DNA of 60,066 nucleotides from an uncultured Pelagibacteraceae bacterium (GTDB taxonomy: Bacteria > Pseudomonadota > Alphaproteobacteria > Pelagibacterales > Pelagibacteraceae): assembly GCA_902515355.1 (NCBI GenBank), contig CABXUA010000004.1:1-60066 (forward strand), read 5' to 3'. The position numbers were made by a program, and so were the translations under genes. Below the pieces are notes generated by a model that saw only the letters and a list, made by a program, of their open reading frames with translations, had not been told where the DNA came from and made no database searches. Positions 1 through 60,066 of the stretch are shown one piece after another (position 1 is the first letter of the stretch; every line of letters starts with the position of its first letter).

Positions 1-587
1 TGGAAAGTAAGGACGATAAAAAAAATCTCGATGACGAATTGAAAAAAACTCATCTTTCGTCAGAAAGCAAGAAAAAAGAGGAAAACGAGGTAAAAAAAGA
101 TCAAACTACTGAAGAAAAATTTAAAGATACCGAGGAAAAATTATTAAGAACCCTTGCTGAACTTGAAAATCAAAGAAGGAGGTTTGAAAAAGAGACTAAA
201 GAAGCTTTTGAATATGGAGGCTTCAACTTTGCCAGAGAAATTTTAACTTTATTAGACAACTTGCAACGAGCCCAAACATCTATTAAAAATGACGAGGTTT
301 TAAAAAAAAGCAAAGAGCTAGAAAAATTCCTTGAAAATATAGAAATAATCGAAAAAGACTTAATTTCAATTTTTGAAAAAAATGGAATTAAAAAAATAAA
401 ATGCTTGAAGGAAAAATTTAATCCTAATTTGCATCAGGCTATGCTCGAGGTAGAAAATAATGATGAAAAACCAGGAGTAGTTATCCAAGAGATGCAACCT
501 GGATACATGTACGGAGAAAGGCTTCTTAGACCCTCATTTGTTGCAGTTTCAAAGAAAAAAACAGCAGATGATAAGAAAAAAGACTAA
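1..587 (+). CDS. grpE: GrpE nucleotide exchange factor (5' end just outside window)
   Basis: GrpE releases ADP from DnaK in the cytoplasmic Hsp70 cycle. The reading frame is open to the window edge, and the first visible bases (tg) would complete an ATG if the preceding base is A. The real start is therefore probably one base upstream, giving about 195 residues; a TTG at 39 is less likely. A charged, Lys/Glu-rich N-terminus is followed by a long coiled-coil helix (ALAELENQRRRFEKE-like region) and the C-terminal beta domain with the family signature PGYMYGERLLRPSFVAVSK. It precedes dnaK and dnaJ on the same strand, which is the usual chaperone order. Family assignment is secure; only the exact start is uncertain. 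Confidence 0.95.
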   Translation, partial: ESKDDKKNLDDELKKTHLSSESKKKEENEVKKDQTTEEKFKDTEEKLLRTLAELENQRRRFEKETKEAFEYGGFNFAREILTLLDNLQRAQTSIKNDEVLKKSKELEKFLENIEIIEKDLISIFEKNGIKKIKCLKEKFNPNLHQAMLEVENNDEKPGVVIQEMQPGYMYGERLLRPSFVAVSKKKTADDKKKD

Positions 588-605
588 AAAAATGAGAATT
601 CATGA

Positions 606-633
606 CTTGTAGAAATAAAAAAGACACCCATAT
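606..633 (+). promoter_or_regulatory. putative heat-shock (RpoH/sigma-32) promoter of dnaK
   Basis: CTTGTAG at 606-612 and CCCATAT at 627-633 are separated by 14 bases. This closely matches the sigma-32 consensus (CTTGAAA, 13-17 bases, CCCATnT). Transcription would begin near 640, leaving a short leader before an AGGAAAG ribosome site and the dnaK ATG at 664. The position upstream of dnaK supports the assignment. It is an inference from sequence only. Confidence 0.6.
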
Positions 634-663
634 AACAAGTATACAAAAGGAAAGAAAATAAAT

Positions 664-2589
664 ATGAGCAGAGTAATCGGAATTGATTTAGGAACAACAA
701 ATTCATGCGTTGCGGTCATGGAAGGATCGCAAGCAAAAGTTTTAGAAAATGCTGAAGGAACGAGAACTACACCTTCGGTTGTAGGCTTTTTAGATAAAGA
801 TGAAAAGTTAATTGGTCAACCAGCAAAAAGACAGGCTGTGACTAATCCAGAAAATACTATTTTTGCCACTAAAAGGTTAATAGGAAGAACGTTTGAAGAT
901 AGTTCAGTAAAAAAAGATATTGATAGAGTTCCATATAAAATTGTTAAATCAGAAAAAGGTGAAGCCTGGGTTGAAGGTAAAGGAAAAAAATATTCTCCAT
1001 CACAAATATCAGCTTTTGTTTTGCAAAAAATGAAAGAAACCGCAGAGAAATATTTGGGCCAAGCTGTTACTAAGGCAGTTATAACTGTTCCTGCTTACTT
1101 TAATGATGCTCAAAGACAAGCGACCAAAGATGCTGGAAAGATTGCTGGTTTAGAAGTATTAAGAATAATTAATGAACCAACTGCTGCATCATTAGCCTAT
1201 GGTTTAGACAAAAAAGGTGGAAAAAAAATTGCTGTCTATGATTTAGGTGGAGGTACATTTGATGTTTCTATTTTAGAAATTGGTGACGGGGTATTTGAGG
1301 TAAAATCTACAAACGGTGATACTTTTTTAGGAGGAGAAGATTTTGACGACGAAATAGTTAAATATTTAATAAACGAATTTAAAAAAGATAACGGAATAGA
1401 TCTAAGAAATGATAAACTTGCTTTACAAAGACTTAAGGAAGCTGCAGAGAAAGCTAAAATTGAATTGTCTTCAGCGACTCAAACGGAAATTAATCTGCCA
1501 TTTATAACCGCAGATAAAACTGGGCCTAAACATGTAAATTTAAAATTTACTAGAGCAAAATTAGAAGCTTTAGTTGAAGGTTTGATTGAAAAAACTTTAG
1601 CACCGTGCAAAACTGCCTTAAAAGACTCGGGATTTTCAGCAGCTGAAATAAATGAGGTAGTTTTAGTAGGTGGTATGACTAGAATGCCTAAAATTATAGA
1701 AACAGTTAAGAACTTTTTTGGCAAAGAGCCAAACAAAAGTGTAAATCCAGATGAAGTGGTAGCGATGGGAGCAGCTATTCAAGCTGGAGTGTTACAAGGA
1801 GATGTGAAGGATGTGCTTTTATTAGATGTTACTCCTTTATCATTGGGTATAGAAACTTTAGGTGGAGTTTCTACAAAATTAATAGATAAAAATACTACAA
1901 TACCAACAAAAAAAAGTCAGGTTTTCTCAACAGCGGAAGACAACCAACCTGCAGTATCTATAAGAGTTCTACAAGGTGAAAGAGAAATGGCGGCTGACAA
2001 TAAAATTTTAGGAAACTTCGAATTAGTTGGAATACCAAATGCACCTAGGGGAGTGCCACAAATCGAAGTAACTTTTGATATAGATGCAAACGGAATAGTA
2101 AATGTTTCTGCAAAAGATAAAGGTACTGGTAAGGAGCAAAAAATTCAGATTCAAGCATCTGGAGGTTTATCAGACGAAGAAATTAAAAAAATGGTTAAAG
2201 AAGCTGAAGCTAACAAGGATGCTGATAAAAAGAAAAGAGAGACAGTAGATGCAAGAAACCAAGCCGATAGTATCATTCACACTACGGAAAAGAGTTTAAA
2301 AGAACATGGTGATAAAATTTCTGCTGAAGAAAAGAAAGCTATAGAAACAGGAATATCTGAACTAAGAAATGCTCTTAAAGGCACAGATACAGAAGAAGTA
2401 AAAAAGAAAACTCAGAATTTAATTCAAGTTTCTATGAAGCTAGGTGAAGCTGTTTACAAAAGCCAACAAAAAGCAAAACCGAATAAACCAGATAACGATA
2501 AAAAAACTAAAGGTGATGACAAAGGAAAAGAAAATGTTGTCGATGCCGACTTTGAAGACGTAAAAGAAGACAAAGAAAAAAGCGCCTAA
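664..2589 (+). CDS. dnaK: Chaperone DnaK (Hsp70)
   Basis: ATP-dependent cytoplasmic chaperone that binds exposed hydrophobic peptides together with DnaJ and GrpE. The 641-residue length is typical. The actin-like ATPase domain opens with [15 protein letters not shown] and includes the phosphate loop [10 protein letters not shown] near residue 195. The conserved linker and start of the substrate-binding domain read [15 protein letters not shown] near residue 390. The protein ends in a Lys/Asp-rich tail with the bacterial VVDADFEDV motif. A heat-shock-like promoter lies in the 76-bp gap after grpE, so dnaK and dnaJ can be induced separately from grpE. No missing key residue was seen. Confidence 0.98.
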
Positions 2590-2613
2590 GATATAATAAA
2601 GGAGATACATCCT

Positions 2614-3741
2614 GTGGCAAAGAGAGATTATTATGATGTCTTAGGTGTTGGAAAAACCTCCACAAAAGAAGATATCAAAAGAGCATATAGAAAATTAGCT
2701 CTTAAATATCATCCAGATAAGACTAAAGGCGATAAAAAATCCGAAGAAAAATTTAAAGAAGCAAGTGAAGCTTATCACGTTTTATCTGACGAGAAAAGAA
2801 AAGCTAATTATGATCAATTTGGTCACGCGGCTTTTGAAGGTGCCGGAGGGGGTCAAGGTTTTAGTAACTTTGATTTTTCCTCATCATTTTCAGATATTTT
2901 TGAAGATTTTTTTGGAGACAGCTTTGGTGGAGGTTTTGACTCATCTTCAAGAAGATACAATAATAGAGGAAACGATTTAAGATACGACGTTAATATTTCT
3001 CTCGAGGATGCTTATAAAGGACTAGAAAAAAAAGTTAAGTACACAGCATATAAAAAATGTAAAGATTGTACTGGAAGTGGAGCAGCTAAAGGGTCAAAAC
3101 CAATTATATGTTCTTATTGTAATGGGAAAGGCAAAATTAGAACTAACCAAGGTTTTTTTACTATTCAACAAACTTGTCATAATTGTAGTGGTTATGGCGA
3201 AACTATCAGCAAACCTTGTAATAGTTGCAATGGTAATGGCAAAATTCAAGGACAGGAAAATGTATCTGTTAGGATTCCTAAAGGTGTAGATGATGGAACA
3301 AGAATAAGATTATCTGGTAAGGGTGAAGCTGGAACAAAAGGTGCGACATCTGGAGACTTATATTTATTTATATCTATTGATAATCACAACATATTTAAAA
3401 GATCAGAGGAAAATTTGTATTACGAATTACCCATAACATTTTCTGATGCTGCACTGGGGACAACTGTTGAAGTGCCATCTATAGACGGAGGTAAATCTAA
3501 AATTAAGATACCTTCAGGAACTCAGCACGGAAAACAACTTAGATTAAGAGGAAAAGGTATGCCAGTCCTAAGAAGAAGCACATTTGGTGATTTATATATT
3601 AGAATTGTTACGGAGGTTCCTGTATCATTATCCAAAAGACAAAAAGAAATTTTAGAGGAGTTTAAAAAAATAGAGGATGATAAACCAAATCCGATGATGA
3701 AATCATTTTTTGAAAAAGCTAAAAAATTTTGGAAAAATTAA
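2614..3741 (+). CDS. dnaJ: Chaperone DnaJ (Hsp40)
   Basis: Co-chaperone that delivers substrates to DnaK and stimulates its ATPase. It starts at GTG with a good ribosome site (AAAGGAGAT at 2598-2606). The J domain has the HPD tripeptide at residues 33-35, followed by a Gly/Phe-rich linker. Four zinc-finger repeats are present: [24 protein letters not shown] and CNSCNGNG. The C-terminal substrate-binding and dimerisation domains follow. At 375 residues it is a full-length class I DnaJ. It lies 24 bp after dnaK and is probably co-transcribed with it. Confidence 0.98.
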
Positions 3742-3745
3742 TTAA

Positions 3746-3979
3746 ATGTTCAAATTAATAATTATTTATGAAATCGTATTTATTCTTTTTTGGAATATTC
3801 TTTACCATTCTAGTTCGGGAGTAGAAAACTGGTTCCAAGAAAGATTCCTTTCAGCTATTTATACAGTTTTATCTACGATGGCTTTGGGTTTCAGTATTGT
3901 CTATATTATTTATATGACTCTAAAAATATCAGGTATTTCAGAAAAATTAAAAAATATTAGAGATCCTAGAAAAAATTAG
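3746..3979 (+). CDS. Small two-span membrane protein of unknown function
   Basis: A 77-residue protein I do not recognise. Two hydrophobic stretches, near residues 3-20 (Ile/Phe/Trp-rich) and 35-62, are long enough to span the membrane, and the C-terminus is basic. It starts four bases after the dnaJ stop and ends four bases before dapB, so it is probably translated in the same transcript. Its position in a tight operon argues that it is a real gene. The placement beside chaperones does not by itself indicate a function. Confidence 0.7.
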   Translation: MFKLIIIYEIVFILFWNILYHSSSGVENWFQERFLSAIYTVLSTMALGFSIVYIIYMTLKISGISEKLKNIRDPRKN

Positions 3980-3983
3980 AGGA

Positions 3984-4760
3984 ATGAAAAAAATTAAACT
4001 AAGTATAACAGGCAGTTCAGGAAGAATGGGGAGGCACATAATAAACTCTGCTAAAAAAATAAAAAATTTTAAGATAATTTCAATTACTGAAAAAAAAGAA
4101 TTATCAAAAAAAATAGCTGGATTAAAACCTCAAATTAATTCTGAAAAAGCGTTTAAGAATGCAAATATCATAATTGATTTTACAGTACCTAAAAGTACAT
4201 TGGAAATTTTAAAAATTGCTAATAAATTAAAAAAGAAAGTAGTTATAGGAACTACTGGCTTCTCTAAAAGAGAGGAAAACCAAATAAGAAAATATTCTAA
4301 AAAAATACCAATACTTAAAGCAGGCAATATGAGCTTAGGAGTGAATCTTTTGATGTACTTAACTGAAATAGCTTCGAGATCATTAAATAATAATTTCCAA
4401 AGTAAAGTTTTTGAAATCCACCATAAACGAAAAAAAGATCATCCTTCAGGGACAGCATTAATGCTTGGGAAGGGTATAGCTGTAGGGAAAAAAAAAAATT
4501 TATATAATTTAATGGGTAAAAAATTTCTAAATAAAAAATCTTTTCCATATGGTAAAAAAATTAATTTTAATTCATTAAGAAAGGGATCGGTCGTAGGTAA
4601 ACATGAGGTTTCTTTCTCAAGTGGAAAAGAAACAGTTACTTTGAATCATGAAGCGTTTGACAGGGCACTTTTTGCTGAAGGTGCGCTGTTGGCAGCAAGA
4701 TGGATTAAAAGCAAAAAACCTGGCTTATATTCCATGAGAAATGTTTTGAACTTTAAGTAA
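3984..4760 (+). CDS. dapB: 4-hydroxy-tetrahydrodipicolinate reductase
   Basis: NAD(P)H-dependent reductase of the lysine/diaminopimelate pathway, making tetrahydrodipicolinate for lysine and peptidoglycan. The N-terminal Rossmann motif GSSGRMGR lies at residues 10-17. The catalytic and substrate segment HHKRKKDHPSGTA lies near residue 150, with the catalytic His pair and Lys. The 258-residue length is slightly below the E. coli enzyme, with a shorter surface region. An A10 run occurs near 4488, which is not unusual in this AT-rich sequence. It follows the small membrane gene by four bases. Confidence 0.97.
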   Translation: MKKIKLSITGSSGRMGRHIINSAKKIKNFKIISITEKKELSKKIAGLKPQINSEKAFKNANIIIDFTVPKSTLEILKIANKLKKKVVIGTTGFSKREENQIRKYSKKIPILKAGNMSLGVNLLMYLTEIASRSLNNNFQSKVFEIHHKRKKDHPSGTALMLGKGIAVGKKKNLYNLMGKKFLNKKSFPYGKKINFNSLRKGSVVGKHEVSFSSGKETVTLNHEAFDRALFAEGALLAARWIKSKKPGLYSMRNVLNFK

Positions 4761-4770
4761 ATTCTAGTAA

Positions 4771-5424
4771 GTGAGTAATAAAAAAAAGTCTAAAAATATC
4801 CTTAAGATTTTAAATCAAACCTACCCAAAAGTTCCAATTCCTTTAAATTATAAAAATATATTTACTCTTTTGATTTCTGTTTTGCTTTCAGCTCAATGCA
4901 CTGATGTAAATGTAAATAATGTGACCAAAAATATTTACCCAAAATATAATCATCCAAAACATTTTGTTAAATTAGGTAGAAAAAAAATTGAAAAATTGAT
5001 TAGAAGAATTGGTATCTTTAGAGTAAAAGCTAAAAGCATTTTTTATCTCTCAAAAATTCTTGTTAAAAAATACAATGGAAAAGTTCCAAGAACTTATGAG
5101 GAGCTTGAAAACCTTCCAGGTGTAGGTCATAAAACAGCTAGTGTTGTTATGTCTCAAGGTTTTGGTTATCCAGCGTTTCCTGTTGACACTCATATTCATC
5201 GCCTAGCTCAAAGATGGGGTTTAACTAATGGAAAGAGTGTAGTTCAAACTGAAAAAGATTTAAAAACAGTTTTTCCAAAGAAATATTGGAATAGACTCCA
5301 TTTGCAAATAATTTGGTATGGTAGAGAATACTGTAAAGCTAGAGAATGTTACGGTATAGCTTGTAAAATTTGCAAAAGTTGCTATCCAAATAGAAAAAAA
5401 CCAATTAAAACAAAAAAAGCTTGA
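4771..5424 (+). CDS. nth: Endonuclease III (DNA glycosylase/AP lyase) with variant Cys cluster
   Basis: Base-excision repair enzyme that removes oxidised pyrimidines. The helix-hairpin-helix LPGVGHKTASVV carries the catalytic Lys near residue 121, and VDTHIHR carries the catalytic Asp near 139. The C-terminal iron-sulphur region has five cysteines (188, 193, 198, 201, 204). The usual spacing is C-X6-C-X2-C-X5-C; here the canonical second position is not Cys, although the overall 17-residue span is kept. A 4Fe-4S cluster could still form with different ligands. It starts at GTG at 4771, ten bases after dapB, and is followed one base later by the PfkB-type kinase. Confidence 0.94.
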   Translation: MSNKKKSKNILKILNQTYPKVPIPLNYKNIFTLLISVLLSAQCTDVNVNNVTKNIYPKYNHPKHFVKLGRKKIEKLIRRIGIFRVKAKSIFYLSKILVKKYNGKVPRTYEELENLPGVGHKTASVVMSQGFGYPAFPVDTHIHRLAQRWGLTNGKSVVQTEKDLKTVFPKKYWNRLHLQIIWYGREYCKARECYGIACKICKSCYPNRKKPIKTKKA

Positions 5425-5425
5425 T

Positions 5426-6355
5426 ATGAAAATCTTGGGTATAGGCAATGCAATTGTAGATGTCATTTGTAAAGTAGATGATGCTTTCTTAACTAGCAAT
5501 AACTTAACGAAAAGCACTATGAAACTAGTTGATGAAATTCAATTTAAAAGTCTTTTGGCTAATTTAAAAATTGAAGAAACGATTTCAGGAGGTTCAGTAG
5601 CAAATACAATTGTTGGACTTTCACAATTAGGAAATGATGTTGGCTTTATTGGAAAAATAAGCAATGATAAATTAGGCATTAAATACGAAGAAGGTTTAAA
5701 AAAGGAAAAAGTAAAATACTTCTATTCGAAAAAAAAGGAAATTTTACCGACTGGTACTTGTTTAATATTAATTACACCAGACTCTGAAAGAACAATGTGT
5801 ACCTTTCTTGGAACCGCAGGCAAAATAAATGAGAATGACGTAGACATAAATGCTGTTAAAAACAGTGAAATTTTATTTCTTGAAGGTTACCTCTTGGATG
5901 AAGGGGAGCCTAAAAAGGCTTTCGATAAAGCTATTAAAAACTCAAATAAAGTTTCAATGTCCTTATCAGATTTATTTTGTGTAGAAAGACATAAAAAACA
6001 TTTTTTAGATTTAGTAAAAAATAAATTAGATATCACATTTGCTAATGAGCAGGAGATTGTGTCTCTTTTAGATGTTAAAAATTTTAATGACGTTATTGAA
6101 TTTTCAAAACAACTTAAAAAAACAATTATAATTACTAGAGGAGAAAAGGGATCAGTAGCAATTAATAATGAGGAAGTTGTTGAGTGTGAGAGCAGAAGAA
6201 ATCTTAAAATTGTCGACCTAACGGGTGCCGGTGATCTTTTTGCAGCTGGGTTTTTCCATGGTCAAATCAATAATTTAACAATTAAAGAAAGTTTGGAAAG
6301 AGGCACAGAGATGGCTTCAAAAATTATTCAAAAAATTGGCGCTAGACTAAATTAA
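5426..6355 (+). CDS. PfkB-family sugar/nucleoside kinase (adenosine kinase-like)
   Basis: ATP-dependent small-molecule kinase of the ribokinase fold. The N-terminal GGSVANT segment matches the substrate-binding glycine motif, and DLTGAGDLFAAGF near residues 265-275 is the PfkB signature with the catalytic Asp at about 270. The overall resemblance is to alphaproteobacterial adenosine kinase-like proteins, but substrate specificity cannot be read from sequence. At 309 residues it is full length. It starts one base after the nth stop. Its 3' end overlaps by 14 bp the end of the ArfA-like microgene on the opposite strand. Confidence 0.9.
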   Translation: MKILGIGNAIVDVICKVDDAFLTSNNLTKSTMKLVDEIQFKSLLANLKIEETISGGSVANTIVGLSQLGNDVGFIGKISNDKLGIKYEEGLKKEKVKYFYSKKKEILPTGTCLILITPDSERTMCTFLGTAGKINENDVDINAVKNSEILFLEGYLLDEGEPKKAFDKAIKNSNKVSMSLSDLFCVERHKKHFLDLVKNKLDITFANEQEIVSLLDVKNFNDVIEFSKQLKKTIIITRGEKGSVAINNEEVVECESRRNLKIVDLTGAGDLFAAGFFHGQINNLTIKESLERGTEMASKIIQKIGARLN

Positions 6356-6461
6356 TTTTTTTTTTTCTTTTGAAACTCCCCCTACCTTTTTTTGGTTTTA
6401 CAACTCTTTTTCTATATTTTCTGGTAAATAGTTCAATTGCAATTTTATTTCTTTTTTTCAA
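6342..6461 (-). CDS. arfA: ArfA-like ribosome-rescue microprotein
   Basis: A 39-residue, strongly basic ORF in the gap between the PfkB-type kinase and the response regulator. Reading the minus strand from TTG at 6461 to TAG at 6342 gives a central RVVKPKKGRGSF (residues 19-30) followed by KRKKK. This aligns by eye with the ArfA core in E. coli (RVEKNKKGKGSYMRK). ArfA recruits RF2 to ribosomes stalled on mRNAs without a stop codon. The TTG overlaps the TGA stop of the upstream regulator (TTGA), and GAAGG (plus strand 6471-6475) is a suitably spaced ribosome site, suggesting translational coupling. The protein is shorter than E. coli ArfA. Identity is inferred from one motif. Confidence 0.62.
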   Translation of the reverse strand: MKKRNKIAIELFTRKYRKRVVKPKKGRGSFKRKKKINLV

Positions 6462-7093
6462 ATCTTATAACCTTCTTTGCTATTAATAATAAAATTTTTA
6501 TCCTTAAATTCATCAATAATTTTTTTTCTCAATCGGTATATATGAGTTTCTACCGTGTGTGTATCTGCATCTGAAGCGTACTTCCAAACTGTCTCTAATA
6601 TAAATTTTTTCTTTAAAAAATCCTTTTTTATAAATAATAATTCTATTAGATGAATTTCTTTTTCAGTAACAATTACGAAAGAATTGTTTTTTTTAAGTTT
6701 TTTTTCATTTTTATCTAAAATGTAATCTTTTATTTCAATAGAGGAGTTTGAAGAAAATTTCTTTCTTGCGGATAATTCAACTACTTTTTTATTGAGTTCG
6801 TTAATATTAACTGGAATATTAAGCTTCTCGTCAAATTTAAAATTTTTAAAGTCTTTTAATTTACTAATCAGAATTTTATTTGAGGAAATTTCATTTAATG
6901 ATCTCTGTGCATTTTTATCTTTTAATATGGACTCATGAATTAACAAAACATCATATCTATTAGATAGTTCATTAATCTCGTTTTTCTTTATAAAACTCAA
7001 ATTAAAATTTAAATGTTCTTTAAGTTCTTTCAATGAATTGTTAAAATCACTCTCAGCGATACATAAAATATTAATTTTGTTATCAATATGCAT
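6458..7093 (-). CDS. OmpR/PhoB-type winged-helix regulator with degenerate receiver
   Basis: The C-terminal half (about residues 115-211) reads as a PhoB/OmpR winged-helix DNA-binding domain, with TEKEIHLIELL, the recognition-helix region DADTHTVETHIYRLRKKI and a final hairpin ending SKEGYKI. The N-terminal half has receiver-like length, but the expected phospho-acceptor position after the hydrophobic strand reads YDVLLIHESIL, with no clear acidic pocket or phospho-Asp. It may therefore act without phosphorylation. No histidine kinase is adjacent. Its ATG (7093) overlaps the ATG of the divergent YkuD gene within a palindromic ATGCAT, and its stop overlaps the ArfA-like start. Confidence 0.85.
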   Translation of the reverse strand: MHIDNKINILCIAESDFNNSLKELKEHLNFNLSFIKKNEINELSNRYDVLLIHESILKDKNAQRSLNEISSNKILISKLKDFKNFKFDEKLNIPVNINELNKKVVELSARKKFSSNSSIEIKDYILDKNEKKLKKNNSFVIVTEKEIHLIELLFIKKDFLKKKFILETVWKYASDADTHTVETHIYRLRKKIIDEFKDKNFIINSKEGYKI

Positions 7094-7579
7094 ATTAAAC
7101 TAAAAAATAAAAAAATATATTTTGGAGATTATAAGGTAAAATGTGCTATTGGTAAAAGAGGAATTTCATTCAAAAAAAAAGAAGGTGATGGTTTTACACC
7201 AAAAGGCTCATTTAGATTTAAATACTTATTCTACAGAAAAGATAGAGTTCTTAAAATCAAATCTTTCTTAAAAAAAATTGTAATAAAAAAAAATATGGGT
7301 TGGTGTGATGACCCAAAATCTAACTACTATAATAAATTAATAAAATTTCCTTTTAGATCTAGCGCAGAAAAACTTTATAAAAAAGAAAATATTTACGATA
7401 TAATTTTAGTAATTAATTATAACATTAGTCCAACAATAAAAGGAAAAGGAAGTGCTATATTTTTACATATAGCAAAAAAAAATTATAAACCAACAAAAGG
7501 ATGTGTAGCAATTTCAAAAAGAGATATGTACCTACTATTAAATTTTATAAATAAACGAACAAAGTTTTTTATTTCTTAA
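7088..7579 (+). CDS. YkuD-family L,D-transpeptidase-like protein
   Basis: The protein resembles the L,D-transpeptidase catalytic domain, which cross-links peptidoglycan or attaches proteins to it. A His at about 127 (IFLHIAKK) and Cys at about 139 (TKGCVAIS) form the expected H...(S/T)xGC active site. No signal peptide is evident at the ATG, so export is unclear; the protein begins directly with the domain. At 163 residues it is a minimal single-domain form. Its start shares an ATGCAT hexamer with the divergent regulator, and its 3' end overlaps the yggS end by 11 bp. Confidence 0.83.
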   Translation: MHIKLKNKKIYFGDYKVKCAIGKRGISFKKKEGDGFTPKGSFRFKYLFYRKDRVLKIKSFLKKIVIKKNMGWCDDPKSNYYNKLIKFPFRSSAEKLYKKENIYDIILVINYNISPTIKGKGSAIFLHIAKKNYKPTKGCVAISKRDMYLLLNFINKRTKFFIS

Positions 7580-8219
7580 CCCTTTCTCCAAATATAGCAG
7601 AGCCAATTCTTAAAAAAGAAGCATTGAAATTTAATGCAGTCTTGTAATCCCCTGACATCCCCATACTCAAATCCTTTAGTTTGAGAGTTGAATTTAAATT
7701 ACTTAAGAATTTAAAATGTTTTTCTTCCTGATCGTCATTTGGCGGAATCGTCATAAGACCTATTATATTTAAATTAGTTTCTTTTTGACAAAATTGATAA
7801 AAGTCATTTACATGCTTAGGGTTTAAGCCAGACTTTTGACCCTCCTCACCAACATTTACTTGAATAAAATAATTCAATTTTTTGTTAGAATTTATTTCGG
7901 CCTTATTTAATGTTTCTGCTAGTTTTTGATTATCTAAAGAATGTACATAGTGAAATATTTCAACAGCTTTCTTAGCTTTATTAGTTTGTAATTTACCAAC
8001 CATATGAAGTTTAATATCTATATTTTTTTCTAAAGTATTCATCCATTTTTTTTCAGCTTCTTGAACTTTGTTTTCACCAAAATGTAAATGACCATACTCA
8101 ATTAGTGGTTTTATTTGAGGTAAATCAAAAGTTTTACTAATTGCAACTATATTTGTTTTATAATTATTATTATCAATAAAAGATTTTATTTTATTATATC
8201 TTTCGATTATTATATTCAT
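7569..8219 (-). CDS. YggS/PLPBP-family pyridoxal phosphate homeostasis protein
   Basis: Single-domain PLP-binding protein of the alanine racemase fold; the family balances intracellular PLP and amino/keto acid pools and has no known catalytic role. The PLP lysine is in NIVAISKTF (Lys 29 from the chosen start), followed by HFGENKVQEA. Later come HMVGKLQTNK, GLMTIPP and the C-terminal MSGDYKTAL and RIGSAIFGER motifs. I chose the ATG at 8219 rather than an earlier in-frame start at 8240, because it gives the usual N-terminus and avoids overlapping the divergent gene at 8221. Only one base separates the two divergent start codons. Confidence 0.93.
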   Translation of the reverse strand: MNIIIERYNKIKSFIDNNNYKTNIVAISKTFDLPQIKPLIEYGHLHFGENKVQEAEKKWMNTLEKNIDIKLHMVGKLQTNKAKKAVEIFHYVHSLDNQKLAETLNKAEINSNKKLNYFIQVNVGEEGQKSGLNPKHVNDFYQFCQKETNLNIIGLMTIPPNDDQEEKHFKFLSNLNSTLKLKDLSMGMSGDYKTALNFNASFLRIGSAIFGERVKK

Positions 8220-8220
8220 A

Positions 8221-8793
8221 ATGTTTATATCTAAAAACAATTACTACCTATATATTGAAAATACTCAAACATTAAATTTAAGTTTATTAAAAAAAAGAAA
8301 TAAATTCATAATCATTTACAGAACCAGCGGTAAACTTGAAAGTATTCAACATCTCAGACGTTTTAAAAGAGAGTGTAGTAAGAGAGCAATTAAATTTTAT
8401 GTTGCTAATGATTTAGTCGCTGCTATTAAATGCAAAGCTGATGGATTATATATCTCGTCTCACAATAAAAAATATTATCATGGTGAGTTTCTAAATAAGA
8501 CGCTTAAAATCATTGGATCTGCACATAATTTAAGAGAAATACATCAGAAAAAAGTGCAAAGATGCAAAAACATAGTCTTTTCAAGATTGTTTAAAACAAA
8601 TTATCAAAATAAATTAGATTATTTAGGTATAGTAAGGTTCAATTTAAGAAAGTTAAGTTTTAATACTGAATTGATACCGCTTGGCGGTATTAGACATAAG
8701 AATCTTAATTCACTTAAACTAGTAAAGTCTGACTCTTTCGCATTATTATCGGAGCTAAAAAAAAAGCCGGCGATAATTCGCCGGCTTTTTTAA
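8221..8793 (+). CDS. TenI/ThiE-like protein, probably not a true thiamine phosphate synthase
   Basis: A 190-residue TIM-barrel-like protein resembling the thiamine phosphate synthase/TenI family, from segments such as YVANDLVAAIKCKADGLYIS, IIGSAHN and LIPLGGI. The ThiE pyrophosphate-binding signature (GPVFPTxTK type) is replaced by FSRLFKTNYQ, so catalysis as ThiE is doubtful and a TenI-like or other role is possible. The last residues (KPAIIRRLF) are encoded inside a strong hairpin that also serves as a terminator. It is divergent from yggS with one base between the start codons. Confidence 0.72.
   Translation: MFISKNNYYLYIENTQTLNLSLLKKRNKFIIIYRTSGKLESIQHLRRFKRECSKRAIKFYVANDLVAAIKCKADGLYISSHNKKYYHGEFLNKTLKIIGSAHNLREIHQKKVQRCKNIVFSRLFKTNYQNKLDYLGIVRFNLRKLSFNTELIPLGGIRHKNLNSLKLVKSDSFALLSELKKKPAIIRRLF
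8760..8791. terminator. Strong bidirectional Rho-independent terminator
   Basis: GCCGGCGA (8766-8773) and TCGCCGGC (8778-8785) form a perfect 8-bp stem around a TAAT loop. It is flanked by A6 and T6, which extend the pairing to 14 bp. It lies inside the last codons of the TenI-like gene and just beyond the porin stop, so it can end convergent transcripts from both strands. Confidence 0.93.
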
Positions 8794-8808
8794 ATAATTT
8801 GTTACTAA

Positions 8809-9894
8809 TTAGAATGCAAAAGTAAACGTTAAGAACGTTTCTTTTTCATCGCTATTTAATGTGTAACTTTCATTTTCAAAGTCATCCATTGATAGAGCAA
8901 CAGTTAATCCACCCATAGTATAAGCAGCTTGGATTGATTGTACTTCTAACTCAACATCAGCAGTCGTATCTGTGTAAGATAAGTCTGATTTTTGGATTGA
9001 ATAAGAAACTGATAGGTCATCATTTACTGCGAAACCAATACCGTATTCTCTGTTTTCGTAGTCTTCAAACGTACTAGCAGCAACTGTTCCACCTATAGCT
9101 GTAGCGACATAACCTCTACCATAACCTACAGTAACGTTACCCATAGCGTAACTTACACCCCAGTTACCAGCTTCAGGGTTTTGTTTAACGCCTGAACCTA
9201 TATCACCTGGATCAAAGTAGTCAGCTTTAACGTTTAAGCCATCCATCGGTACCATTGTTACAGCGTACTGACTGTGGTTATCACCAACAAATGCATTAGC
9301 TGTTCCTGACACAGCGTTCGTAATCGACTGTGTAATTGCAGCGCCTGAAGCATTTTTACTGTTGATAGAAGTATCACCGATTGATCTACCTGCAAACACT
9401 CTTGTGCTTAAAGGTAACAAACCAGCTGGTGAATGATACTGTATTGAGTTATATGAACTCAAGTTTGTACCATGAACAAATCCACCTGTGTCTCCGTTAT
9501 CAGTTGGTACTCCAAATGCAGAAGAAAGTCCTGCCCACTTACCTTTAGCAAGTGATCCTTCTGAAGAGTATACAGCAACTGTACCGTAGTCAGTTGTTAC
9601 TTCTAATCTAGAATCGTCGATTCCAGCGCCTGAAGTAGTTTCAGCACCAGAGTCTAATTCTGCTTGCCACTTCCATGTCCAGCCATTATCCATTTCGCCA
9701 GAAGCATTGAAAGTAACTTCGTTTGCAATACCAAGTGCTTTACCGTCGTTATTAGCACCAGTCGTACTGTCCGAACTAGAAATGTGGTAGGACATAGCCG
9801 CAGTACCTTGTACAGATACTTCGCCAGCAAAAGCTGAACTAGCAATAACTACAGAAGCAAATATGGATAACAAACCTTTAGTTATATTTTTCAT
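8809..9894 (-). CDS. Outer-membrane porin
   Basis: Predicted beta-barrel porin for diffusion of small solutes across the outer membrane. A signal peptide of about 23 residues has a basic N-terminus, a hydrophobic core and an SSAFA cleavage site. The mature part alternates short amphipathic strands and Gly/Ser/Thr-rich loops, and it ends in the terminal Phe-containing strand (FLTFTFAF) needed for barrel assembly. The gene is visibly richer in G/C and uses C-ending codons more than its neighbours, as expected for a highly expressed protein. A ribosome site (AAAGGAAA) precedes the ATG. The specific solute is unknown. Confidence 0.93.
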   Translation of the reverse strand: MKNITKGLLSIFASVVIASSAFAGEVSVQGTAAMSYHISSSDSTTGANNDGKALGIANEVTFNASGEMDNGWTWKWQAELDSGAETTSGAGIDDSRLEVTTDYGTVAVYSSEGSLAKGKWAGLSSAFGVPTDNGDTGGFVHGTNLSSYNSIQYHSPAGLLPLSTRVFAGRSIGDTSINSKNASGAAITQSITNAVSGTANAFVGDNHSQYAVTMVPMDGLNVKADYFDPGDIGSGVKQNPEAGNWGVSYAMGNVTVGYGRGYVATAIGGTVAASTFEDYENREYGIGFAVNDDLSVSYSIQKSDLSYTDTTADVELEVQSIQAAYTMGGLTVALSMDDFENESYTLNSDEKETFLTFTFAF

Positions 9895-9915
9895 ATTATT
9901 TCCTTTGTTGTTTAT

Positions 9916-9927
9916 GTTAATATTAAC
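9916..9927. promoter_or_regulatory. 12-bp palindrome in porin leader
   Basis: GTTAATATTAAC is a perfect palindrome about 22 bases before the porin start codon. It could be an operator near the transcription start, but short AT-rich palindromes are expected by chance in this sequence. Confidence 0.3.
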
Positions 9928-9998
9928 TGAGCTAAATATATTTTTATTTTGATGAGGTTTCTGTTAAATAACCCGTTTTCGTTGGTTTTTTTGCTGAC

Positions 9999-10016
9999 TG
10001 TTGTATATATACAACA
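9999..10016. promoter_or_regulatory. 18-bp perfect palindrome upstream of porin
   Basis: TGTTGTATATATACAACA is perfectly self-complementary and has G/C bases symmetrically near each end, which makes chance less likely than for a purely A/T palindrome. It lies about 105 bp upstream of the porin ATG and about 100 bp upstream of the DUF3576 gene on the other strand, so it could be a dimeric regulator site for either gene. Confidence 0.5.
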
Positions 10017-10116
10017 CTCAAAAATATGAGGAATTATTGGGATTTTTAGCCTTTAAAAATCAATAAAATTGCAAAACTCGGACATTAAGAATATTGTGAG
10101 TAAATTTACTAAAAAT

Positions 10117-10638
10117 ATGTCTAAATTTCTTAAAATCTCAATTTTTTTCAGCTGTTTCCTTATTTTATCAGAGTGTGGATTGTATAAACCAGTTGATACT
10201 AGGAAAAATCCAATTTCAGGAAAAGAAAGGGCAAGGAAAAATGTTGAGGAAGGAAGAGGAATTTCTTTAAAAGGTATTGCTACTGGAAGAGGAAAAACCA
10301 CATATGAATTTAGTACTTCAAATCCTATGTGGAGAGCGACATTAGAAATTTTAGACTTTCTTCCATTAAGTACAGTTGATTATTCTGGAGGAGTCATAAT
10401 CTCAGATTGGTATAGTGACCGGACAAATCAAAATGATTCAATTAAAATATCTGTAAGATTTTTATCAAATGAACTACAAACTAATAGCTTAAATATAATA
10501 GTCCATAAAAGATCTTGCCAAAGTTCATCAAATTGTACCGTAAAAAAAATCAAATCTAAAATTGAGGAAGAGCTTAAAATTTCAATTTTAAAAAAAGCTG
10601 CTTTGCTCGAAAAAGAGAGTAAAGAAAAGAAAAAATAA
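10117..10638 (+). CDS. DUF3576-family putative lipoprotein
   Basis: A short exported protein in the DUF3576 position found upstream of leuS in Alphaproteobacteria. From the ATG at 10117 a hydrophobic signal is followed by [11 protein letters not shown], with the candidate lipid-modified Cys at residue 20. The residue before that Cys is Glu, which is atypical for a lipobox. Earlier in-frame starts exist (TTG 10069, GTG 10096) but would place the hydrophobic segment further in. Conserved-looking central text includes [31 protein letters not shown]. Function is unknown; an envelope role is inferred from the lipoprotein signal and neighbouring lptE. Confidence 0.8.
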
Positions 10639-10648
10639 TTTTATCACA

Positions 10649-13177
10649 ATGGAAAGAGTGAGCTTTCATTCAATTGAAAAAAAATGGCAAAAAAAGTGGT
10701 CTAAAAAAAAACAGTACAAAGATAATCAGAAAAAATTTTATTGCTTAGAAATGTTTCCTTATCCATCTGGAAAAATTCACATGGGACACGTTAGAAATTA
10801 TACTATCGGAGATGTGATAGCACGCTACAAATCTATGCGAGGATATAATGTTTTACATCCTATGGGTTGGGACGCTTTTGGTTTGCCCGCTGAAAACGCC
10901 TCTAGAGAAAATAATTTAAATCCAAAGAAATGGACTGAAAAAAATATTGCCGAAATGAAAAGACAACTAAAAATGCTCGGGTTATCTATAGATTGGGATT
11001 TAGAAATCTCTACTTGTGATGAAAAATATTACAAGCATCAGCAGGAATTGTTCATTGATTTTTATGAACATGGTTTAGTTTCTAGAAAAGAAACATATGT
11101 AAATTGGGATCCAGTTGAACAAACAGTCTTAGCGAACGAGCAAGTAATTAATGGAAGAGGATGGCGCTCAAATGCTGTCGTAGAGAGAAAAAAATTATCT
11201 CAGTGGTTTTTTAATATTTCAAAATTTTCTGAAGAACTCTTGTCTGATTTAGATAAATTAGAAAATTGGCCAAACAAAGTAAAAACTATGCAAAAAAATT
11301 GGATAGGAAAATCTTTTGGATGTGAAATTGACTTTAATGTCGAAGGGAATTTGCCTATTAAGAAAATCAAATGTTTTACAACAAGACCTGATACATTATT
11401 TGGTTTTTCTTTCTTGGCTTTATCTGTTGATCACCCCCTATCTGAATATTTCATAAAAGATCAAGAATTCATAAAATTTAAAGACGAATGTTCAAAAACA
11501 GGAACCACGGAGGAATCTATAGCTCAAGCTGAAAAGATTGGTTTTAAAACTAATCTATTAGCTGTCAATCCTTTAGACAAAAATAAAAAAGTACCAGTTT
11601 ATTTTGCCAATTTTGTCTTAATGGATTATGGTTTTGGGGCAGTATTTGGATGCCCAGCCCACGATCAAAGAGATTTTGATTTTGCCAAGAAGTATAAATT
11701 GGAAATTAAAACAGTCGTTAAACCTTTAGAAGAAAAAGATACTTACAAAGTGAAAGACGAAGCATACTCTGGAAGTGGTACAATTATTAATTCAGATTTA
11801 TTAAATGGCTTAAAGGTACCAAATGAATCTATAGCTAAGACAATAGATCTTCTGCAGGAAAAAAAATTAGGAAAAAAAACAATTAATTACAGATTAAAAG
11901 ATTGGGGTATATCAAGACAAAGATATTGGGGTTGTCCAATTCCTGTCGCTTACGATGAAACGGGGAAAGTATTCTTGATACCTAAAAAAGATTTGCCTGT
12001 TAAATTACCTGAGAAAGTGGACTTAAATTTCAAAGGAAATCCTTTATACAACGCCAAAGATTGGAAAAAAGTAAAAATAGGTGGAAAAAATCTAACGAGA
12101 GAAACTGACACACTTGATACATTTGTGGATTCATCCTGGTACTTTATGAGATTTTGCTCTCCAAAATTCAGTGAAGGACCCTTTGATTTAAAAAAACTGA
12201 ACTATTGGATGCCAGTTGATCAATACATCGGAGGTGTAGAACATGCAATATTACATTTATTATACTCACGTTTTTTTATGAAAGCGATCAAAAAAACTAA
12301 TCAAGAAGTTAAAGACTCTGAACCGTTTAGAGGATTGTTTACCCAGGGTATGGTTTGCCATCAAACTTATAAAGATGGTAAAGGAAAATGGATATCTCCA
12401 GACGAGACTGAAAAAGATAACTTGGGAAATATTATAAGCAAAAATAATAAAGAAAAGATAATAGTTGGTCCTTCAGAGGCAATGTCTAAATCAAAGAAAA
12501 ATATTATAGATCCAGAAAGTATGATTAAAATTTATGGAGCGGATGCAGTAAGGTGGTTTATTTTATCTGACAGCCCTCCAGAAAAAGATGTTCAATGGTC
12601 TAACCAAGGGGTTAATGCAGCTTACAAATTTTTACAAAAAATATGGAATTTAAACAATAGTATTTTAAATCGTAAAGAGGCAAAGATTAGCAAAGAAGAA
12701 GAAGAAAAATTTAATGATGAATTTAATAACTATATAATCAAGATAACCAATTCAATAGAGAACTTTCAACTTAATGTTGCGGTAGCCAGCGTGTACGAAA
12801 TTTACCATTTGATAAATAAGTATATAACTGAAGATATAGGAAACAAATGTATAAGAAATAATTTAAAAAATTTAATGAGTGTGATGGTGCCTTTTACACC
12901 TCATTTGGCTAGTGAATGTTTGGAAAAATTTGATAAATCAGATGCAGAAATATGGCCAAAAATAAGCCAAAAATCTATAAAAAATCAAATAATTAAAATT
13001 GCTGTCCAAATCAATGGCAAAACTAGAGATGTTATAAGTATAGAAAAAGATTTGAACGAAAAAGAAGTAGTTTCTATATCTAAGAAAAACGCAAAAATAA
13101 ATAAAAGTTTAGCAAATAAAAATATAATTAAGATTATTTTTGTAAAAAATAAGATTATCAATTATCTTGTAAAATAA
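10649..13177 (+). CDS. leuS: Leucyl-tRNA synthetase
   Basis: Class I aminoacyl-tRNA synthetase that charges tRNA-Leu. At 842 residues it is of bacterial length. The HIGH motif appears as HMGH (residues 44-47) in [16 protein letters not shown]. The editing domain lies between roughly residues 220 and 420, with TTRPDTLFG and the [10 protein letters not shown] segment. The KMSKS motif is AMSKSKKN, with Ala at about 611 replacing the first Lys; the second Lys is retained. The tRNA-binding C-terminal domain follows. Gene order leuS-lptE-holA is a common proteobacterial arrangement. Confidence 0.97.
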
Positions 13178-13185
13178 ATTGTTTT

Positions 13186-13653
13186 ATGACAAAAAAACTA
13201 ATCATTGCCATTTTGCTTTTTTTTGCTTTTTCTTCGTGTGGATTTAAGCCACTTAATCAAATAGAAAAAAATAATTATTTTGTAAATAATATAAATTCTG
13301 AGGGAGAAAAAAGAATTGCTTATTTTCTAAAAGAAAAGATTCTTTTGAACTCTAAATCTAACGCTAAAAATAAATTTAATATAAATTTAAAAATAAAAAA
13401 AGATAAAGAAATAAAAGAAAAGAAAATATCGGGTAAAATATCGAGCTACAAAGTAATTTTGAATGTAATTTTACTTATTGAGGATATTGAAAATTCAAAG
13501 AAAATAAGCAATAATTTTATAAAATCCACTGCATACAATGTAGCAAACAATCACTCAGACACTTTGACAAATGAAAAGAAAGCCACTGAACTGCTTACCG
13601 AAGAAATTTCTGATGATATTACAAATTTCTTAATTATTTATTTAAATCGATGA
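13186..13653 (+). CDS. lptE: LptE-like LPS-assembly lipoprotein
   Basis: Predicted partner of LptD in lipopolysaccharide insertion at the outer membrane. A hydrophobic signal ends in FAFSSCGFKPL, with the lipidated Cys followed by the GFKPL sequence typical of LptE. The remaining part is Lys/Asn-rich and weakly conserved, as usual for LptE. Assignment rests on the lipobox, size (155 residues) and its place between leuS and holA. The stop overlaps the holA start (ATGA). Confidence 0.82.
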   Translation: MTKKLIIAILLFFAFSSCGFKPLNQIEKNNYFVNNINSEGEKRIAYFLKEKILLNSKSNAKNKFNINLKIKKDKEIKEKKISGKISSYKVILNVILLIEDIENSKKISNNFIKSTAYNVANNHSDTLTNEKKATELLTEEISDDITNFLIIYLNR

Positions 13654-14654
13654 TATTAAAAAGTTTTTTAATAGAAAGAAATATTCAATTACTAGAAAAA
13701 TATAATATAGCTTTAATATATGGTGAAAATGAAGGTATAAAAGCTAGCCTCAAAAAAAACATTAAAAATAGTAGTAAAGGCGTTGAAACGATAACTATTT
13801 TTCAAGACGAGATAATAAAAAATAATGAAATTTTAATTAAAGAACTAAGCAATCCCTCTTTGTTCAGTTCAAAAAAAATAATTTTTTTACACGAAATAAC
13901 TGATAAAATTTATAAACAGATTATTGATTGTTTAGATTTGACAAATGAAGACCTAAAAATTTTTATTTTTTCTCCAATCCTTGATAAAAAATCAAAAATT
14001 AGAAATTTTTTTGAAAAAAGTAAAAAATTAGCTATAATACCGTGCTATCAAGACACTGAGCGTAATCTTATAATTTATTTAAATACTGAACTAAGAGACT
14101 TTAAAGGAGCCTCACATGAAATTATAAACCTTATTATATCTAACTCAAATTCAGACAGAAGAATAATAGACAATGAATTAATAAAAATAAAAAGTTTTTT
14201 TACAAATAAGATCATTGAAACAAGTCAGTTATTAGAACTTTTAAATATAAAGTTGAGCAGAGATTTTGACGAAATAAGAGATGCCTCATTACTTGGATAT
14301 AAAAAGAAAGTAAATTTATTGTTAGGACAAGTTCAATTTCAAACTGAAGATTACATATTTTATTTAAACAATCTGTCCAGAAGAGTAGCAAAATTACACG
14401 AAATCAAAAGAATAAATGAAGATACCAATGATATCGAATTGGCTCTAGATATGTTGAAATCAAAGGTTTTTTGGAAGGATAAACCAGTGTACATAGAACA
14501 ACTTAAAAAATGGAGTCTTATAGAACTAACAAAGACGTTGACTGAGATAGGCAAGGTTGAGCTGATGATGAAAAAAAACTCTATGGTAAGAAGCGATGTT
14601 TTGATTAAAGATTTGTTGATTAATGTTTGTAATCGTGCTGCTAACGCTGCCTAA
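13650..14654 (+). CDS. holA: DNA polymerase III delta subunit
   Basis: Clamp-loader subunit that opens the beta sliding clamp. Sequence similarity to HolA is low, as is common, but the order is diagnostic (lptE upstream, 4-bp ATGA overlap) and the length (334 residues) is typical. Recognisable parts include the N-terminal ALIYGENEGI segment and a C-terminal helical collar domain. It ends convergently with parB, overlapping by 14 bp. Confidence 0.88.
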   Translation: MILKSFLIERNIQLLEKYNIALIYGENEGIKASLKKNIKNSSKGVETITIFQDEIIKNNEILIKELSNPSLFSSKKIIFLHEITDKIYKQIIDCLDLTNEDLKIFIFSPILDKKSKIRNFFEKSKKLAIIPCYQDTERNLIIYLNTELRDFKGASHEIINLIISNSNSDRRIIDNELIKIKSFFTNKIIETSQLLELLNIKLSRDFDEIRDASLLGYKKKVNLLLGQVQFQTEDYIFYLNNLSRRVAKLHEIKRINEDTNDIELALDMLKSKVFWKDKPVYIEQLKKWSLIELTKTLTEIGKVELMMKKNSMVRSDVLIKDLLINVCNRAANAA

Positions 14655-15513
14655 GAAGTTTGGATACTAATTCAAATTGATCAATATTTTTATATTCTAC
14701 AACTATTCTTCCTGAATTATTTTTCCGATTTATAATATTTACTTTTAATCCTAGATTGCTCTCTATTAAATTTTGAACCTCTTCAATATTCGAGTCTATT
14801 TGTTTGTCCAATTTAAAAGGTTTCTTTTTATTTTTTGAGAGACTCTCAACTTGCCTGGAAGTTAGTCTCTTCTTAACTATATCTTCTGCTATTTCTGAAG
14901 CTTGAGGCATTCCTATTAGAGGTCTTGCCTGACCAGCAGTCAGTAGCCCTTCCTCTAACATTGATATCACGTCTTTTGGCAAGGTTAATAATCTCAAGGT
15001 ATTACTAACATGGCTTCTGCTTTTAGAAATAAATTTTGCTATTTTTTCGTGATCGTAACCAAATTCTTTGTGCAACCGCTCGTAGCCTTTAGCTTCTTCT
15101 ACAGAATTTAAATTCTCACGCTGAATGTTTTCAACTATAGCCACCTCTAAAGCTTCATTATCATCCAATTCTAAAACAACTACGGGAACTTCATGTAAAC
15201 CCGCTCTTTGAGCTGCTAGCCACCTTCTTTCTCCGGCAACTATTTGGAACTTGCCAGGGTCCATTTTATCCGTTCTTACAGCAATGGGTTGAATTAACCC
15301 ATTTTGTTTTATTGAATTAGATAACTCGATTATTTTCTCCTCGTCAAATTTAATTCTTGGCTGATATGGATTTCTATTTAGATCTCCTATTTGACAGTTT
15401 TTTTGGCTAAGATTTTTTTCCGGTTTATCGTTGTTGTTTGGGCTTTCTAGACTGGTATCACCAAATAAAGCTGACAAACCTTTTCCAAGACCTTTTTTTT
15501 TAAATTTGCTCAT
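14641..15513 (-). CDS. parB: Chromosome partitioning protein ParB
   Basis: Sequence-specific parS-binding CTPase that spreads around the origin and organises chromosome segregation with ParA. From the ATG at 15513 the protein begins MSKFKKKGLGKGLSALFG, the usual ParA-contacting end; an upstream TTG at 15531 would overlap parA. The nucleotide-binding motif GERRWLAAQRAG starts near residue 94, and ENIQRENLN follows. A helix-turn-helix (HEKIAKFISKSRSHVSNTLRLL) lies near residues 150-171. About 290 residues. Candidate parS sites lie in rsmG, about 1 kb from its start. Confidence 0.96.
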   Translation of the reverse strand: MSKFKKKGLGKGLSALFGDTSLESPNNNDKPEKNLSQKNCQIGDLNRNPYQPRIKFDEEKIIELSNSIKQNGLIQPIAVRTDKMDPGKFQIVAGERRWLAAQRAGLHEVPVVVLELDDNEALEVAIVENIQRENLNSVEEAKGYERLHKEFGYDHEKIAKFISKSRSHVSNTLRLLTLPKDVISMLEEGLLTAGQARPLIGMPQASEIAEDIVKKRLTSRQVESLSKNKKKPFKLDKQIDSNIEEVQNLIESNLGLKVNIINRKNNSGRIVVEYKNIDQFELVSKLLRQR

Positions 15514-15520
15514 TTTATAT

Positions 15521-16309
15521 TCATGTTCCAAATTGTTTTTGATTTAAAAATTCATCAGCAAGATTAAAATAAGATTTACTACCCAAACAGTTTTTGTCAT
15601 AAACTATGCAAGGCATTCCATGTGATGGTGCTTCGGATAGTCTTACGTTTCTTGGAATTACGGTTCGATAGACTTTGTCTTTAAAATATTTTCTTGCTTC
15701 AAGATCTACCTGAGATGAAAGCTTATTTCTTTTGTCAAACATTGTTAAAAGTATTCCTCTTATTTTTAATTGCGGATTCAGATTTTCTTTAATTCTTTCT
15801 ATTGTCTTTACCAATTGAGTTATACCCTCTAAAGCAAAAAATTCAGTTTGCAAAGGCACTAGCAATTCATCGGCTGCAACCAGTGCCATTATTGTTAAGA
15901 GGCTTAGCGATGGCGGGCAGTCTATAAAAATATTTTCGTACTCTCTTAAGAAATCATTGTTCTGATCTTGTAAAATTTCTTTTAATAAAAAAGCTCTTCT
16001 TTGATCATTTGCAGTCTCTACCTCTAAACCTGACAGATTTACATTAGACCCTATCAAATCAAGTCCTCTTATATTACTAGCTTGTATTATATTTTTAACT
16101 TCGTTTCCTCCAATCAATAAATTATAGACGTTTTTTTCATTATCATTATTAGATTTTCCTAACCCTGTTGTGGCATTTCCCTGAGGATCTAAATCGATCA
16201 CTAATATCTTCTTGTTTTTTTGCGCTAATGCAGTGGCAAGGTTAATTACTGTGGTTGTTTTTCCAACCCCGCCCTTTTGATTAATCACTGATATTATAGA
16301 TTTGGTCAC
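15521..16309 (-). CDS. parA: Chromosome partitioning ATPase ParA
   Basis: Deviant Walker-type ATPase that binds DNA non-specifically and moves ParB-parS complexes. The deviant Walker A motif KGGVGKTTT lies at residues 12-20, with the signature Lys. Walker A' (DLDPQGNATTGLG) follows, then the Walker B segment FIDCPPSLSLLT. At 262 residues it is typical of chromosomal ParA/Soj. It lies in the conserved order mnmE-mnmG-rsmG-parA-parB, one base after rsmG and seven bases before parB. Confidence 0.97.
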   Translation of the reverse strand: MTKSIISVINQKGGVGKTTTVINLATALAQKNKKILVIDLDPQGNATTGLGKSNNDNEKNVYNLLIGGNEVKNIIQASNIRGLDLIGSNVNLSGLEVETANDQRRAFLLKEILQDQNNDFLREYENIFIDCPPSLSLLTIMALVAADELLVPLQTEFFALEGITQLVKTIERIKENLNPQLKIRGILLTMFDKRNKLSSQVDLEARKYFKDKVYRTVIPRNVRLSEAPSHGMPCIVYDKNCLGSKSYFNLADEFLNQKQFGT

Positions 16310-16310
16310 T

Positions 16311-16931
16311 CTATTTGTTAATATTTACTATCAATACTCTCGAATCTTTATTAGTTAAGCTTGTCTCCAATCTATACTTATAATTCAAATCTTTTGAAAG
16401 TTTATTAAGCTCTTCCTGTGCACTCTTTCCCTTTAATATTATTAATTTATGACTTTTAGTTGCAATTTCACGTGAAATTCTTATTACTTCAGGCAATTTT
16501 TTAAATGCTCTAGAAACTATGTAGCCACTATCTAATATATGAGATTGATAATCATTCTCATATATATAACATTTAATATTTAAACTATTAATAGCATCCT
16601 TAAGAAAATGACATTTAGCTTTAGATTTTTCGTAAAGTTTCACGTGAAACTTGTGATTCTTATTAAATATTGAAAGTATTAACCCAGGAAAACCTGCTCC
16701 AGAGCCAAGATCAGCTAAAGAATCAGACTTGTTGAAATCAATAAATTTAACCAACTGAGCAGAATCTAGTATGTGTCGACTCCAAGCTTCTTTTTCAGTA
16801 TTTTTTGATATTAAATTGTATTTATTATTAAATTTTAATAATAAATTGAGAAATAAATCTAATTTTTTTATATCTTCAAGGGTAAAACCCAAATTCTTTA
16901 AAATAGCCTTAACTTCATCAGCCTTCATCAA
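16311..16931 (-). CDS. rsmG: 16S rRNA G527 N7-methyltransferase RsmG (GidB)
   Basis: SAM-dependent methyltransferase that modifies G527 of 16S rRNA. The SAM-binding motif [10 protein letters not shown] is near residue 76. The sequence also contains [11 protein letters not shown], a substrate-recognition segment of RsmG. At 206 residues it is full length. It overlaps the mnmG 3' end by 4 bp. Two parS-like palindromes are embedded in its coding sequence, so this gene doubles as a centromere-like region. Confidence 0.96.
16464..16479. promoter_or_regulatory. parS: parS-like site 2
   Basis: AATTTCACGTGAAATT is a perfect 16-bp palindrome sharing the 12-bp core TTTCACGTGAAA with the parS consensus TGTTTCACGTGAAACA. 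It differs at the outer positions, so it is expected to be a weaker ParB site. It lies about 170 bp from the stronger site within rsmG. Confidence 0.7.
16636..16651. promoter_or_regulatory. parS: parS site 1 (ParB binding site)
   Basis: AGTTTCACGTGAAACT is a perfect palindrome containing the 14-base core GTTTCACGTGAAAC of the widely conserved parS sequence; only the outermost base pair differs. The symmetry extends to 18 bp (16635-16652). It lies inside rsmG, next to parA-parB and about 8 kb from the putative oriC, as expected for an origin-proximal centromere. Confidence 0.9.
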
Positions 16932-18796
16932 GCAGATTTTGTCATTTTTAATTTTTTTATGTATCCAAGAAGTATTATTGCTGCTGCAGGAGTTACTCCG
17001 TCTATTCTAAGAGCTTGACCTAATGTTTTGGGTCTTATTTCATTTAATTTAGACTTAATCTCATTCGATAGACCGCTAAAAGAGTCATACTTAATGCCCT
17101 CAGGTATCATTATTCCTTCATCCTTCTTGAAGGCTTTAATATCGTGGGACTGCCTGTTAAGATATCCAGAGTAATGAGCATCAATTTCAACCTGCTTATC
17201 AATTCGTTCACCATATTGAGGTATGTTGGCCCATATTGTTCTTAGTTTATTTAGATCTACATTTTTTAAAGATAGAACTTCAAGACCAGATCTTTTAACT
17301 CCATCCTTAGCAATTTTAATCGAATGTTTAGCAGCTGCATTTGGCGAAATTAAATTATTTTTTAATTCATAAACAACATGGGTCAATTTTTTTTGTTTGT
17401 CTAAAAATTTTATTTTTCTAACTTTACTAACTAAATTAATTTTAATTCCTAATGGAGTTAATCTTTGATCTGCATTATCTGCTCTAAGAGAAAGTCTATA
17501 CTCAGCCCGAGAGGTAAACATACGGTATGGCTCTGAAACACCTTTCGTAATTAGATCGTCAATCATAACGCCTATATAAGACTCTGATCTATCCAAAATA
17601 AATTCTTTCAGCATCCTTACTTTTAAAGCTGCATTTACACCTGCTATTAATCCTTGAGCGGCGGCTTCCTCATAACCTGTAGTCCCATTTATTTGTCCTG
17701 CTAAAAATAGAGATTTTATTTTTTTTGTCTCTAAAGTAGGTTTTAACTCTCTTGGGTCCACATAATCGTACTCGATTGCGTATCCCGCTCTTTTCATTTT
17801 TACATCCTCTAAACCCTTGATTTTAGCCAATATTTTAAGCTGTATTTCTTCTGGAAGGGATGTAGAGATACCATTTGGGTAAATAGTATTGTCCTTTAAT
17901 CCCTCTGGTTCTAAAAATATTTGATGTTGTTGTTTTTCCTTAAACTTTACAATTTTATCCTCTATGGCAGGACAGTACCTAGGTCCTATCCCTTTAATGT
18001 TTCCTGAATACATTGCGCTTCTTGAAATATTGTCACTAATTATTTTATGCACATCATTATTAGTATAGGTTACACCACATGATATTTGCTTATTTGATAA
18101 TTCTTCCGTCAATGATGAAAAAAAATAAGGATTTTCGTCCGCTTCCTGCATTTCGATACCGTCATAATTAATAGTAGAACCATCTAATCTTGGAGGTGTT
18201 CCAGTTTTTAATCTTCCAATTTTCATACTAAATTTTGCTAATTGTTCGCTTAAGCCAGTAGATGGTTTTTCATCAAAACGCCCTGCTGGAATTTGAGTTT
18301 CGCCAATATGGATTAGGCCATTTAAAAAAGTGCCAGTGGTTAATATTATTTGCTTGCATCTAACTTCTTTGCCACTTTGGCAAATAAAACCCTTGATCTC
18401 GTCTTCTTTGAAAATAAATTTAATCACAGGATCAGCTACAACTGTTAAATTTTTATAATTTAACAAAGTTTCTTGCATATATTTTTTGTATAGGGCTCTG
18501 TCAGACTGTGTTCTTGGCCCCCTAACAGCTGGTCCTCTACTTCTGTTAAGTAATCTAAATTGAATGCCCGATTTGTCAGCCACTTCTCCCATAACCCCAT
18601 CTAAAGCATCTATCTCTCTAACAAGATGGCCTTTACCAAGTCCTCCTATTGCAGGGTTACAGGACATCTCCCCTATAGTTTCTATCTTATGAGTAAAAAG
18701 AGCAGTATTTACACCGATTCTAGCCGATGCTGCAGCTGCTTCACACCCAGCATGTCCACCGCCTATAACGGCTATCTCATAGTCTAAATTACTCAT
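16928..18796 (-). CDS. mnmG: tRNA uridine-5-carboxymethylaminomethyl modification enzyme MnmG (GidA)
   Basis: FAD-dependent enzyme that, with MnmE, modifies the wobble uridine of several tRNAs. The FAD-binding motif [11 protein letters not shown] lies at the N-terminus, followed by [14 protein letters not shown]. The signature [11 protein letters not shown] and the tRNA-interacting C-terminal helical domain are present, with MTSRAEYRL-like text ([18 protein letters not shown]). At 622 residues it is full length. It is adjacent to mnmE (51 bp) and overlaps rsmG by 4 bp. Confidence 0.98.
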
Positions 18797-18847
18797 AACT
18801 TAAATGTATCTGTATAAATTGATTTTACAAGATGTATTTTTTGCTAA

Positions 18848-20179
18848 TTATTTACCAATACAGAAATCTTGGAAGATAGCTCCTAGTATCTCTTCCACAT
18901 CAACCTTCCCTACAATGCTCCCTAAGTGTCTTGTAGCTTGTCTTAAATCCTCTGCGGCTATTTCTATCTCCTTGGATTGATCCTTTTCCAGAAATTTTTC
19001 TATTTCTTTAAGAGCGGCATTTAGTTTGGCTCTATGCCTTTCTCTAGTTATTAGAATATTATTATTTTTCATAAATTTTGTAGATAGTTTATCTTTAATT
19101 AATTTAATCAAACTATCAATATTTTTATTTTTAATCACTGAAATTAAAATTTGATCGTTTTTTTTAAATTCGTTTTTTGAAACTTTTTTATTTAAATCTG
19201 ACTTATTAAAAACCAGGATACAATCTTTATTTATTAATTTTTTTAAATCCTTGTTAATTGACTTTTTAGAAGAGTCGATCATGATTAATGTTAGGTCAGA
19301 GTGTTTTGCCTTTTTGATAGCTCTTTTAATACCTTCCTTTTCAATTTTATTTTTAACTTTTCTGATACCGGCTGTATCTGCTAAAATAACTGGATAACCA
19401 TCAATATTGAGATATGTCTCTATTACATCTCTCGTTGTGCCCTCTTGTTCAGAAACTATAGCTGCCTCTCTTTTAGAAAGTAGATTAAGTAAGGAGGATT
19501 TGCCTGCGTTTACTTCTCCAATAATAGATATCCTAAATCCATCCCTAATTTTTTCTCCAATTTTTTGATCTTCAAGTATTTTTTTAATATCTTTATGCAC
19601 TTGCTTTATTGAGATTTGCACTTCATTCAAAACGTTTTCAGGCAAATCGTCTTCGGCAAAATCTATTTTAGCCTCAATATAAGATAGTGATTTTATTAGT
19701 TTTTCTCTTAAAGAATTATAGTGATTTGAAGCATTGCCCTGTATAAGCTTAATAGCTTGTTGTCTTTGCTGTTCTGTTTCTGCATGGATTAAATCTCCAA
19801 TACTTTCAGCTTCTAATAAATCCATTTTATTATTTTGAAATGCAAGTTTAGTAAATTCTCCTGGCTCGGCTAATCTACAGTTTTCCTGATTTCCCAATAC
19901 CTTTAAAAAATAACTAATTACAGCGTTGCTTCCATGAGTATGAAACTCTACTAAATCTTCTCCGGTGTAGCTGTTAGGTCCAGGAGACCATAATAATAAA
20001 CCCTCATCGATCATCTTGTTATTTGAAGGATTATAAAACTTACAAATATTTACCTCTTTGGATTTAATATCGTTTTTCTTTGTTATTAATTTTGAAATTT
20101 GAAGACTGTCTTTCCCAGACAATCTTAAAATTGCAATCCCAGAGGGACCTCTTCCTGTTGATACTGCGAATATATTCAT
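18848..20179 (-). CDS. mnmE: tRNA modification GTPase MnmE (TrmE)
   Basis: Partner of MnmG in wobble-uridine modification. An N-terminal formyl-THF-binding domain (starting IFAVSTGRGPSGIAILRLSG) is followed by helices and an inserted G domain. The G1 motif is GEVNAGKSSLLN, the G2 region is EGTTRDV, G3 is DTAG and G4 is NKSD. The protein ends in the diagnostic CIGK, whose Cys is needed for modification. At 443 residues it is complete. The gene is divergent from ogt. Confidence 0.98.
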   Translation of the reverse strand: MNIFAVSTGRGPSGIAILRLSGKDSLQISKLITKKNDIKSKEVNICKFYNPSNNKMIDEGLLLWSPGPNSYTGEDLVEFHTHGSNAVISYFLKVLGNQENCRLAEPGEFTKLAFQNNKMDLLEAESIGDLIHAETEQQRQQAIKLIQGNASNHYNSLREKLIKSLSYIEAKIDFAEDDLPENVLNEVQISIKQVHKDIKKILEDQKIGEKIRDGFRISIIGEVNAGKSSLLNLLSKREAAIVSEQEGTTRDVIETYLNIDGYPVILADTAGIRKVKNKIEKEGIKRAIKKAKHSDLTLIMIDSSKKSINKDLKKLINKDCILVFNKSDLNKKVSKNEFKKNDQILISVIKNKNIDSLIKLIKDKLSTKFMKNNNILITRERHRAKLNAALKEIEKFLEKDQSKEIEIAAEDLRQATRHLGSIVGKVDVEEILGAIFQDFCIGK

Positions 20180-20214
20180 TTGTTTTTTTTTAATTTTTCA
20201 ATAGCATAGAATAT

Positions 20215-20667
20215 ATGAAAAATACTATTTCTTTTAATACTAAGTTTGGCTGGATTTCAGCTACAGAAATCAATCAAAAAATAACTAAAATTCAATTTAT
20301 TAAGGTTAAAAATACTGGTGTATTTTCTAAAAATTTAAAAAATCTCCGAAGATATTTTTTAGCTTATTTTGAAGGGAACATAAAAACTTTGAAAGCACCA
20401 ATTAAAATCATAGGTAACTCAACGCAAAGAAAAATATGGAATGAATTAAAAAAAATTCCAAAAGGTGAAACAAAAAGTTATGGAAATATCGCCAAAAGAT
20501 TAAAAATGTCACCTAGGTATGTAGGTAGGGTTTGTGGAGAAAACAAACTCGTCCTGATTGTTCCTTGTCATAGGGTAATTAAGTCAGATGGATCCTTAGG
20601 AGGATTTTCTGCGACAGAAGGAGTTAAATTAAAGGAAAGATTATTAAATTTTGAAAAAATTAGCTAG
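20215..20667 (+). CDS. ogt: Methylated-DNA--protein-cysteine methyltransferase
   Basis: Suicidal DNA-repair protein that transfers alkyl groups from O6-alkylguanine to its own Cys. The active site [16 protein letters not shown] places the acceptor Cys at about residue 118. A winged-helix DNA-binding segment ([22 protein letters not shown]) precedes it. At 150 residues it has a reduced N-terminal domain. It is the only plus-strand gene among the minus-strand genes left of the origin, and it overlaps the rho 3' end by 8 bp. Whether it is called ogt or ada-like does not change the function. Confidence 0.93.
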
Positions 20668-21931
20668 GTTTATTCATTGAAACGAAGAAATCAGCATTAT
20701 TTTTAGTGTTTTTAAGCTTGGACATTAAAAATTCTATTCCATCCATCGTGCCCATAGGGCTAATAATTCTTCTTAGAACGTTAACTTTAGTTAAGTCTTC
20801 TTTTTTGAATAAAAGTTCTTCTCTTCTTGTTCCTGAACGAGTTATGTCAATCGCAGGATAAATTCTTTTGTCTGCAATTTTTCTATCTAAAATTAATTCA
20901 GAATTACCTGTTCCTTTAAATTCTTCAAAGATCACCTCGTCCATTCTGCTACCGGTGTCAATTAAAGCTGTAGAAATAATCGTCAAGGAACCGCCTTGTT
21001 CTATATTTCTTGCAGCTCCAAAGAATCTTTTTGGTCTTTGAAGAGCATTAGCATCAACACCTCCGGTTAAAACCTTTCCAGAGCTAGGTACAACAGCATT
21101 GTAGGCTCTTCCTAGTCTCGTTATAGAGTCTAAAAGAATAATTACATCTTTTTTGTGTTCGGTTAATCTTTTTGCTTTTTCGATAACCATTTCGGCTACC
21201 GCAACGTGTCTTGAGGCTGGTTCATCGAAAGTTGAACTTATTACTTCGCCTTTTACTGAACGTTGCATGTCAGTTACTTCTTCAGGACGTTCATCTATTA
21301 GCAAAACCATCAAATAACACTCAGGATGATTTTTAGCTATAGAGTCCGCAATGTTTTGCAGAATAATTGTTTTACCTGCTTTTGGAGGAGAAATAATTAG
21401 AGATCTTTGACCCTTTCCAATTGGACTAACTAAATCGATTAATCTAGCAGTTTGATCTGGTTTTTTTTCTATTTCATTTTTTTCAATTTCCATCTTTAAT
21501 TGTTTGTTTGGGTAAAGAGGAGTTAAATTATCAAAGGCTATCTTGTTTCTTCCTTTTTCTGGATTCTCAAAATTTATTTGGTTTACTTTCAATAGTGCAA
21601 AGTATCTTTCTGCATCTTTTGGGGCTCTTATTTCTCCTTCGACTGAGTCTCCTGTTCTGAGACCAAATCTTCTAATTTGGCTTGGGCTAACGTAAATATC
21701 ATCTGGGCCTGGTAAATAATTAGATTCTATAGCTCTTAAAAAACCAAAGCCATCTTGCAGTACCTCTAGTACTCCAGCGCCAGTTATTTGCTCATTTTTT
21801 TCTGCTAATTTTTTTAATATAGCAAATAATATTTCTTGCTTTCTAAGAGTGCTGGGGTTTTCTATTCCTAATTTTTCAGCTTCTGCAATAAGCTCTGATG
21901 GGCTTTTTTTCTTAAGTTCTTGTAGGTTCAT
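20660..21931 (-). CDS. rho: Transcription termination factor Rho
   Basis: Hexameric RNA helicase that ends transcripts at Rho-dependent sites. An N-terminal RNA-binding region ([25 protein letters not shown]) belongs to the cold-shock-like fold. The Walker A motif is SPPKAGKT, and [14 protein letters not shown] and the Q/R-loop region ([20 protein letters not shown]) follow. At 423 residues it is full length. With few strong hairpin terminators visible in this window, Rho probably does much of the termination. Confidence 0.98.
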
Positions 21932-21995
21932 ATTTGATTGCTTGTTTACTAGGTAAGTAGTTTTAATATAAGTTCTTTTATAATAATTTCAAGCC

Positions 21996-22430
21996 CTATA
22001 ATGGCTTAAATATAACAAGAAATACTACGATAATAAGCAGAATAGTGGGTACTTCATTGAATATTCGATAAAATCTTGGTGAGTAACTATTTTCGTTAAC
22101 TTCAAATTTTCGCAAACAATTAAGCAAGAAAAAGTGATAAATGCTCAAAATAATTACAAAAATTAACTTTAGTTGTAACCATAGATCAGAAAGACTCTGC
22201 AAACCAATTGAGTGAATTAAAAGAAATCCAAAAATCCAAGATAAAATCATAGCAGGATTCATTATGTAAAAGAAAAGTCTTCTTTCCATAATTTTAAACG
22301 TATTGTCTTGTCCAACATTGTCTTTGGTTTCTGAATGGTAAACAAATATCCTAGGAAGATATAGTAAGCCTGCCATCCAAGATATCACTGCGATTAGATG
22401 TAGGGCTTTAAAGGTTAAATATGCATTCAT
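21996..22430 (-). CDS. hemJ: Protoporphyrinogen oxidase HemJ
   Basis: Integral membrane protein (about four spans, 144 residues) that converts protoporphyrinogen IX to protoporphyrin IX. The N-terminus (LTFKALHLIAVISWMAGLLYLPRIFVYH) carries the conserved His and the WMAGLLYLPR signature of the HemJ/UPF0093 family. Its place between rho and hemH-hemE supports a haem-pathway role: HemE, HemJ and HemH catalyse three of the last haem steps. Confidence 0.93.
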   Translation of the reverse strand: MNAYLTFKALHLIAVISWMAGLLYLPRIFVYHSETKDNVGQDNTFKIMERRLFFYIMNPAMILSWIFGFLLIHSIGLQSLSDLWLQLKLIFVIILSIYHFFLLNCLRKFEVNENSYSPRFYRIFNEVPTILLIIVVFLVIFKPL

Positions 22431-22433
22431 TTA

Positions 22434-23429
22434 TTATATATATTTACTTATTAAATGTTTGAATAAATTTATGTGATCTTCATTATCGTTTAAGCAAGGG
22501 ATCAAATCAAAATTTTCTCCACCTGCATTTACAAAACTTTCTTTGCCCTGTATTAAAATTTCTTCCAAAGTTTCTACACAATCAGATGCAAAGCCAGGAC
22601 AAATTACTAATATATTCTTTACTCCTTCTTTCGGTAATTTCTCTAAAGTTTTATCTGTGTAAGGTTGTAGCCATTCTTGGGGGCCAAACCTTGATTGAAA
22701 AGTTGTTTTAATCTTAATATTTTGATCGAATTTTTCAGTTAAAAGTCTTGAAGTTTTTTGACAATAACATTGATAAGGATCTCCTTTTTCAAAATATTTT
22801 TTTGGTATTCCATGGTAAGAAACTAATATCAATTCGGGTTTCCAAGTTATCTCTGATATTTTTTTTTTTATACTTTTTATAAGAGCTTCGATATATAAAG
22901 ACTCTGACTCGTAATGAGGAATTATTTGTAAACTTGGTTGCCATCTCATCTTCATTAAACTTCTATAAACTTCGTCACAAACTGTTGCGGTCGTTGCGGC
23001 TGCATACTGAGGATACAAAGGTAAAACCACCATGTTCTCACAACCTGCAGATTGTAATTTTCTAACTTTGCTATAGATGCTTGGATTGCCATATCTCATA
23101 GCATAATCAACTATAACTTTATCTGAACCTATTTTATCGATTAATTTTTTTGTTTGCATGATTGTGTAGTATCTGAGAGGTGACATGTTTTCTTTTTTCA
23201 TCCATATTTTTTTATATGCCTCAGCAGTCTTGGAAGGTCTGAAATTTAGGATTATTAGATTCAAGATTATTTGCCATAATATTGGGTTTACTTCTATTAC
23301 TCTCCGGTCAGACAAAAATTCTTTTAAATATTTTCTTATATCAATCCAGCTTGTGGAATCTGGAGTACCAAGGTTTACTAGAAGAACACCTGTCTTACCA
23401 AATTTTACTTTAGGGTGATCGTTGTTCAT
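22434..23429 (-). CDS. hemH: Ferrochelatase
   Basis: Inserts iron into protoporphyrin IX to make haem. The N-terminus has GVLLVNLGTPDS and LKEFLSDRRVIE, both typical of HemH. The iron-binding His is in SYHGIP near the middle, followed by QCYCQKTSRLL and the FQSRFGPQEWLQPYT signature. At 331 residues it is a normal bacterial length. It overlaps hemE by 4 bp (ATGA) and lies four bases before hemJ. Confidence 0.97.
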   Translation of the reverse strand: MNNDHPKVKFGKTGVLLVNLGTPDSTSWIDIRKYLKEFLSDRRVIEVNPILWQIILNLIILNFRPSKTAEAYKKIWMKKENMSPLRYYTIMQTKKLIDKIGSDKVIVDYAMRYGNPSIYSKVRKLQSAGCENMVVLPLYPQYAAATTATVCDEVYRSLMKMRWQPSLQIIPHYESESLYIEALIKSIKKKISEITWKPELILVSYHGIPKKYFEKGDPYQCYCQKTSRLLTEKFDQNIKIKTTFQSRFGPQEWLQPYTDKTLEKLPKEGVKNILVICPGFASDCVETLEEILIQGKESFVNAGGENFDLIPCLNDNEDHINLFKHLISKYI

Positions 23430-24433
23430 TTGTAAGATTTAACTCTATTAATTATTTTTGCAAGTATATCTGGGTTTGTTTCTGGTAGAAGACCATGTCC
23501 AAGATTGAATATATAAGGTGTGTTTCGAAAATTATCTAAATACTTATCAACCTCAAGATTAATTTTCTTTTCGTCTTCAAATAAGATTTTAGGATCCATG
23601 CCTCCTTGAAGACAAACATTTTTTAAATTATCTTTTGCCCATTTTGGATCTATATCGTAATCAATGTTAATGCCATGAGGTTTAACAATTTCTAAGAATT
23701 TTTTGTAGTTTACCCCGATACCTTTTGGGAAACAAACAACCGGTAAATTTATCTCTTTGCAATAATCAACTAGTTTTTTGTTGGGAGTAAAACAATAATC
23801 ATTTATTTCGTTGTCTGGAATAATTCCTGCCCAAGAATCAAAAATTTGCACAACATCTGCGCCTGCGTTCATTTGGTTTTTTATATGTAGACAAAGAAAT
23901 TTATTAAGTTTTTCAAGTACCACGTCTCTCTTAAAATCTTTTTTTATATTTTCTAAATTAATTTTTTTTTTATCTTGTCTTAATCCCATCATATAAACTA
24001 TTAGTGTCCAAGGTGCTCCAATAAATGAAATTAAGCTCTTTTCTCTACTTAATTTTTTTCTTGTTTTTGTTATAGCTTGATAAACAGGATTTAGTTTTTT
24101 TGTAAAATTATCTTCTTTGTTTTCTAAAAAAACTTTCATATTAAATTTAGATAATTTTGGTCCTTTGCCTTTAATAAATTCAACTGTTTGTCCTAATCCA
24201 TAGGGCACCATTAAAATATCAGAAAAAATTATTGCTGCGTCTAAATCAAAGCGATCTAGGGGTTGTAAAGTTATTTCAGAACTTAAATCACTATTAAGAC
24301 ATAATTTAATGAAATTTGGATTCTTTGATCTTATTTCTCTAAATTCAGGAAGATACCGACCTGCTTGTCTCATAAACCATACAGGAATACAAGACGTATC
24401 TTTTTTTATTAAACAATTAGTTATTTTACTCAT
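23426..24433 (-). CDS. hemE: Uroporphyrinogen III decarboxylase
   Basis: Converts uroporphyrinogen III to coproporphyrinogen III in the haem pathway. The N-terminal signature PVWFMRQAGRYLPEFRE is present, with the catalytic Asp region FSDILMVPYGLG. Later comes GAPWTLIVYM. At 335 residues it is complete. It is the first gene of hemE-hemH-hemJ and starts at the edge of the putative oriC, the position it holds in Rickettsia and Caulobacter. Confidence 0.98.
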   Translation of the reverse strand: MSKITNCLIKKDTSCIPVWFMRQAGRYLPEFREIRSKNPNFIKLCLNSDLSSEITLQPLDRFDLDAAIIFSDILMVPYGLGQTVEFIKGKGPKLSKFNMKVFLENKEDNFTKKLNPVYQAITKTRKKLSREKSLISFIGAPWTLIVYMMGLRQDKKKINLENIKKDFKRDVVLEKLNKFLCLHIKNQMNAGADVVQIFDSWAGIIPDNEINDYCFTPNKKLVDYCKEINLPVVCFPKGIGVNYKKFLEIVKPHGINIDYDIDPKWAKDNLKNVCLQGGMDPKILFEDEKKINLEVDKYLDNFRNTPYIFNLGHGLLPETNPDILAKIINRVKSYK

Positions 24434-24713
24434 TAATATAATTATATATTTATAGGTAGTATATGTAATAGGTCATGTTAGTTAGATAAATAAGTAATTA
24501 TACAGAGTTTTACACATTTTATTCTAATTAAAAACCGCAATAATTATAAAATTATCAAGATTTATAAATATTATACACACTCTATTAAAACTATTATGCT
24601 TTATATTAACATTTAATAAAATGTTAGAAATTTGTTAATTAATGTTAATGTTTTTTTTAATAATAAAAAACAAATGTATAAAAAAAAGTTATAACTAAAA
24701 TATCAACACACTT
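24434..24713. other. oriC: Putative chromosomal replication origin (oriC)
   Basis: A 280-bp gene-free, extremely A/T-rich region between divergent hemE and the PPSR gene. In Rickettsia and Caulobacter oriC is at or next to hemE, with the PPSR-type gene (RP001-like) on the other side. It contains an exact DnaA box (24571-24579), a near match TTTTACACA (24508-24516), and a perfect hairpin TAACATTT-AATA-AAATGTTA (24607-24626). A GTTAAT-repeat stretch (about 24634-24650) lies next to a T8 run. Transcription points away on both sides. No gene was seen in it. Confidence 0.82.
24571..24579 (+). promoter_or_regulatory. DnaA box
   Basis: TTATACACA matches the DnaA box consensus TTATNCACA exactly. It lies near the middle of the hemE-PPSR intergenic region. 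Confidence 0.75.
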
Positions 24714-25535
24714 ATGTCCGAAAAATACAATGTATATCTTATATCAGACTCAACCGGTGAAACCCTTGATAGAATTTTCCTCTCTCTGAAGTCTCAATTT
24801 ACAAATTTTGATTATAATAAAAAAGAGTTTGTGTTTGTTAGAACACAACAGCAAGTAGATAAAATTTTAAAAGAAAGTGAAGAGACAAAAAACTCAATTA
24901 TTCTATATACAATAGTTGAAACAAAACTAGCAAAATATTTAGGCGATAAAGCTGGTGAAAAAAACATTCCCTGTTTTGGAATATTAGGAAATCTGATTTT
25001 AACATTTTCTAAACTCTTAAATCAAAAAGCCTCTCACAAACCTAGTGCGCAACACGTCTTAGATGCTGATTACTATAATAGAATAGAGGCTATACAATTT
25101 ACCATGTCTCACGATGACGGAAAAAAAACGGAAGATATTGAAAAATCAGATATTGTTCTTTTCGGAGTGAGCAGGACTGGAAAAACTCCCACATCTATTT
25201 ATCTTGCCAATAGAGGATATAAAACTATGAACATACCTTTAGTTCTAAATCAAGAAATTCCAGAAAAGCTAAAATTAGGAAAAGTCAAAGCCTGCGTAGT
25301 TGGCTTGTATGCAGATCCTTTAAGGCTATCTGATATAAGGAGAAATAGAGTTAACATAATGAACGAAAGAAAATTATCAAATTATACAGACTTAGACTCA
25401 ATTAAAAATGAAATTGAGGACTCCAAAAAGATCTTTAAGAAACATAATTGGCCGATTATCGATGTTACCAGAAAATCAATCGAAGAAACAGCGGCATCCA
25501 TTTTAAAAATATATGATATACAAAAAAATAAATGA
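24714..25535 (+). CDS. PPSR-family kinase/pyrophosphorylase (PEP synthase or PPDK regulator)
   Basis: Member of the DUF299 family, which switches phosphoenolpyruvate synthase or pyruvate phosphate dikinase by ADP-dependent phosphorylation and phosphate-dependent dephosphorylation. The P-loop GVSRTGKTPTSIYLANRG lies near residue 150. The N-terminal YLISDSTGET and the middle KPSAQHVLDADYYNRIEAI are family features. At 273 residues it is full length. Its partner dikinase is not in this window. It is the first gene right of the origin and overlaps maf by 4 bp. Confidence 0.93.
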   Translation: MSEKYNVYLISDSTGETLDRIFLSLKSQFTNFDYNKKEFVFVRTQQQVDKILKESEETKNSIILYTIVETKLAKYLGDKAGEKNIPCFGILGNLILTFSKLLNQKASHKPSAQHVLDADYYNRIEAIQFTMSHDDGKKTEDIEKSDIVLFGVSRTGKTPTSIYLANRGYKTMNIPLVLNQEIPEKLKLGKVKACVVGLYADPLRLSDIRRNRVNIMNERKLSNYTDLDSIKNEIEDSKKIFKKHNWPIIDVTRKSIEETAASILKIYDIQKNK

Positions 25536-26113
25536 AAATTATTCTAGCATCCAAAAGCGGGGTAAGAAAAAAAATTCTTATTGAAAATAAAATTAGTTGT
25601 GAAGTTATACCCTCAAACATTGACGAGGACATGTTTAAGGAGTCACTGTTAAACGAAGGAGCATCACCAGAATTGATTTCTAAAAATTTAGCAGAACTCA
25701 AAGCAAATAAAATAAGCAAGCAAAACCAAGATAGACTTGTTTTGGGGGCTGATAGTGTAATAGATTTAAATAAAGAGTTGCTCTCAAAACCCAAGAGTAG
25801 ACAAGAAGCCCTAGAAATACTACAAAAATTAAATGGTCAAAAACATCAACTTATCAGTTCTGTTTGTATATCTAAAAATGGATCTATGATATGGCATTAC
25901 ACAGATGCATCCACTTTAACAATGAAGCAACTTAATTTGGACGAAATTAAAGCATACCTATCAAAGATAAAAGATAAAGAACTGTATGCTTATGGTGTTT
26001 ATCAGATCGAAGCTGATGGTAGATCTCTGTTTTCAAAAATAGAGGGAGACGAGAATTCAATTATGGGCTTGCCAGTAGTTAAAATAAAAGAATATTTATA
26101 TAAATTAAAATGA
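25532..26113 (+). CDS. maf: Maf-family nucleotide pyrophosphatase
   Basis: House-cleaning enzyme that hydrolyses non-canonical nucleoside triphosphates. The N-terminus IILASKSGVRKKIL corresponds to the family LASxSPRR motif, with Pro-Arg replaced by Gly-Val. LGADSVIDLN carries the conserved Asp, and SKPKSRQEALEIL and the C-terminal EGDENSIMGLPV are typical. At 193 residues it is complete. It overlaps both neighbours by 4 bp (ATGA), implying translational coupling. Confidence 0.93.
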   Translation: MKIILASKSGVRKKILIENKISCEVIPSNIDEDMFKESLLNEGASPELISKNLAELKANKISKQNQDRLVLGADSVIDLNKELLSKPKSRQEALEILQKLNGQKHQLISSVCISKNGSMIWHYTDASTLTMKQLNLDEIKAYLSKIKDKELYAYGVYQIEADGRSLFSKIEGDENSIMGLPVVKIKEYLYKLK

Positions 26114-26907
26114 AAAAATTTTTAGTCATTGGCAATCCTATTAAACACTCGCTTTCACCAAAACTTCACAACCATTGGATAAAGGAACACAAAATAAATG
26201 CAATTTACGAAAAAAAACTTTTAAAAAAAGATGATTTAAAAAATATAATTAAAGAAGTAAAGGAAGAAAAAATTCAAGGCATAAATGTTACGGTGCCTTT
26301 TAAAAAAGATGTTCTTTCTTTTTTAGATCAACAAACACCAAAAGCAATTTTAACCCAGTCAGTAAACACTATATTTAAAGAAGGCGATGCAGTTATTGGG
26401 GACAATACGGACATAGGTGGCTTTGAATTAAGCTTAAAGCACATCAATTATGAAACTAAAAATAAGAAAATATTTATTTTGGGTGCAGGCGGTGTCGTCC
26501 CATCAATCATTTTAGCTCTTAAAGCATCAGGGGTAGCAAAAATTTATTTATCGAACAGAACAAAAGAAAAAGCAGAAGAGCTTAAAAAAATTGATAAAAA
26601 TATAGATATTGTAAACTGGGGAGAAACTGTTGACTCTGATATAATTATAAACGCAACTAGTCTCGGTCTCAAACCTGACGATGAAATAAATCTAAACTTT
26701 CAGAGGTTTGGAAAAAATAAATTATTCTATGATGTAATTTATAACCCTTCTGAAACAAAATTTCTAAAAGAAGCAAAAAAAAGTGGAAACAATGTAGAGA
26801 ATGGAAAAATGATGTTTATTTATCAAGCAAAACTCTCCTTTGAAATTTGGCACGGAGTTAAACCGACAGTAGATGAAAAAGTTTTAAAACTATTAAACAA
26901 TGATTAA
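26110..26907 (+). CDS. aroE: Shikimate dehydrogenase
   Basis: NADPH-dependent enzyme of aromatic amino-acid synthesis. The N-terminus has GNPIKHSLSPKLHNHW for shikimate binding, and INVTVPFKKDVLSF carries the catalytic Lys. NTDIGGF and the Rossmann motif LGAGGVVPSI follow; the family motif is usually GAGGxxxA, here GAGGVVP. At 265 residues it is typical. It is in the maf-aroE-coaE-dnaQ block conserved next to alphaproteobacterial origins. Confidence 0.96.
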   Translation: MKKFLVIGNPIKHSLSPKLHNHWIKEHKINAIYEKKLLKKDDLKNIIKEVKEEKIQGINVTVPFKKDVLSFLDQQTPKAILTQSVNTIFKEGDAVIGDNTDIGGFELSLKHINYETKNKKIFILGAGGVVPSIILALKASGVAKIYLSNRTKEKAEELKKIDKNIDIVNWGETVDSDIIINATSLGLKPDDEINLNFQRFGKNKLFYDVIYNPSETKFLKEAKKSGNNVENGKMMFIYQAKLSFEIWHGVKPTVDEKVLKLLNND

Positions 26908-27466
26908 AATAGGTGTCACAGGCTCCCTTGCTTCTGGAAAGTCCACAGTTGCAAAACTTATTTCTAGAAGAAAATATCCTATATTTGATGCAGATAAAAG
27001 CGTTTCCAATCTTTACAAAAAAAGAGTTTTTATAAAAACTATTAAAAAAAAATTCAATATAAAGAATTCAAAAAATCTTAAAAAAGATATAAGAGAAATC
27101 TTAAAGAAAAAAACTATAAAATTAAAAGAATTAGAAAAAAACATTCATCCTTTTGTTAGAAGAGAAATGAATTTTTTTATTAAAACTAAAAAAAGAAAAA
27201 AATTATTAATTTTTGATATTCCATTGCTGATTGAGAGCAAACTTATAAAAAAATTTAATATTATTCTATTTGTAAGTGCTAATCGAAATTTAAGAATGAA
27301 GAGATATTTAAAAAAGGGAGGCAGCAAAAAGATATTCACAATTTTGGATAAAAGACAAATTTCACCAAAAAAAAAATTAAAAATAAGCGACTATGTGATT
27401 TATAATAATGGCTCGTTTAAAATGTTGAATAAAAAAACTAAAATATTTATTAAAAAATATGAATGA
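26900..27466 (+). CDS. coaE: Dephospho-CoA kinase
   Basis: Final step of coenzyme A synthesis, phosphorylating dephospho-CoA. The Walker A motif GSLASGKST is at residues 8-16, and FDADKSVSNLYK carries the substrate-binding Asp. IFDIPLLIESK is the core strand followed by the lid region. At 188 residues it is somewhat short and very Lys-rich. It overlaps aroE and dnaQ by 8 bp each. Confidence 0.94.
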   Translation: MIKIGVTGSLASGKSTVAKLISRRKYPIFDADKSVSNLYKKRVFIKTIKKKFNIKNSKNLKKDIREILKKKTIKLKELEKNIHPFVRREMNFFIKTKKRKKLLIFDIPLLIESKLIKKFNIILFVSANRNLRMKRYLKKGGSKKIFTILDKRQISPKKKLKISDYVIYNNGSFKMLNKKTKIFIKKYE

Positions 27467-28130
27467 AATTTTTTTAGATACAGAAACCACGGGCTTGTCC
27501 TACAAAGATAATCATAGGATAGTAGAAATCGCATGCATAGAAACAAAAAGTCTAATTCCCACAAAAAATGTTTTTCACAAATTGATAAATCCTGAAAGAG
27601 AAGTACCTGAGGAAGCTTTTAAAATTCATGGTTTTGACTACAAATTTTTGAAAACAAAAGACAAATTTGAAAAAATTGCAAAAGAGTTTGTTAAATTTGT
27701 TCAAAATAAAAAGATTATAATTCATAATGCTCCTTTTGATCTTGGTTTTATTAATAATGAATTGAGATTAGTTAAAAGAGATGAAATCAAAAAAGAACAA
27801 ATAATTGATAGCTTAGAAATAGCTAGAGAAAAATACCCAGGAGCATCCAACTCTTTAGATGCTTTGTGTAAAAGATTTAATATAGATTTGTCTAGGAGGA
27901 TCAAACACAATGCTTTACTTGATTGTGAATTATTAAGAGAGGTTTATATTAACCTTTTAGGCGTTAAAGAACCTAAATTAGTTTTCTCAAATGACAAAGA
28001 TGAAAAAAATATCAGCATTCAAAAAAACAAGTCATTTGATTACTGTAAAAAAGTGATAAAACCAAGTTCGGAAGAAATATTAAAACACAAAGATTTCCTT
28101 AGAAAAGAGTTCAAAAAAAATTTTTATTGA
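27459..28130 (+). CDS. dnaQ: DNA polymerase III epsilon subunit (proofreading exonuclease)
   Basis: DEDDh 3'-5' exonuclease that proofreads for the replicative polymerase. Exo I is FLDTETTGL (Asp and Glu near residues 7 and 9). Exo II is in IIHNAPFDLGFINNEL, and Exo III is HNALLDCELLREVY with the catalytic His and Asp. At 223 residues it has a short C-terminal tail that would bind the alpha subunit. Its end overlaps convergent secB by 7 bp. Confidence 0.95.
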   Translation: MNEIFLDTETTGLSYKDNHRIVEIACIETKSLIPTKNVFHKLINPEREVPEEAFKIHGFDYKFLKTKDKFEKIAKEFVKFVQNKKIIIHNAPFDLGFINNELRLVKRDEIKKEQIIDSLEIAREKYPGASNSLDALCKRFNIDLSRRIKHNALLDCELLREVYINLLGVKEPKLVFSNDKDEKNISIQKNKSFDYCKKVIKPSSEEILKHKDFLRKEFKKNFY

Positions 28131-28543
28131 ATAATTTTTTGAGAATATAACTTTTTAAAGTCAACAGTTTTGTCAATTTTTATTTCTTTGTAGCCTGATT
28201 TTTCAAACAAAAAAACGAACACCTGTCTGATCTCAGAATAAATTTCTTCTGGCACTTTAATAAGTATAATTTCTTCTAATTGTTTTTTATTGGCAATGTC
28301 ACCTTCCAGTTCAACAATTGTAGCATGAGAAATTTTTATATCAATTTTTTCAAAATTATCTTTTGTTGGATTTAACGAAAGTGCGGTTTCAACTTCTATA
28401 ACTTTTTCTTTTATTTGCTTACTTTTAATATCTATTTTTATTTTATAATTGGATATATTTTTTGATAACAAAAAAAATACTTTAGAATTGGGTATAGCAA
28501 ATTTAAGATCTTTAAAATATTTTGCTAAAATTTTATAATTCAT
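28124..28543 (-). CDS. secB: Protein-export chaperone SecB
   Basis: Tetrameric chaperone that keeps exported proteins unfolded and passes them to SecA; the porin and lipoproteins here are plausible clients. Family similarity is modest: hydrophobic strand pattern YKIKIDIKSKQI and VEVETALSLNPT, followed by ATIVELEGDIANKKQLEEIILIKVPEEIYSEIRQ-like helices. At 139 residues it is slightly short. Position next to dnaQ and fxsA matches alphaproteobacterial order, which supports the call. Confidence 0.8.
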   Translation of the reverse strand: MNYKILAKYFKDLKFAIPNSKVFFLLSKNISNYKIKIDIKSKQIKEKVIEVETALSLNPTKDNFEKIDIKISHATIVELEGDIANKKQLEEIILIKVPEEIYSEIRQVFVFLFEKSGYKEIKIDKTVDFKKLYSQKIIQ

Positions 28544-28958
28544 TTTTGTCTTTTTCTTCTTCTATTATCTCAGCGTCAATAACTTCATTTTCATCTTTTT
28601 TTTGTTTTACGTATTTCTTTTTAAACAAAAAGCCGATTATAATTTTTCTTGTAAAAGGCAATAATAATAAAAATCCAATTGTGTCTGTGATAAATCCAGG
28701 GATTATTAAAAATACTGCAGCCAAAGCAATTGATGCACCTGATATCATTTCGTTAACCGGTGCTTTATTTTGATATAAATTAATAACTCCAGATCTAATT
28801 GTGTTTAAACCCTCGATTCTCGCATAATAAACACCAACTATAGCCGTCAAAAAAATTAGTAAGACCGTATTTATAGCTCCTATTTGCTGACCAATCTTAA
28901 TCATTACCAATATTTCCAATATTGGCACCCCAATAACAATAAGTAATAATGAGTTCAT
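28533..28958 (-). CDS. fxsA: FxsA-family membrane protein
   Basis: Small inner-membrane protein of the FxsA/YjeG family, named for relieving phage T7 exclusion in E. coli; its normal role is unclear. Hydrophobic segments run near residues 3-45 and 75-105, with LLLIVIGVPILEILVMIKIGQQIGAI and PGFITDTIGFLLLLPFTR being characteristic. The C-terminus is Glu/Asp-rich. Its 3' end overlaps the secB start by 11 bp. Confidence 0.9.
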   Translation of the reverse strand: MNSLLLIVIGVPILEILVMIKIGQQIGAINTVLLIFLTAIVGVYYARIEGLNTIRSGVINLYQNKAPVNEMISGASIALAAVFLIIPGFITDTIGFLLLLPFTRKIIIGFLFKKKYVKQKKDENEVIDAEIIEEEKDKNEL

Positions 28959-28998
28959 TTGTCTATTACAAAAATATATTATTAATGTATATTTATCA

Positions 28999-29613
28999 AT
29001 GATGAGTAATAATTTTGGTTATATAGATATAATTTTGCTAGCTATGATTGCTGGTTTTATAATTCTTAGACTAAGAAACATTTTGGGCAGAAAAACTGGC
29101 CATCAAGATAAAACATTTGGCAACTTTGATAAAAAAATGCAAAAAGATTTTGAATTTATCAAAGAAAAAATTTCACCAGAAAAAATCAAAGAAACTGGAT
29201 TAGAGGGGTCCCAAAAAGAAGAATTTCTAAAAGGTGCCGAAATTGCATATGAGAGTATTATAACAGCTTTTGCTAAAGGAGATCAAAAAAAGTTAGACAC
29301 ATTGCTGAGTAAACAAATGTCCGTAAATTTTGAACAAGCAATTCTTCAAAGAAACAAAAATAATATCAAGTCAGAATTAACATTTGTAGGAATGAAAGAG
29401 TCAAAACTTGAAAAATTTGAGAAAATTAAAAATGAATTTTATGCAACTGTAAAATTTGTATCTGAAATTATTTCAGTTAAAAAAGATAAAGAGAACAAAG
29501 TTGTCGAAGGTAATCCAGATAAAATCAAAACCGTCACGGATTATTGGAAATTTTCAAAAAACATTTTCAGCAAAAACCCAAATTGGTATTTGTGTGAAAT
29601 TGTTAATAAGTGA
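28999..29613 (+). CDS. Tim44-domain membrane-anchored protein
   Basis: One N-terminal membrane helix (about residues 7-24) is followed by a soluble Tim44-like domain. Recognisable parts are FLKGAEIAYESIITAFAKGDQKKLDTLLS and later TDYWKFSKN. In Alphaproteobacteria the family lies between fxsA and mltA/smr; a protein-translocation or membrane role has been suggested by analogy with mitochondrial Tim44 but is not proven. At 204 residues it is near family length. GTGA overlap links it to the Smr gene. Confidence 0.85.
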   Translation: MMSNNFGYIDIILLAMIAGFIILRLRNILGRKTGHQDKTFGNFDKKMQKDFEFIKEKISPEKIKETGLEGSQKEEFLKGAEIAYESIITAFAKGDQKKLDTLLSKQMSVNFEQAILQRNKNNIKSELTFVGMKESKLEKFEKIKNEFYATVKFVSEIISVKKDKENKVVEGNPDKIKTVTDYWKFSKNIFSKNPNWYLCEIVNK

Positions 29614-30032
29614 AAAAAAAAATAAATACCTCCAAATCAGATATAAAAGACTGGGAAGAATATATTAAAAACCCAAAAGACATATTTGATAAAGATAAAA
29701 GTCTCAAAAAATCTATAAAAGAACTTACAAGATTTAAATTTGATTTACATGGTTATAAATTAACAGACGCTAATGAGAAAGTAAGAGAAATTCTACTATC
29801 CTGTTGGGAAAAAAAATATAATGAAATTTTATTAATAACCGGAAAAGGAATTCATTCTAAAACTGAGAATGACGTTTATATTTCTGAAGATTTAAGCAAA
29901 CTAAGATATTCGATACCAGAATATATAAATTCTAATGAAGAACTATTTAAAAAAGTAAAAAAAATATACACTGCAAATGAGCAAGATGGTGGTAGCGGTG
30001 CAATTATAATTAAATTAAAATTTACAAAATAA
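29610..30032 (+). CDS. Smr-domain protein
   Basis: The C-terminal part matches the Smr domain, a putative nuclease/nucleic-acid-binding fold: [19 protein letters not shown], then [12 protein letters not shown] and the [11 protein letters not shown] ending. At 140 residues it has only a short N-terminal extension. It starts at GTG overlapping the upstream stop (GTGA). The lytic transglycosylase gene mltA, commonly next to it in relatives, is absent here. It ends 11 bp inside convergent hslU. Confidence 0.88.
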
Positions 30033-31401
30033 ACTTAGATAGATCAGTATCTTTAACAAGATTTCCTAAATTTTTCTGAACAAAATTTTTGTCTACTATG
30101 ATTTTTTCACCTGATTTATCTGAGGCGTTAAAACTTATATCGTCAAGAACTTTTTCAATAATAGTATGTAATCTTCTAGCACCTATATTTTCCACTGAAG
30201 AATTAACCTCTGCTGATAGTTTGGCTAGCATTTCAATACCATCATCAGTGAATTCTAAATCAACATTTTCAGTTTTTAACAAGGCTTTATATTGTTTAAT
30301 TAAACTATTGTCAGGTTCCTTTAGAATTCTTTTAAAATCATCTTCATTTAAGGCGCTTAATTCAACTCTAATTGGTAATCTTCCCTGCAACTCTGGTAAA
30401 AGATCAGATGGTTTTGCGAGCTGAAATGCTCCTGATGCAATAAATAGTATATGATCAGTTTTTATTGGCCCATGTTTTGTGCTTACTGTTGTTCCTTCAA
30501 TTAAAGGCAACAAATCTCTTTGCACACCTTCTCTAGAAACATCGCCACCAACTCTATCTCCTCTTGCAGAAACTTTATCTATTTCATCTAAGAACACAAT
30601 TCCATTTTCTTCTGTATACTTCTTTGCCTCTTTAATAATTTTATCTTCTTCGATCATTTTATCTGATTCTTGAGCAACTAAAATATTATGAGATTCTTTT
30701 ACGCTCATCTTTTTTTTCTTGCCTTTCTTATTTCCCATAGATTTACCTAAAATTTCACCGATATTCACCATACCTACGTTTGCTCCAGGCATACCGGGTA
30801 TTTCGAAACTTTGCATGTTTGGATTAGTATTATTTACTTCTATTTCTATTTCATTGTTATCTAGATCTCCATTTCTTAATCTTTTCCTAAAACTTTCTCT
30901 CGTAGCCACACTAGCTTTGTTTCCAACTAGAGCATCTAAAACCTTTTCTTCAGCTGCAAGTTGCGCTTTAGCGTTTACTTCTTTTCTCTTCTTTTCTCTT
31001 TCCATAGCTATAGCTATTTCAATCAAATCTCTTATAATTTGTTCAACGTCTCTTCCTACATAACCTACTTCTGTAAATCTTGTTGCTTCAACTTTTATAA
31101 AAGGAGCTTCAGCTAGTTTAGAAAGTCTTCTAGAAATTTCTGTTTTGCCCACTCCAGTTGGCCCAATCATAAGTATATTTTTAGGCAAAACTTCTTCTTT
31201 CAGATCATTAGTCAATGCTTGTCTTCTCCATCTATTTCTCAAAGCTACCGCAACAGCTTTTTTAGCTTCTTTTTGACCTATTACATATCTGTCTAATTCA
31301 GAAACAATTTCTCTCGGAGAAAGAGCGCTTACTCTAGACTCTGTTTTATTTTTTTTATCCTTAATTAAATTTAAATTTGTTACTTTTTTTGCACCTGACA
31401 T
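30022..31401 (-). CDS. hslU: ATP-dependent protease ATPase subunit HslU
   Basis: AAA+ unfoldase that feeds substrates to the HslV peptidase. Walker A is GPTGVGKTE and Walker B is [10 protein letters not shown]. The I domain between them is divergent and Met/Gly-rich, including [24 protein letters not shown]-type sensor regions and the C-terminal LSKFIL tail for HslV docking are present. At 459 residues it is full length. It is two bases after hslV. Confidence 0.97.
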
Positions 31402-31403
31402 AA

Positions 31404-31943
31404 TTAAAGTTTTTCAATTGTTACATTGTTGTTAGTAAATACACATATATCAGAGGCAACTTTAATAGATTTTTTTGCTATCTCCTCTGCCTTTAAGTCT
31501 GACTCCATTAATACCTTTGCTGCAGCTAAAGCATAATTTCCACCTGAACCGATACCAATAATTCCGTCTTCTGGTTCCAGAACATCACCAGTGCCTGAAA
31601 TTATAAAACTATTTTCTTTATCAGCTACTGCCATTAAAGCCTCAAGTCTTCTCAAGAATTTGTCACTACGCCAATCTTTTGCAAGTTCTACGGCTGCTCT
31701 AGGAAGATTACCGGCATGTTTTTCAAGTTTAGCTTCTAATCTTTCGAATAGGGTCAAAGCGTCCGCGGTTGAACCTGCAAAACCTGCAATTACACCTCTT
31801 TTTTCAATTTTTCGAACTTTTTTAGCTTTGCTTTTTAGGACGGTATTACCAAGACTTACTTGGCCATCTCCAGCCACAACAGTTTCGTTGTTTTTTCTAA
31901 GTAGTACAATTGTAGTGCCATGCCATTTTTCAGCTGTATTCAT
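31404..31943 (-). CDS. hslV: ATP-dependent protease peptidase subunit HslV
   Basis: N-terminal threonine peptidase of the HslUV complex. From the ATG at 31943 the protein begins [15 protein letters not shown], and processing would expose the Thr after Gly. An earlier in-frame ATG at 32012 would add 23 residues of unusual propeptide, so the later start (179 residues) is preferred. Family features [34 protein letters not shown] and [13 protein letters not shown] are present. Confidence 0.95.
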
Positions 31944-32039
31944 AGTATTGTATGTGGAGATTAATTCTATTTCTTCAATAGATATTTTAGGGTTTATTGA
32001 TATAAATCGCATTTAAATATATACATTTTGAAGCAGTTT

Positions 32040-32630
32040 ATGAAAAGAAAAGCTAAAATCTCAAGAAAAACCAAAGAAACCAATATTTACGTATCAGTCA
32101 ATTTAGATGGTAAGGGGAAGTATAAAATTAAAACAGGCGTTGGTTTTTTAGATCACATGTTAGAGCAACTATCTAAACACTCTTTAATAGATTTAGAAGT
32201 TAATGCTAAAGGAGATACGCATATTGATTTGCATCACACTACTGAAGATACAGGTATTGCTATAGGCGAAGCCATAAAAAAGGCTGCAGGTAATCGCAAA
32301 GGCATCACAAGATATGCTTCTACGATGATACCTATGGACGAAACGCTAAGTCGAGTTTCAATTGATGTATCCAACAGACCCTATTTAATTTGGAAAGTAG
32401 ATTTGCCTGTAGAAAAACTAGGAGAAATGGATACTGAGTTATTTAAAGAATGGTTCCAAGCATTTTCTCAATCAGCAGGAATAACTTTACATGTTGAAAA
32501 TATATATGGTGACAATAGCCATCACAAAATTGAGTCTTGTTATAAAGGTTTAGCTAGATCATTAAAAGATGCTTTAGCGATAGACAAAAGAATTAAAAAC
32601 TCAATACCTTCGACAAAAGGCTCTATTTAA
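32040..32630 (+). CDS. hisB: Imidazoleglycerol-phosphate dehydratase
   Basis: Mn-dependent dehydratase of histidine synthesis. The two metal-binding repeats appear as [13 protein letters not shown] with [11 protein letters not shown], and as [19 protein letters not shown]. At 196 residues from the ATG at 32040 (preferred to TTG at 32028) it is the monofunctional bacterial form. It is the first gene of hisB-hisH-hisA-hisF-hisE, and it is divergent from hslV, a linkage common in Alphaproteobacteria. Confidence 0.97.
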
Positions 32631-32635
32631 ATTTG

Positions 32636-33262
32636 ATGAACGTCACAATTGTTGACTACCAATCGGGCAATATAAGCTCAGTCATTAACTCTTTTGAGGA
32701 GGTGGCCAAAGGTAAAGTTAATCTAGAGGTAACTTCAGATGTTAAGAAAATTAAATCCAGTGATAAGATTGTTTTGCCTGGTCAAGGATCATTTAAAAGT
32801 TGCGTTGACTCACTAAAGAATATTAATGGATTAGTTGACACGCTTAAAGAATTTGCAATTACAAAAAAGAAACCTTTATTAGGAATTTGTGTTGGGTTAC
32901 AAATGTTTGCTGATGTAGGTTATGAAGAGGCGGAAACAAAAGGACTGGGTTGGATTTCAGGAAAAGTTTCTAAAATAGATAATCAAAAAGGAAAATTTAA
33001 ACTTCCACACATTGGTTGGAATGAAATTGAAATACAAAAGGAAAGTAAAATATTTAAGGACATAAAAAATAAATCTCACATGTATTTCGTACATAGTTAT
33101 GAATTTATTCCTGAAGATAAATCGGTCATTTCAGCTACAACAGACTATTCATCAAAAATTGTTTGCTCTGTTGAAAAAGAAAACCTATTTGGCACCCAAT
33201 TTCACCCAGAAAAGAGTGATAAAACTGGATTAAAAATAATTGATAACTTTATGAAATTATAA
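32636..33262 (+). CDS. hisH: Imidazole glycerol phosphate synthase, glutaminase subunit
   Basis: Class I glutamine amidotransferase that supplies ammonia to HisF. The nucleophile elbow LLGICVGLQMF contains the catalytic Cys, and GTQFHPEKS contains the His and Glu of the triad. The N-terminal VTIVDYQSGNISSV is typical. At 208 residues from the ATG at 32636 it is full length. The last base of its stop is the first base of the hisA start. Confidence 0.97.
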   Translation: MNVTIVDYQSGNISSVINSFEEVAKGKVNLEVTSDVKKIKSSDKIVLPGQGSFKSCVDSLKNINGLVDTLKEFAITKKKPLLGICVGLQMFADVGYEEAETKGLGWISGKVSKIDNQKGKFKLPHIGWNEIEIQKESKIFKDIKNKSHMYFVHSYEFIPEDKSVISATTDYSSKIVCSVEKENLFGTQFHPEKSDKTGLKIIDNFMKL

Positions 33263-33987
33263 TGAAGATATTTCCTGCCATAGATATAAAAGATAAGAAA
33301 TGTGTAAGATTAACAAAGGGAGATTTTGAAAATAAAACTGTATATGAAACTTCACCAGTTGATCAGGCAGGAAAATTTAAAGATCATGGTTTCAAGAATT
33401 TACACATAGTTGACCTAGATGGTGCTTTAACTGGCAAAACAGTGAATTTAGATATTATTAAGGAAATAGTAAGTAAATACGATTTAAAAATTGAGATAGG
33501 TGGCGGTGTGAGAAACATAGAAAGCATTAATCAATATATCGAAGCAGGAGCAGAGAAAGTAATTTTAGGTAGTGGTGCAATTAAAAATAAAGAATTTTTA
33601 AAAGAAGCGTGTAAAAAGTTTAAAAACAAAATTGCCTTAGGATTAGACGCAAAGAATGGAAATCTCTCAATATCTGGCTGGAAAGAAAATTTAAGTATCA
33701 AAACCAAAGACTACTTAAAAGAGGTGAATGATTTTGGTGTTAGCAGAATTATTTTTACAGATATAAATAGAGATGGAATGAAAAGTGGCCCTAACTATGA
33801 AGAAACAGTTGAAATTGCCAAAATTTCTAATTGCCCAATCGTCATTTCAGGTGGAGTTTCTTCTATAAAAGATATTAAGAGAGCCAAAGATTTAAATAAT
33901 AAAAAAATTGAAGGCATTATTGTTGGCAAAGCTATTTATGATGGCGATATTAAACTTGATGAGTTAACAAAGGAGATTGATGCTTAA
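33262..33987 (+). CDS. hisA: Phosphoribosylformimino-5-aminoimidazole carboxamide ribotide isomerase
   Basis: TIM-barrel isomerase of histidine synthesis. It has the N-terminal catalytic Asp in [14 protein letters not shown], the phosphate-binding IGGGVR and VISGGVSS loops, and the second-half Asp in FTDINRDGM. At 241 residues it is complete. It overlaps the hisF start by 8 bp. Confidence 0.97.
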
Positions 33988-34738
33988 AAATAGAATTATA
34001 CCCTGTCTTGATGTTAAAAATGGAAGAGTCGTTAAAGGTATTAACTTTGTTGAATTAAAAGATGCTGGTGACCCAGTAGAACAAGCTAAAATTTACAGTG
34101 ATGGTGGTGCAGATGAAATTTGTTTCCTAGATATAACTGCATCAAACGAAAATAGAGATACTATAATTGATATAGTAAGAAAGACTGCAAAAGAGTGTTT
34201 TGTTCCTTTAACAGTTGGAGGCGGTGTTAGAACTATTCAAAATATTACGGATCTTTTATTAGCCGGAGCTGACAAAGTTTCGATTAATACTGCAGCTGTT
34301 AAGAATGTTGATTTTGTGAATGAAGCGTCTAAAAAATTTGGATCCCAATGTATTGTTGTAGCAATCGATGCCAAAAAAGTTTCAGATAAAAAATGGGAAG
34401 TGTTTACTCACGGTGGAAGAAATCAAACAGGAATCAATGCTATTGAATTTGCCAAACAAATAGAAACTAAGGGAGCAGGCGAAATTCTGCTTACTTCAAT
34501 GGATAAAGATGGCACTAAATCAGGTTATGATATTGATCTTTTAAAAGCTATTACTGAAAGCACGAATATTCCAGTTATTGCTTCCGGAGGAGTGGGAAAT
34601 TTAGATCATTTGGTTGATGGAGTAAAATTGGGTAAAGCAAGCGCAGTGTTGGCAGCATCGATATTTCACTATGGAAAATATTCTGTTAAAGAAGCAAAGG
34701 AATATTTGGAGTCAAAAGGAATACCTGTTAGAAGCTAA
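33980..34738 (+). CDS. hisF: Imidazole glycerol phosphate synthase, cyclase subunit
   Basis: Uses ammonia from HisH to make imidazole glycerol phosphate and AICAR. The catalytic Asp residues are in [15 protein letters not shown] and [13 protein letters not shown], and the phosphate-binding TVGGGVR and IASGGVGN loops are present. The ATG at 33980 is preferred over TTG at 33977, with AGGAG at 33971-33975 upstream. At 252 residues it is typical. Confidence 0.98.
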
Positions 34739-34739
34739 T

Positions 34740-35012
34740 ATGTTAAAAACTCTAGAAGATTTAATTTCATTAATAAGAGAGAGAAAAATCTCTAAATCAG
34801 AGAATTCTTACACTTATAAATTGTTAAAAGATAAAAATCTTAATTTAAGCAAAGTAAAAGAGGAGATTGCGGAACTCATAGAAGCTGTGGAAAAAGATAC
34901 AAACAAAGTTCACGAAGCTGCCGACGTAATGTATCATCTAATGGTTTACTTAGAAGCTAATAATGTGAAAATTGAAGATGTGATGTCTGAACTTAAAAAG
35001 AGAAGAAAATAA
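34740..35012 (+). CDS. hisE: Phosphoribosyl-ATP pyrophosphatase
   Basis: Second step of histidine synthesis. A 90-residue MazG-like all-alpha protein, with EEIAELIEAVEKDTNKVHEAADVMYHLMVYL holding the acidic Mg-binding helices (stated in parts: EEIAELIEA and EAADVMYHL). The ATG at 34740 is one base after the hisF stop; an upstream frame opening inside hisF is not a plausible start. hisG, hisD, hisI and hisC are not in this window. Confidence 0.95.
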   Translation: MLKTLEDLISLIRERKISKSENSYTYKLLKDKNLNLSKVKEEIAELIEAVEKDTNKVHEAADVMYHLMVYLEANNVKIEDVMSELKKRRK

Positions 35013-35375
35013 ATGGCATACGATAAAAATAATATTTTCGCTAAAATTCTAAGAGGAGAAATACCTTGTAAAAAGGTTTATGAGAACGATTTTGTATTAG
35101 CATTTCATGATATAAATCCACAAAAAAAAATTCATGTTCTGGTTATTCCAAAAGGAGAATATGTAGATTTAGATGACTTTAATGAAAAGGCTACTGATAA
35201 AGAAATAGTAGGATTCAATAAAGCTATATTAGAGATAGTCACAAAATTAAAAATATCAAATAAAAGCAATGGTTATAGAGTTTTATCAAATATCGGATCA
35301 GACGGAGGACAAGAGGTACCTCATCTACATTATCATATATTTGGCGGGGAAAAAATTGGTAAAATGGTTAATTAA
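35013..35375 (+). CDS. HIT-family (HinT-like) nucleotide hydrolase
   Basis: Small histidine-triad protein, probably hydrolysing nucleoside phosphoramidates. The triad HLHYHIFGG is near the C-terminus, and the N-terminus NIFAKILRGEIPCKKVYEND is typical of HinT. The gene begins immediately at the hisE stop. In Alphaproteobacteria hisE and a HIT gene are often adjacent. At 120 residues it is normal. Confidence 0.96.
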   Translation: MAYDKNNIFAKILRGEIPCKKVYENDFVLAFHDINPQKKIHVLVIPKGEYVDLDDFNEKATDKEIVGFNKAILEIVTKLKISNKSNGYRVLSNIGSDGGQEVPHLHYHIFGGEKIGKMVN

Positions 35376-35380
35376 CTATT

Positions 35381-35887
35381 ATGCAAAAAGTTCAAAGATA
35401 TTTTTTAGAGATAAAAATTCAAGATAAAAAAATATTCGATTTTTATTCAAAAAATCAATCTAAAATTTCTTTTGTAAAAACTAAAGATTTAGAAATTAAT
35501 AAATATTTTTACAAGGAGATAGGCGCAGACCACTTTTGGAGAGATAGGTTAATATGGACTGATAAAGAGTGGTTTAAATATATTGCTAATAAAAATTTGG
35601 CTACTTGGGTTATGAAAAATAATGATGAACTTGTTGGTTTTTATGAAAAAGAGTTTCATCCTGAAAAAAATGAAATAGAATTGATAAATCTTGGCATTTT
35701 AAAAAGATTTAGAGGAAAAAAATTTGGATCAATTCTTTTAAAGCATGCTATAAAAACCTCATTTGATCTCAAACCAGACAGAATGTGGGTTCATACATGT
35801 AGTTTAGACCACAAATTTGCACTTAACAATTATCAAACCAAAGGTTTTAAAATTTTCAAAAAAGAGGAAATCGATTTTGTTGCTTGA
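35381..35887 (+). CDS. GNAT-family N-acetyltransferase
   Basis: Predicted acyl-CoA-dependent acetyltransferase of 168 residues. The central strand ELVGFYEKEF and the acetyl-CoA-binding segment GILKRFRGKKFGSILLKHAI (the Q/RxxGxG/A-like loop is RFRGKKFG) support the fold. The C-terminal part (WVHTCSLDHKFALNNYQTKGF) matches the last GNAT motif. The substrate is unknown. It follows the HIT gene by five bases and converges with lolA. Confidence 0.85.
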   Translation: MQKVQRYFLEIKIQDKKIFDFYSKNQSKISFVKTKDLEINKYFYKEIGADHFWRDRLIWTDKEWFKYIANKNLATWVMKNNDELVGFYEKEFHPEKNEIELINLGILKRFRGKKFGSILLKHAIKTSFDLKPDRMWVHTCSLDHKFALNNYQTKGFKIFKKEEIDFVA

Positions 35888-35888
35888 T

Positions 35889-36443
35889 TTAAGATGGTAT
35901 TTCAAAAAAACTTAAATCATAACTTTTATTTACAGAAAGTATTTTGATTAAAAAAACAATTTTATTTTGAAATTGATCTGTAATTTCCCAACCAACCAAA
36001 TTAAAATTATTTTTATCAAAAAGTATAGTAATTTTCTCTGTATCACTCAAACCAGTAAGTTTTATTTGATTATTGACATATTGTAAATTACTAGTCCTTA
36101 TAAGTTCTTTTAGGAAATCTTTATTTAGAATTTTTATAAAAGGTGATTTTTTTACTGAGTAAAACAAAGTTTTGTTATATCTTTTTTGAGTAATTGCTAA
36201 TCTTGATTTATTTATTATAAGCTGTTTTTTTTTACTATCGTTATATTCACATCTTAGTAAGCCGGGAAAATTGAGATAACAAGTTCCTCCTTCATTTTTT
36301 TCATTAGTTTTTTGATCGAAATTAAATTCTAAGGATTTAGTATTAATTAATTTTGTTAAAATCTTTTCTTTTTCATTTGCAAACAAAAAACTTTGAAAAA
36401 ATAAAGTTAAAAAAAAAGCGATATATAAAGTTTTCTTGTTCAA
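35889..36443 (-). CDS. lolA: LolA-like outer-membrane lipoprotein carrier
   Basis: Probable periplasmic chaperone that moves lipoproteins from LolCDE to the outer membrane. It has a signal peptide (hydrophobic residues about 6-22 ending LFANE) and the beta-strand pattern of the LolA fold, with phrases such as GGTCYLNFPGLLRCEYND. Similarity is low, so the call also rests on its place directly after ftsK, where lolA lies in many Proteobacteria. At 184 residues it is near normal. Confidence 0.82.
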   Translation of the reverse strand: MNKKTLYIAFFLTLFFQSFLFANEKEKILTKLINTKSLEFNFDQKTNEKNEGGTCYLNFPGLLRCEYNDSKKKQLIINKSRLAITQKRYNKTLFYSVKKSPFIKILNKDFLKELIRTSNLQYVNNQIKLTGLSDTEKITILFDKNNFNLVGWEITDQFQNKIVFLIKILSVNKSYDLSFFEIPS

Positions 36444-36449
36444 TATCTT

Positions 36450-38534
36450 TTAAAGAACCTCTCTTTTTCCCACATGATTAGCTTTGCTAACAATGCCTTT
36501 TTCCTCCATGATATCAATTATTCTAGCAGCTCTATTGTAACCAATTTGCAATTTTCTTTGTAAAAAACTTGTAGATGCTTTTCCTTCTGATTTAATAATT
36601 TCAAGTGCTCTAGAATAAAGCTCATCCTTTTCATCATCGCTTTCTGGTACAAGACTCTCATTCTTTTCTATCGTTAAATCTTCAACATATTCAGGTTCTC
36701 CTTGAGCTCTTAAAACACTTGAAATTTTCTCTATTTCATTTTCGGATACATAAGGACCATGAATTCTTACTATTCTGTTAGCTGAGGACATAAACAACAT
36801 ATCTCCCTTACCCAAAAGTTGTTCCGCACCTTGTTCGCCTAATATTGTTCTGCTGTCAATTTTAGAACTTACCTGAAAAGAAATTCTAGTTGGAAAGTTA
36901 GCTTTGATTGTTCCAGTAATAACATCCACACTCGGTCTTTGAGTAGCCATAATAATGTGAATTCCAGCTGCTCGAGCCATTTGTGATAATTTTTGAATAT
37001 AATTTTCAATTTCTTTTCCGGCTACGAGCATTAAATCTGACATTTCATCAACTACAACAATGATATAGGGCATTTTTAGTTTATGTTTAGAATTGTATCC
37101 GTCTATATTTCTAACTCCAACTTTGCTCATTAATTTATATCGACTGTTCATTTCTTTTACTGTCCAGCCCAGGGCAGAAGTGGCTTTTTTTGCATCAGTA
37201 ATTACCGGCGTCAATAAATGAGGAATACCTTCGTAAGATGATAATTCTAACATTTTCGGATCAATCAAAATAAATTTACAAATATCAGGATTTAATTTGT
37301 ATAAAAGAGAAGTAATTATTGTATTAACACAAACTGATTTTCCAGATCCAGTTGTCCCCGCAATTAGTAAGTGTGGCATTGATGTTAAATCGGCAATTAA
37401 TGGTGATCCAGATATACTTTTTCCCAAAGCAATAGGTAATTTAATATCTTTTTTTTGAAACTTTTCGTTAGATATAATTTCTCTAAGATTTACACTTTCT
37501 CTTAATTCATTAGGGATTTCTATGCCCACCGTATTTTTTCCTGGTATTACTGAAACCCTAGCCGAAGTTGAGCTTGTGTTTCGAGCTAAATCGTCAGATA
37601 AGTTCACAATTTTTGAGACTTTAATCCCTGGAGCTGGTTCAAATTCATACAAACTAACTACTGGACCGTTGTTAATTTTTTTAATTTTTCCATTTATTCC
37701 AAAATCTAATAAAATTTTTTCCATAAAATCAGCAGTTGGTCTATTTTTATTTAAATCTGTTAAGTTAGTTTTGGAAATATTTTTCTTTAATAGTTCAATT
37801 GATGGCAATTTAAACTTTTCACTATTTTTTCTTTCATTAGCAACTGAAGATTTTTCAAACAAAAAGGATTGCTGAGATTTTTCTTCATTCGAAGATATTT
37901 CTTTGATATTTTTTTCAACAAAATTTTCATTTGCTTCTATTGGCTTCTTATTAATAAATAATTTTTTTAAATAATTCAAAAAACCATATATCAAATTTTT
38001 AATATTTATATCTGAAGCCAAAAGGAAAAAAATTACAGTAAATACTATTAAAAAAATATTTGAATATTGATTCTCAATAATTGGAAAATATTTGTATAAG
38101 AAGACATAAGTTATTTCTCCCAAGAATCCTGAATTGCCATTATCTATTAACCAAAAAGATTTATTGTAAGCTGTATAAACATATGTACATCCAAAGATTA
38201 AGTATAGTACGATAAAAAACATTTTTAGAATTATTTTTTCTATTTGTTTTTTAACAATTAATTTAAATCCCCAAGAAATAAACGTGGCCAACAACAAAAA
38301 AGATATTAAGCCAAAACTTTGCAGTAGGAAGTCAGAAATGAGACTCCCGTAAATGCCAAAAAAATTTTTTATTAAAGTATTTTCATCGCCATATATAAAC
38401 GAAGGATCATTAGGCGAATAAGTTATAAAAGAAATAGTAAGGACAACACTCAAAAAAATAAGTGATAAACCAACTAACTCAAAGGTTCTTTTTTTTAAAA
38501 AATCTGCTAAGTTATTTAATATATTAATACTCAT
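36450..38534 (-). CDS. ftsK: DNA translocase FtsK
   Basis: Cell-division protein that pumps DNA across the closing septum and triggers dimer resolution. Four or so membrane helices occupy residues 20-185, a short linker follows, then the motor domain. Walker A is GTTGSGKSVCV and Walker B is IVVVDEMSDLM. The C-terminal gamma winged helix (RKLQIGYNRAARIIDIME) that reads KOPS sites is present. At 694 residues the linker is short, as in many Alphaproteobacteria. Confidence 0.97.
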   Translation of the reverse strand: MSINILNNLADFLKKRTFELVGLSLIFLSVVLTISFITYSPNDPSFIYGDENTLIKNFFGIYGSLISDFLLQSFGLISFLLLATFISWGFKLIVKKQIEKIILKMFFIVLYLIFGCTYVYTAYNKSFWLIDNGNSGFLGEITYVFLYKYFPIIENQYSNIFLIVFTVIFFLLASDINIKNLIYGFLNYLKKLFINKKPIEANENFVEKNIKEISSNEEKSQQSFLFEKSSVANERKNSEKFKLPSIELLKKNISKTNLTDLNKNRPTADFMEKILLDFGINGKIKKINNGPVVSLYEFEPAPGIKVSKIVNLSDDLARNTSSTSARVSVIPGKNTVGIEIPNELRESVNLREIISNEKFQKKDIKLPIALGKSISGSPLIADLTSMPHLLIAGTTGSGKSVCVNTIITSLLYKLNPDICKFILIDPKMLELSSYEGIPHLLTPVITDAKKATSALGWTVKEMNSRYKLMSKVGVRNIDGYNSKHKLKMPYIIVVVDEMSDLMLVAGKEIENYIQKLSQMARAAGIHIIMATQRPSVDVITGTIKANFPTRISFQVSSKIDSRTILGEQGAEQLLGKGDMLFMSSANRIVRIHGPYVSENEIEKISSVLRAQGEPEYVEDLTIEKNESLVPESDDEKDELYSRALEIIKSEGKASTSFLQRKLQIGYNRAARIIDIMEEKGIVSKANHVGKREVL

Positions 38535-38594
38535 TTAACGAATCATTAAGTTTACTTTGTATCATTTTTATTTAATTGATAAAATTTTTAAAAT

Positions 38595-39731
38595 ATGAAA
38601 AATCAAAAAATCTGCATTGTTGGCGACGGTTTAGCTGGATTAACAACGGCTCTAACATTAAAAGAATTAAATATAGATATAGATTTATTTTATAAAAAAA
38701 AAAATAAAAATTTAAAAAATGACAAAAGAACAACTGCGATCTCACTAAGCAATTATCAATTTTTAAGAAAATTAATTAAAAAGAATAATCTCAATTATTT
38801 TTGGCCTTGTAAATATGTAAGTTTATTCTATGAAACAAAAAATCAATACATAAATTTTTTAAATTATAAGGAAGAAGAAAAAAATTTAATGTATATTTTT
38901 GAAAATAAAAAATTTGCAAATAATTTAGTAAATGAATTAAAAGCATTCAAAAATATTAATTTTATAAACGGCACCATAGACAAAATTGATAGTATTAACT
39001 CATACCTAAAATACAAAAATAAAAAAAAATTTTATGACCTAATAATATTATGTGCTGGTGGAAAGAACATTTTTTACAAACAAATAAACAGAGATAGATC
39101 TATTAAAAAGGACTATAAAGAATTTGCAATTACTTGCAATGTTCAACACAAATTAAAACTTAAAGGCGCCAGTCAATATTTTTTAAGTGAGGGACCACTA
39201 GCAATTTTACCAATTAAAAAAAATATGTTTTCATTAGTTTGGAGTCTTTCTAATGATTACAAAAATAATGATAAGAAAGCTTTAATCCAGGACAAACTTA
39301 GATATATTTTTGGAAAACAAATAAAAATAAAAATTTCAAAAATTCAAATGTTTCCATTACATCTTGATCTGAAGACTAGATATTTTAAAAAAAATATCTT
39401 AGTTTTAGGTCAAGGAATACATTCTATCCATCCAATAGCTGGTCAAGGATTTAATTTAATAATTAGAGACATAAAAAAATTATCTTTAATAATAAAAAAA
39501 AATTTAGAATTAGGTCTTGGAATAAAAAATTCAAATATTTTAGTAGAATTTTATCAAACGAGAAATCCAGAGAATACATTAATTGGAATAGGAAATGATT
39601 TAATAAGAAGTTTTTTTAAACCAAACAAGTTTATAGATCCTATAAAACTTTCTTTATTAAAAAATTTTAGTAAAAATAAAAATCTTAAAAGAGTGAGCCA
39701 GATTATTTCTGATAAAGGTTTATTTTTTTAA
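38595..39731 (+). CDS. UbiH/UbiF-like FAD-dependent ubiquinone hydroxylase
   Basis: Flavoprotein monooxygenase probably acting on ubiquinone precursors. The FAD-binding GDGLAGL is at residues 10-16, DKRTTAIS matches the family DxRTTALS motif, and GQGIHSIHPIAGQGFNL is the second FAD motif. Its specific ring position cannot be told. At 378 residues it is typical, though very Lys/Asn-rich. It is divergent from ftsK and ends one base before the convergent Lon-domain gene. Confidence 0.92.
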   Translation: MKNQKICIVGDGLAGLTTALTLKELNIDIDLFYKKKNKNLKNDKRTTAISLSNYQFLRKLIKKNNLNYFWPCKYVSLFYETKNQYINFLNYKEEEKNLMYIFENKKFANNLVNELKAFKNINFINGTIDKIDSINSYLKYKNKKKFYDLIILCAGGKNIFYKQINRDRSIKKDYKEFAITCNVQHKLKLKGASQYFLSEGPLAILPIKKNMFSLVWSLSNDYKNNDKKALIQDKLRYIFGKQIKIKISKIQMFPLHLDLKTRYFKKNILVLGQGIHSIHPIAGQGFNLIIRDIKKLSLIIKKNLELGLGIKNSNILVEFYQTRNPENTLIGIGNDLIRSFFKPNKFIDPIKLSLLKNFSKNKNLKRVSQIISDKGLFF

Positions 39732-39732
39732 T

Positions 39733-40368
39733 CTATTGAATAGGCGCCTTAAGAGCAGAGTCTTTATCATGAAGATAAAATTCTATTATTTCTGATAAAA
39801 TTTTAATTTTTTCATTTAAGCTCATAGTTTCTAAAAGTTTTTGTTTTTCCTCATTAGAAAAAGGAGATATCATTGCTAGAGTATTAATTTGTTGTATTTG
39901 GCTTAAAAGTTTGAATTCTTTCCAGTTAAGTGCCAACCCATTCTTTCCAAAAAAATATTGAATTTTTTCAAATAATTTTTCAAGAACTTCTTCGCTATAA
40001 TTTTGAATTTTGACACTTTCAGTATCTTGATAGAATTTTTTATATTCAACTTTAAATTCTCGGTATAATTTAGTGTTATTAACTTCACTAAGAATTTGAA
40101 ATCTAGTTATTCCTGTTAATTTTATCAGCGCTCTACCATCTTCTGTTTTTTGAAAATGACTAATTTCTCCTAAACATCCAATTTTGTAAACTTCATTGGT
40201 GTCTCTTCTCGATTGTACCATACCCATAAGCTTATTGGATTTCATGCAGTCATCCACTAATTGAAGGTATCTTTCTTCAAATATATTTAATGGAAGATTA
40301 GTTTTTGGAAAATAAATCACCCCACTTAATGGGAATACAGGAATTTGTTGGGGTAATTTTTCTTTCAT
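39733..40368 (-). CDS. Lon N-terminal (substrate-binding) domain protein
   Basis: A stand-alone Lon N-domain protein without the ATPase or protease parts. The start IPVFPLSGVIYFPKTNLPLNIFEERY is the classical beginning of the family, followed by MGMVQSRR and GCLGEISHFQKTEDGRALI. I chose the ATG at 40368 over a TTG at 40383. Its role is unknown; homologues are common in Alphaproteobacteria. It is followed convergently by the ubiquinone hydroxylase gene. Confidence 0.92.
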   Translation of the reverse strand: MKEKLPQQIPVFPLSGVIYFPKTNLPLNIFEERYLQLVDDCMKSNKLMGMVQSRRDTNEVYKIGCLGEISHFQKTEDGRALIKLTGITRFQILSEVNNTKLYREFKVEYKKFYQDTESVKIQNYSEEVLEKLFEKIQYFFGKNGLALNWKEFKLLSQIQQINTLAMISPFSNEEKQKLLETMSLNEKIKILSEIIEFYLHDKDSALKAPIQ

Positions 40369-40436
40369 TAGTTTATTAAACAAAGAATCAAGAAAAATTC
40401 AATGACAAGATTGATTATTTTGTCGCTTTAAATTAC

Positions 40437-40465
40437 TTGCATATAAAAATACCAATTACTATAAT
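40437..40465 (+). promoter_or_regulatory. Sigma-70-type promoter for tRNA-Gly
   Basis: TTGCAT (40437-40442) and a perfect TATAAT (40460-40465) are separated by 17 bases, and the tRNA begins 10 bases after the -10 box. The -10 and spacing are ideal; the -35 is partial. Confidence 0.75.
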
Positions 40466-40475
40466 CTTTTTATAA

Positions 40476-40550
40476 GCGGGCATAGCTCAGTGGTAGAGCG
40501 TCTCGTTGCCAACGAGAAGGTCGAGGGTTCAAGTCCCTTTGCCCGCTCCA
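40476..40550 (+). tRNA. tRNA-Gly (anticodon GCC)
   Basis: The acceptor stem GCGGGCA pairs with TGCCCGC. The D arm contains AGCTCAGTGGTAGAGC, the anticodon stem TCTCG/CGAGA encloses the loop TTGCCAA with anticodon GCC, and the T arm contains GGGTTCAAGTCCC. CCA is encoded at 40548-40550. All parts of the cloverleaf are complete. Confidence 0.98.
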
Positions 40551-40571
40551 ATTATTGTTAAAAAATAAATT

Positions 40572-40907
40572 ATGGAAGAGCTTCACAAAAAAAAATGTAT
40601 TCCTTGCGAGGGAGGTATTCCAGCATTCGATATTAAAGAAATTCATAAATATTTAAAAAAAGTTGATGGTTGGGATGTTCTAGAAGATAAGAATAATAAT
40701 TTTTACATTGAAAAAAATTTTAAATTTAAAAATTACTTCGAAAGTGAAAAATTTATTTTAAAAGTTGGTAAAATAGCAGAAACAGAAGGTCATCACCCAG
40801 ATATAAATTTTGGTTGGGGTTATGCAAAAATTAAAATTTCTACTCATGCGATAAAAGGTTTGGCAGAAAGTGACTTTGTACTGGCAGCTAAAATTGATAA
40901 AATTTAA
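40572..40907 (+). CDS. Pterin-4a-carbinolamine dehydratase
   Basis: Recycles the pterin cofactor of aromatic amino-acid hydroxylases. The signature ETEGHHPDINFGW carries the paired active-site His, preceded by FKFKNYFESEKFILKVG. At 111 residues it is a standard single-domain protein. It lies 21 bp after tRNA-Gly and convergent with purH, ending at the base before it. No hydroxylase gene is visible nearby. Confidence 0.95.
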   Translation: MEELHKKKCIPCEGGIPAFDIKEIHKYLKKVDGWDVLEDKNNNFYIEKNFKFKNYFESEKFILKVGKIAETEGHHPDINFGWGYAKIKISTHAIKGLAESDFVLAAKIDKI

Positions 40908-42458
40908 TTAGTGGTTAAAATGTCTGGTCCCAGTAAAAACCATTTTTATCTTTGCTTTATTTGCTGCCTCGATAACCTCTTTATCTCTAATCGAACCTCC
41001 AGGTTGAACAATTAATTTTACACCTGAGTGAATTAGAGTTTTAAGCCCATCAGCAAAAGGAAAAAAAGCATCAGAGGCAGCGATAGAGTTTACCAACTTT
41101 TTTGGTTGAAATTTTTTTGCCTTTTGAGTTGCTATCTTACAACTATCTAACCTGTTCTGTTGTCCAGCTCCGATTCCAATAGTTGAATTGTCTTTTACAA
41201 TTACAATTGCATTAGACTTTACGTATTTACAGATTCTAAATGCAAATTCTATTTCTTGCATCTCTTTTTTTGTAGGCTTGATTTTTGTGACAAATCTTAA
41301 TTTTTTTTTTTCAAAAATTATATTATCGTTTTCTTGTAAAAGAAACGAGTTATTAAAAATTTTAGTGGTAGTATCAGATTTATAATTTACTTTTGAAATA
41401 TCAATAATTCTCATATTTTTCTTTTTTTTGAGTATTTTAAAAGCATTTTTATCAAATCCTTTTGCCAGTATAACTTCAAAAAAAGTTTTATTAATTTCTA
41501 AAGCAACTTTTTTATTTATCTTAAAATTGCAGGCTACAATTCCTCCAAACGCGCTTATCGGATCGCTAGCTTGGGCATTCATAAATGACTGAAATGTCGA
41601 TCTGCTTGAAGAAACTCCACAAGGATTAGCGTGTTTAATTATAACAGTAGATGATAATTTTTTTTCTGAAAACAATATATCTAGCGCAGCAAAAATATCA
41701 TTGTAGTTATTGTAGCTTAAATCTTTTCCACTTAATTGAACAAGATTTGTATCGTCACTTTTAAGATCACTTAAATAAATTGAACTTTTTTGGTGAGGAT
41801 TTTCACCATATCGTAATTGATTAATTTTTTTTCCAAAAAAGGTTTTTCTTTCAGGAAATTTAACTCCAAGTTTTTGATTGAACCATCCTGCTACGATAGA
41901 GTCATAATATGCTGTCAAGCCAAATGCTTTACGCGCTAACCCTTCTCTAAAAGCTAAACTTGTTCTGCCTTTATATTTTTTAAACTCTTTATTAAATTCT
42001 TGATAATCTTTTTTGTCAGTAATTATAACGACATCACTATAATTTTTTGCCGCCGCCCTCACCATGCTTGGCCCTCCAATATCTATGTTTTCTATAATTT
42101 TATTATCATTTGATGTTTTCTTTAAAGTATTTTTAAATGGATAAAAATTAACCACAACTAGATCAATTGGCTCAAATTTTTTTTTCTTCATTTGTTTTTT
42201 ATGAATATTTTTTTTCCTATTGAAAAGTATTCCAGAATGAATTTTAGGGTGTAAAGTTTTTACTCTTCCTTCCAGCATTTCATCAAAACCAGTGTATTCA
42301 GAAACTTCTTTGCACTTAAAACCTAATTTTTTAATAAATTTATATGTTCCACCAGAACTGATAATGTTTATGTTGCGTCTCCTTAAAACATCTAATAATT
42401 TTTTTAGTTCTTCTTTATCAGAAACCGATATTAGTGCATTTTTTATTTTTCTAAGCAT
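40908..42458 (-). CDS. purH: Bifunctional AICAR formyltransferase/IMP cyclohydrolase
   Basis: Last two steps of IMP synthesis. The N-terminal IMP cyclohydrolase domain (MGS-like; ALISVSDKEEL, then ISSGGTYKFI) is followed by the AICAR transformylase domain with LRYGENPHQKSSIY and the catalytic IIKHANPCGVS. The C-terminus has SDAFFPFADGL and QPGGSIRDKEVI. At 516 residues it is complete. It follows the heparinase-like gene by one base. Confidence 0.97.
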   Translation of the reverse strand: MLRKIKNALISVSDKEELKKLLDVLRRRNINIISSGGTYKFIKKLGFKCKEVSEYTGFDEMLEGRVKTLHPKIHSGILFNRKKNIHKKQMKKKKFEPIDLVVVNFYPFKNTLKKTSNDNKIIENIDIGGPSMVRAAAKNYSDVVIITDKKDYQEFNKEFKKYKGRTSLAFREGLARKAFGLTAYYDSIVAGWFNQKLGVKFPERKTFFGKKINQLRYGENPHQKSSIYLSDLKSDDTNLVQLSGKDLSYNNYNDIFAALDILFSEKKLSSTVIIKHANPCGVSSSRSTFQSFMNAQASDPISAFGGIVACNFKINKKVALEINKTFFEVILAKGFDKNAFKILKKKKNMRIIDISKVNYKSDTTTKIFNNSFLLQENDNIIFEKKKLRFVTKIKPTKKEMQEIEFAFRICKYVKSNAIVIVKDNSTIGIGAGQQNRLDSCKIATQKAKKFQPKKLVNSIAASDAFFPFADGLKTLIHSGVKLIVQPGGSIRDKEVIEAANKAKIKMVFTGTRHFNH

Positions 42459-42459
42459 T

Positions 42460-44106
42460 TCAATTATTTTTCTTGAGTATCCAATCTATTTTTTTTTCTT
42501 TATTATTTGTTGTCCCGTAAATAGTAATACAGAAGTTATTTAATATTTGATTTCTTCCCAAAAATATACTTTTTTCTATTAAGATTTTTTCATTTTCTGA
42601 AGAAAAGACTAGAGATTTATTTTTTTCGATTTGCAAAACTATACTTTTCTCTCCAATGGTTTTTACTGCTGAAATTCCAGGGTAAAGGTGAAATCTTATT
42701 GCATAATTTATCAACGGAATTTTATCCTTTTTTTTAATCAAAATATCTGAGCCTAATAAATCTTCATTATTTTTTTTTATTTTAATAACTCTCTTATGTA
42801 TATAACCAAGATTTTCGTAAGCATTATGTGAAGCGGTTACTTCGACAGAATTATCTTCTTCAAAAAAATTAATATCTGAAGTTTTAAAATTATTTTTGAT
42901 TAAAGCACCATAAGTGCTATTTATTAATTTATTTCTCTCAAATTTTGTCACAGAAGTATCATTTATACAAAGGGTGGATTGAGCAGATGTTAATCTGCTT
43001 AGCAATTCTGCTTTTTTTGATATTTTAGAACCAAATCCACAATTGGTTATAATTTTATTTTCATTAATATAATACTCAAAAGATAGTGGACCAGATTGAT
43101 AATTGTTTGAAAAACTTTTTTTAGGTGGTTCACCTACATCAAAAAATATGTTTTGTTTTTTATTTTTTAAAATGTAAATATTTCCTATCAAATTTTTATT
43201 TTTTTTAAATTTATAATCCAAACTTCTCACATATTCTAAATATTTATCAATCTTATTTTCTGTATTTCCATTAAATAAAGGCGTCTCGTTTCTTGACGTT
43301 TTAATTGAATTAAGACAATTTAAATTTTTTTCAATGATATCATCTAGGTATTCTGGAATAAAATTTTGTGCATCTTTGCTACATTCCTTAATCAATATTA
43401 AGTATTTAGAAATCTGAACTAAGTCATTAGGATTTCTGCTATTAGGAAAACCTTGATTATCAAAAAAATTTTCTACTAATTTTTCTAACTCCTTAATGGC
43501 AAAATCAAAATTGTCGTTGTATTCTTTAAAAACTAAGCCTGAGAGTAATATTGCTGTAATATTTTCTATTTTTTTTGAGTAGTTATTTTGGAATTCAATA
43601 TTTTTTTTTAAGTGGTTAATTTGTATAACAATAGATTGAAGGAAATGATCTTTGAAATTGTTATCTGTATTATTAAGAATAATTTCTGAGTTTAATATCC
43701 AGGAAATTACTCTTTTACTTAAAACATCACTATCCCATACAATTTTTTTATATTTTTGATTTTTATATATCCATTTCGAAATAATTTTTTGAATAATGAC
43801 TCCATCGTTTTTTCTATCAATTAAACTAAGCCAAAAAAAATTATTTAAATTTTTTTCATTTTTTACAGATAAAGGCTTACTCCATAAAATTTCTAAGTTT
43901 ACATTTTCAATTTTAAATGAAAAATTTTGATGATTGGTAAGAGAAGATAATAAAAATGGATTAGGATAAAAGTAAAATTGTTTAGGTATTTCTGATTTTA
44001 AAGATTTATAGTAATAGTTTGTTCTGAAATAAAATCTTTTAATTGCCTTAGTTAAAATTATTTTTATAGCTAAAAAGTAAAAAAAAATACCTTTTAAATT
44101 AAACAT
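42460..44106 (-). CDS. Heparinase II/III-family protein
   Basis: A 548-residue protein with an N-terminal alpha-helical toroid and a C-terminal beta-sandwich, as in heparinase II/III-like proteins. The C-terminal half has LSFEYYINENKIITNCGFG, SRLTSAQSTLCINDTS and HNAYENLGYIHKRVI, the pattern of the alphaproteobacterial family found between rpe and purH. No signal peptide is obvious; the N-terminus is basic with a hydrophobic stretch. The substrate is unknown and may relate to the envelope or a polysaccharide rather than heparin. Confidence 0.88.
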   Translation of the reverse strand: MFNLKGIFFYFLAIKIILTKAIKRFYFRTNYYYKSLKSEIPKQFYFYPNPFLLSSLTNHQNFSFKIENVNLEILWSKPLSVKNEKNLNNFFWLSLIDRKNDGVIIQKIISKWIYKNQKYKKIVWDSDVLSKRVISWILNSEIILNNTDNNFKDHFLQSIVIQINHLKKNIEFQNNYSKKIENITAILLSGLVFKEYNDNFDFAIKELEKLVENFFDNQGFPNSRNPNDLVQISKYLILIKECSKDAQNFIPEYLDDIIEKNLNCLNSIKTSRNETPLFNGNTENKIDKYLEYVRSLDYKFKKNKNLIGNIYILKNKKQNIFFDVGEPPKKSFSNNYQSGPLSFEYYINENKIITNCGFGSKISKKAELLSRLTSAQSTLCINDTSVTKFERNKLINSTYGALIKNNFKTSDINFFEEDNSVEVTASHNAYENLGYIHKRVIKIKKNNEDLLGSDILIKKKDKIPLINYAIRFHLYPGISAVKTIGEKSIVLQIEKNKSLVFSSENEKILIEKSIFLGRNQILNNFCITIYGTTNNKEKKIDWILKKNN

Positions 44107-44109
44107 TTA

Positions 44110-44772
44110 TTAATTTGTGCGAAGCAATTCTATATTTTTTTTAAGATTTCCGTTATTTTCTTTAAAAATTGTTGATCCAGATACAATAACATTTGCGCCA
44201 GCGTCCTTCACTGATTTGGAGTTTTGGAAATTTATTCCTCCATCTATTTCAATATCAATATTTAATTTTTTCTTATCTACAATGCTTTTAATAGCTTTTA
44301 TTTTTGGCAAGATTTCTGGCATAAATTTCTGACCTGCGAAACCTGGCTCAACACTCATTATTAGTATTAAGTCGATTTCATTCAAATATTTTTCAATTAA
44401 ACTTACCTGCGTTTTAGGCTTTAAAGAGATGCCAACTTTTTTATTAAATTTCTTTATTAATTTAATTGTTTTATCTACGTTATCAGTAGCTTCTGGATGA
44501 AATGTTATTATATCCGCTCCCGACTCTGCAAAATCTTTTACATATTTATCTACAGGAGAAATCATAAGATGCACATCAAATATTTTTTTTGTAACTGGAC
44601 GAAGCCTTTTAATTACCTCCGGGCCTATTGTTATGTTGGGCACAAAATGTCCGTCCATTACATCGATGTGAATATAGTCTGCCCCAGCATTTTCTAATGA
44701 TAAAATTTCATCTCCTAACTTACTGAAGTTAGCCGATAAGATAGAGGGAGATATTTTTATTATTTGGTCCAT
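44110..44772 (-). CDS. rpe: Ribulose-phosphate 3-epimerase
   Basis: Pentose-phosphate enzyme, a TIM barrel. It has ISPSILSANFSKLGDEI at the start, IHIDVMDGHFVPNI with the metal-binding His/Asp, and MSVEPGFAGQKFMP and IEIDGGI. At 220 residues it is typical. Its start lies 13 bp inside the preceding small membrane-protein gene. Confidence 0.98.
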   Translation of the reverse strand: MDQIIKISPSILSANFSKLGDEILSLENAGADYIHIDVMDGHFVPNITIGPEVIKRLRPVTKKIFDVHLMISPVDKYVKDFAESGADIITFHPEATDNVDKTIKLIKKFNKKVGISLKPKTQVSLIEKYLNEIDLILIMSVEPGFAGQKFMPEILPKIKAIKSIVDKKKLNIDIEIDGGINFQNSKSVKDAGANVIVSGSTIFKENNGNLKKNIELLRTN

Positions 44773-45104
44773 TGATTATAAATAGAATATAGCTCTTTAG
44801 ATATATCACTTTCTAAAGGAAAAGATAACATTCCCATTACTGAATAGCCTAATAGGTATGGCATCAAATAAAATCTAAATAAATAAAAAAACCAGGCAAC
44901 GTAAAGAGGAACCATTGGTCTTAGTAGAAAACTTGGAGTTATTGGATCAAATAATCGCAATAGTGGATTTGTGAATTTAACAAAAACTTTCATAAAAAAA
45001 AAATCAGAGTCCTCTCTTTGAAAAATGTTCATAGCCGATCTTCCTATTAGGGTCCACATTACTATACCTAAGAGATAATCAAGAGTAAGTATCCAGATCG
45101 ACAT
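44760..45104 (-). CDS. Small membrane protein, possibly YggT-like
   Basis: A 114-residue hydrophobic protein. One membrane segment lies near residues 3-22 and others near 65-95. The middle has the phrase FVKFTNPLLRLFDPITPSF, which resembles the YggT pattern of a hydrophobic helix followed by NPLLR and a Pro-rich loop. Similarity is weak, so YggT membership is tentative. It overlaps the rpe start, so the two are probably co-translated. Confidence 0.6.
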   Translation of the reverse strand: MSIWILTLDYLLGIVMWTLIGRSAMNIFQREDSDFFFMKVFVKFTNPLLRLFDPITPSFLLRPMVPLYVAWFFYLFRFYLMPYLLGYSVMGMLSFPLESDISKELYSIYNQWTK

Positions 45105-45130
45105 ATAGAGACAATAACATTTATTAGGTA

Positions 45131-45160
45131 AAAAAAAAGGGGCGAATAAATCGCCCCTTT
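45131..45160 (-). terminator. Rho-independent terminator of the symporter operon
   Basis: GGGGCGA (45139-45145) and TCGCCCC (45151-45157) pair around a 5-base loop, with A/T flanks that lengthen the stem. On the minus strand the hairpin is followed by a T8 run, about 20 bases after the symporter stop. Confidence 0.9.
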
Positions 45161-45179
45161 AATTTTTAAATTTAGTTAT

Positions 45180-47027
45180 TTAGTGCTGTTTACCAAGAAT
45201 AGCTCTTCCACTAGGTACTCTAGTTTCCTCAACCATTCTTTGTGTTGCAGCATCAGGTGCTTTCGTCATTAAGCTTACAATTACCATAACCACTAAGCAT
45301 ACTGGAGCTCCGATCATACCAAATCTTAAGTGATCGATACCCGTCATATCCGATAGCCATGTATTGCCCATAAACTTAGGATATACATATACTAGGTACA
45401 TTGTTCCGGCAGCTAATCCTGAAAGCATTCCAGCTATAGCTCCTTCTCTTGTAGCTCTCTTCCACCATACTCCTAGTACAAGTGGGAAGAATAGACCTGA
45501 CATAGCAAAGTCAAACGCCCAAGCAACTGCTCCTAAGATACTAGTGATACGCATAGATGCAATATAAGCACCCGCGGCACCAATAACGACTAATAGTACT
45601 CGCGCAACTATTAATCTCTTTCTAACATCTGCTTTAGGGTCAACCATTTTAAAGTAAACGTCATGAGATAAAGCATTTGCAATTGCAAGTACTAATCCAT
45701 CAGCAGTTGACATCGCAGCTGCCATACCACCAGCAGCAACTAGTCCAGAAATTACATAAGGTAATCCTGCTACTTCAGGAGTAGCTAACACAACCACACC
45801 TGTTCTCATGAACCACTCATTTAATTGAAGTATGCCATCACCATTAAAGTCAGCTATGAAAACTTGTTTCTGAGCTGACCATGCTTGAACCCAATCAATA
45901 GCCATAACTGCACTAATAGGTTTTCCTATAATACCAGTAGGTAAATTAGGATCCATTAATGAAATTTTAGATAATGTTGCAAGCATTGGAGCTGATGAGT
46001 AAAGCAAGAAGATAAAGAATAGCGACCATGCTACTGATTTTCTAGCTTGTTTTACTGATGGAGTTGTAAAGTATCTCATAAGGATATGAGGTAACGATGC
46101 AGTTCCTATCATCATACACATTGCTAACGAGATATATTTCCATACAGCCATTCCACCTTCAGGTACACCTGTGTGTGATACTGCTATAGATTTTAAGCCA
46201 CCTGGTACTCCAGCTGCTTTTATATCTGCCGCACTATTTTTAACTAGTCCAAATTGTTGTTCAAGTGCTCCAATTCTAGCTACTTCATCGCCTAGCATTA
46301 AGTGAGGGAATACTCCTCCACCTATTCTATTACTAATCCAGAAAACTGGAATTAAGTAAGCTATGATTAGTACTATATATTGAGCAACTTGCGTCCAAGT
46401 AACGGCTCTCATTCCGCCTAACATTGAACATAACAAGATACTAACTAGTCCTACCCAAACACCTAACTCAAATGGAATTTGCAATGCTCTTGCAGCAATT
46501 GTTCCAGTAGCGTTAATTTGTGCAGTCACATAAGTAAATGATGCTAACACTAGAACTAATACAGCACAGAATCTAACTCCGTTTCCGCCGTATCTTGTTC
46601 CAATGAAATCAGGTACTGTGTAACATCCAAATTTTCTTAAGTATGGTGCTAATAAAGTTGACACAAGCACATAACCGCCTGTCCAACCAACTAAGAAAGC
46701 CATGTAACCATAGCCACCAAAGTAAACACCACCTGCTAATGCTACGAACGATGCACCAGACATCCAGTCTGCTGCCGTCGCCATTCCATTAAATACTGTT
46801 GGTACTTGTCTACCAGCTACATAATACGCATCAACTTGCACGGTTCTTGATAACCATCCAATTACTGCATAAATGCAAACTGTGAAAGCAACGAACATAA
46901 TTCCGATTGCTTCTTTTGAGACTCCTCCTTGTTCTAGAATAGCCATCAATATGATGAAGACTAAAAAGCCCCCGGTATATAAACCGTATATTCTAGGTAG
47001 GTTTTGTATAAATCCACCTTTAAACAT
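45180..47027 (-). CDS. Sodium:solute symporter (SSS family, ActP-like) with an EF-hand loop
   Basis: A 615-residue secondary transporter with about 13 membrane segments, resembling the acetate/monocarboxylate SSS subfamily that pairs with a DUF4212 subunit. Family-like stretches include DAYYVAGRQVPTVFNGMATA, SGASFVALAGG and GLVAAGGMAAAMSTADGL. A hydrophilic loop holds DFNGDGILQLNE (residues 393-404), a textbook EF-hand Ca-binding loop. Codons are G/C-richer than in neighbours, suggesting high expression. It is co-transcribed with the small subunit (1-base overlap) and lies about 1 kb from acs, so acetate or a related acid is the likely substrate. Confidence 0.9.
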   Translation of the reverse strand: MFKGGFIQNLPRIYGLYTGGFLVFIILMAILEQGGVSKEAIGIMFVAFTVCIYAVIGWLSRTVQVDAYYVAGRQVPTVFNGMATAADWMSGASFVALAGGVYFGGYGYMAFLVGWTGGYVLVSTLLAPYLRKFGCYTVPDFIGTRYGGNGVRFCAVLVLVLASFTYVTAQINATGTIAARALQIPFELGVWVGLVSILLCSMLGGMRAVTWTQVAQYIVLIIAYLIPVFWISNRIGGGVFPHLMLGDEVARIGALEQQFGLVKNSAADIKAAGVPGGLKSIAVSHTGVPEGGMAVWKYISLAMCMMIGTASLPHILMRYFTTPSVKQARKSVAWSLFFIFLLYSSAPMLATLSKISLMDPNLPTGIIGKPISAVMAIDWVQAWSAQKQVFIADFNGDGILQLNEWFMRTGVVVLATPEVAGLPYVISGLVAAGGMAAAMSTADGLVLAIANALSHDVYFKMVDPKADVRKRLIVARVLLVVIGAAGAYIASMRITSILGAVAWAFDFAMSGLFFPLVLGVWWKRATREGAIAGMLSGLAAGTMYLVYVYPKFMGNTWLSDMTGIDHLRFGMIGAPVCLVVMVIVSLMTKAPDAATQRMVEETRVPSGRAILGKQH

Positions 47028-47281
47028 TAGTCATCCTCCTCTCCAAAGCCGCACTCTTCGTCAATTTTTTCTTGTCTGTTAGCAAACCAGAATATTAATA
47101 ATACGAACGCAAGAAGTGATCCTTGTGCTGTCATATAATATGCTAGTGGGTAACCAAGAAAACTTGCCGAGTTGATTTCAGCTCCGAACATGAAAATAAC
47201 CGTTGAAAAGAAGAACCAAATCGCCAATGTAATTATCATATGGTTTTTGGTCTTTTCCCAATGTTTTTCTTTATTCGACAT
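47027..47281 (-). CDS. DUF4212 small subunit of sodium/substrate symporter
   Basis: An 84-residue protein with two membrane helices (about residues 15-38 and 48-70) and acidic ends. Family features are HWEKTKNHMIITLAIWFF near the start and GYPLAYYMTAQGSLLAFVLLIFW. DUF4212 proteins accompany SSS symporters of this type. The ribosome site AAGGGGG precedes the ATG closely. Its stop shares one base with the symporter start. Confidence 0.92.
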   Translation of the reverse strand: MSNKEKHWEKTKNHMIITLAIWFFFSTVIFMFGAEINSASFLGYPLAYYMTAQGSLLAFVLLIFWFANRQEKIDEECGFGEEDD

Positions 47282-47426
47282 ATTTCCCCCTTAAGGTTGT
47301 TTATTCGATATTATTGCGTAAGATCATACCCATCTAGTTGCTAATTAAAAGTTAAAAAAACCAATGTTGAGTGCTATAAAGACTGAAAAATAAAGGAAAA
47401 ATAAACGATAGTTTTATTAATACAAC

Positions 47427-48059
47427 GTGAGATTGAATCTAAATAAGATAATTTCAACCTTGAAACACTTAAAGGAATATATTTTCCCAGTAAAAAAACT
47501 TACTGATAAATTTAAAACAATAAGTACCATTCAACATTTAGAGACATTCATAGAAGAAAAATCTGCTCATGTAGTTCAAACCACTTTGTATGGATACATA
47601 AAAACTAGAATGGGCTTTAAACACACAATTATGTTTGAGGATGAAAAATTTTTAGAATCAATGGATATTGCAAAATGGAATATTTATGTCGTGGCGGTTG
47701 CAGATTGTACTTTTTATTCTTTCTCATACTTAATGAGTAAGAAAGGACTAAAAAAAAATGACTCAAGAGATGTTTTTTTAAGCGTTTTGGCAAGGCAGAA
47801 ATCAAATGGCTTGAGTTCAAAGATATATAATGATGGAAAGACGAGTTTTGAAAATCGATTTGGAAAAATAAATTGGCAAACTTATTTTCAAGACGATCCT
47901 TTTATAAACAGTGGAAACGCACTTTATAAGTGGTCTCCAATAGCAGATAATTTAAAAGAACTGGATAAGGAAATAGTTCTTAATTCTATAAAATATAAAT
48001 GGAATAGTGTTAAAGCGGAATTTGAAAAAATTACGGCGAACTCACACTTTGATATTTAA
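47427..48059 (+). CDS. Uncharacterised protein beside acetate genes
   Basis: I do not recognise this 210-residue soluble protein. It starts at GTG (47427), has no signal peptide or membrane helix, and is predicted mixed alpha/beta with basic and aromatic residues. Notable phrases are VVQTTLYGYIKTRMGFKH and NIYVVAVADCTFYSFSYLM. It is divergent from the symporter operon (about 145 bp between) and converges with acs, three bases apart. The position suggests a link to acetate uptake, but this is only contextual. Confidence 0.75.
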   Translation: MRLNLNKIISTLKHLKEYIFPVKKLTDKFKTISTIQHLETFIEEKSAHVVQTTLYGYIKTRMGFKHTIMFEDEKFLESMDIAKWNIYVVAVADCTFYSFSYLMSKKGLKKNDSRDVFLSVLARQKSNGLSSKIYNDGKTSFENRFGKINWQTYFQDDPFINSGNALYKWSPIADNLKELDKEIVLNSIKYKWNSVKAEFEKITANSHFDI

Positions 48060-48062
48060 AAT

Positions 48063-50141
48063 TTATTTATTCTGTCTGTTTTCAATTAAAGATTCCACAA
48101 CACTTGGATCAGCAAGAGTTGTTGTATCTCCAAGTTGTTCGTGCTCATTAGCAGCAATTTTTCTAAGAATTCTTCGCATAATTTTACCTGATCTAGTTTT
48201 AGGCAAAGCCGGAGCAAATTGAATTATATCAGGAGTAGCAATAGGACCGATTTGTTTTCTCACCCACAGCTTTAATTCTCTTTCTAAATCTCCACTCGGT
48301 TGTTCACCAGCATTTAAGGTTACATAGCAGTATAAACCGTTACCTTTAATATCATGAGGAAAGCCTACCACGGCAGCTTCAGCTACTCTTTGATGAGCAA
48401 CAAAAGCACTTTCAATTTCCGCAGTCCCAAGATTATGTCCTGAAACAATGATGACATCATCTACTCTTCCAGTTATCCAGTAGTATCCATCTTTATCTCT
48501 TCTACAGCCATCTCCTGTAAAATATTTTCCATCAAATTGAGAAAAATATGTATCTATGAATCTCTTGTGATCTCCATAAACAGTTCTCATTTGTCCTGGC
48601 CAAGAGGCAGTCATACACAATCTACCTTTACAGGCTCCTTTTAGGATTTTTCCAGTCTCATCGACTATTGCAGGTTTAACACCATAAAATGGTTTTGTTG
48701 CAGAACCAGGTTTCAAATCAATTGCACCTGGTTGAGGAGATATAAGAATACCACCTGTTTCTGTCTGCCACCAAGTATCAACTATTGGACATCTAGAATC
48801 CCCGACAGTTTGATAATACCACATCCAGGCTTCTGGATTTATTGGCTCACCTACTGTTCCTAATAATTTAAGAGATTTTCTGCTAGTTTTTTTAACAGGA
48901 TCATCTCCCTCTTTCATTAATGCTCTTATCGCTGTAGGAGCAGTATAAAAAATATTTACTTTATATTTATCCACTATTTGCCACCATCTAGAAAAATCAG
49001 GATAAGTCGGAATCCCCTCAAACATTACTGTTGTAGCCGCATTAGATAAAGGTCCATAAATAATGTAACTATGCCCTGTGACCCAACCTATATCCGCACT
49101 ACAAAAATAAATATCTTTAGGTTTATAGTCAAAAATATATTGATGTGTCATGGAAGCATATACCATATATCCTCCAGTTGTATGCAAAACACCTTTTGGT
49201 TTACCGGTTGATCCAGAAGTATATAAAATGAACAAAGGATCTTCAGCGTTCATTTCTTCCGGATCACATTTTGCTGAGACTTTAGAAATAAGTTCCTCGT
49301 ATGAAACATCTCTTTCATGATCCCAATTTACTTGATTACCTGTCCTTTTAACTACAACACATTTTTTTACATTAGGGCACTGCAACAGAGCCTCATCTGC
49401 AATTTTTTTTAAAGGAATTATTTTTCCACCTCTTACTCCTTCGTCTGCGGTAATTAAATAATCAGATTCGCAGTCATTAATCCTAGTTGCTATAGAGTCT
49501 GGAGAAAACCCTCCAAAAATTATTGAATGTATAGCTCCAATACGTGCACAAGCTAACATCGTGTAGGCTAGCTCAGGAATCATAGTCAGATAAATTGTAA
49601 CTCGATCTCCTTTTTGGACACCTATACTTTTCAAAGCATTTGCAGCTTTACAGACATTTTTATGGAGTTCTTTATATGATATTTTTTTTGACTCAGATGG
49701 ATTGTCTCCAACCCATATAATCGCGGTTTTCTTTCCATTTTTTTTTAAATGTCTATCGATACAATTTGAAGAAGCATTTAAAGTTCCATCGTAGTACCAT
49801 TTTATTTTTACTTCTTCTTTACTGTATTTAACATCTTTGATTTTTGAATAAGGTTTTATCCAGGAAATTCTTTTTCCTTCTTTCTTCCAAAATTTATCAT
49901 TTTCTTTGATTGATAAATTATATTTTTTTTTATATTTTGAGCTATTAACTAGCGCTTGTTTTGCCCATTTATCTGTAACTGGAAAAATAGTATTTCCGTC
50001 ATCATCTTTCAAAGATAAATTTTTTTTAGAAAATTTTCTAGGTTTTTTTGTTTTCTTAATTTTTCTTTTAAATTTTCTTAATTTTTTCTTCTTCTTATAT
50101 TTTTTAAGCCTTTTTTTCTTTTTTTTACTTCTTCTACCCAC
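48063..50141 (-). CDS. acs: Acetyl-CoA synthetase with polybasic N-terminal extension
   Basis: AMP-forming enzyme that converts acetate and CoA to acetyl-CoA. The adenylate-forming motif [11 protein letters not shown], the acyl-pocket [10 protein letters not shown] and the C-terminal [15 protein letters not shown] with the acetylatable Lys are all present. The body is normal, but the first 45 or so residues are a strongly basic Lys/Arg-rich tract not seen in typical Acs. The GTG start has a good GAGGAAA ribosome site upstream, and no later Met fits before the domain, so the tail appears genuine. Confidence 0.95.
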
Positions 50142-50162
50142 TGTTTCCTCTTTTTTTAATTT

Positions 50163-50585
50163 CTATAAGATTTTACCCATCTTATAAATTATTTTCCAGC
50201 TTTTAAAATCTATAGGCATGACTGATAATCTGCTTTGTTTAATAAGAGGTAGATGAGAAATAGCCTTGGTTTTTTTAATTTTTTCTAGGGAAATCGGTGA
50301 ATTAAACCTCTTCACAAACCTAACCTGAACAGCCAAAAATCTCTTTTTTTTGTCAGTTTTGTCTATAAATGCTTTTTTGATGACTTTAACAATACCTACG
50401 ATCTCTTTTCCGATGTTTGAGTGATAAAAAAAACATAAATCACCAACACTCATTTTATTTAAATTATTTCTTGCCTGATAATTTCTAACCCCATCCCATG
50501 TAGCTCCTTTAATCCCAGCTCTTTCTTGCTGTTCTATGGACCATACATCAGGTTCAGATTTTAATAGCCAATAAGATTTTGTCAT
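50163..50585 (-). CDS. EVE-domain protein
   Basis: A 140-residue EVE/PUA-like domain protein, thought to bind modified bases in nucleic acids. It begins YWLLKSEPDVWSIEQQ and contains TWDGVRNYQARNNL and GDLCFFYHSN, all family hallmarks. The family is widespread in Alphaproteobacteria. Here it sits between acs and the restriction gene and is divergent from the latter with 17 bp between starts. Linkage to restriction-modification may be accidental, though EVE proteins are sometimes associated with modified DNA. Confidence 0.94.
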   Translation of the reverse strand: MTKSYWLLKSEPDVWSIEQQERAGIKGATWDGVRNYQARNNLNKMSVGDLCFFYHSNIGKEIVGIVKVIKKAFIDKTDKKKRFLAVQVRFVKRFNSPISLEKIKKTKAISHLPLIKQSRLSVMPIDFKSWKIIYKMGKIL

Positions 50586-50602
50586 TATAAACTTTCTTTA
50601 AT

Positions 50603-51169
50603 ATGAAAATAGTATCTCATAAATTAAAGAAAAATAATAAAGAAATTATTCTCGAGCTTATGACTTTTGATAAGTCGGATATCAAAATTTTTAAATCAAC
50701 ATTTAATAAATATAGAAGTTTAAATAAAGTTTTGAAAAATAAATTAAAAGGCACAAGAATAATGAACTTTCCAGATGCTTTATCGGAGTCAGTTTTCTGT
50801 CTTACAATGAATTGCGGTAAACTGCTGAGTGCGAAAAACACGTCAGGCTACAGCACTTCATTTGATGCTTATGATATTAAAAGAGAGAAAAGAATACAGA
50901 TTAAATGCTCTGCTTCTTCTGGTCCAACTAGTTTTGGACCCAGGTCTGAATATGACGAAATATACTTTGTGGATTTTAAAAGCACTGGAGAAATTGATGG
51001 CACTTATAAGATATATAAACTTGAAAACAAAGATATAGACAGTGTTAAAGTAAACAAAAAACAAAGCTTGTTGGATCAACAAAAATTAGATAGACGGCCA
51101 AGGTTTGAAATTAGAAGTGCTTTAGTTATAGAAAAAAAACTTAAACCAATAGCACAAGGTAAGCTGTAA
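50603..51169 (+). CDS. Candidate Type II restriction endonuclease (Bsp6I-like)
   Basis: A 188-residue protein whose middle resembles the Bsp6I endonuclease family (cutting GCNGC). It has NFPDALSESV, SFDAYDIKREKRIQIKC and SGPTSFGPRSEYDEIYFVDF, ending with KKQSLLDQQKLDRRPRFEI. The Asp...QIK pattern fits a PD-(D/E)xK nuclease core. It lies tail to tail with a cytosine-5 DNA methyltransferase, 28 bases apart, which strongly supports a restriction-modification pair. I recalled the family by pattern, without an alignment. No separate controller gene is visible. Confidence 0.75.
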   Translation: MKIVSHKLKKNNKEIILELMTFDKSDIKIFKSTFNKYRSLNKVLKNKLKGTRIMNFPDALSESVFCLTMNCGKLLSAKNTSGYSTSFDAYDIKREKRIQIKCSASSGPTSFGPRSEYDEIYFVDFKSTGEIDGTYKIYKLENKDIDSVKVNKKQSLLDQQKLDRRPRFEIRSALVIEKKLKPIAQGKL

Positions 51170-51197
51170 CAAGAGAAGAGATTAGAAAAATAAATTT

Positions 51198-52181
51198 TTA
51201 AACTAGAGATTTTTTAATTATAATTGCAATTTTTTCTATCAAATTTACTGTTACAGCATTTCCTGCTTGCTTGTATCTTTGACTTTGGCCTACAGTTTCT
51301 GGAAACTTAAACGACTTTGGAAATCCCTGGAAGTTTAAACATTCTCTAGGTGTTAATTTTCTAATTCCTAAATTATCTTTTATTAAAGGTACGTTATGAC
51401 CACCAGTTCCCATATTTGCTGTTAACGTTGGGCATTCACCACTTTTATTTTCTCTGACGTAAACTCTTCGCCATTGATAGACCGTATTTTTGGAAACAAT
51501 TTCTTTTTTTAAAGCTTTGTACATATAAGCGTCTTGTTTGTAATAGTACCTTTCATCTATATCCCCCTTATCAAACATCTCTTTTAATTTCTTTTTAGTT
51601 TTACTTTTAACTAAGGGTAAATGACTGTTAAAAATTGAACTGCTTGTTTTTTTATTAGGTTCAAATTCCCAATCAGCTTCATCTTTAAAACAAATTATAA
51701 AAGTTCTTTCTCTATTTTGAGGAATATCTGTATGTACAGAAGTATTAAATAAATTCCAAAATACTGAATAGCCCAGCTCCCTTAAAGATTTGGTAATTAC
51801 TCTTGCAGTTTTGCCATTATCATGGCCTCTAATATTTTTTACGTTTTCTAACATCAAAACTTTAGGCATTTTAGGTAATTCGGTTATCGCTCTGCAAATT
51901 TCAAAAAATAAATTTCCCCTAGAATCTCTAAAACCTTTTCGATAACCAGCTACAGAGAAAGCTTGGCAAGGAAAACCGCCCACTAAAACATCAACGGGTT
52001 TAATCTTCTTAAAATTTAATTTTCTAATATCATCAGGATATAGCTTATGTTTATAATTATGCTGAAAGCTACGAACACTATAAGGATCATTTTCATTTGA
52101 CCAAAGGATTTTAAAACCAGCTTTTTCAAAACCTAGTTCGATACCTCCAATTCCAGAAAATAATCCACCAACTGTAAACAT
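51198..52181 (-). CDS. DNA (cytosine-5-)-methyltransferase
   Basis: C5 cytosine methyltransferase of 327 residues, protecting host DNA from the neighbouring nuclease. Motif I is GGLFSGIGGIELGFEKAGF, motif IV is GGFPCQAFSVAGYRKG with the catalytic Cys, motif VI is MLENVKNI, and motif VIII is QNRERTFIICF. The target-recognition region is followed by LTPRECLNFQGFP (IX) and QAGNAVTVNLIEKI (X). Partner specificity suggests GCNGC, but the target is not proven. Confidence 0.95.
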   Translation of the reverse strand: MFTVGGLFSGIGGIELGFEKAGFKILWSNENDPYSVRSFQHNYKHKLYPDDIRKLNFKKIKPVDVLVGGFPCQAFSVAGYRKGFRDSRGNLFFEICRAITELPKMPKVLMLENVKNIRGHDNGKTARVITKSLRELGYSVFWNLFNTSVHTDIPQNRERTFIICFKDEADWEFEPNKKTSSSIFNSHLPLVKSKTKKKLKEMFDKGDIDERYYYKQDAYMYKALKKEIVSKNTVYQWRRVYVRENKSGECPTLTANMGTGGHNVPLIKDNLGIRKLTPRECLNFQGFPKSFKFPETVGQSQRYKQAGNAVTVNLIEKIAIIIKKSLV

Positions 52182-52239
52182 CAGTATTTAATATCACTTA
52201 TTTGAAAAATTTGCAGCTAGTTGTAAAAAAGATGCACAG

Positions 52240-53319
52240 TTAAAGTTTTAGACCTGGGCCCTTCATAAATGGAGCAGTCTCATCAAGAGGCCATCTTGAT
52301 CTTGCTTGGACATTTAAGTCATTAACTGGTTTTTTGTTAAATCTTTGAATTCCTGCCCAAGCTATCATAGCTGCATTGTCTCCACAAAATTTTTGATCTG
52401 GAAAAACTGGTGTAAAGTTCATTTTTTTAGAAACCTCTATTAAATTTTTTCTAATCGACTGATTTGCCGCAACTCCTCCAGCTATAACAAATTTGACTCC
52501 CTTTTCTAAATTAGTAATTTTTTTAAATTGATCCATAGCTACAAGTGTTTTTTTTTCTAATATTTTAATAATTGTTTCTTGGAAAGAAGCAGCTAAATTA
52601 TATCTTAATTTATCATTTCCGTTAATATTTTTTGTCTCTCTAAGTACAGCAGTTTTTAATCCTGCGAAAGAAAGATTACATCCAGCTTTATTAATAATTG
52701 GTTGAGGAAGTTTATAAAATTTTTTATCCCCTTTTTTCGCAAACTTCTCAACATTGGGTCCTCCGGGATAACCAAGATCTAACATTTTTGAAGTTTTATC
52801 AAATGCTTCACCTACAGCATCATCAATTGTGGTTCCTAATTGTTTGTACTCGTCAACATTTTTAACAATTAAGTATTGAGAATGACCTCCTGATATTAAT
52901 AATAACAAATAAGGAAAATCGATTTTGTTTTCTAAACCTGGACTTAATGCATGACCCTCAAGATGATTTACAGCAACAAAAGGTTTTTTTAAAAAAGAAG
53001 CAATAGTTTTTCCAATATTTAATCCAACTGTTAAACAAACTATTAGTCCTGGACCAGCAGTTGCAGCAACACCATCTATCTCGCTTATCGAAACCTCGCT
53101 TTCTTTTAAAGCTTTATTAATTATAAAATCTATATTTTCGACATGGGATCTAGCAGCTACTTCAGGAACAACTCCGCCAAATTTTTCATGTTCCTTAATC
53201 TGACTTGAAACTATACTTGACAACACCTTAGCTGTTCCCTCTTCATTTTCTTGAACTACAGATGCTGCTGTTTCGTCACAACTAGTCTCGATTCCTAGAA
53301 ATTTAAGTTTTTTTTTCAT
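52240..53319 (-). CDS. tsaD: tRNA N6-adenosine threonylcarbamoyltransferase TsaD
   Basis: Transfers threonylcarbamoyl to A37 of ANN-decoding tRNAs, in complex with TsaB/TsaE. The start has GIETSCDETAASVV, the metal-binding HLEGHALSPGL contains the conserved His pair, LLISGGHSQYLIV and the C-terminal GGVAANQSIRKN motif are present. At 359 residues it is complete. It is divergent from hemC. The methyltransferase gene follows on the same strand after 58 bp. Confidence 0.98.
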   Translation of the reverse strand: MKKKLKFLGIETSCDETAASVVQENEEGTAKVLSSIVSSQIKEHEKFGGVVPEVAARSHVENIDFIINKALKESEVSISEIDGVAATAGPGLIVCLTVGLNIGKTIASFLKKPFVAVNHLEGHALSPGLENKIDFPYLLLLISGGHSQYLIVKNVDEYKQLGTTIDDAVGEAFDKTSKMLDLGYPGGPNVEKFAKKGDKKFYKLPQPIINKAGCNLSFAGLKTAVLRETKNINGNDKLRYNLAASFQETIIKILEKKTLVAMDQFKKITNLEKGVKFVIAGGVAANQSIRKNLIEVSKKMNFTPVFPDQKFCGDNAAMIAWAGIQRFNKKPVNDLNVQARSRWPLDETAPFMKGPGLKL

Positions 53320-53381
53320 TTAATTATGAGCTTATATATTAGAATAGTATAAAATAAATTTCTCAAATATATAAACAAATA

Positions 53382-54302
53382 ATGAAAAAAATTGTAATTG
53401 GATCAAGAGAAAGCAAGCTATCTTTAGTTTATGCAAACAAAGTAAAAAACCTACTTCTAAAAAAACAAACAGGCTGGTCCAAAGAAGAAGTGGTAATTAA
53501 AACAATTAAAACTTCTGGAGATATTTTTAAAGACAGAAAACTTTCAGAAATTGGAGGAAAAAGGCTTTTTTGTAAAGAAATTGAAGAAAGTCTTTTAAAA
53601 AAAAATATTGATATAGCTGTACATGCTTTAAAAGACATGGAGTCAGTGACTACCAAGGGTCTTGTAATAGGTTCATATATTCAAAGAAACGATCCTCGTG
53701 AAGCGCTTCTAAGCACAAAATATAACTCCTTTAGAGATTTAAAAAATAAAATTATCGGTTCCAGTTCTAGAAGAAGAGAACTTCAAATAAAATCAATCAA
53801 CAAAGATGTTATAGTAAAAAATATTAGGGGAAATATAGACACAAGAGTCAAAAAAATGAACGAGGGCATTTATGATGGGATTATTCTCGCTTTGGCCGGA
53901 GTTAAAAATTTAAAATTAGAAAAGAATATTAAGGAAATTATATCTACTAGTGAAATGCTACCAGCCGTTGGTCAAGGAGTTATAGCTGTACAATGTAGAG
54001 AACAGGATGAAAAAATAAAAAATGTTTTAAAAAGTATAAATAGCGATGAAACTGAACAATGTGCAATATCAGAGAGGAGTATGTTAAAAACTATAGGTGG
54101 TGACTGTGATACTGCAGCTGGAGGATTAGCTACTTTAATTGGAAACGAGATACTTTTGAAGGCTCAACTTTTTTCTGATAGTGGACAAGAGTCTTTTTTT
54201 TATGAATTTAAAGGTAAAAAAGAAGATGCTAGTAAAATTGGAGAAATTGTTGGTAATGAACTTTTAAAAAAAGCAGGACCAAAATTTAAAAAAAAAATAT
54301 GA
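53382..54302 (+). CDS. hemC: Hydroxymethylbilane synthase (porphobilinogen deaminase)
   Basis: Polymerises porphobilinogen into hydroxymethylbilane. The N-terminal IGSRESKLSL, DIAVHALKDME and the SSRRREL loop are typical, as is the NIRGNIDTRVKK segment. The Cys that carries the dipyrromethane cofactor appears as GGDCDTAAGG, with Asp rather than Gly before Cys but the usual spacing. At 306 residues it is full length. It overlaps hemD by 4 bp. Confidence 0.97.
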   Translation: MKKIVIGSRESKLSLVYANKVKNLLLKKQTGWSKEEVVIKTIKTSGDIFKDRKLSEIGGKRLFCKEIEESLLKKNIDIAVHALKDMESVTTKGLVIGSYIQRNDPREALLSTKYNSFRDLKNKIIGSSSRRRELQIKSINKDVIVKNIRGNIDTRVKKMNEGIYDGIILALAGVKNLKLEKNIKEIISTSEMLPAVGQGVIAVQCREQDEKIKNVLKSINSDETEQCAISERSMLKTIGGDCDTAAGGLATLIGNEILLKAQLFSDSGQESFFYEFKGKKEDASKIGEIVGNELLKKAGPKFKKKI

Positions 54303-54991
54303 ATATTTTAATGACTCGACCATTAATTGACTCTGAAGATTTAATGGAAAAATTATTTTCTAAGGGACATAAGATTTTGCATATACCAACATTAAAAATA
54401 TCTTCATTAAAAATGAGTCCCGTAGATCCCGGTGATTATGATGCATTTATATTTACAAGTTCAAACGCTGTAAGAAATTTAAAGATATTAAATGAAAATA
54501 AAAAAATTATTTGTTTCTGCGTTGGATCGATTACAGAAAAAATAGCTAGACAATTTGGATTTCAAAACACTATTTCTGCAGGGGGTACAGTTAACGCATT
54601 AAAAAATTTAATTGAAAATTCTAAAGACTTAAGAGAGAAATCAAAAATAGCTTATTTTTGTGGAGACAATATTTCATATAATTTAGATGTCGAATTAAAA
54701 AAAGAAGGTTTTGATATAAAAAAAATTATTAATTATTCATCAGAAAAAATATCAAGCTTAAGCAATGAAAATAAAAAAATTATTGAGAAAAATGTACCAG
54801 ATTTAATTTTTGTCTATTCTATGAGAAGCGCTCAAAGTTTTGTTGATATAATTAAAAAGAACTCCTTATATCCGTTAATGACAGGATCGACTGTAATGTG
54901 TATAAGTAAAAAAGTAGCAGATTTTTTTAAGAGTTCAGGGTGGAAAAAAATAGAAGTTTTTAATCCTGGTGAAGAGCTATTAAGACTATAA
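54299..54991 (+). CDS. hemD: Uroporphyrinogen-III synthase
   Basis: Cyclises hydroxymethylbilane with inversion of ring D. Sequence is weakly conserved in the family; supporting features are MTRPLIDSEDLMEKL, the FTSSNAVRNLK loop and two similar half-domains, plus a 4-bp overlap with hemC. At 230 residues it has the usual size. HemC-HemD make the product that HemE in the other cluster uses. Confidence 0.92.
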   Translation: MNILMTRPLIDSEDLMEKLFSKGHKILHIPTLKISSLKMSPVDPGDYDAFIFTSSNAVRNLKILNENKKIICFCVGSITEKIARQFGFQNTISAGGTVNALKNLIENSKDLREKSKIAYFCGDNISYNLDVELKKEGFDIKKIINYSSEKISSLSNENKKIIEKNVPDLIFVYSMRSAQSFVDIIKKNSLYPLMTGSTVMCISKKVADFFKSSGWKKIEVFNPGEELLRL

Positions 54992-55004
54992 GAAACAAAT
55001 TATA

Positions 55005-56096
55005 ATGAATGTTTTAGAAAACTTTAAAGATCTATTTTTAGAAATTTGGCAAACGGGTATTGCTGGAGTAAATTTTACGCAAATCGGATTAGCTATAGCA
55101 ATATTTTTGTTTTTTTTATTGCTTCGAGGTTTAATCTCAAAATTCATTCTTCAGAGATTGAAAAGCTACGTTTCCAAAACTTCAAATAAATTTGACGATG
55201 CTTTAGTTGAAGCTTCGGAAGGTCCAGTCAAATTTTTTCCAATAGTGCTTGGAATATTTATGGCTACATCATATATGGATTTTGATGGCAAAATGTCGAT
55301 TTTTATAGACAATGTTAATCGCTCATTAATAACGATCTTGATATTTTGGTTAATTCATCAAATTGTAGAACCAATAACTTTTTTAATTAAAAGAGTAGAA
55401 GAATTGTTATCAAAAGACTTACTTAACTGGGTAATTAAAGCAAATAAAATTTTAATTATCTTTTTTGGTTTTGCAGCCACATTAGACATATGGGGAATAA
55501 AAATTGCACCTATAATTGCCGGTTTAGGTTTATTTGGCGTTGCTGTAGCTTTGGGAGCTCAAGATTTATTCAAAAATTTAATTTCAGGTGTTTTGGTATT
55601 GGTAGAAAAAAGATTTAAAATTGGTGACTGGATATATGTTGAAGGCATTATTGAAGGTATAGTAGAAAGAATAGGTTTTAGATCTACTGTTATAAGAAAA
55701 TTTGACAAATCGATTGCTACCATACCCAATGCTTCATTTGCAGAAAACGCTGTAGTTAATATTACCGAGACTACAAATTGGAGAATAAGCTGGATAATAA
55801 ATTTGCAATATGACTCTACTATAGAACAACTTAAAAATATAAGAGAACAGATAGAAAAATTCATAACTACTAACAAAGATTTTAAAATTGGAGAAGACAC
55901 CGAACACGCTGTCCGGATAGATAAATTTTCTGATAGCTCAATAGATATGTATATAAGGTGTTTTACAGTAACAGATGAATGGGGTGAATGGCTTAAAGTT
56001 AAAGAAAGGCTAGCTGTAAAAATTAAAGAAATTGTAGAAAGCAACGGAGCTTCATTTGCCTTTCCTAGCACTTCAATTTATGTGGAGAAGAAATAA
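55005..56096 (+). CDS. Small-conductance mechanosensitive channel (MscS family)
   Basis: Membrane channel that opens under osmotic tension. Several N-terminal helices precede the pore helix and the MscS beta domain. The signature GLFGVAVALGAQDLFKNLISG is the pore-lining segment, and GDWIYVEGIIEGIVERIGFRST is the start of the beta domain. At 363 residues it is slightly larger than E. coli MscS. It shares one base with yggT. Confidence 0.95.
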   Translation: MNVLENFKDLFLEIWQTGIAGVNFTQIGLAIAIFLFFLLLRGLISKFILQRLKSYVSKTSNKFDDALVEASEGPVKFFPIVLGIFMATSYMDFDGKMSIFIDNVNRSLITILIFWLIHQIVEPITFLIKRVEELLSKDLLNWVIKANKILIIFFGFAATLDIWGIKIAPIIAGLGLFGVAVALGAQDLFKNLISGVLVLVEKRFKIGDWIYVEGIIEGIVERIGFRSTVIRKFDKSIATIPNASFAENAVVNITETTNWRISWIINLQYDSTIEQLKNIREQIEKFITTNKDFKIGEDTEHAVRIDKFSDSSIDMYIRCFTVTDEWGEWLKVKERLAVKIKEIVESNGASFAFPSTSIYVEKK

Positions 56097-56386
56097 TGAA
56101 ATCTATTTTAATACTTTTTGACAATGTAATAACGCTTTATATCTGGGTATTAATTATTAATGCTATAATTAGTTGGTTAGTTGCATTTAATATATTAAAC
56201 ACTAATAACCGTTTTGTTTATTCAGTATTAGAGGTTTCCTACAAACTTACAGACCCGCCTCTAAATTTTATAAGAAGATTTTTACCAAGTTTAGGATCAA
56301 TTGATATTTCACCAGTAATATTAATTTTAGCATTAATGTTTTTGAGAAATTTGGTTTTTGAATTACTAGCCCCCTCAATGTTTTAA
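56096..56386 (+). CDS. yggT: YggT-family membrane protein
   Basis: A 96-residue membrane protein with two hydrophobic regions (residues about 12-32 and 68-88). The phrase YKLTDPPLNFIRRFLPSLGSIDISP is characteristic of YggT (the family xDPxLxxxRxxLP motif). Function in cell envelope or ion homeostasis is proposed for relatives. Its start overlaps the mscS stop by one base, and folD follows by two bases. Confidence 0.94.
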   Translation: MKSILILFDNVITLYIWVLIINAIISWLVAFNILNTNNRFVYSVLEVSYKLTDPPLNFIRRFLPSLGSIDISPVILILALMFLRNLVFELLAPSMF

Positions 56387-56388
56387 AT

Positions 56389-57225
56389 ATGATTATAGAC
56401 GGAAAAAAAGAATCAGAACTAATTAGGCAAGAAATCAAGAAAGAGATTGATGCTATAAAGTCTTCGAATAAAAAAGTACCTGGTTTATCTGTTATTTTAA
56501 TAGGAAATTATCCCCCCAGCGAAATTTATGTCAGAAATAAACAAAAAAGTTCTATTGAGGTAGGAATTAATTCTGAAATAATTAAATATCCAAAAGATGT
56601 AACAGAAAATGAAGTTCTAAAAAAAATTCAAGATTTAAACGACAACGAAAATGTATCAGGTATATTAGTTCAATTACCTTTGCCAGAGCATATAAGTAAA
56701 AAAAAGATTATTAATATGATTAATCCCTTAAAAGATGTTGACGGGTTTAACCCTATTAATGTGGGTAATCTTGCTTCAGGATATAAAGCAATTGTTCCAT
56801 GTACTCCTCTAGGATGTCTTTTGTTAATTAAAAAAATCGAAAAAAATCTTACCGGCAAACATGCCGTAATAGTTGGAAGATCTAATTTAAATGGAAAACC
56901 TATGGCACAGCTTTTACTTAAAGAAAACTGCACTGTAACTATAGTACACAGTAAAACTAAAGATTTAAAAGCGGAGTGTCAAAAGGCAGATATACTAGTT
57001 GCAGCCGTTGGAGTAGCCAAATTAATAAAAGCAGATTGGATTAAAAAGCAATCTATAGTTATTGATGTAGGTATAAATAAAGTTGGAGACAAAATAGTTG
57101 GAGATGTAAATTTTGATGAAGTTAAAGATAAGGTAAAAGCCATCACACCTGTTCCAGGGGGAGTGGGACCAATGACTATCGCGTGTCTACTTAAAAATAC
57201 TTTAGAATGTTTTAAAGGTCGTTAG
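56389..57225 (+). CDS. folD: Bifunctional methylenetetrahydrofolate dehydrogenase/cyclohydrolase
   Basis: Interconverts methylene-, methenyl- and formyl-tetrahydrofolate. The substrate segment YVRNKQKSSIEVGI has the catalytic Lys, KDVDGFNPINVGNL and PCTPLGCL follow. The Rossmann region has VGRSNLNGKPMAQLLL and PVPGGVGPMTIA. At 278 residues it is typical. Its end overlaps the PsiE-like gene by 14 bp on the other strand. Confidence 0.98.
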   Translation: MIIDGKKESELIRQEIKKEIDAIKSSNKKVPGLSVILIGNYPPSEIYVRNKQKSSIEVGINSEIIKYPKDVTENEVLKKIQDLNDNENVSGILVQLPLPEHISKKKIINMINPLKDVDGFNPINVGNLASGYKAIVPCTPLGCLLLIKKIEKNLTGKHAVIVGRSNLNGKPMAQLLLKENCTVTIVHSKTKDLKAECQKADILVAAVGVAKLIKADWIKKQSIVIDVGINKVGDKIVGDVNFDEVKDKVKAITPVPGGVGPMTIACLLKNTLECFKGR

Positions 57226-57598
57226 CCTTGCTAGTGTCTATTTTTAAATATTTACTGTTTCTTAATCTGATGATTACGGTGGCTAATGCAACAATTAATA
57301 TAGCTAAGGCTATATAAATTAAATTTGATGGATCATCATTTTTGTCCTGAAGTATTATATATCTAGCTAAAGCTGTTATGGCTATTACCAAAGGATAGGA
57401 AATTCTTACTGATCTTGTTTCCCAGTAAGATCTAACAAGACCTATAACCTCGATATAAATAAACATAAGTAAAAGATCAGCTAAATTAACTGATCTGTTA
57501 AAATACATTTCTCTTATCTCTAAAACAAAAGCCAGTATTGTAGATACTAATACAAACAAAACTGCAACTAATTGAATATTACGAATCGTTGTATTCAT
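57212..57598 (-). CDS. PsiE-family membrane protein
   Basis: A 128-residue protein with four membrane segments (about residues 8-27, 36-55, 68-84, 92-112). The pattern LADLLLMFIYIEVIGLVRSYW and the positive loop match the phosphate-starvation-inducible PsiE family, whose function is unknown. Identification is by pattern, so moderate confidence. It follows argG's neighbourhood but is on the same strand as argG, upstream of it by 22 bp. Confidence 0.75.
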   Translation of the reverse strand: MNTTIRNIQLVAVLFVLVSTILAFVLEIREMYFNRSVNLADLLLMFIYIEVIGLVRSYWETRSVRISYPLVIAITALARYIILQDKNDDPSNLIYIALAILIVALATVIIRLRNSKYLKIDTSKANDL

Positions 57599-57620
57599 AC
57601 TTAATGCTATTATCAGGATT

Positions 57621-58802
57621 TTAGGCTTTTTTTAACTGTTTTGAGTGAAATTTAATAAATTTCTCAACTTTTATTTTATTAAATGTTTTATTTTCTTCAA
57701 AAGAGACTTTTTTCATTGAATATGCTTTATTTTTGGTCTTTCTGGAAAGTATTGTGACATTTCCTTTATAAATTTTTATTTTAACTTCTCCTGAGACATA
57801 TTTTCTTTTTTTATCAATTATTTTTTGTAAATTAACTCTTTTCTTCGAAAACCAGTAACCATTATAAACAAGTTCAGCATAAAGAGGCATTACTCTCTCT
57901 TTATCGTGCATTGTTTTTTTATCAAGAGTTACCGACTCAATTGCTCTATGAGCGGCATACAATATTGTTCCTCCTGGCGTTTCATAAACACCTCTAGATT
58001 TTATTCCAATAAATCTATTTTCAACCAAATCAACTCTTCCTACTCCATTTTTTCCAGCAATTGAATTTAGTTTGCCCAAGAGTTTTGCTGGTCCAAGTCT
58101 TTTATTATTTATTGAAACTGGATCACCATTTTTAAATCCAATTTTTACTATCGTTTTTCTGTTTGGGGCCTTTTCAGGTGAAATAGTTCTTTGGAATATA
58201 TATTCCGGAGCAGAATTCTTAGGATTTTCTAAGCTTTTTCCCTCAGTTGAAGTATGAAAAATGTTATCATCAACAGAAAATGGTGGCGCTCCTTTTTTGT
58301 CCTTTGGAATAGGTATTTTATTTTTTTTTGCATATTTTATTAAGTCGGTTCTAGATTGAAGCTTCCACTCTCTCCAAGGAGCAATGACTTTAATTTTTTT
58401 TCCAAAAAAAGCATAGGCCAACTCAAATCTTACTTGATCATTTCCTTTACCTGTTGCTCCATGAGCTACTGCAAAAGCTCTAAATTTTTTTGCAATATCT
58501 ATTTGTCTTTTACCTATAAGTGGTCTAGCTATTGAAGTACCTAATAAATAGTTACCTTCATAAACAGCATGAGCTCTTATCATTGGAAAAATATAATCTT
58601 TTACAAATATATTATTTAAATCTTCAATAATTATTTTTTTTACACCAAGATTTTTTGCATTTTTAATAATTTTTTTTTTGTTAATTATCTGACCAATATT
58701 AGCGGTATATGCTATAATTTCAGCTTTATAGTTTTCTTGAAGCCATCTTAAAATAATTGAGGTATCTAACCCACCCGAATAAGCTAAAACAATTTTTTTC
58801 AT
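57621..58802 (-). CDS. argG: Argininosuccinate synthase
   Basis: Ligates citrulline and aspartate in arginine synthesis. The PP-loop [13 protein letters not shown] is at the N-terminus. The aspartate/citrulline regions include [16 protein letters not shown] and the APWREWKL segment. [18 protein letters not shown] is a further signature. At 393 residues it is the normal bacterial class. It begins at the base before the preceding IalB-like gene's stop region. Confidence 0.98.
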
Positions 58803-59303
58803 TTAACCGCAAGTTTTTTTGGCAGTATTATAAGCTTTTGTAAATCCCATCATTGAATAATGATCTACTGTCTGAGCTCCCTTAATAGTATTAGCAGTAA
58901 CTATAAGATTTGTTGCTCTTTTCATTAGTTTAATAAAATTTTTTTCTTCACTTTCATCTAAAAGCCACGCGAATTTATCTTGTGAAAAAAAAGAAAAACT
59001 TTTTTTTCCTGATTTTGCAGTAACAGAAGAAGATTTATATGGATGACCACTTGTTATACTGACTTCGCCAGAAATATTTTCTTTAGGCCTAAATGTAACA
59101 AAAAGCCTAGAGTCATCTCTATTGATGCTTTTAGGTGCCCTTTTAGTTGGCAAGGTTTGAGCAAAACAAATTTTACCCTCACTAGTCTCAGCGCTAAAAC
59201 TCTGCCAGTTTTTATATTTGCCTGTCGATTTAGGCGTATCAGCTATTGCTTTAGATAAAGACAATATTAAAATAAGGCTTAAAAAATAAATTTTAAATTT
59301 CAT
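58803..59303 (-). CDS. Invasion-associated locus B (IalB)-like exported protein
   Basis: A secreted or periplasmic protein of about 166 residues. I chose the ATG at 59303, which gives a clean signal peptide (basic start, hydrophobic core, cleavage near KAIAD); an earlier ATG at 59339 would add a hydrophilic lead. Conserved-looking parts are YKNWQSFSAETSEGKICFAQTLP and the C-terminal YSMMGFTKAYNTAKKTCG, as in the IalB family. The name refers to Bartonella invasion, but free-living Alphaproteobacteria have many homologues and the role here is unknown. Confidence 0.85.
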   Translation of the reverse strand: MKFKIYFLSLILILSLSKAIADTPKSTGKYKNWQSFSAETSEGKICFAQTLPTKRAPKSINRDDSRLFVTFRPKENISGEVSITSGHPYKSSSVTAKSGKKSFSFFSQDKFAWLLDESEEKNFIKLMKRATNLIVTANTIKGAQTVDHYSMMGFTKAYNTAKKTCG

Positions 59304-59354
59304 AATTTTAATCTTTATACTAAAAAAAAAGTATTTCAATGGTTGCTGAGCGTT

Positions 59355-60066
59355 TTATGGAGCCGGATTAGGATTATTATTATGTATTAAATTAATTTTT
59401 TCTAATATTTCTTCTGTTAGTTCAATTTTGATACTATCAATATTCTCTTTTAATTGATTCATTGTTGTTGCCCCTATAATATTGCTTGTAACAAATGGTC
59501 TAGAGTTCACAAATGCTTGAGCTAATTGAACCATTGTCATATTATTTTCTTTAGAAAGTTTATAGTATTCATCATATGCTTTCATAGCTAAAGGATTAAG
59601 CATTCTTTCCCAACCTTTAAACAATGTCATTCTTGCATTTTTTGGCATTTTGCCTTTTCTATATTTTCCTGATAATGCTCCTGAAGCTAAAGGATAGTAA
59701 ACCAATAAACCACATTTTTCTCTGATAGAAATTTCTGACATACCTATTTCATATGTTCTATTTACTAGACTATAAGGATTTTGAATCGACATTATTCTAG
59801 GTAGATTTTTATTTTTTGATATCTCTAAATATTTTGAGAGACCATAAGGAGTTTCATTTGATACACCGATGTATCTGATTTTTCCACTTTTGATAAATTT
59901 CTCTAACGCTTGCAAAATGCTCTCAAAATCATTCCATTCTCCTTCATTATTATTTACTTTAAATTCCCTTCTACCAAAGCAATTTGTAGATCTTTCGGGC
60001 CAATGTAATTGATATAGATCTATGTAATCTGTTTTTAATCTTTTTAGACTATCATCTAAAGCTTTA
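59355..60066 (-). CDS. Aldo/keto reductase, partial (5' end beyond window)
   Basis: NADPH-dependent aldo/keto reductase of the Tas/MocA-like group. The reading frame is open to the right edge, so the start lies outside; the visible part is about 236 residues and the C-terminus is complete. It contains LKTDYIDLYQLHWPERS, the GVSNETPYGL loop, IMSIQNPYSLVNR and LAQAFVNSRPFVTSNIIGATT for NADPH binding. The catalytic Tyr/Lys/His region is partly outside. A shorter ORF from TTG at 59915 is not a real start. Confidence 0.94.
   Translation of the reverse strand, partial: KALDDSLKRLKTDYIDLYQLHWPERSTNCFGRREFKVNNNEGEWNDFESILQALEKFIKSGKIRYIGVSNETPYGLSKYLEISKNKNLPRIMSIQNPYSLVNRTYEIGMSEISIREKCGLLVYYPLASGALSGKYRKGKMPKNARMTLFKGWERMLNPLAMKAYDEYYKLSKENNMTMVQLAQAFVNSRPFVTSNIIGATTMNQLKENIDSIKIELTEEILEKINLIHNNNPNPAP

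Follow-up and report, generated by a model that had tools for sequence, protein, structure and literature searches.

The window, that is, the whole stretch of 60,066 nucleotides that was analyzed, contains a gap between hemE and PPSR that the initial annotation had put forward as a putative oriC (Table 1). The gap is real and has the reported length of 280 bp, with an A+T content of 84.3% compared to roughly 70% across the window, the above-average value expected of a Cori-type origin. Pfam confirmed all the flanking genes that had been named, hemE on the left and PPSR, maf, aroE, coaE, and dnaQ on the right, where the series continues with secB and fxsA, while the order to the left of hemE is hemH-hemJ-rho-mnmE-mnmG-rsmG-parA-parB, also by Pfam, with a methyltransferase-like ORF, named from its sequence alone, between rho and mnmE. 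The genes read away from the gap locally, as had been described, but this does not hold for the whole window, which has no strand bias. The source is a draft genome of 766 kb in 28 contigs, estimated as 75% complete, in which dnaA was not detected, and the nearest relative compared was AG-916-G03, a Pelagibacteraceae (SAR11) single-cell genome whose PPSR is 95% identical. Elsewhere in the window, G+C rises up to 39% at 44000-48000, well above the remaining sequence, in a region that covers a 615-aa minus-strand ORF (45180-47027), and a 211-aa ORF at 6458-7093 has a C-terminal response-regulator DNA-binding domain (Trans_reg_C) as its sole domain match.

Table 1. Features of the hemE-PPSR gap and of its surroundings, in window coordinates.
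Feature	Position	Strand	Basis or state in relatives
parB and parA	14641..16309	-	Pfam ParB_N, HTH_ParB, AAA_31
parS-like palindrome AGTTTCACGTGAAACT, inside rsmG	16636..16651		core GTTTCACGTGAAAC
hemE (left flank)	23426..24433	-	Pfam URO-D 1.2e-85
Putative oriC, gap between divergent hemE and PPSR	24434..24713		280 bp; conserved gap, constraint, skew
A/T-only stretch beside trio region, candidate DNA unwinding element	24434..24453		sequence and position; putative function
Degenerate DnaA-trio, TAN repeats at 3-bp spacing	24452..24471	+	register statistic
GTCA spacer, right part of conserved GGTC (24471-24474)	24472..24475	+	genus consensus TAGGTC-N-TGTTA
DnaA-box-like TAACTAACA adjoining trio	24476..24484	-	orthologous sites; TTATTCACA here in some other SAR11
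Possible second, very degenerate tandem box TTATTTATC	24485..24493	-	tandem place in sister genera; weak here
DnaA-box-like TTATACAGA	24498..24506	+	TTATACATA in 31/99, plus other TTATACA forms
DnaA-box-like TTTTACACA	24508..24516	+	TTTTATACA in 43/99
Exact DnaA box TTATACACA	24571..24579	+	present in 4-5/99 SAR11 relatives
Box-like ATATTAACA, overlapped by left hairpin arm	24603..24611	+	TTATTAACA 34, TTATCAACA 11, ATATCAACA 10 of 99
Perfect 8-bp hairpin TAACATTT/AAATGTTA	24607-24614/24619-24626		sequence
Box-like TTTCTAACA, overlapped by right hairpin arm	24622..24630	-	ATTTAAACA 26, ATTTTAACA 13
Box-like TAATTAACA, 11 bp from 24622 site	24633..24641	-	identical 9-mer in 55/99
GTTAAT repeats	24634 and 24644		
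Box-like ACATTAACA, 10 bp from 24633 site	24643..24651	-	AAATTAACA 12, TAATTAACA 10, TTACTCACA 8
Box-like ATATCAACA, 14 bp before PPSR start	24700..24708	+	TTATTAACA in 54/99; TTATACACA there in G103
PPSR (right flank; Kinase-PPPase, formerly DUF299/COG1806)	24714..25535	+	Pfam 4.5e-89

Every one of the 135 relatives in which both genes could be seen has the order hemE-gap-PPSR; their gaps measure 263-286 bp and comprise 99 distinct sequences. The hemE/COG1806 boundary of alphaproteobacterial Cori-type origins is present both here, by Pfam, and in these 135 relatives. Compared to the nearest relative, 266 of the 280 positions of the gap are identical (95%) without any indel, whereas identity at the fourfold sites of eight flanking genes is 72% (P 5e-17 against the gap), indicating that this noncoding sequence is under strong constraint. 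The conserved element follows the locus and not hemE or PPSR. The genus g2 (G101 and G107) has hemE elsewhere and rho at the border of the gap, yet TTATTAGGTCATGTTTATAA is kept in G101 and TTATTAGGGAATGTTTATAA in G107, and in the sister family f2 the gap is bordered by maf and the trio/box element is still present, with PPSR not detected in most f2 genomes (one very weak match; L263-L275). In g2 (L261, L262, L208, and L209), hemE and hemH are found beside hemB- and hemF-like genes, and its hemE is only about 31% identical; one f2 genome (G102) encodes a ferrochelatase-like protein apparently unlike the others. As DNA, the gap does not fold above its own shuffles (z +0.98), and its reading as a structured RNA was rejected, with no match in Rfam.

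An exact DnaA box, a near match to it, a perfect 8-bp hairpin, and GTTAAT repeats had all been reported in the gap from the letters alone, and all of them are there, with TTATACAGA and TTTTACACA as near matches. The proposal that a single exact box would make this a minimal origin did not survive, as about nine sites resembling DnaA boxes occupy conserved positions in the gap, most of them fitting nnATNAACA. Nine sites differ from TTATNMACA (M being A or C) by no more than one base when 3.1 are expected, at least nine being reached in 6 of 1000 shuffles, and the density of TTATNMACA-like sites is the highest of all 280-bp stretches in the 60-kb window. The single exact box is weak evidence: one TTATACACA arises in the gap by chance with P ~0.027 (Markov shuffles of the gap), the 9-mer occurs seven times in the draft genome compared to six control matches, and its site reads TTATTCACA in the nearest relative and TTATTAACA in five others. 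Looking for the boxes in relatives, as had been recommended, showed that the drifted box-like sites are conserved but the exact box is not, and its count was dropped as chief evidence for that reason. The use of TAGGTCNTGTTA as a stand-alone genome signature was also abandoned, with two exact matches and mismatched matches at control level.

Across the gaps of 99 relatives, TTATNAACA was found 187 times when 13.2 were expected, 14-fold over shuffles, while the canonical TTATNCACA was found 10 times (3.3 expected) and neither TTATNTACA (11 vs 12.8) nor TTATNGACA (2 vs 2.0) was enriched. At the same loci, the density of TTATNAACA is 6.8/kb in the gaps, 0.18/kb in other intergenic DNA (~38-fold lower), and 0.12/kb in ORFs. 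The perfect TTATNAACA is absent from the window's gap, which has one- and two-mismatch forms at conserved places. The several canonical boxes of a Cori-type origin were not found, with TTATNCACA present once in the window's gap and once in 10 of the 99 relatives, and because AACA-type variants are enriched instead, we classify the gap as a variant and not as a typical Cori-type member. AACA and CACA forms interchange at orthologous sites, the one before PPSR reading TTATTAACA, TTATCAACA, TTATACACA, and similar, and domain IV of DnaA is intact in relatives, with the ARPRQ-type and RDHTTV signatures kept. From these patterns we infer that, for most of the DnaA boxes at the gap, the textbook TTATNCACA has drifted to TTATNAACA, which leaves standard box searches almost nothing to find there, and that SAR11 DnaA would accept A or C at box position 6. 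A and C alone among the bases carry an amino group in the major groove, and this shared group could be the reason for the tolerance, which we offer as a rationale and not as a result. The broader proposal, in which SAR11 origins have replaced TTATNCACA by TTATNAACA as their box, with the recognition residues of DnaA preserved, tolerate A or C and not T or G at position 6, are missed by standard searches, and lack CtrA control, may or may not hold, and we weigh the two outcomes evenly.

The end of the gap beside hemE resembles a degenerate BUS module, defined as a DnaA-box, a spacer, and DnaA-trios (PMC8287927). In 39 genus representatives, TA falls in the trio frame in 40% of cases, whereas the two remaining frames have 12% and 8%, and 0 of 5000 register shuffles matched the observed signal; this statistic used a neutral anchor with the anchoring triplet left out and stands at genus level, where relatives are not independent samples. 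Trios in register beside a box are thus present as a genus-level result. The trio regions of the sister family and of other groups were read by eye, and in one f2 genome (G106) the same place is TAGTAGTAGTAG-TTGTACC-TGTGAATTT, a trio, a GC-containing spacer, and a DnaA box, some f2 genomes having perfect TAG repeats in the corresponding position and others more degenerate forms. The published search requires ≥3 consecutive NAN and, no more than 16 bp from them, a box that deviates from TTATCCACA at ≤2 positions (PMC8287927). Its rules would not call a module here because TAACTAACA deviates at four positions and the triplet run, read by hand, breaks after two; the box is recognized only with a genus-specific box definition.

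Strand skew was analyzed in relatives because the draft is incomplete and fragmented and has no detected dnaA. We used T/A skew at fourfold sites in sampled stretches of chromosomes, with gene strand fitted as a separate term. Whole-chromosome scans of two closed relatives, with 20 stretches each, placed the T/A switch at ~620 kb in G115, where the gap is at 604.7 kb, and within the sampling interval from 1260 kb to the map end in G126, where the gap is at 1262 kb. Denser stretches between the gap and dnaA were taken from four more closed genomes and from a long contig of the close relative G287, dnaA lying ~64 kb away on the hemE side in genera g3 and g5 and 72 kb away on the PPSR side in G287. 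The pooled scan of seven relatives and the window peaks at offset 0, which is the gap, with a deviance of 132 compared to 24 near dnaA; four of the pooled genomes were sampled around the gap only, so they test the gap against dnaA and not against the whole chromosome. The replichore skew switch of a Cori-type origin is therefore found in relatives at fourfold T/A, and the window alone gave no T/A skew signal.

Raw GC skew, whose minimum had been proposed as a check, is dominated by gene direction and has a shallow minimum ~200 kb off in G115. Since raw skew tracks gene direction, such a minimum is a poor test, and raw GC skew was discarded for both the window and the sampled chromosomes. The leading strand is usually G-rich, a pattern that GC skew did not show here. 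At fourfold sites, the SAR11 leading strand is A-rich, and C- rather than G-rich, above all in G287 (L221-L260). Strand-bias maxima are scattered tens of kb about the gap and were given secondary weight.

The perfectly palindromic parS core GTTTCACGTGAAAC has a single copy in the draft, 8 kb from the gap, and in 9 of 11 genomes (the window's own and 8 of 10 others) one copy is located at a distance of 7-20 kb from the gap. It switches side of the gap with inversions. Blocks located 5-69 kb out are found on the opposite side at a similar distance when G287 is compared with other genera and the window with G217, and the innermost part around the gap is collinear between genera. Such side-swapped blocks are the pattern that inversions near-symmetric about an origin would leave.

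The position of the gap, its constraint, the arrangement of its motifs, and the switch of skew seen in relatives are computational observations and, together with parS, the near-symmetric rearrangements, and an element that outlasts either flanking gene, they support the oriC proposed in the initial annotation. We are highly confident that the gap is the chromosomal replication origin (oriC) of this SAR11 bacterium, even though its box-like sites are weak, with one canonical box here and none in ~90% of relatives. As dnaA is the usual origin marker in many bacteria, the origin could instead be placed at dnaA, which lies 64-72 kb away in the relatives where the distance was taken, with the gap just a neighbor. 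However, the stretches between the two carry the skew of the dnaA-side arm, which places the switch at the gap, TTATNMACA occurs 0-1 times per 3.2 kb at dnaA loci compared to 2 per 275 bp in gaps, and parS is close to the gap and not to dnaA, making an origin at dnaA very improbable. It is likewise very improbable that the gap is just a divergent hemE/PPSR promoter/operator, with conserved repeats bound by a transcription regulator. Both genes are transcribed from the gap, so their promoters must be in it, and the TGTTAAT repeats could fit a dimeric regulator, but the core element is kept without hemE (rho/PPSR flanks, G101 and G107) and without PPSR (hemE/maf flanks, f2) and is therefore not the promoter of either gene. 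Promoter-like matches were not above shuffles (5 vs 6.3), and the skew, parS, and the symmetry of the rearrangements would be left unexplained.

Within the origin explanation, the AACA-type repeats could be binding sites for a different protein that regulates initiation, DnaA itself acting only at the site next to the trio; being a variant of that explanation, this reading has a probability that overlaps with the main one. These repeats are strongly conserved, merely resemble DnaA boxes, and are in some cases spaced 10-11 bp, which would suit a separate regulator, but AACA and CACA interchange at orthologous positions (TTATCAACA/TTATTAACA/TTATACACA), and a search for CtrA-like proteins gave none above 37% identity. 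We consider a second protein possible but rather doubtful.

The control layers known from other origins were also searched. The CtrA site TTAA-N7-TTAA is absent from the window's gap and has matches in one half of the gaps from relatives, at 0.62 per gap compared to 0.21 in a simple shuffle, an excess that may come from TTAACA-rich repeats. A CtrA ortholog was not found, the best response regulators being ~29-37% identical to the Caulobacter query, with the window's draft genome incomplete; such values are typical of general response regulators. Pelagibacter has been described as lacking ctrA by Brilli et al. (PMC2877005), and CtrA-type control of the gap is probably missing. The IHF sequence WATCAANNNNTTR has no match in the gap and one in 17 of the 99 relatives, so CtrA sites, a CtrA protein, and an IHF site, all part of a Cori-type origin, were not found here. 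A CcrM homolog has been reported for SAR11 (PMC3973325), but GANTC is present in only 5 of 99 relatives' gaps, so this homolog is unlikely to act via the gap DNA. Both the CtrA and the CcrM layers were dropped, as clear sites and a CtrA ortholog were not found.

The motif anatomy suggests how DnaA binding, melting, and firing could proceed at the gap. DnaA would bind weak boxes scattered over the gap, chiefly nnATNAACA with some TTATNCACA and including the helically spaced set at 24622-24651, would nucleate at the box-like site at 24476-24484, and would then extend past the short GC spacer to cover the TAN trios. The A/T-only stretch on the hemE side would melt and two helicases would load, sending the left fork through hemE-rho-mnmE-mnmG-parAB and the right fork through PPSR-maf-aroE, while parS/ParAB, 8 kb off, would separate the new origins. 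A firm origin position and anatomy would make growth rates readable from ori-to-ter depth in metagenomes, and the gap offers a concrete DNA target for how a CtrA-less cell times replication. Our results also suggest that drift of DnaA boxes is possible in A/T-rich genomes and that box-counting tools can therefore overlook real origins, and if the box shift is true, very abundant bacteria use an origin that standard searches miss and that works without CtrA control.

Our literature search found no paper analyzing the SAR11 oriC, and the closest known systems are those of other bacteria. The Cori of Caulobacter crescentus was mapped by experiment and the ori of Rickettsia prowazekii was predicted, both at a hemE/COG1806 boundary, and the SAR11 gap shares with them the divergent flanking genes, the A/T-rich gap, and the DnaA-box-like sites (PMC1914354). 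It differs from them in being shorter (about 270-285 vs >400 bp), in having mostly AACA-type boxes, and, in the window, in having neither CtrA sites nor an IHF match. The predicted origins of Wolbachia, Ehrlichia, and Anaplasma are similarly reduced, near hemE, and relaxed in CtrA content (PMC1914354), although most of them keep some CtrA sites and DnaA boxes and that of Wolbachia has COG1253 as its right flank. As in the BUS of Bacillus subtilis and others, the SAR11 module combines a box with TAN triplets in register, the two being separated by a short spacer that contains GC (PMC8287927), but in this genome the box has drifted to TAACTAACA and the trio run is interrupted. The SAR11 gap is thus of a known kind in its location and flanks, and a variant in its drifted boxes, its degenerate unwinding module, and its missing CtrA layer.
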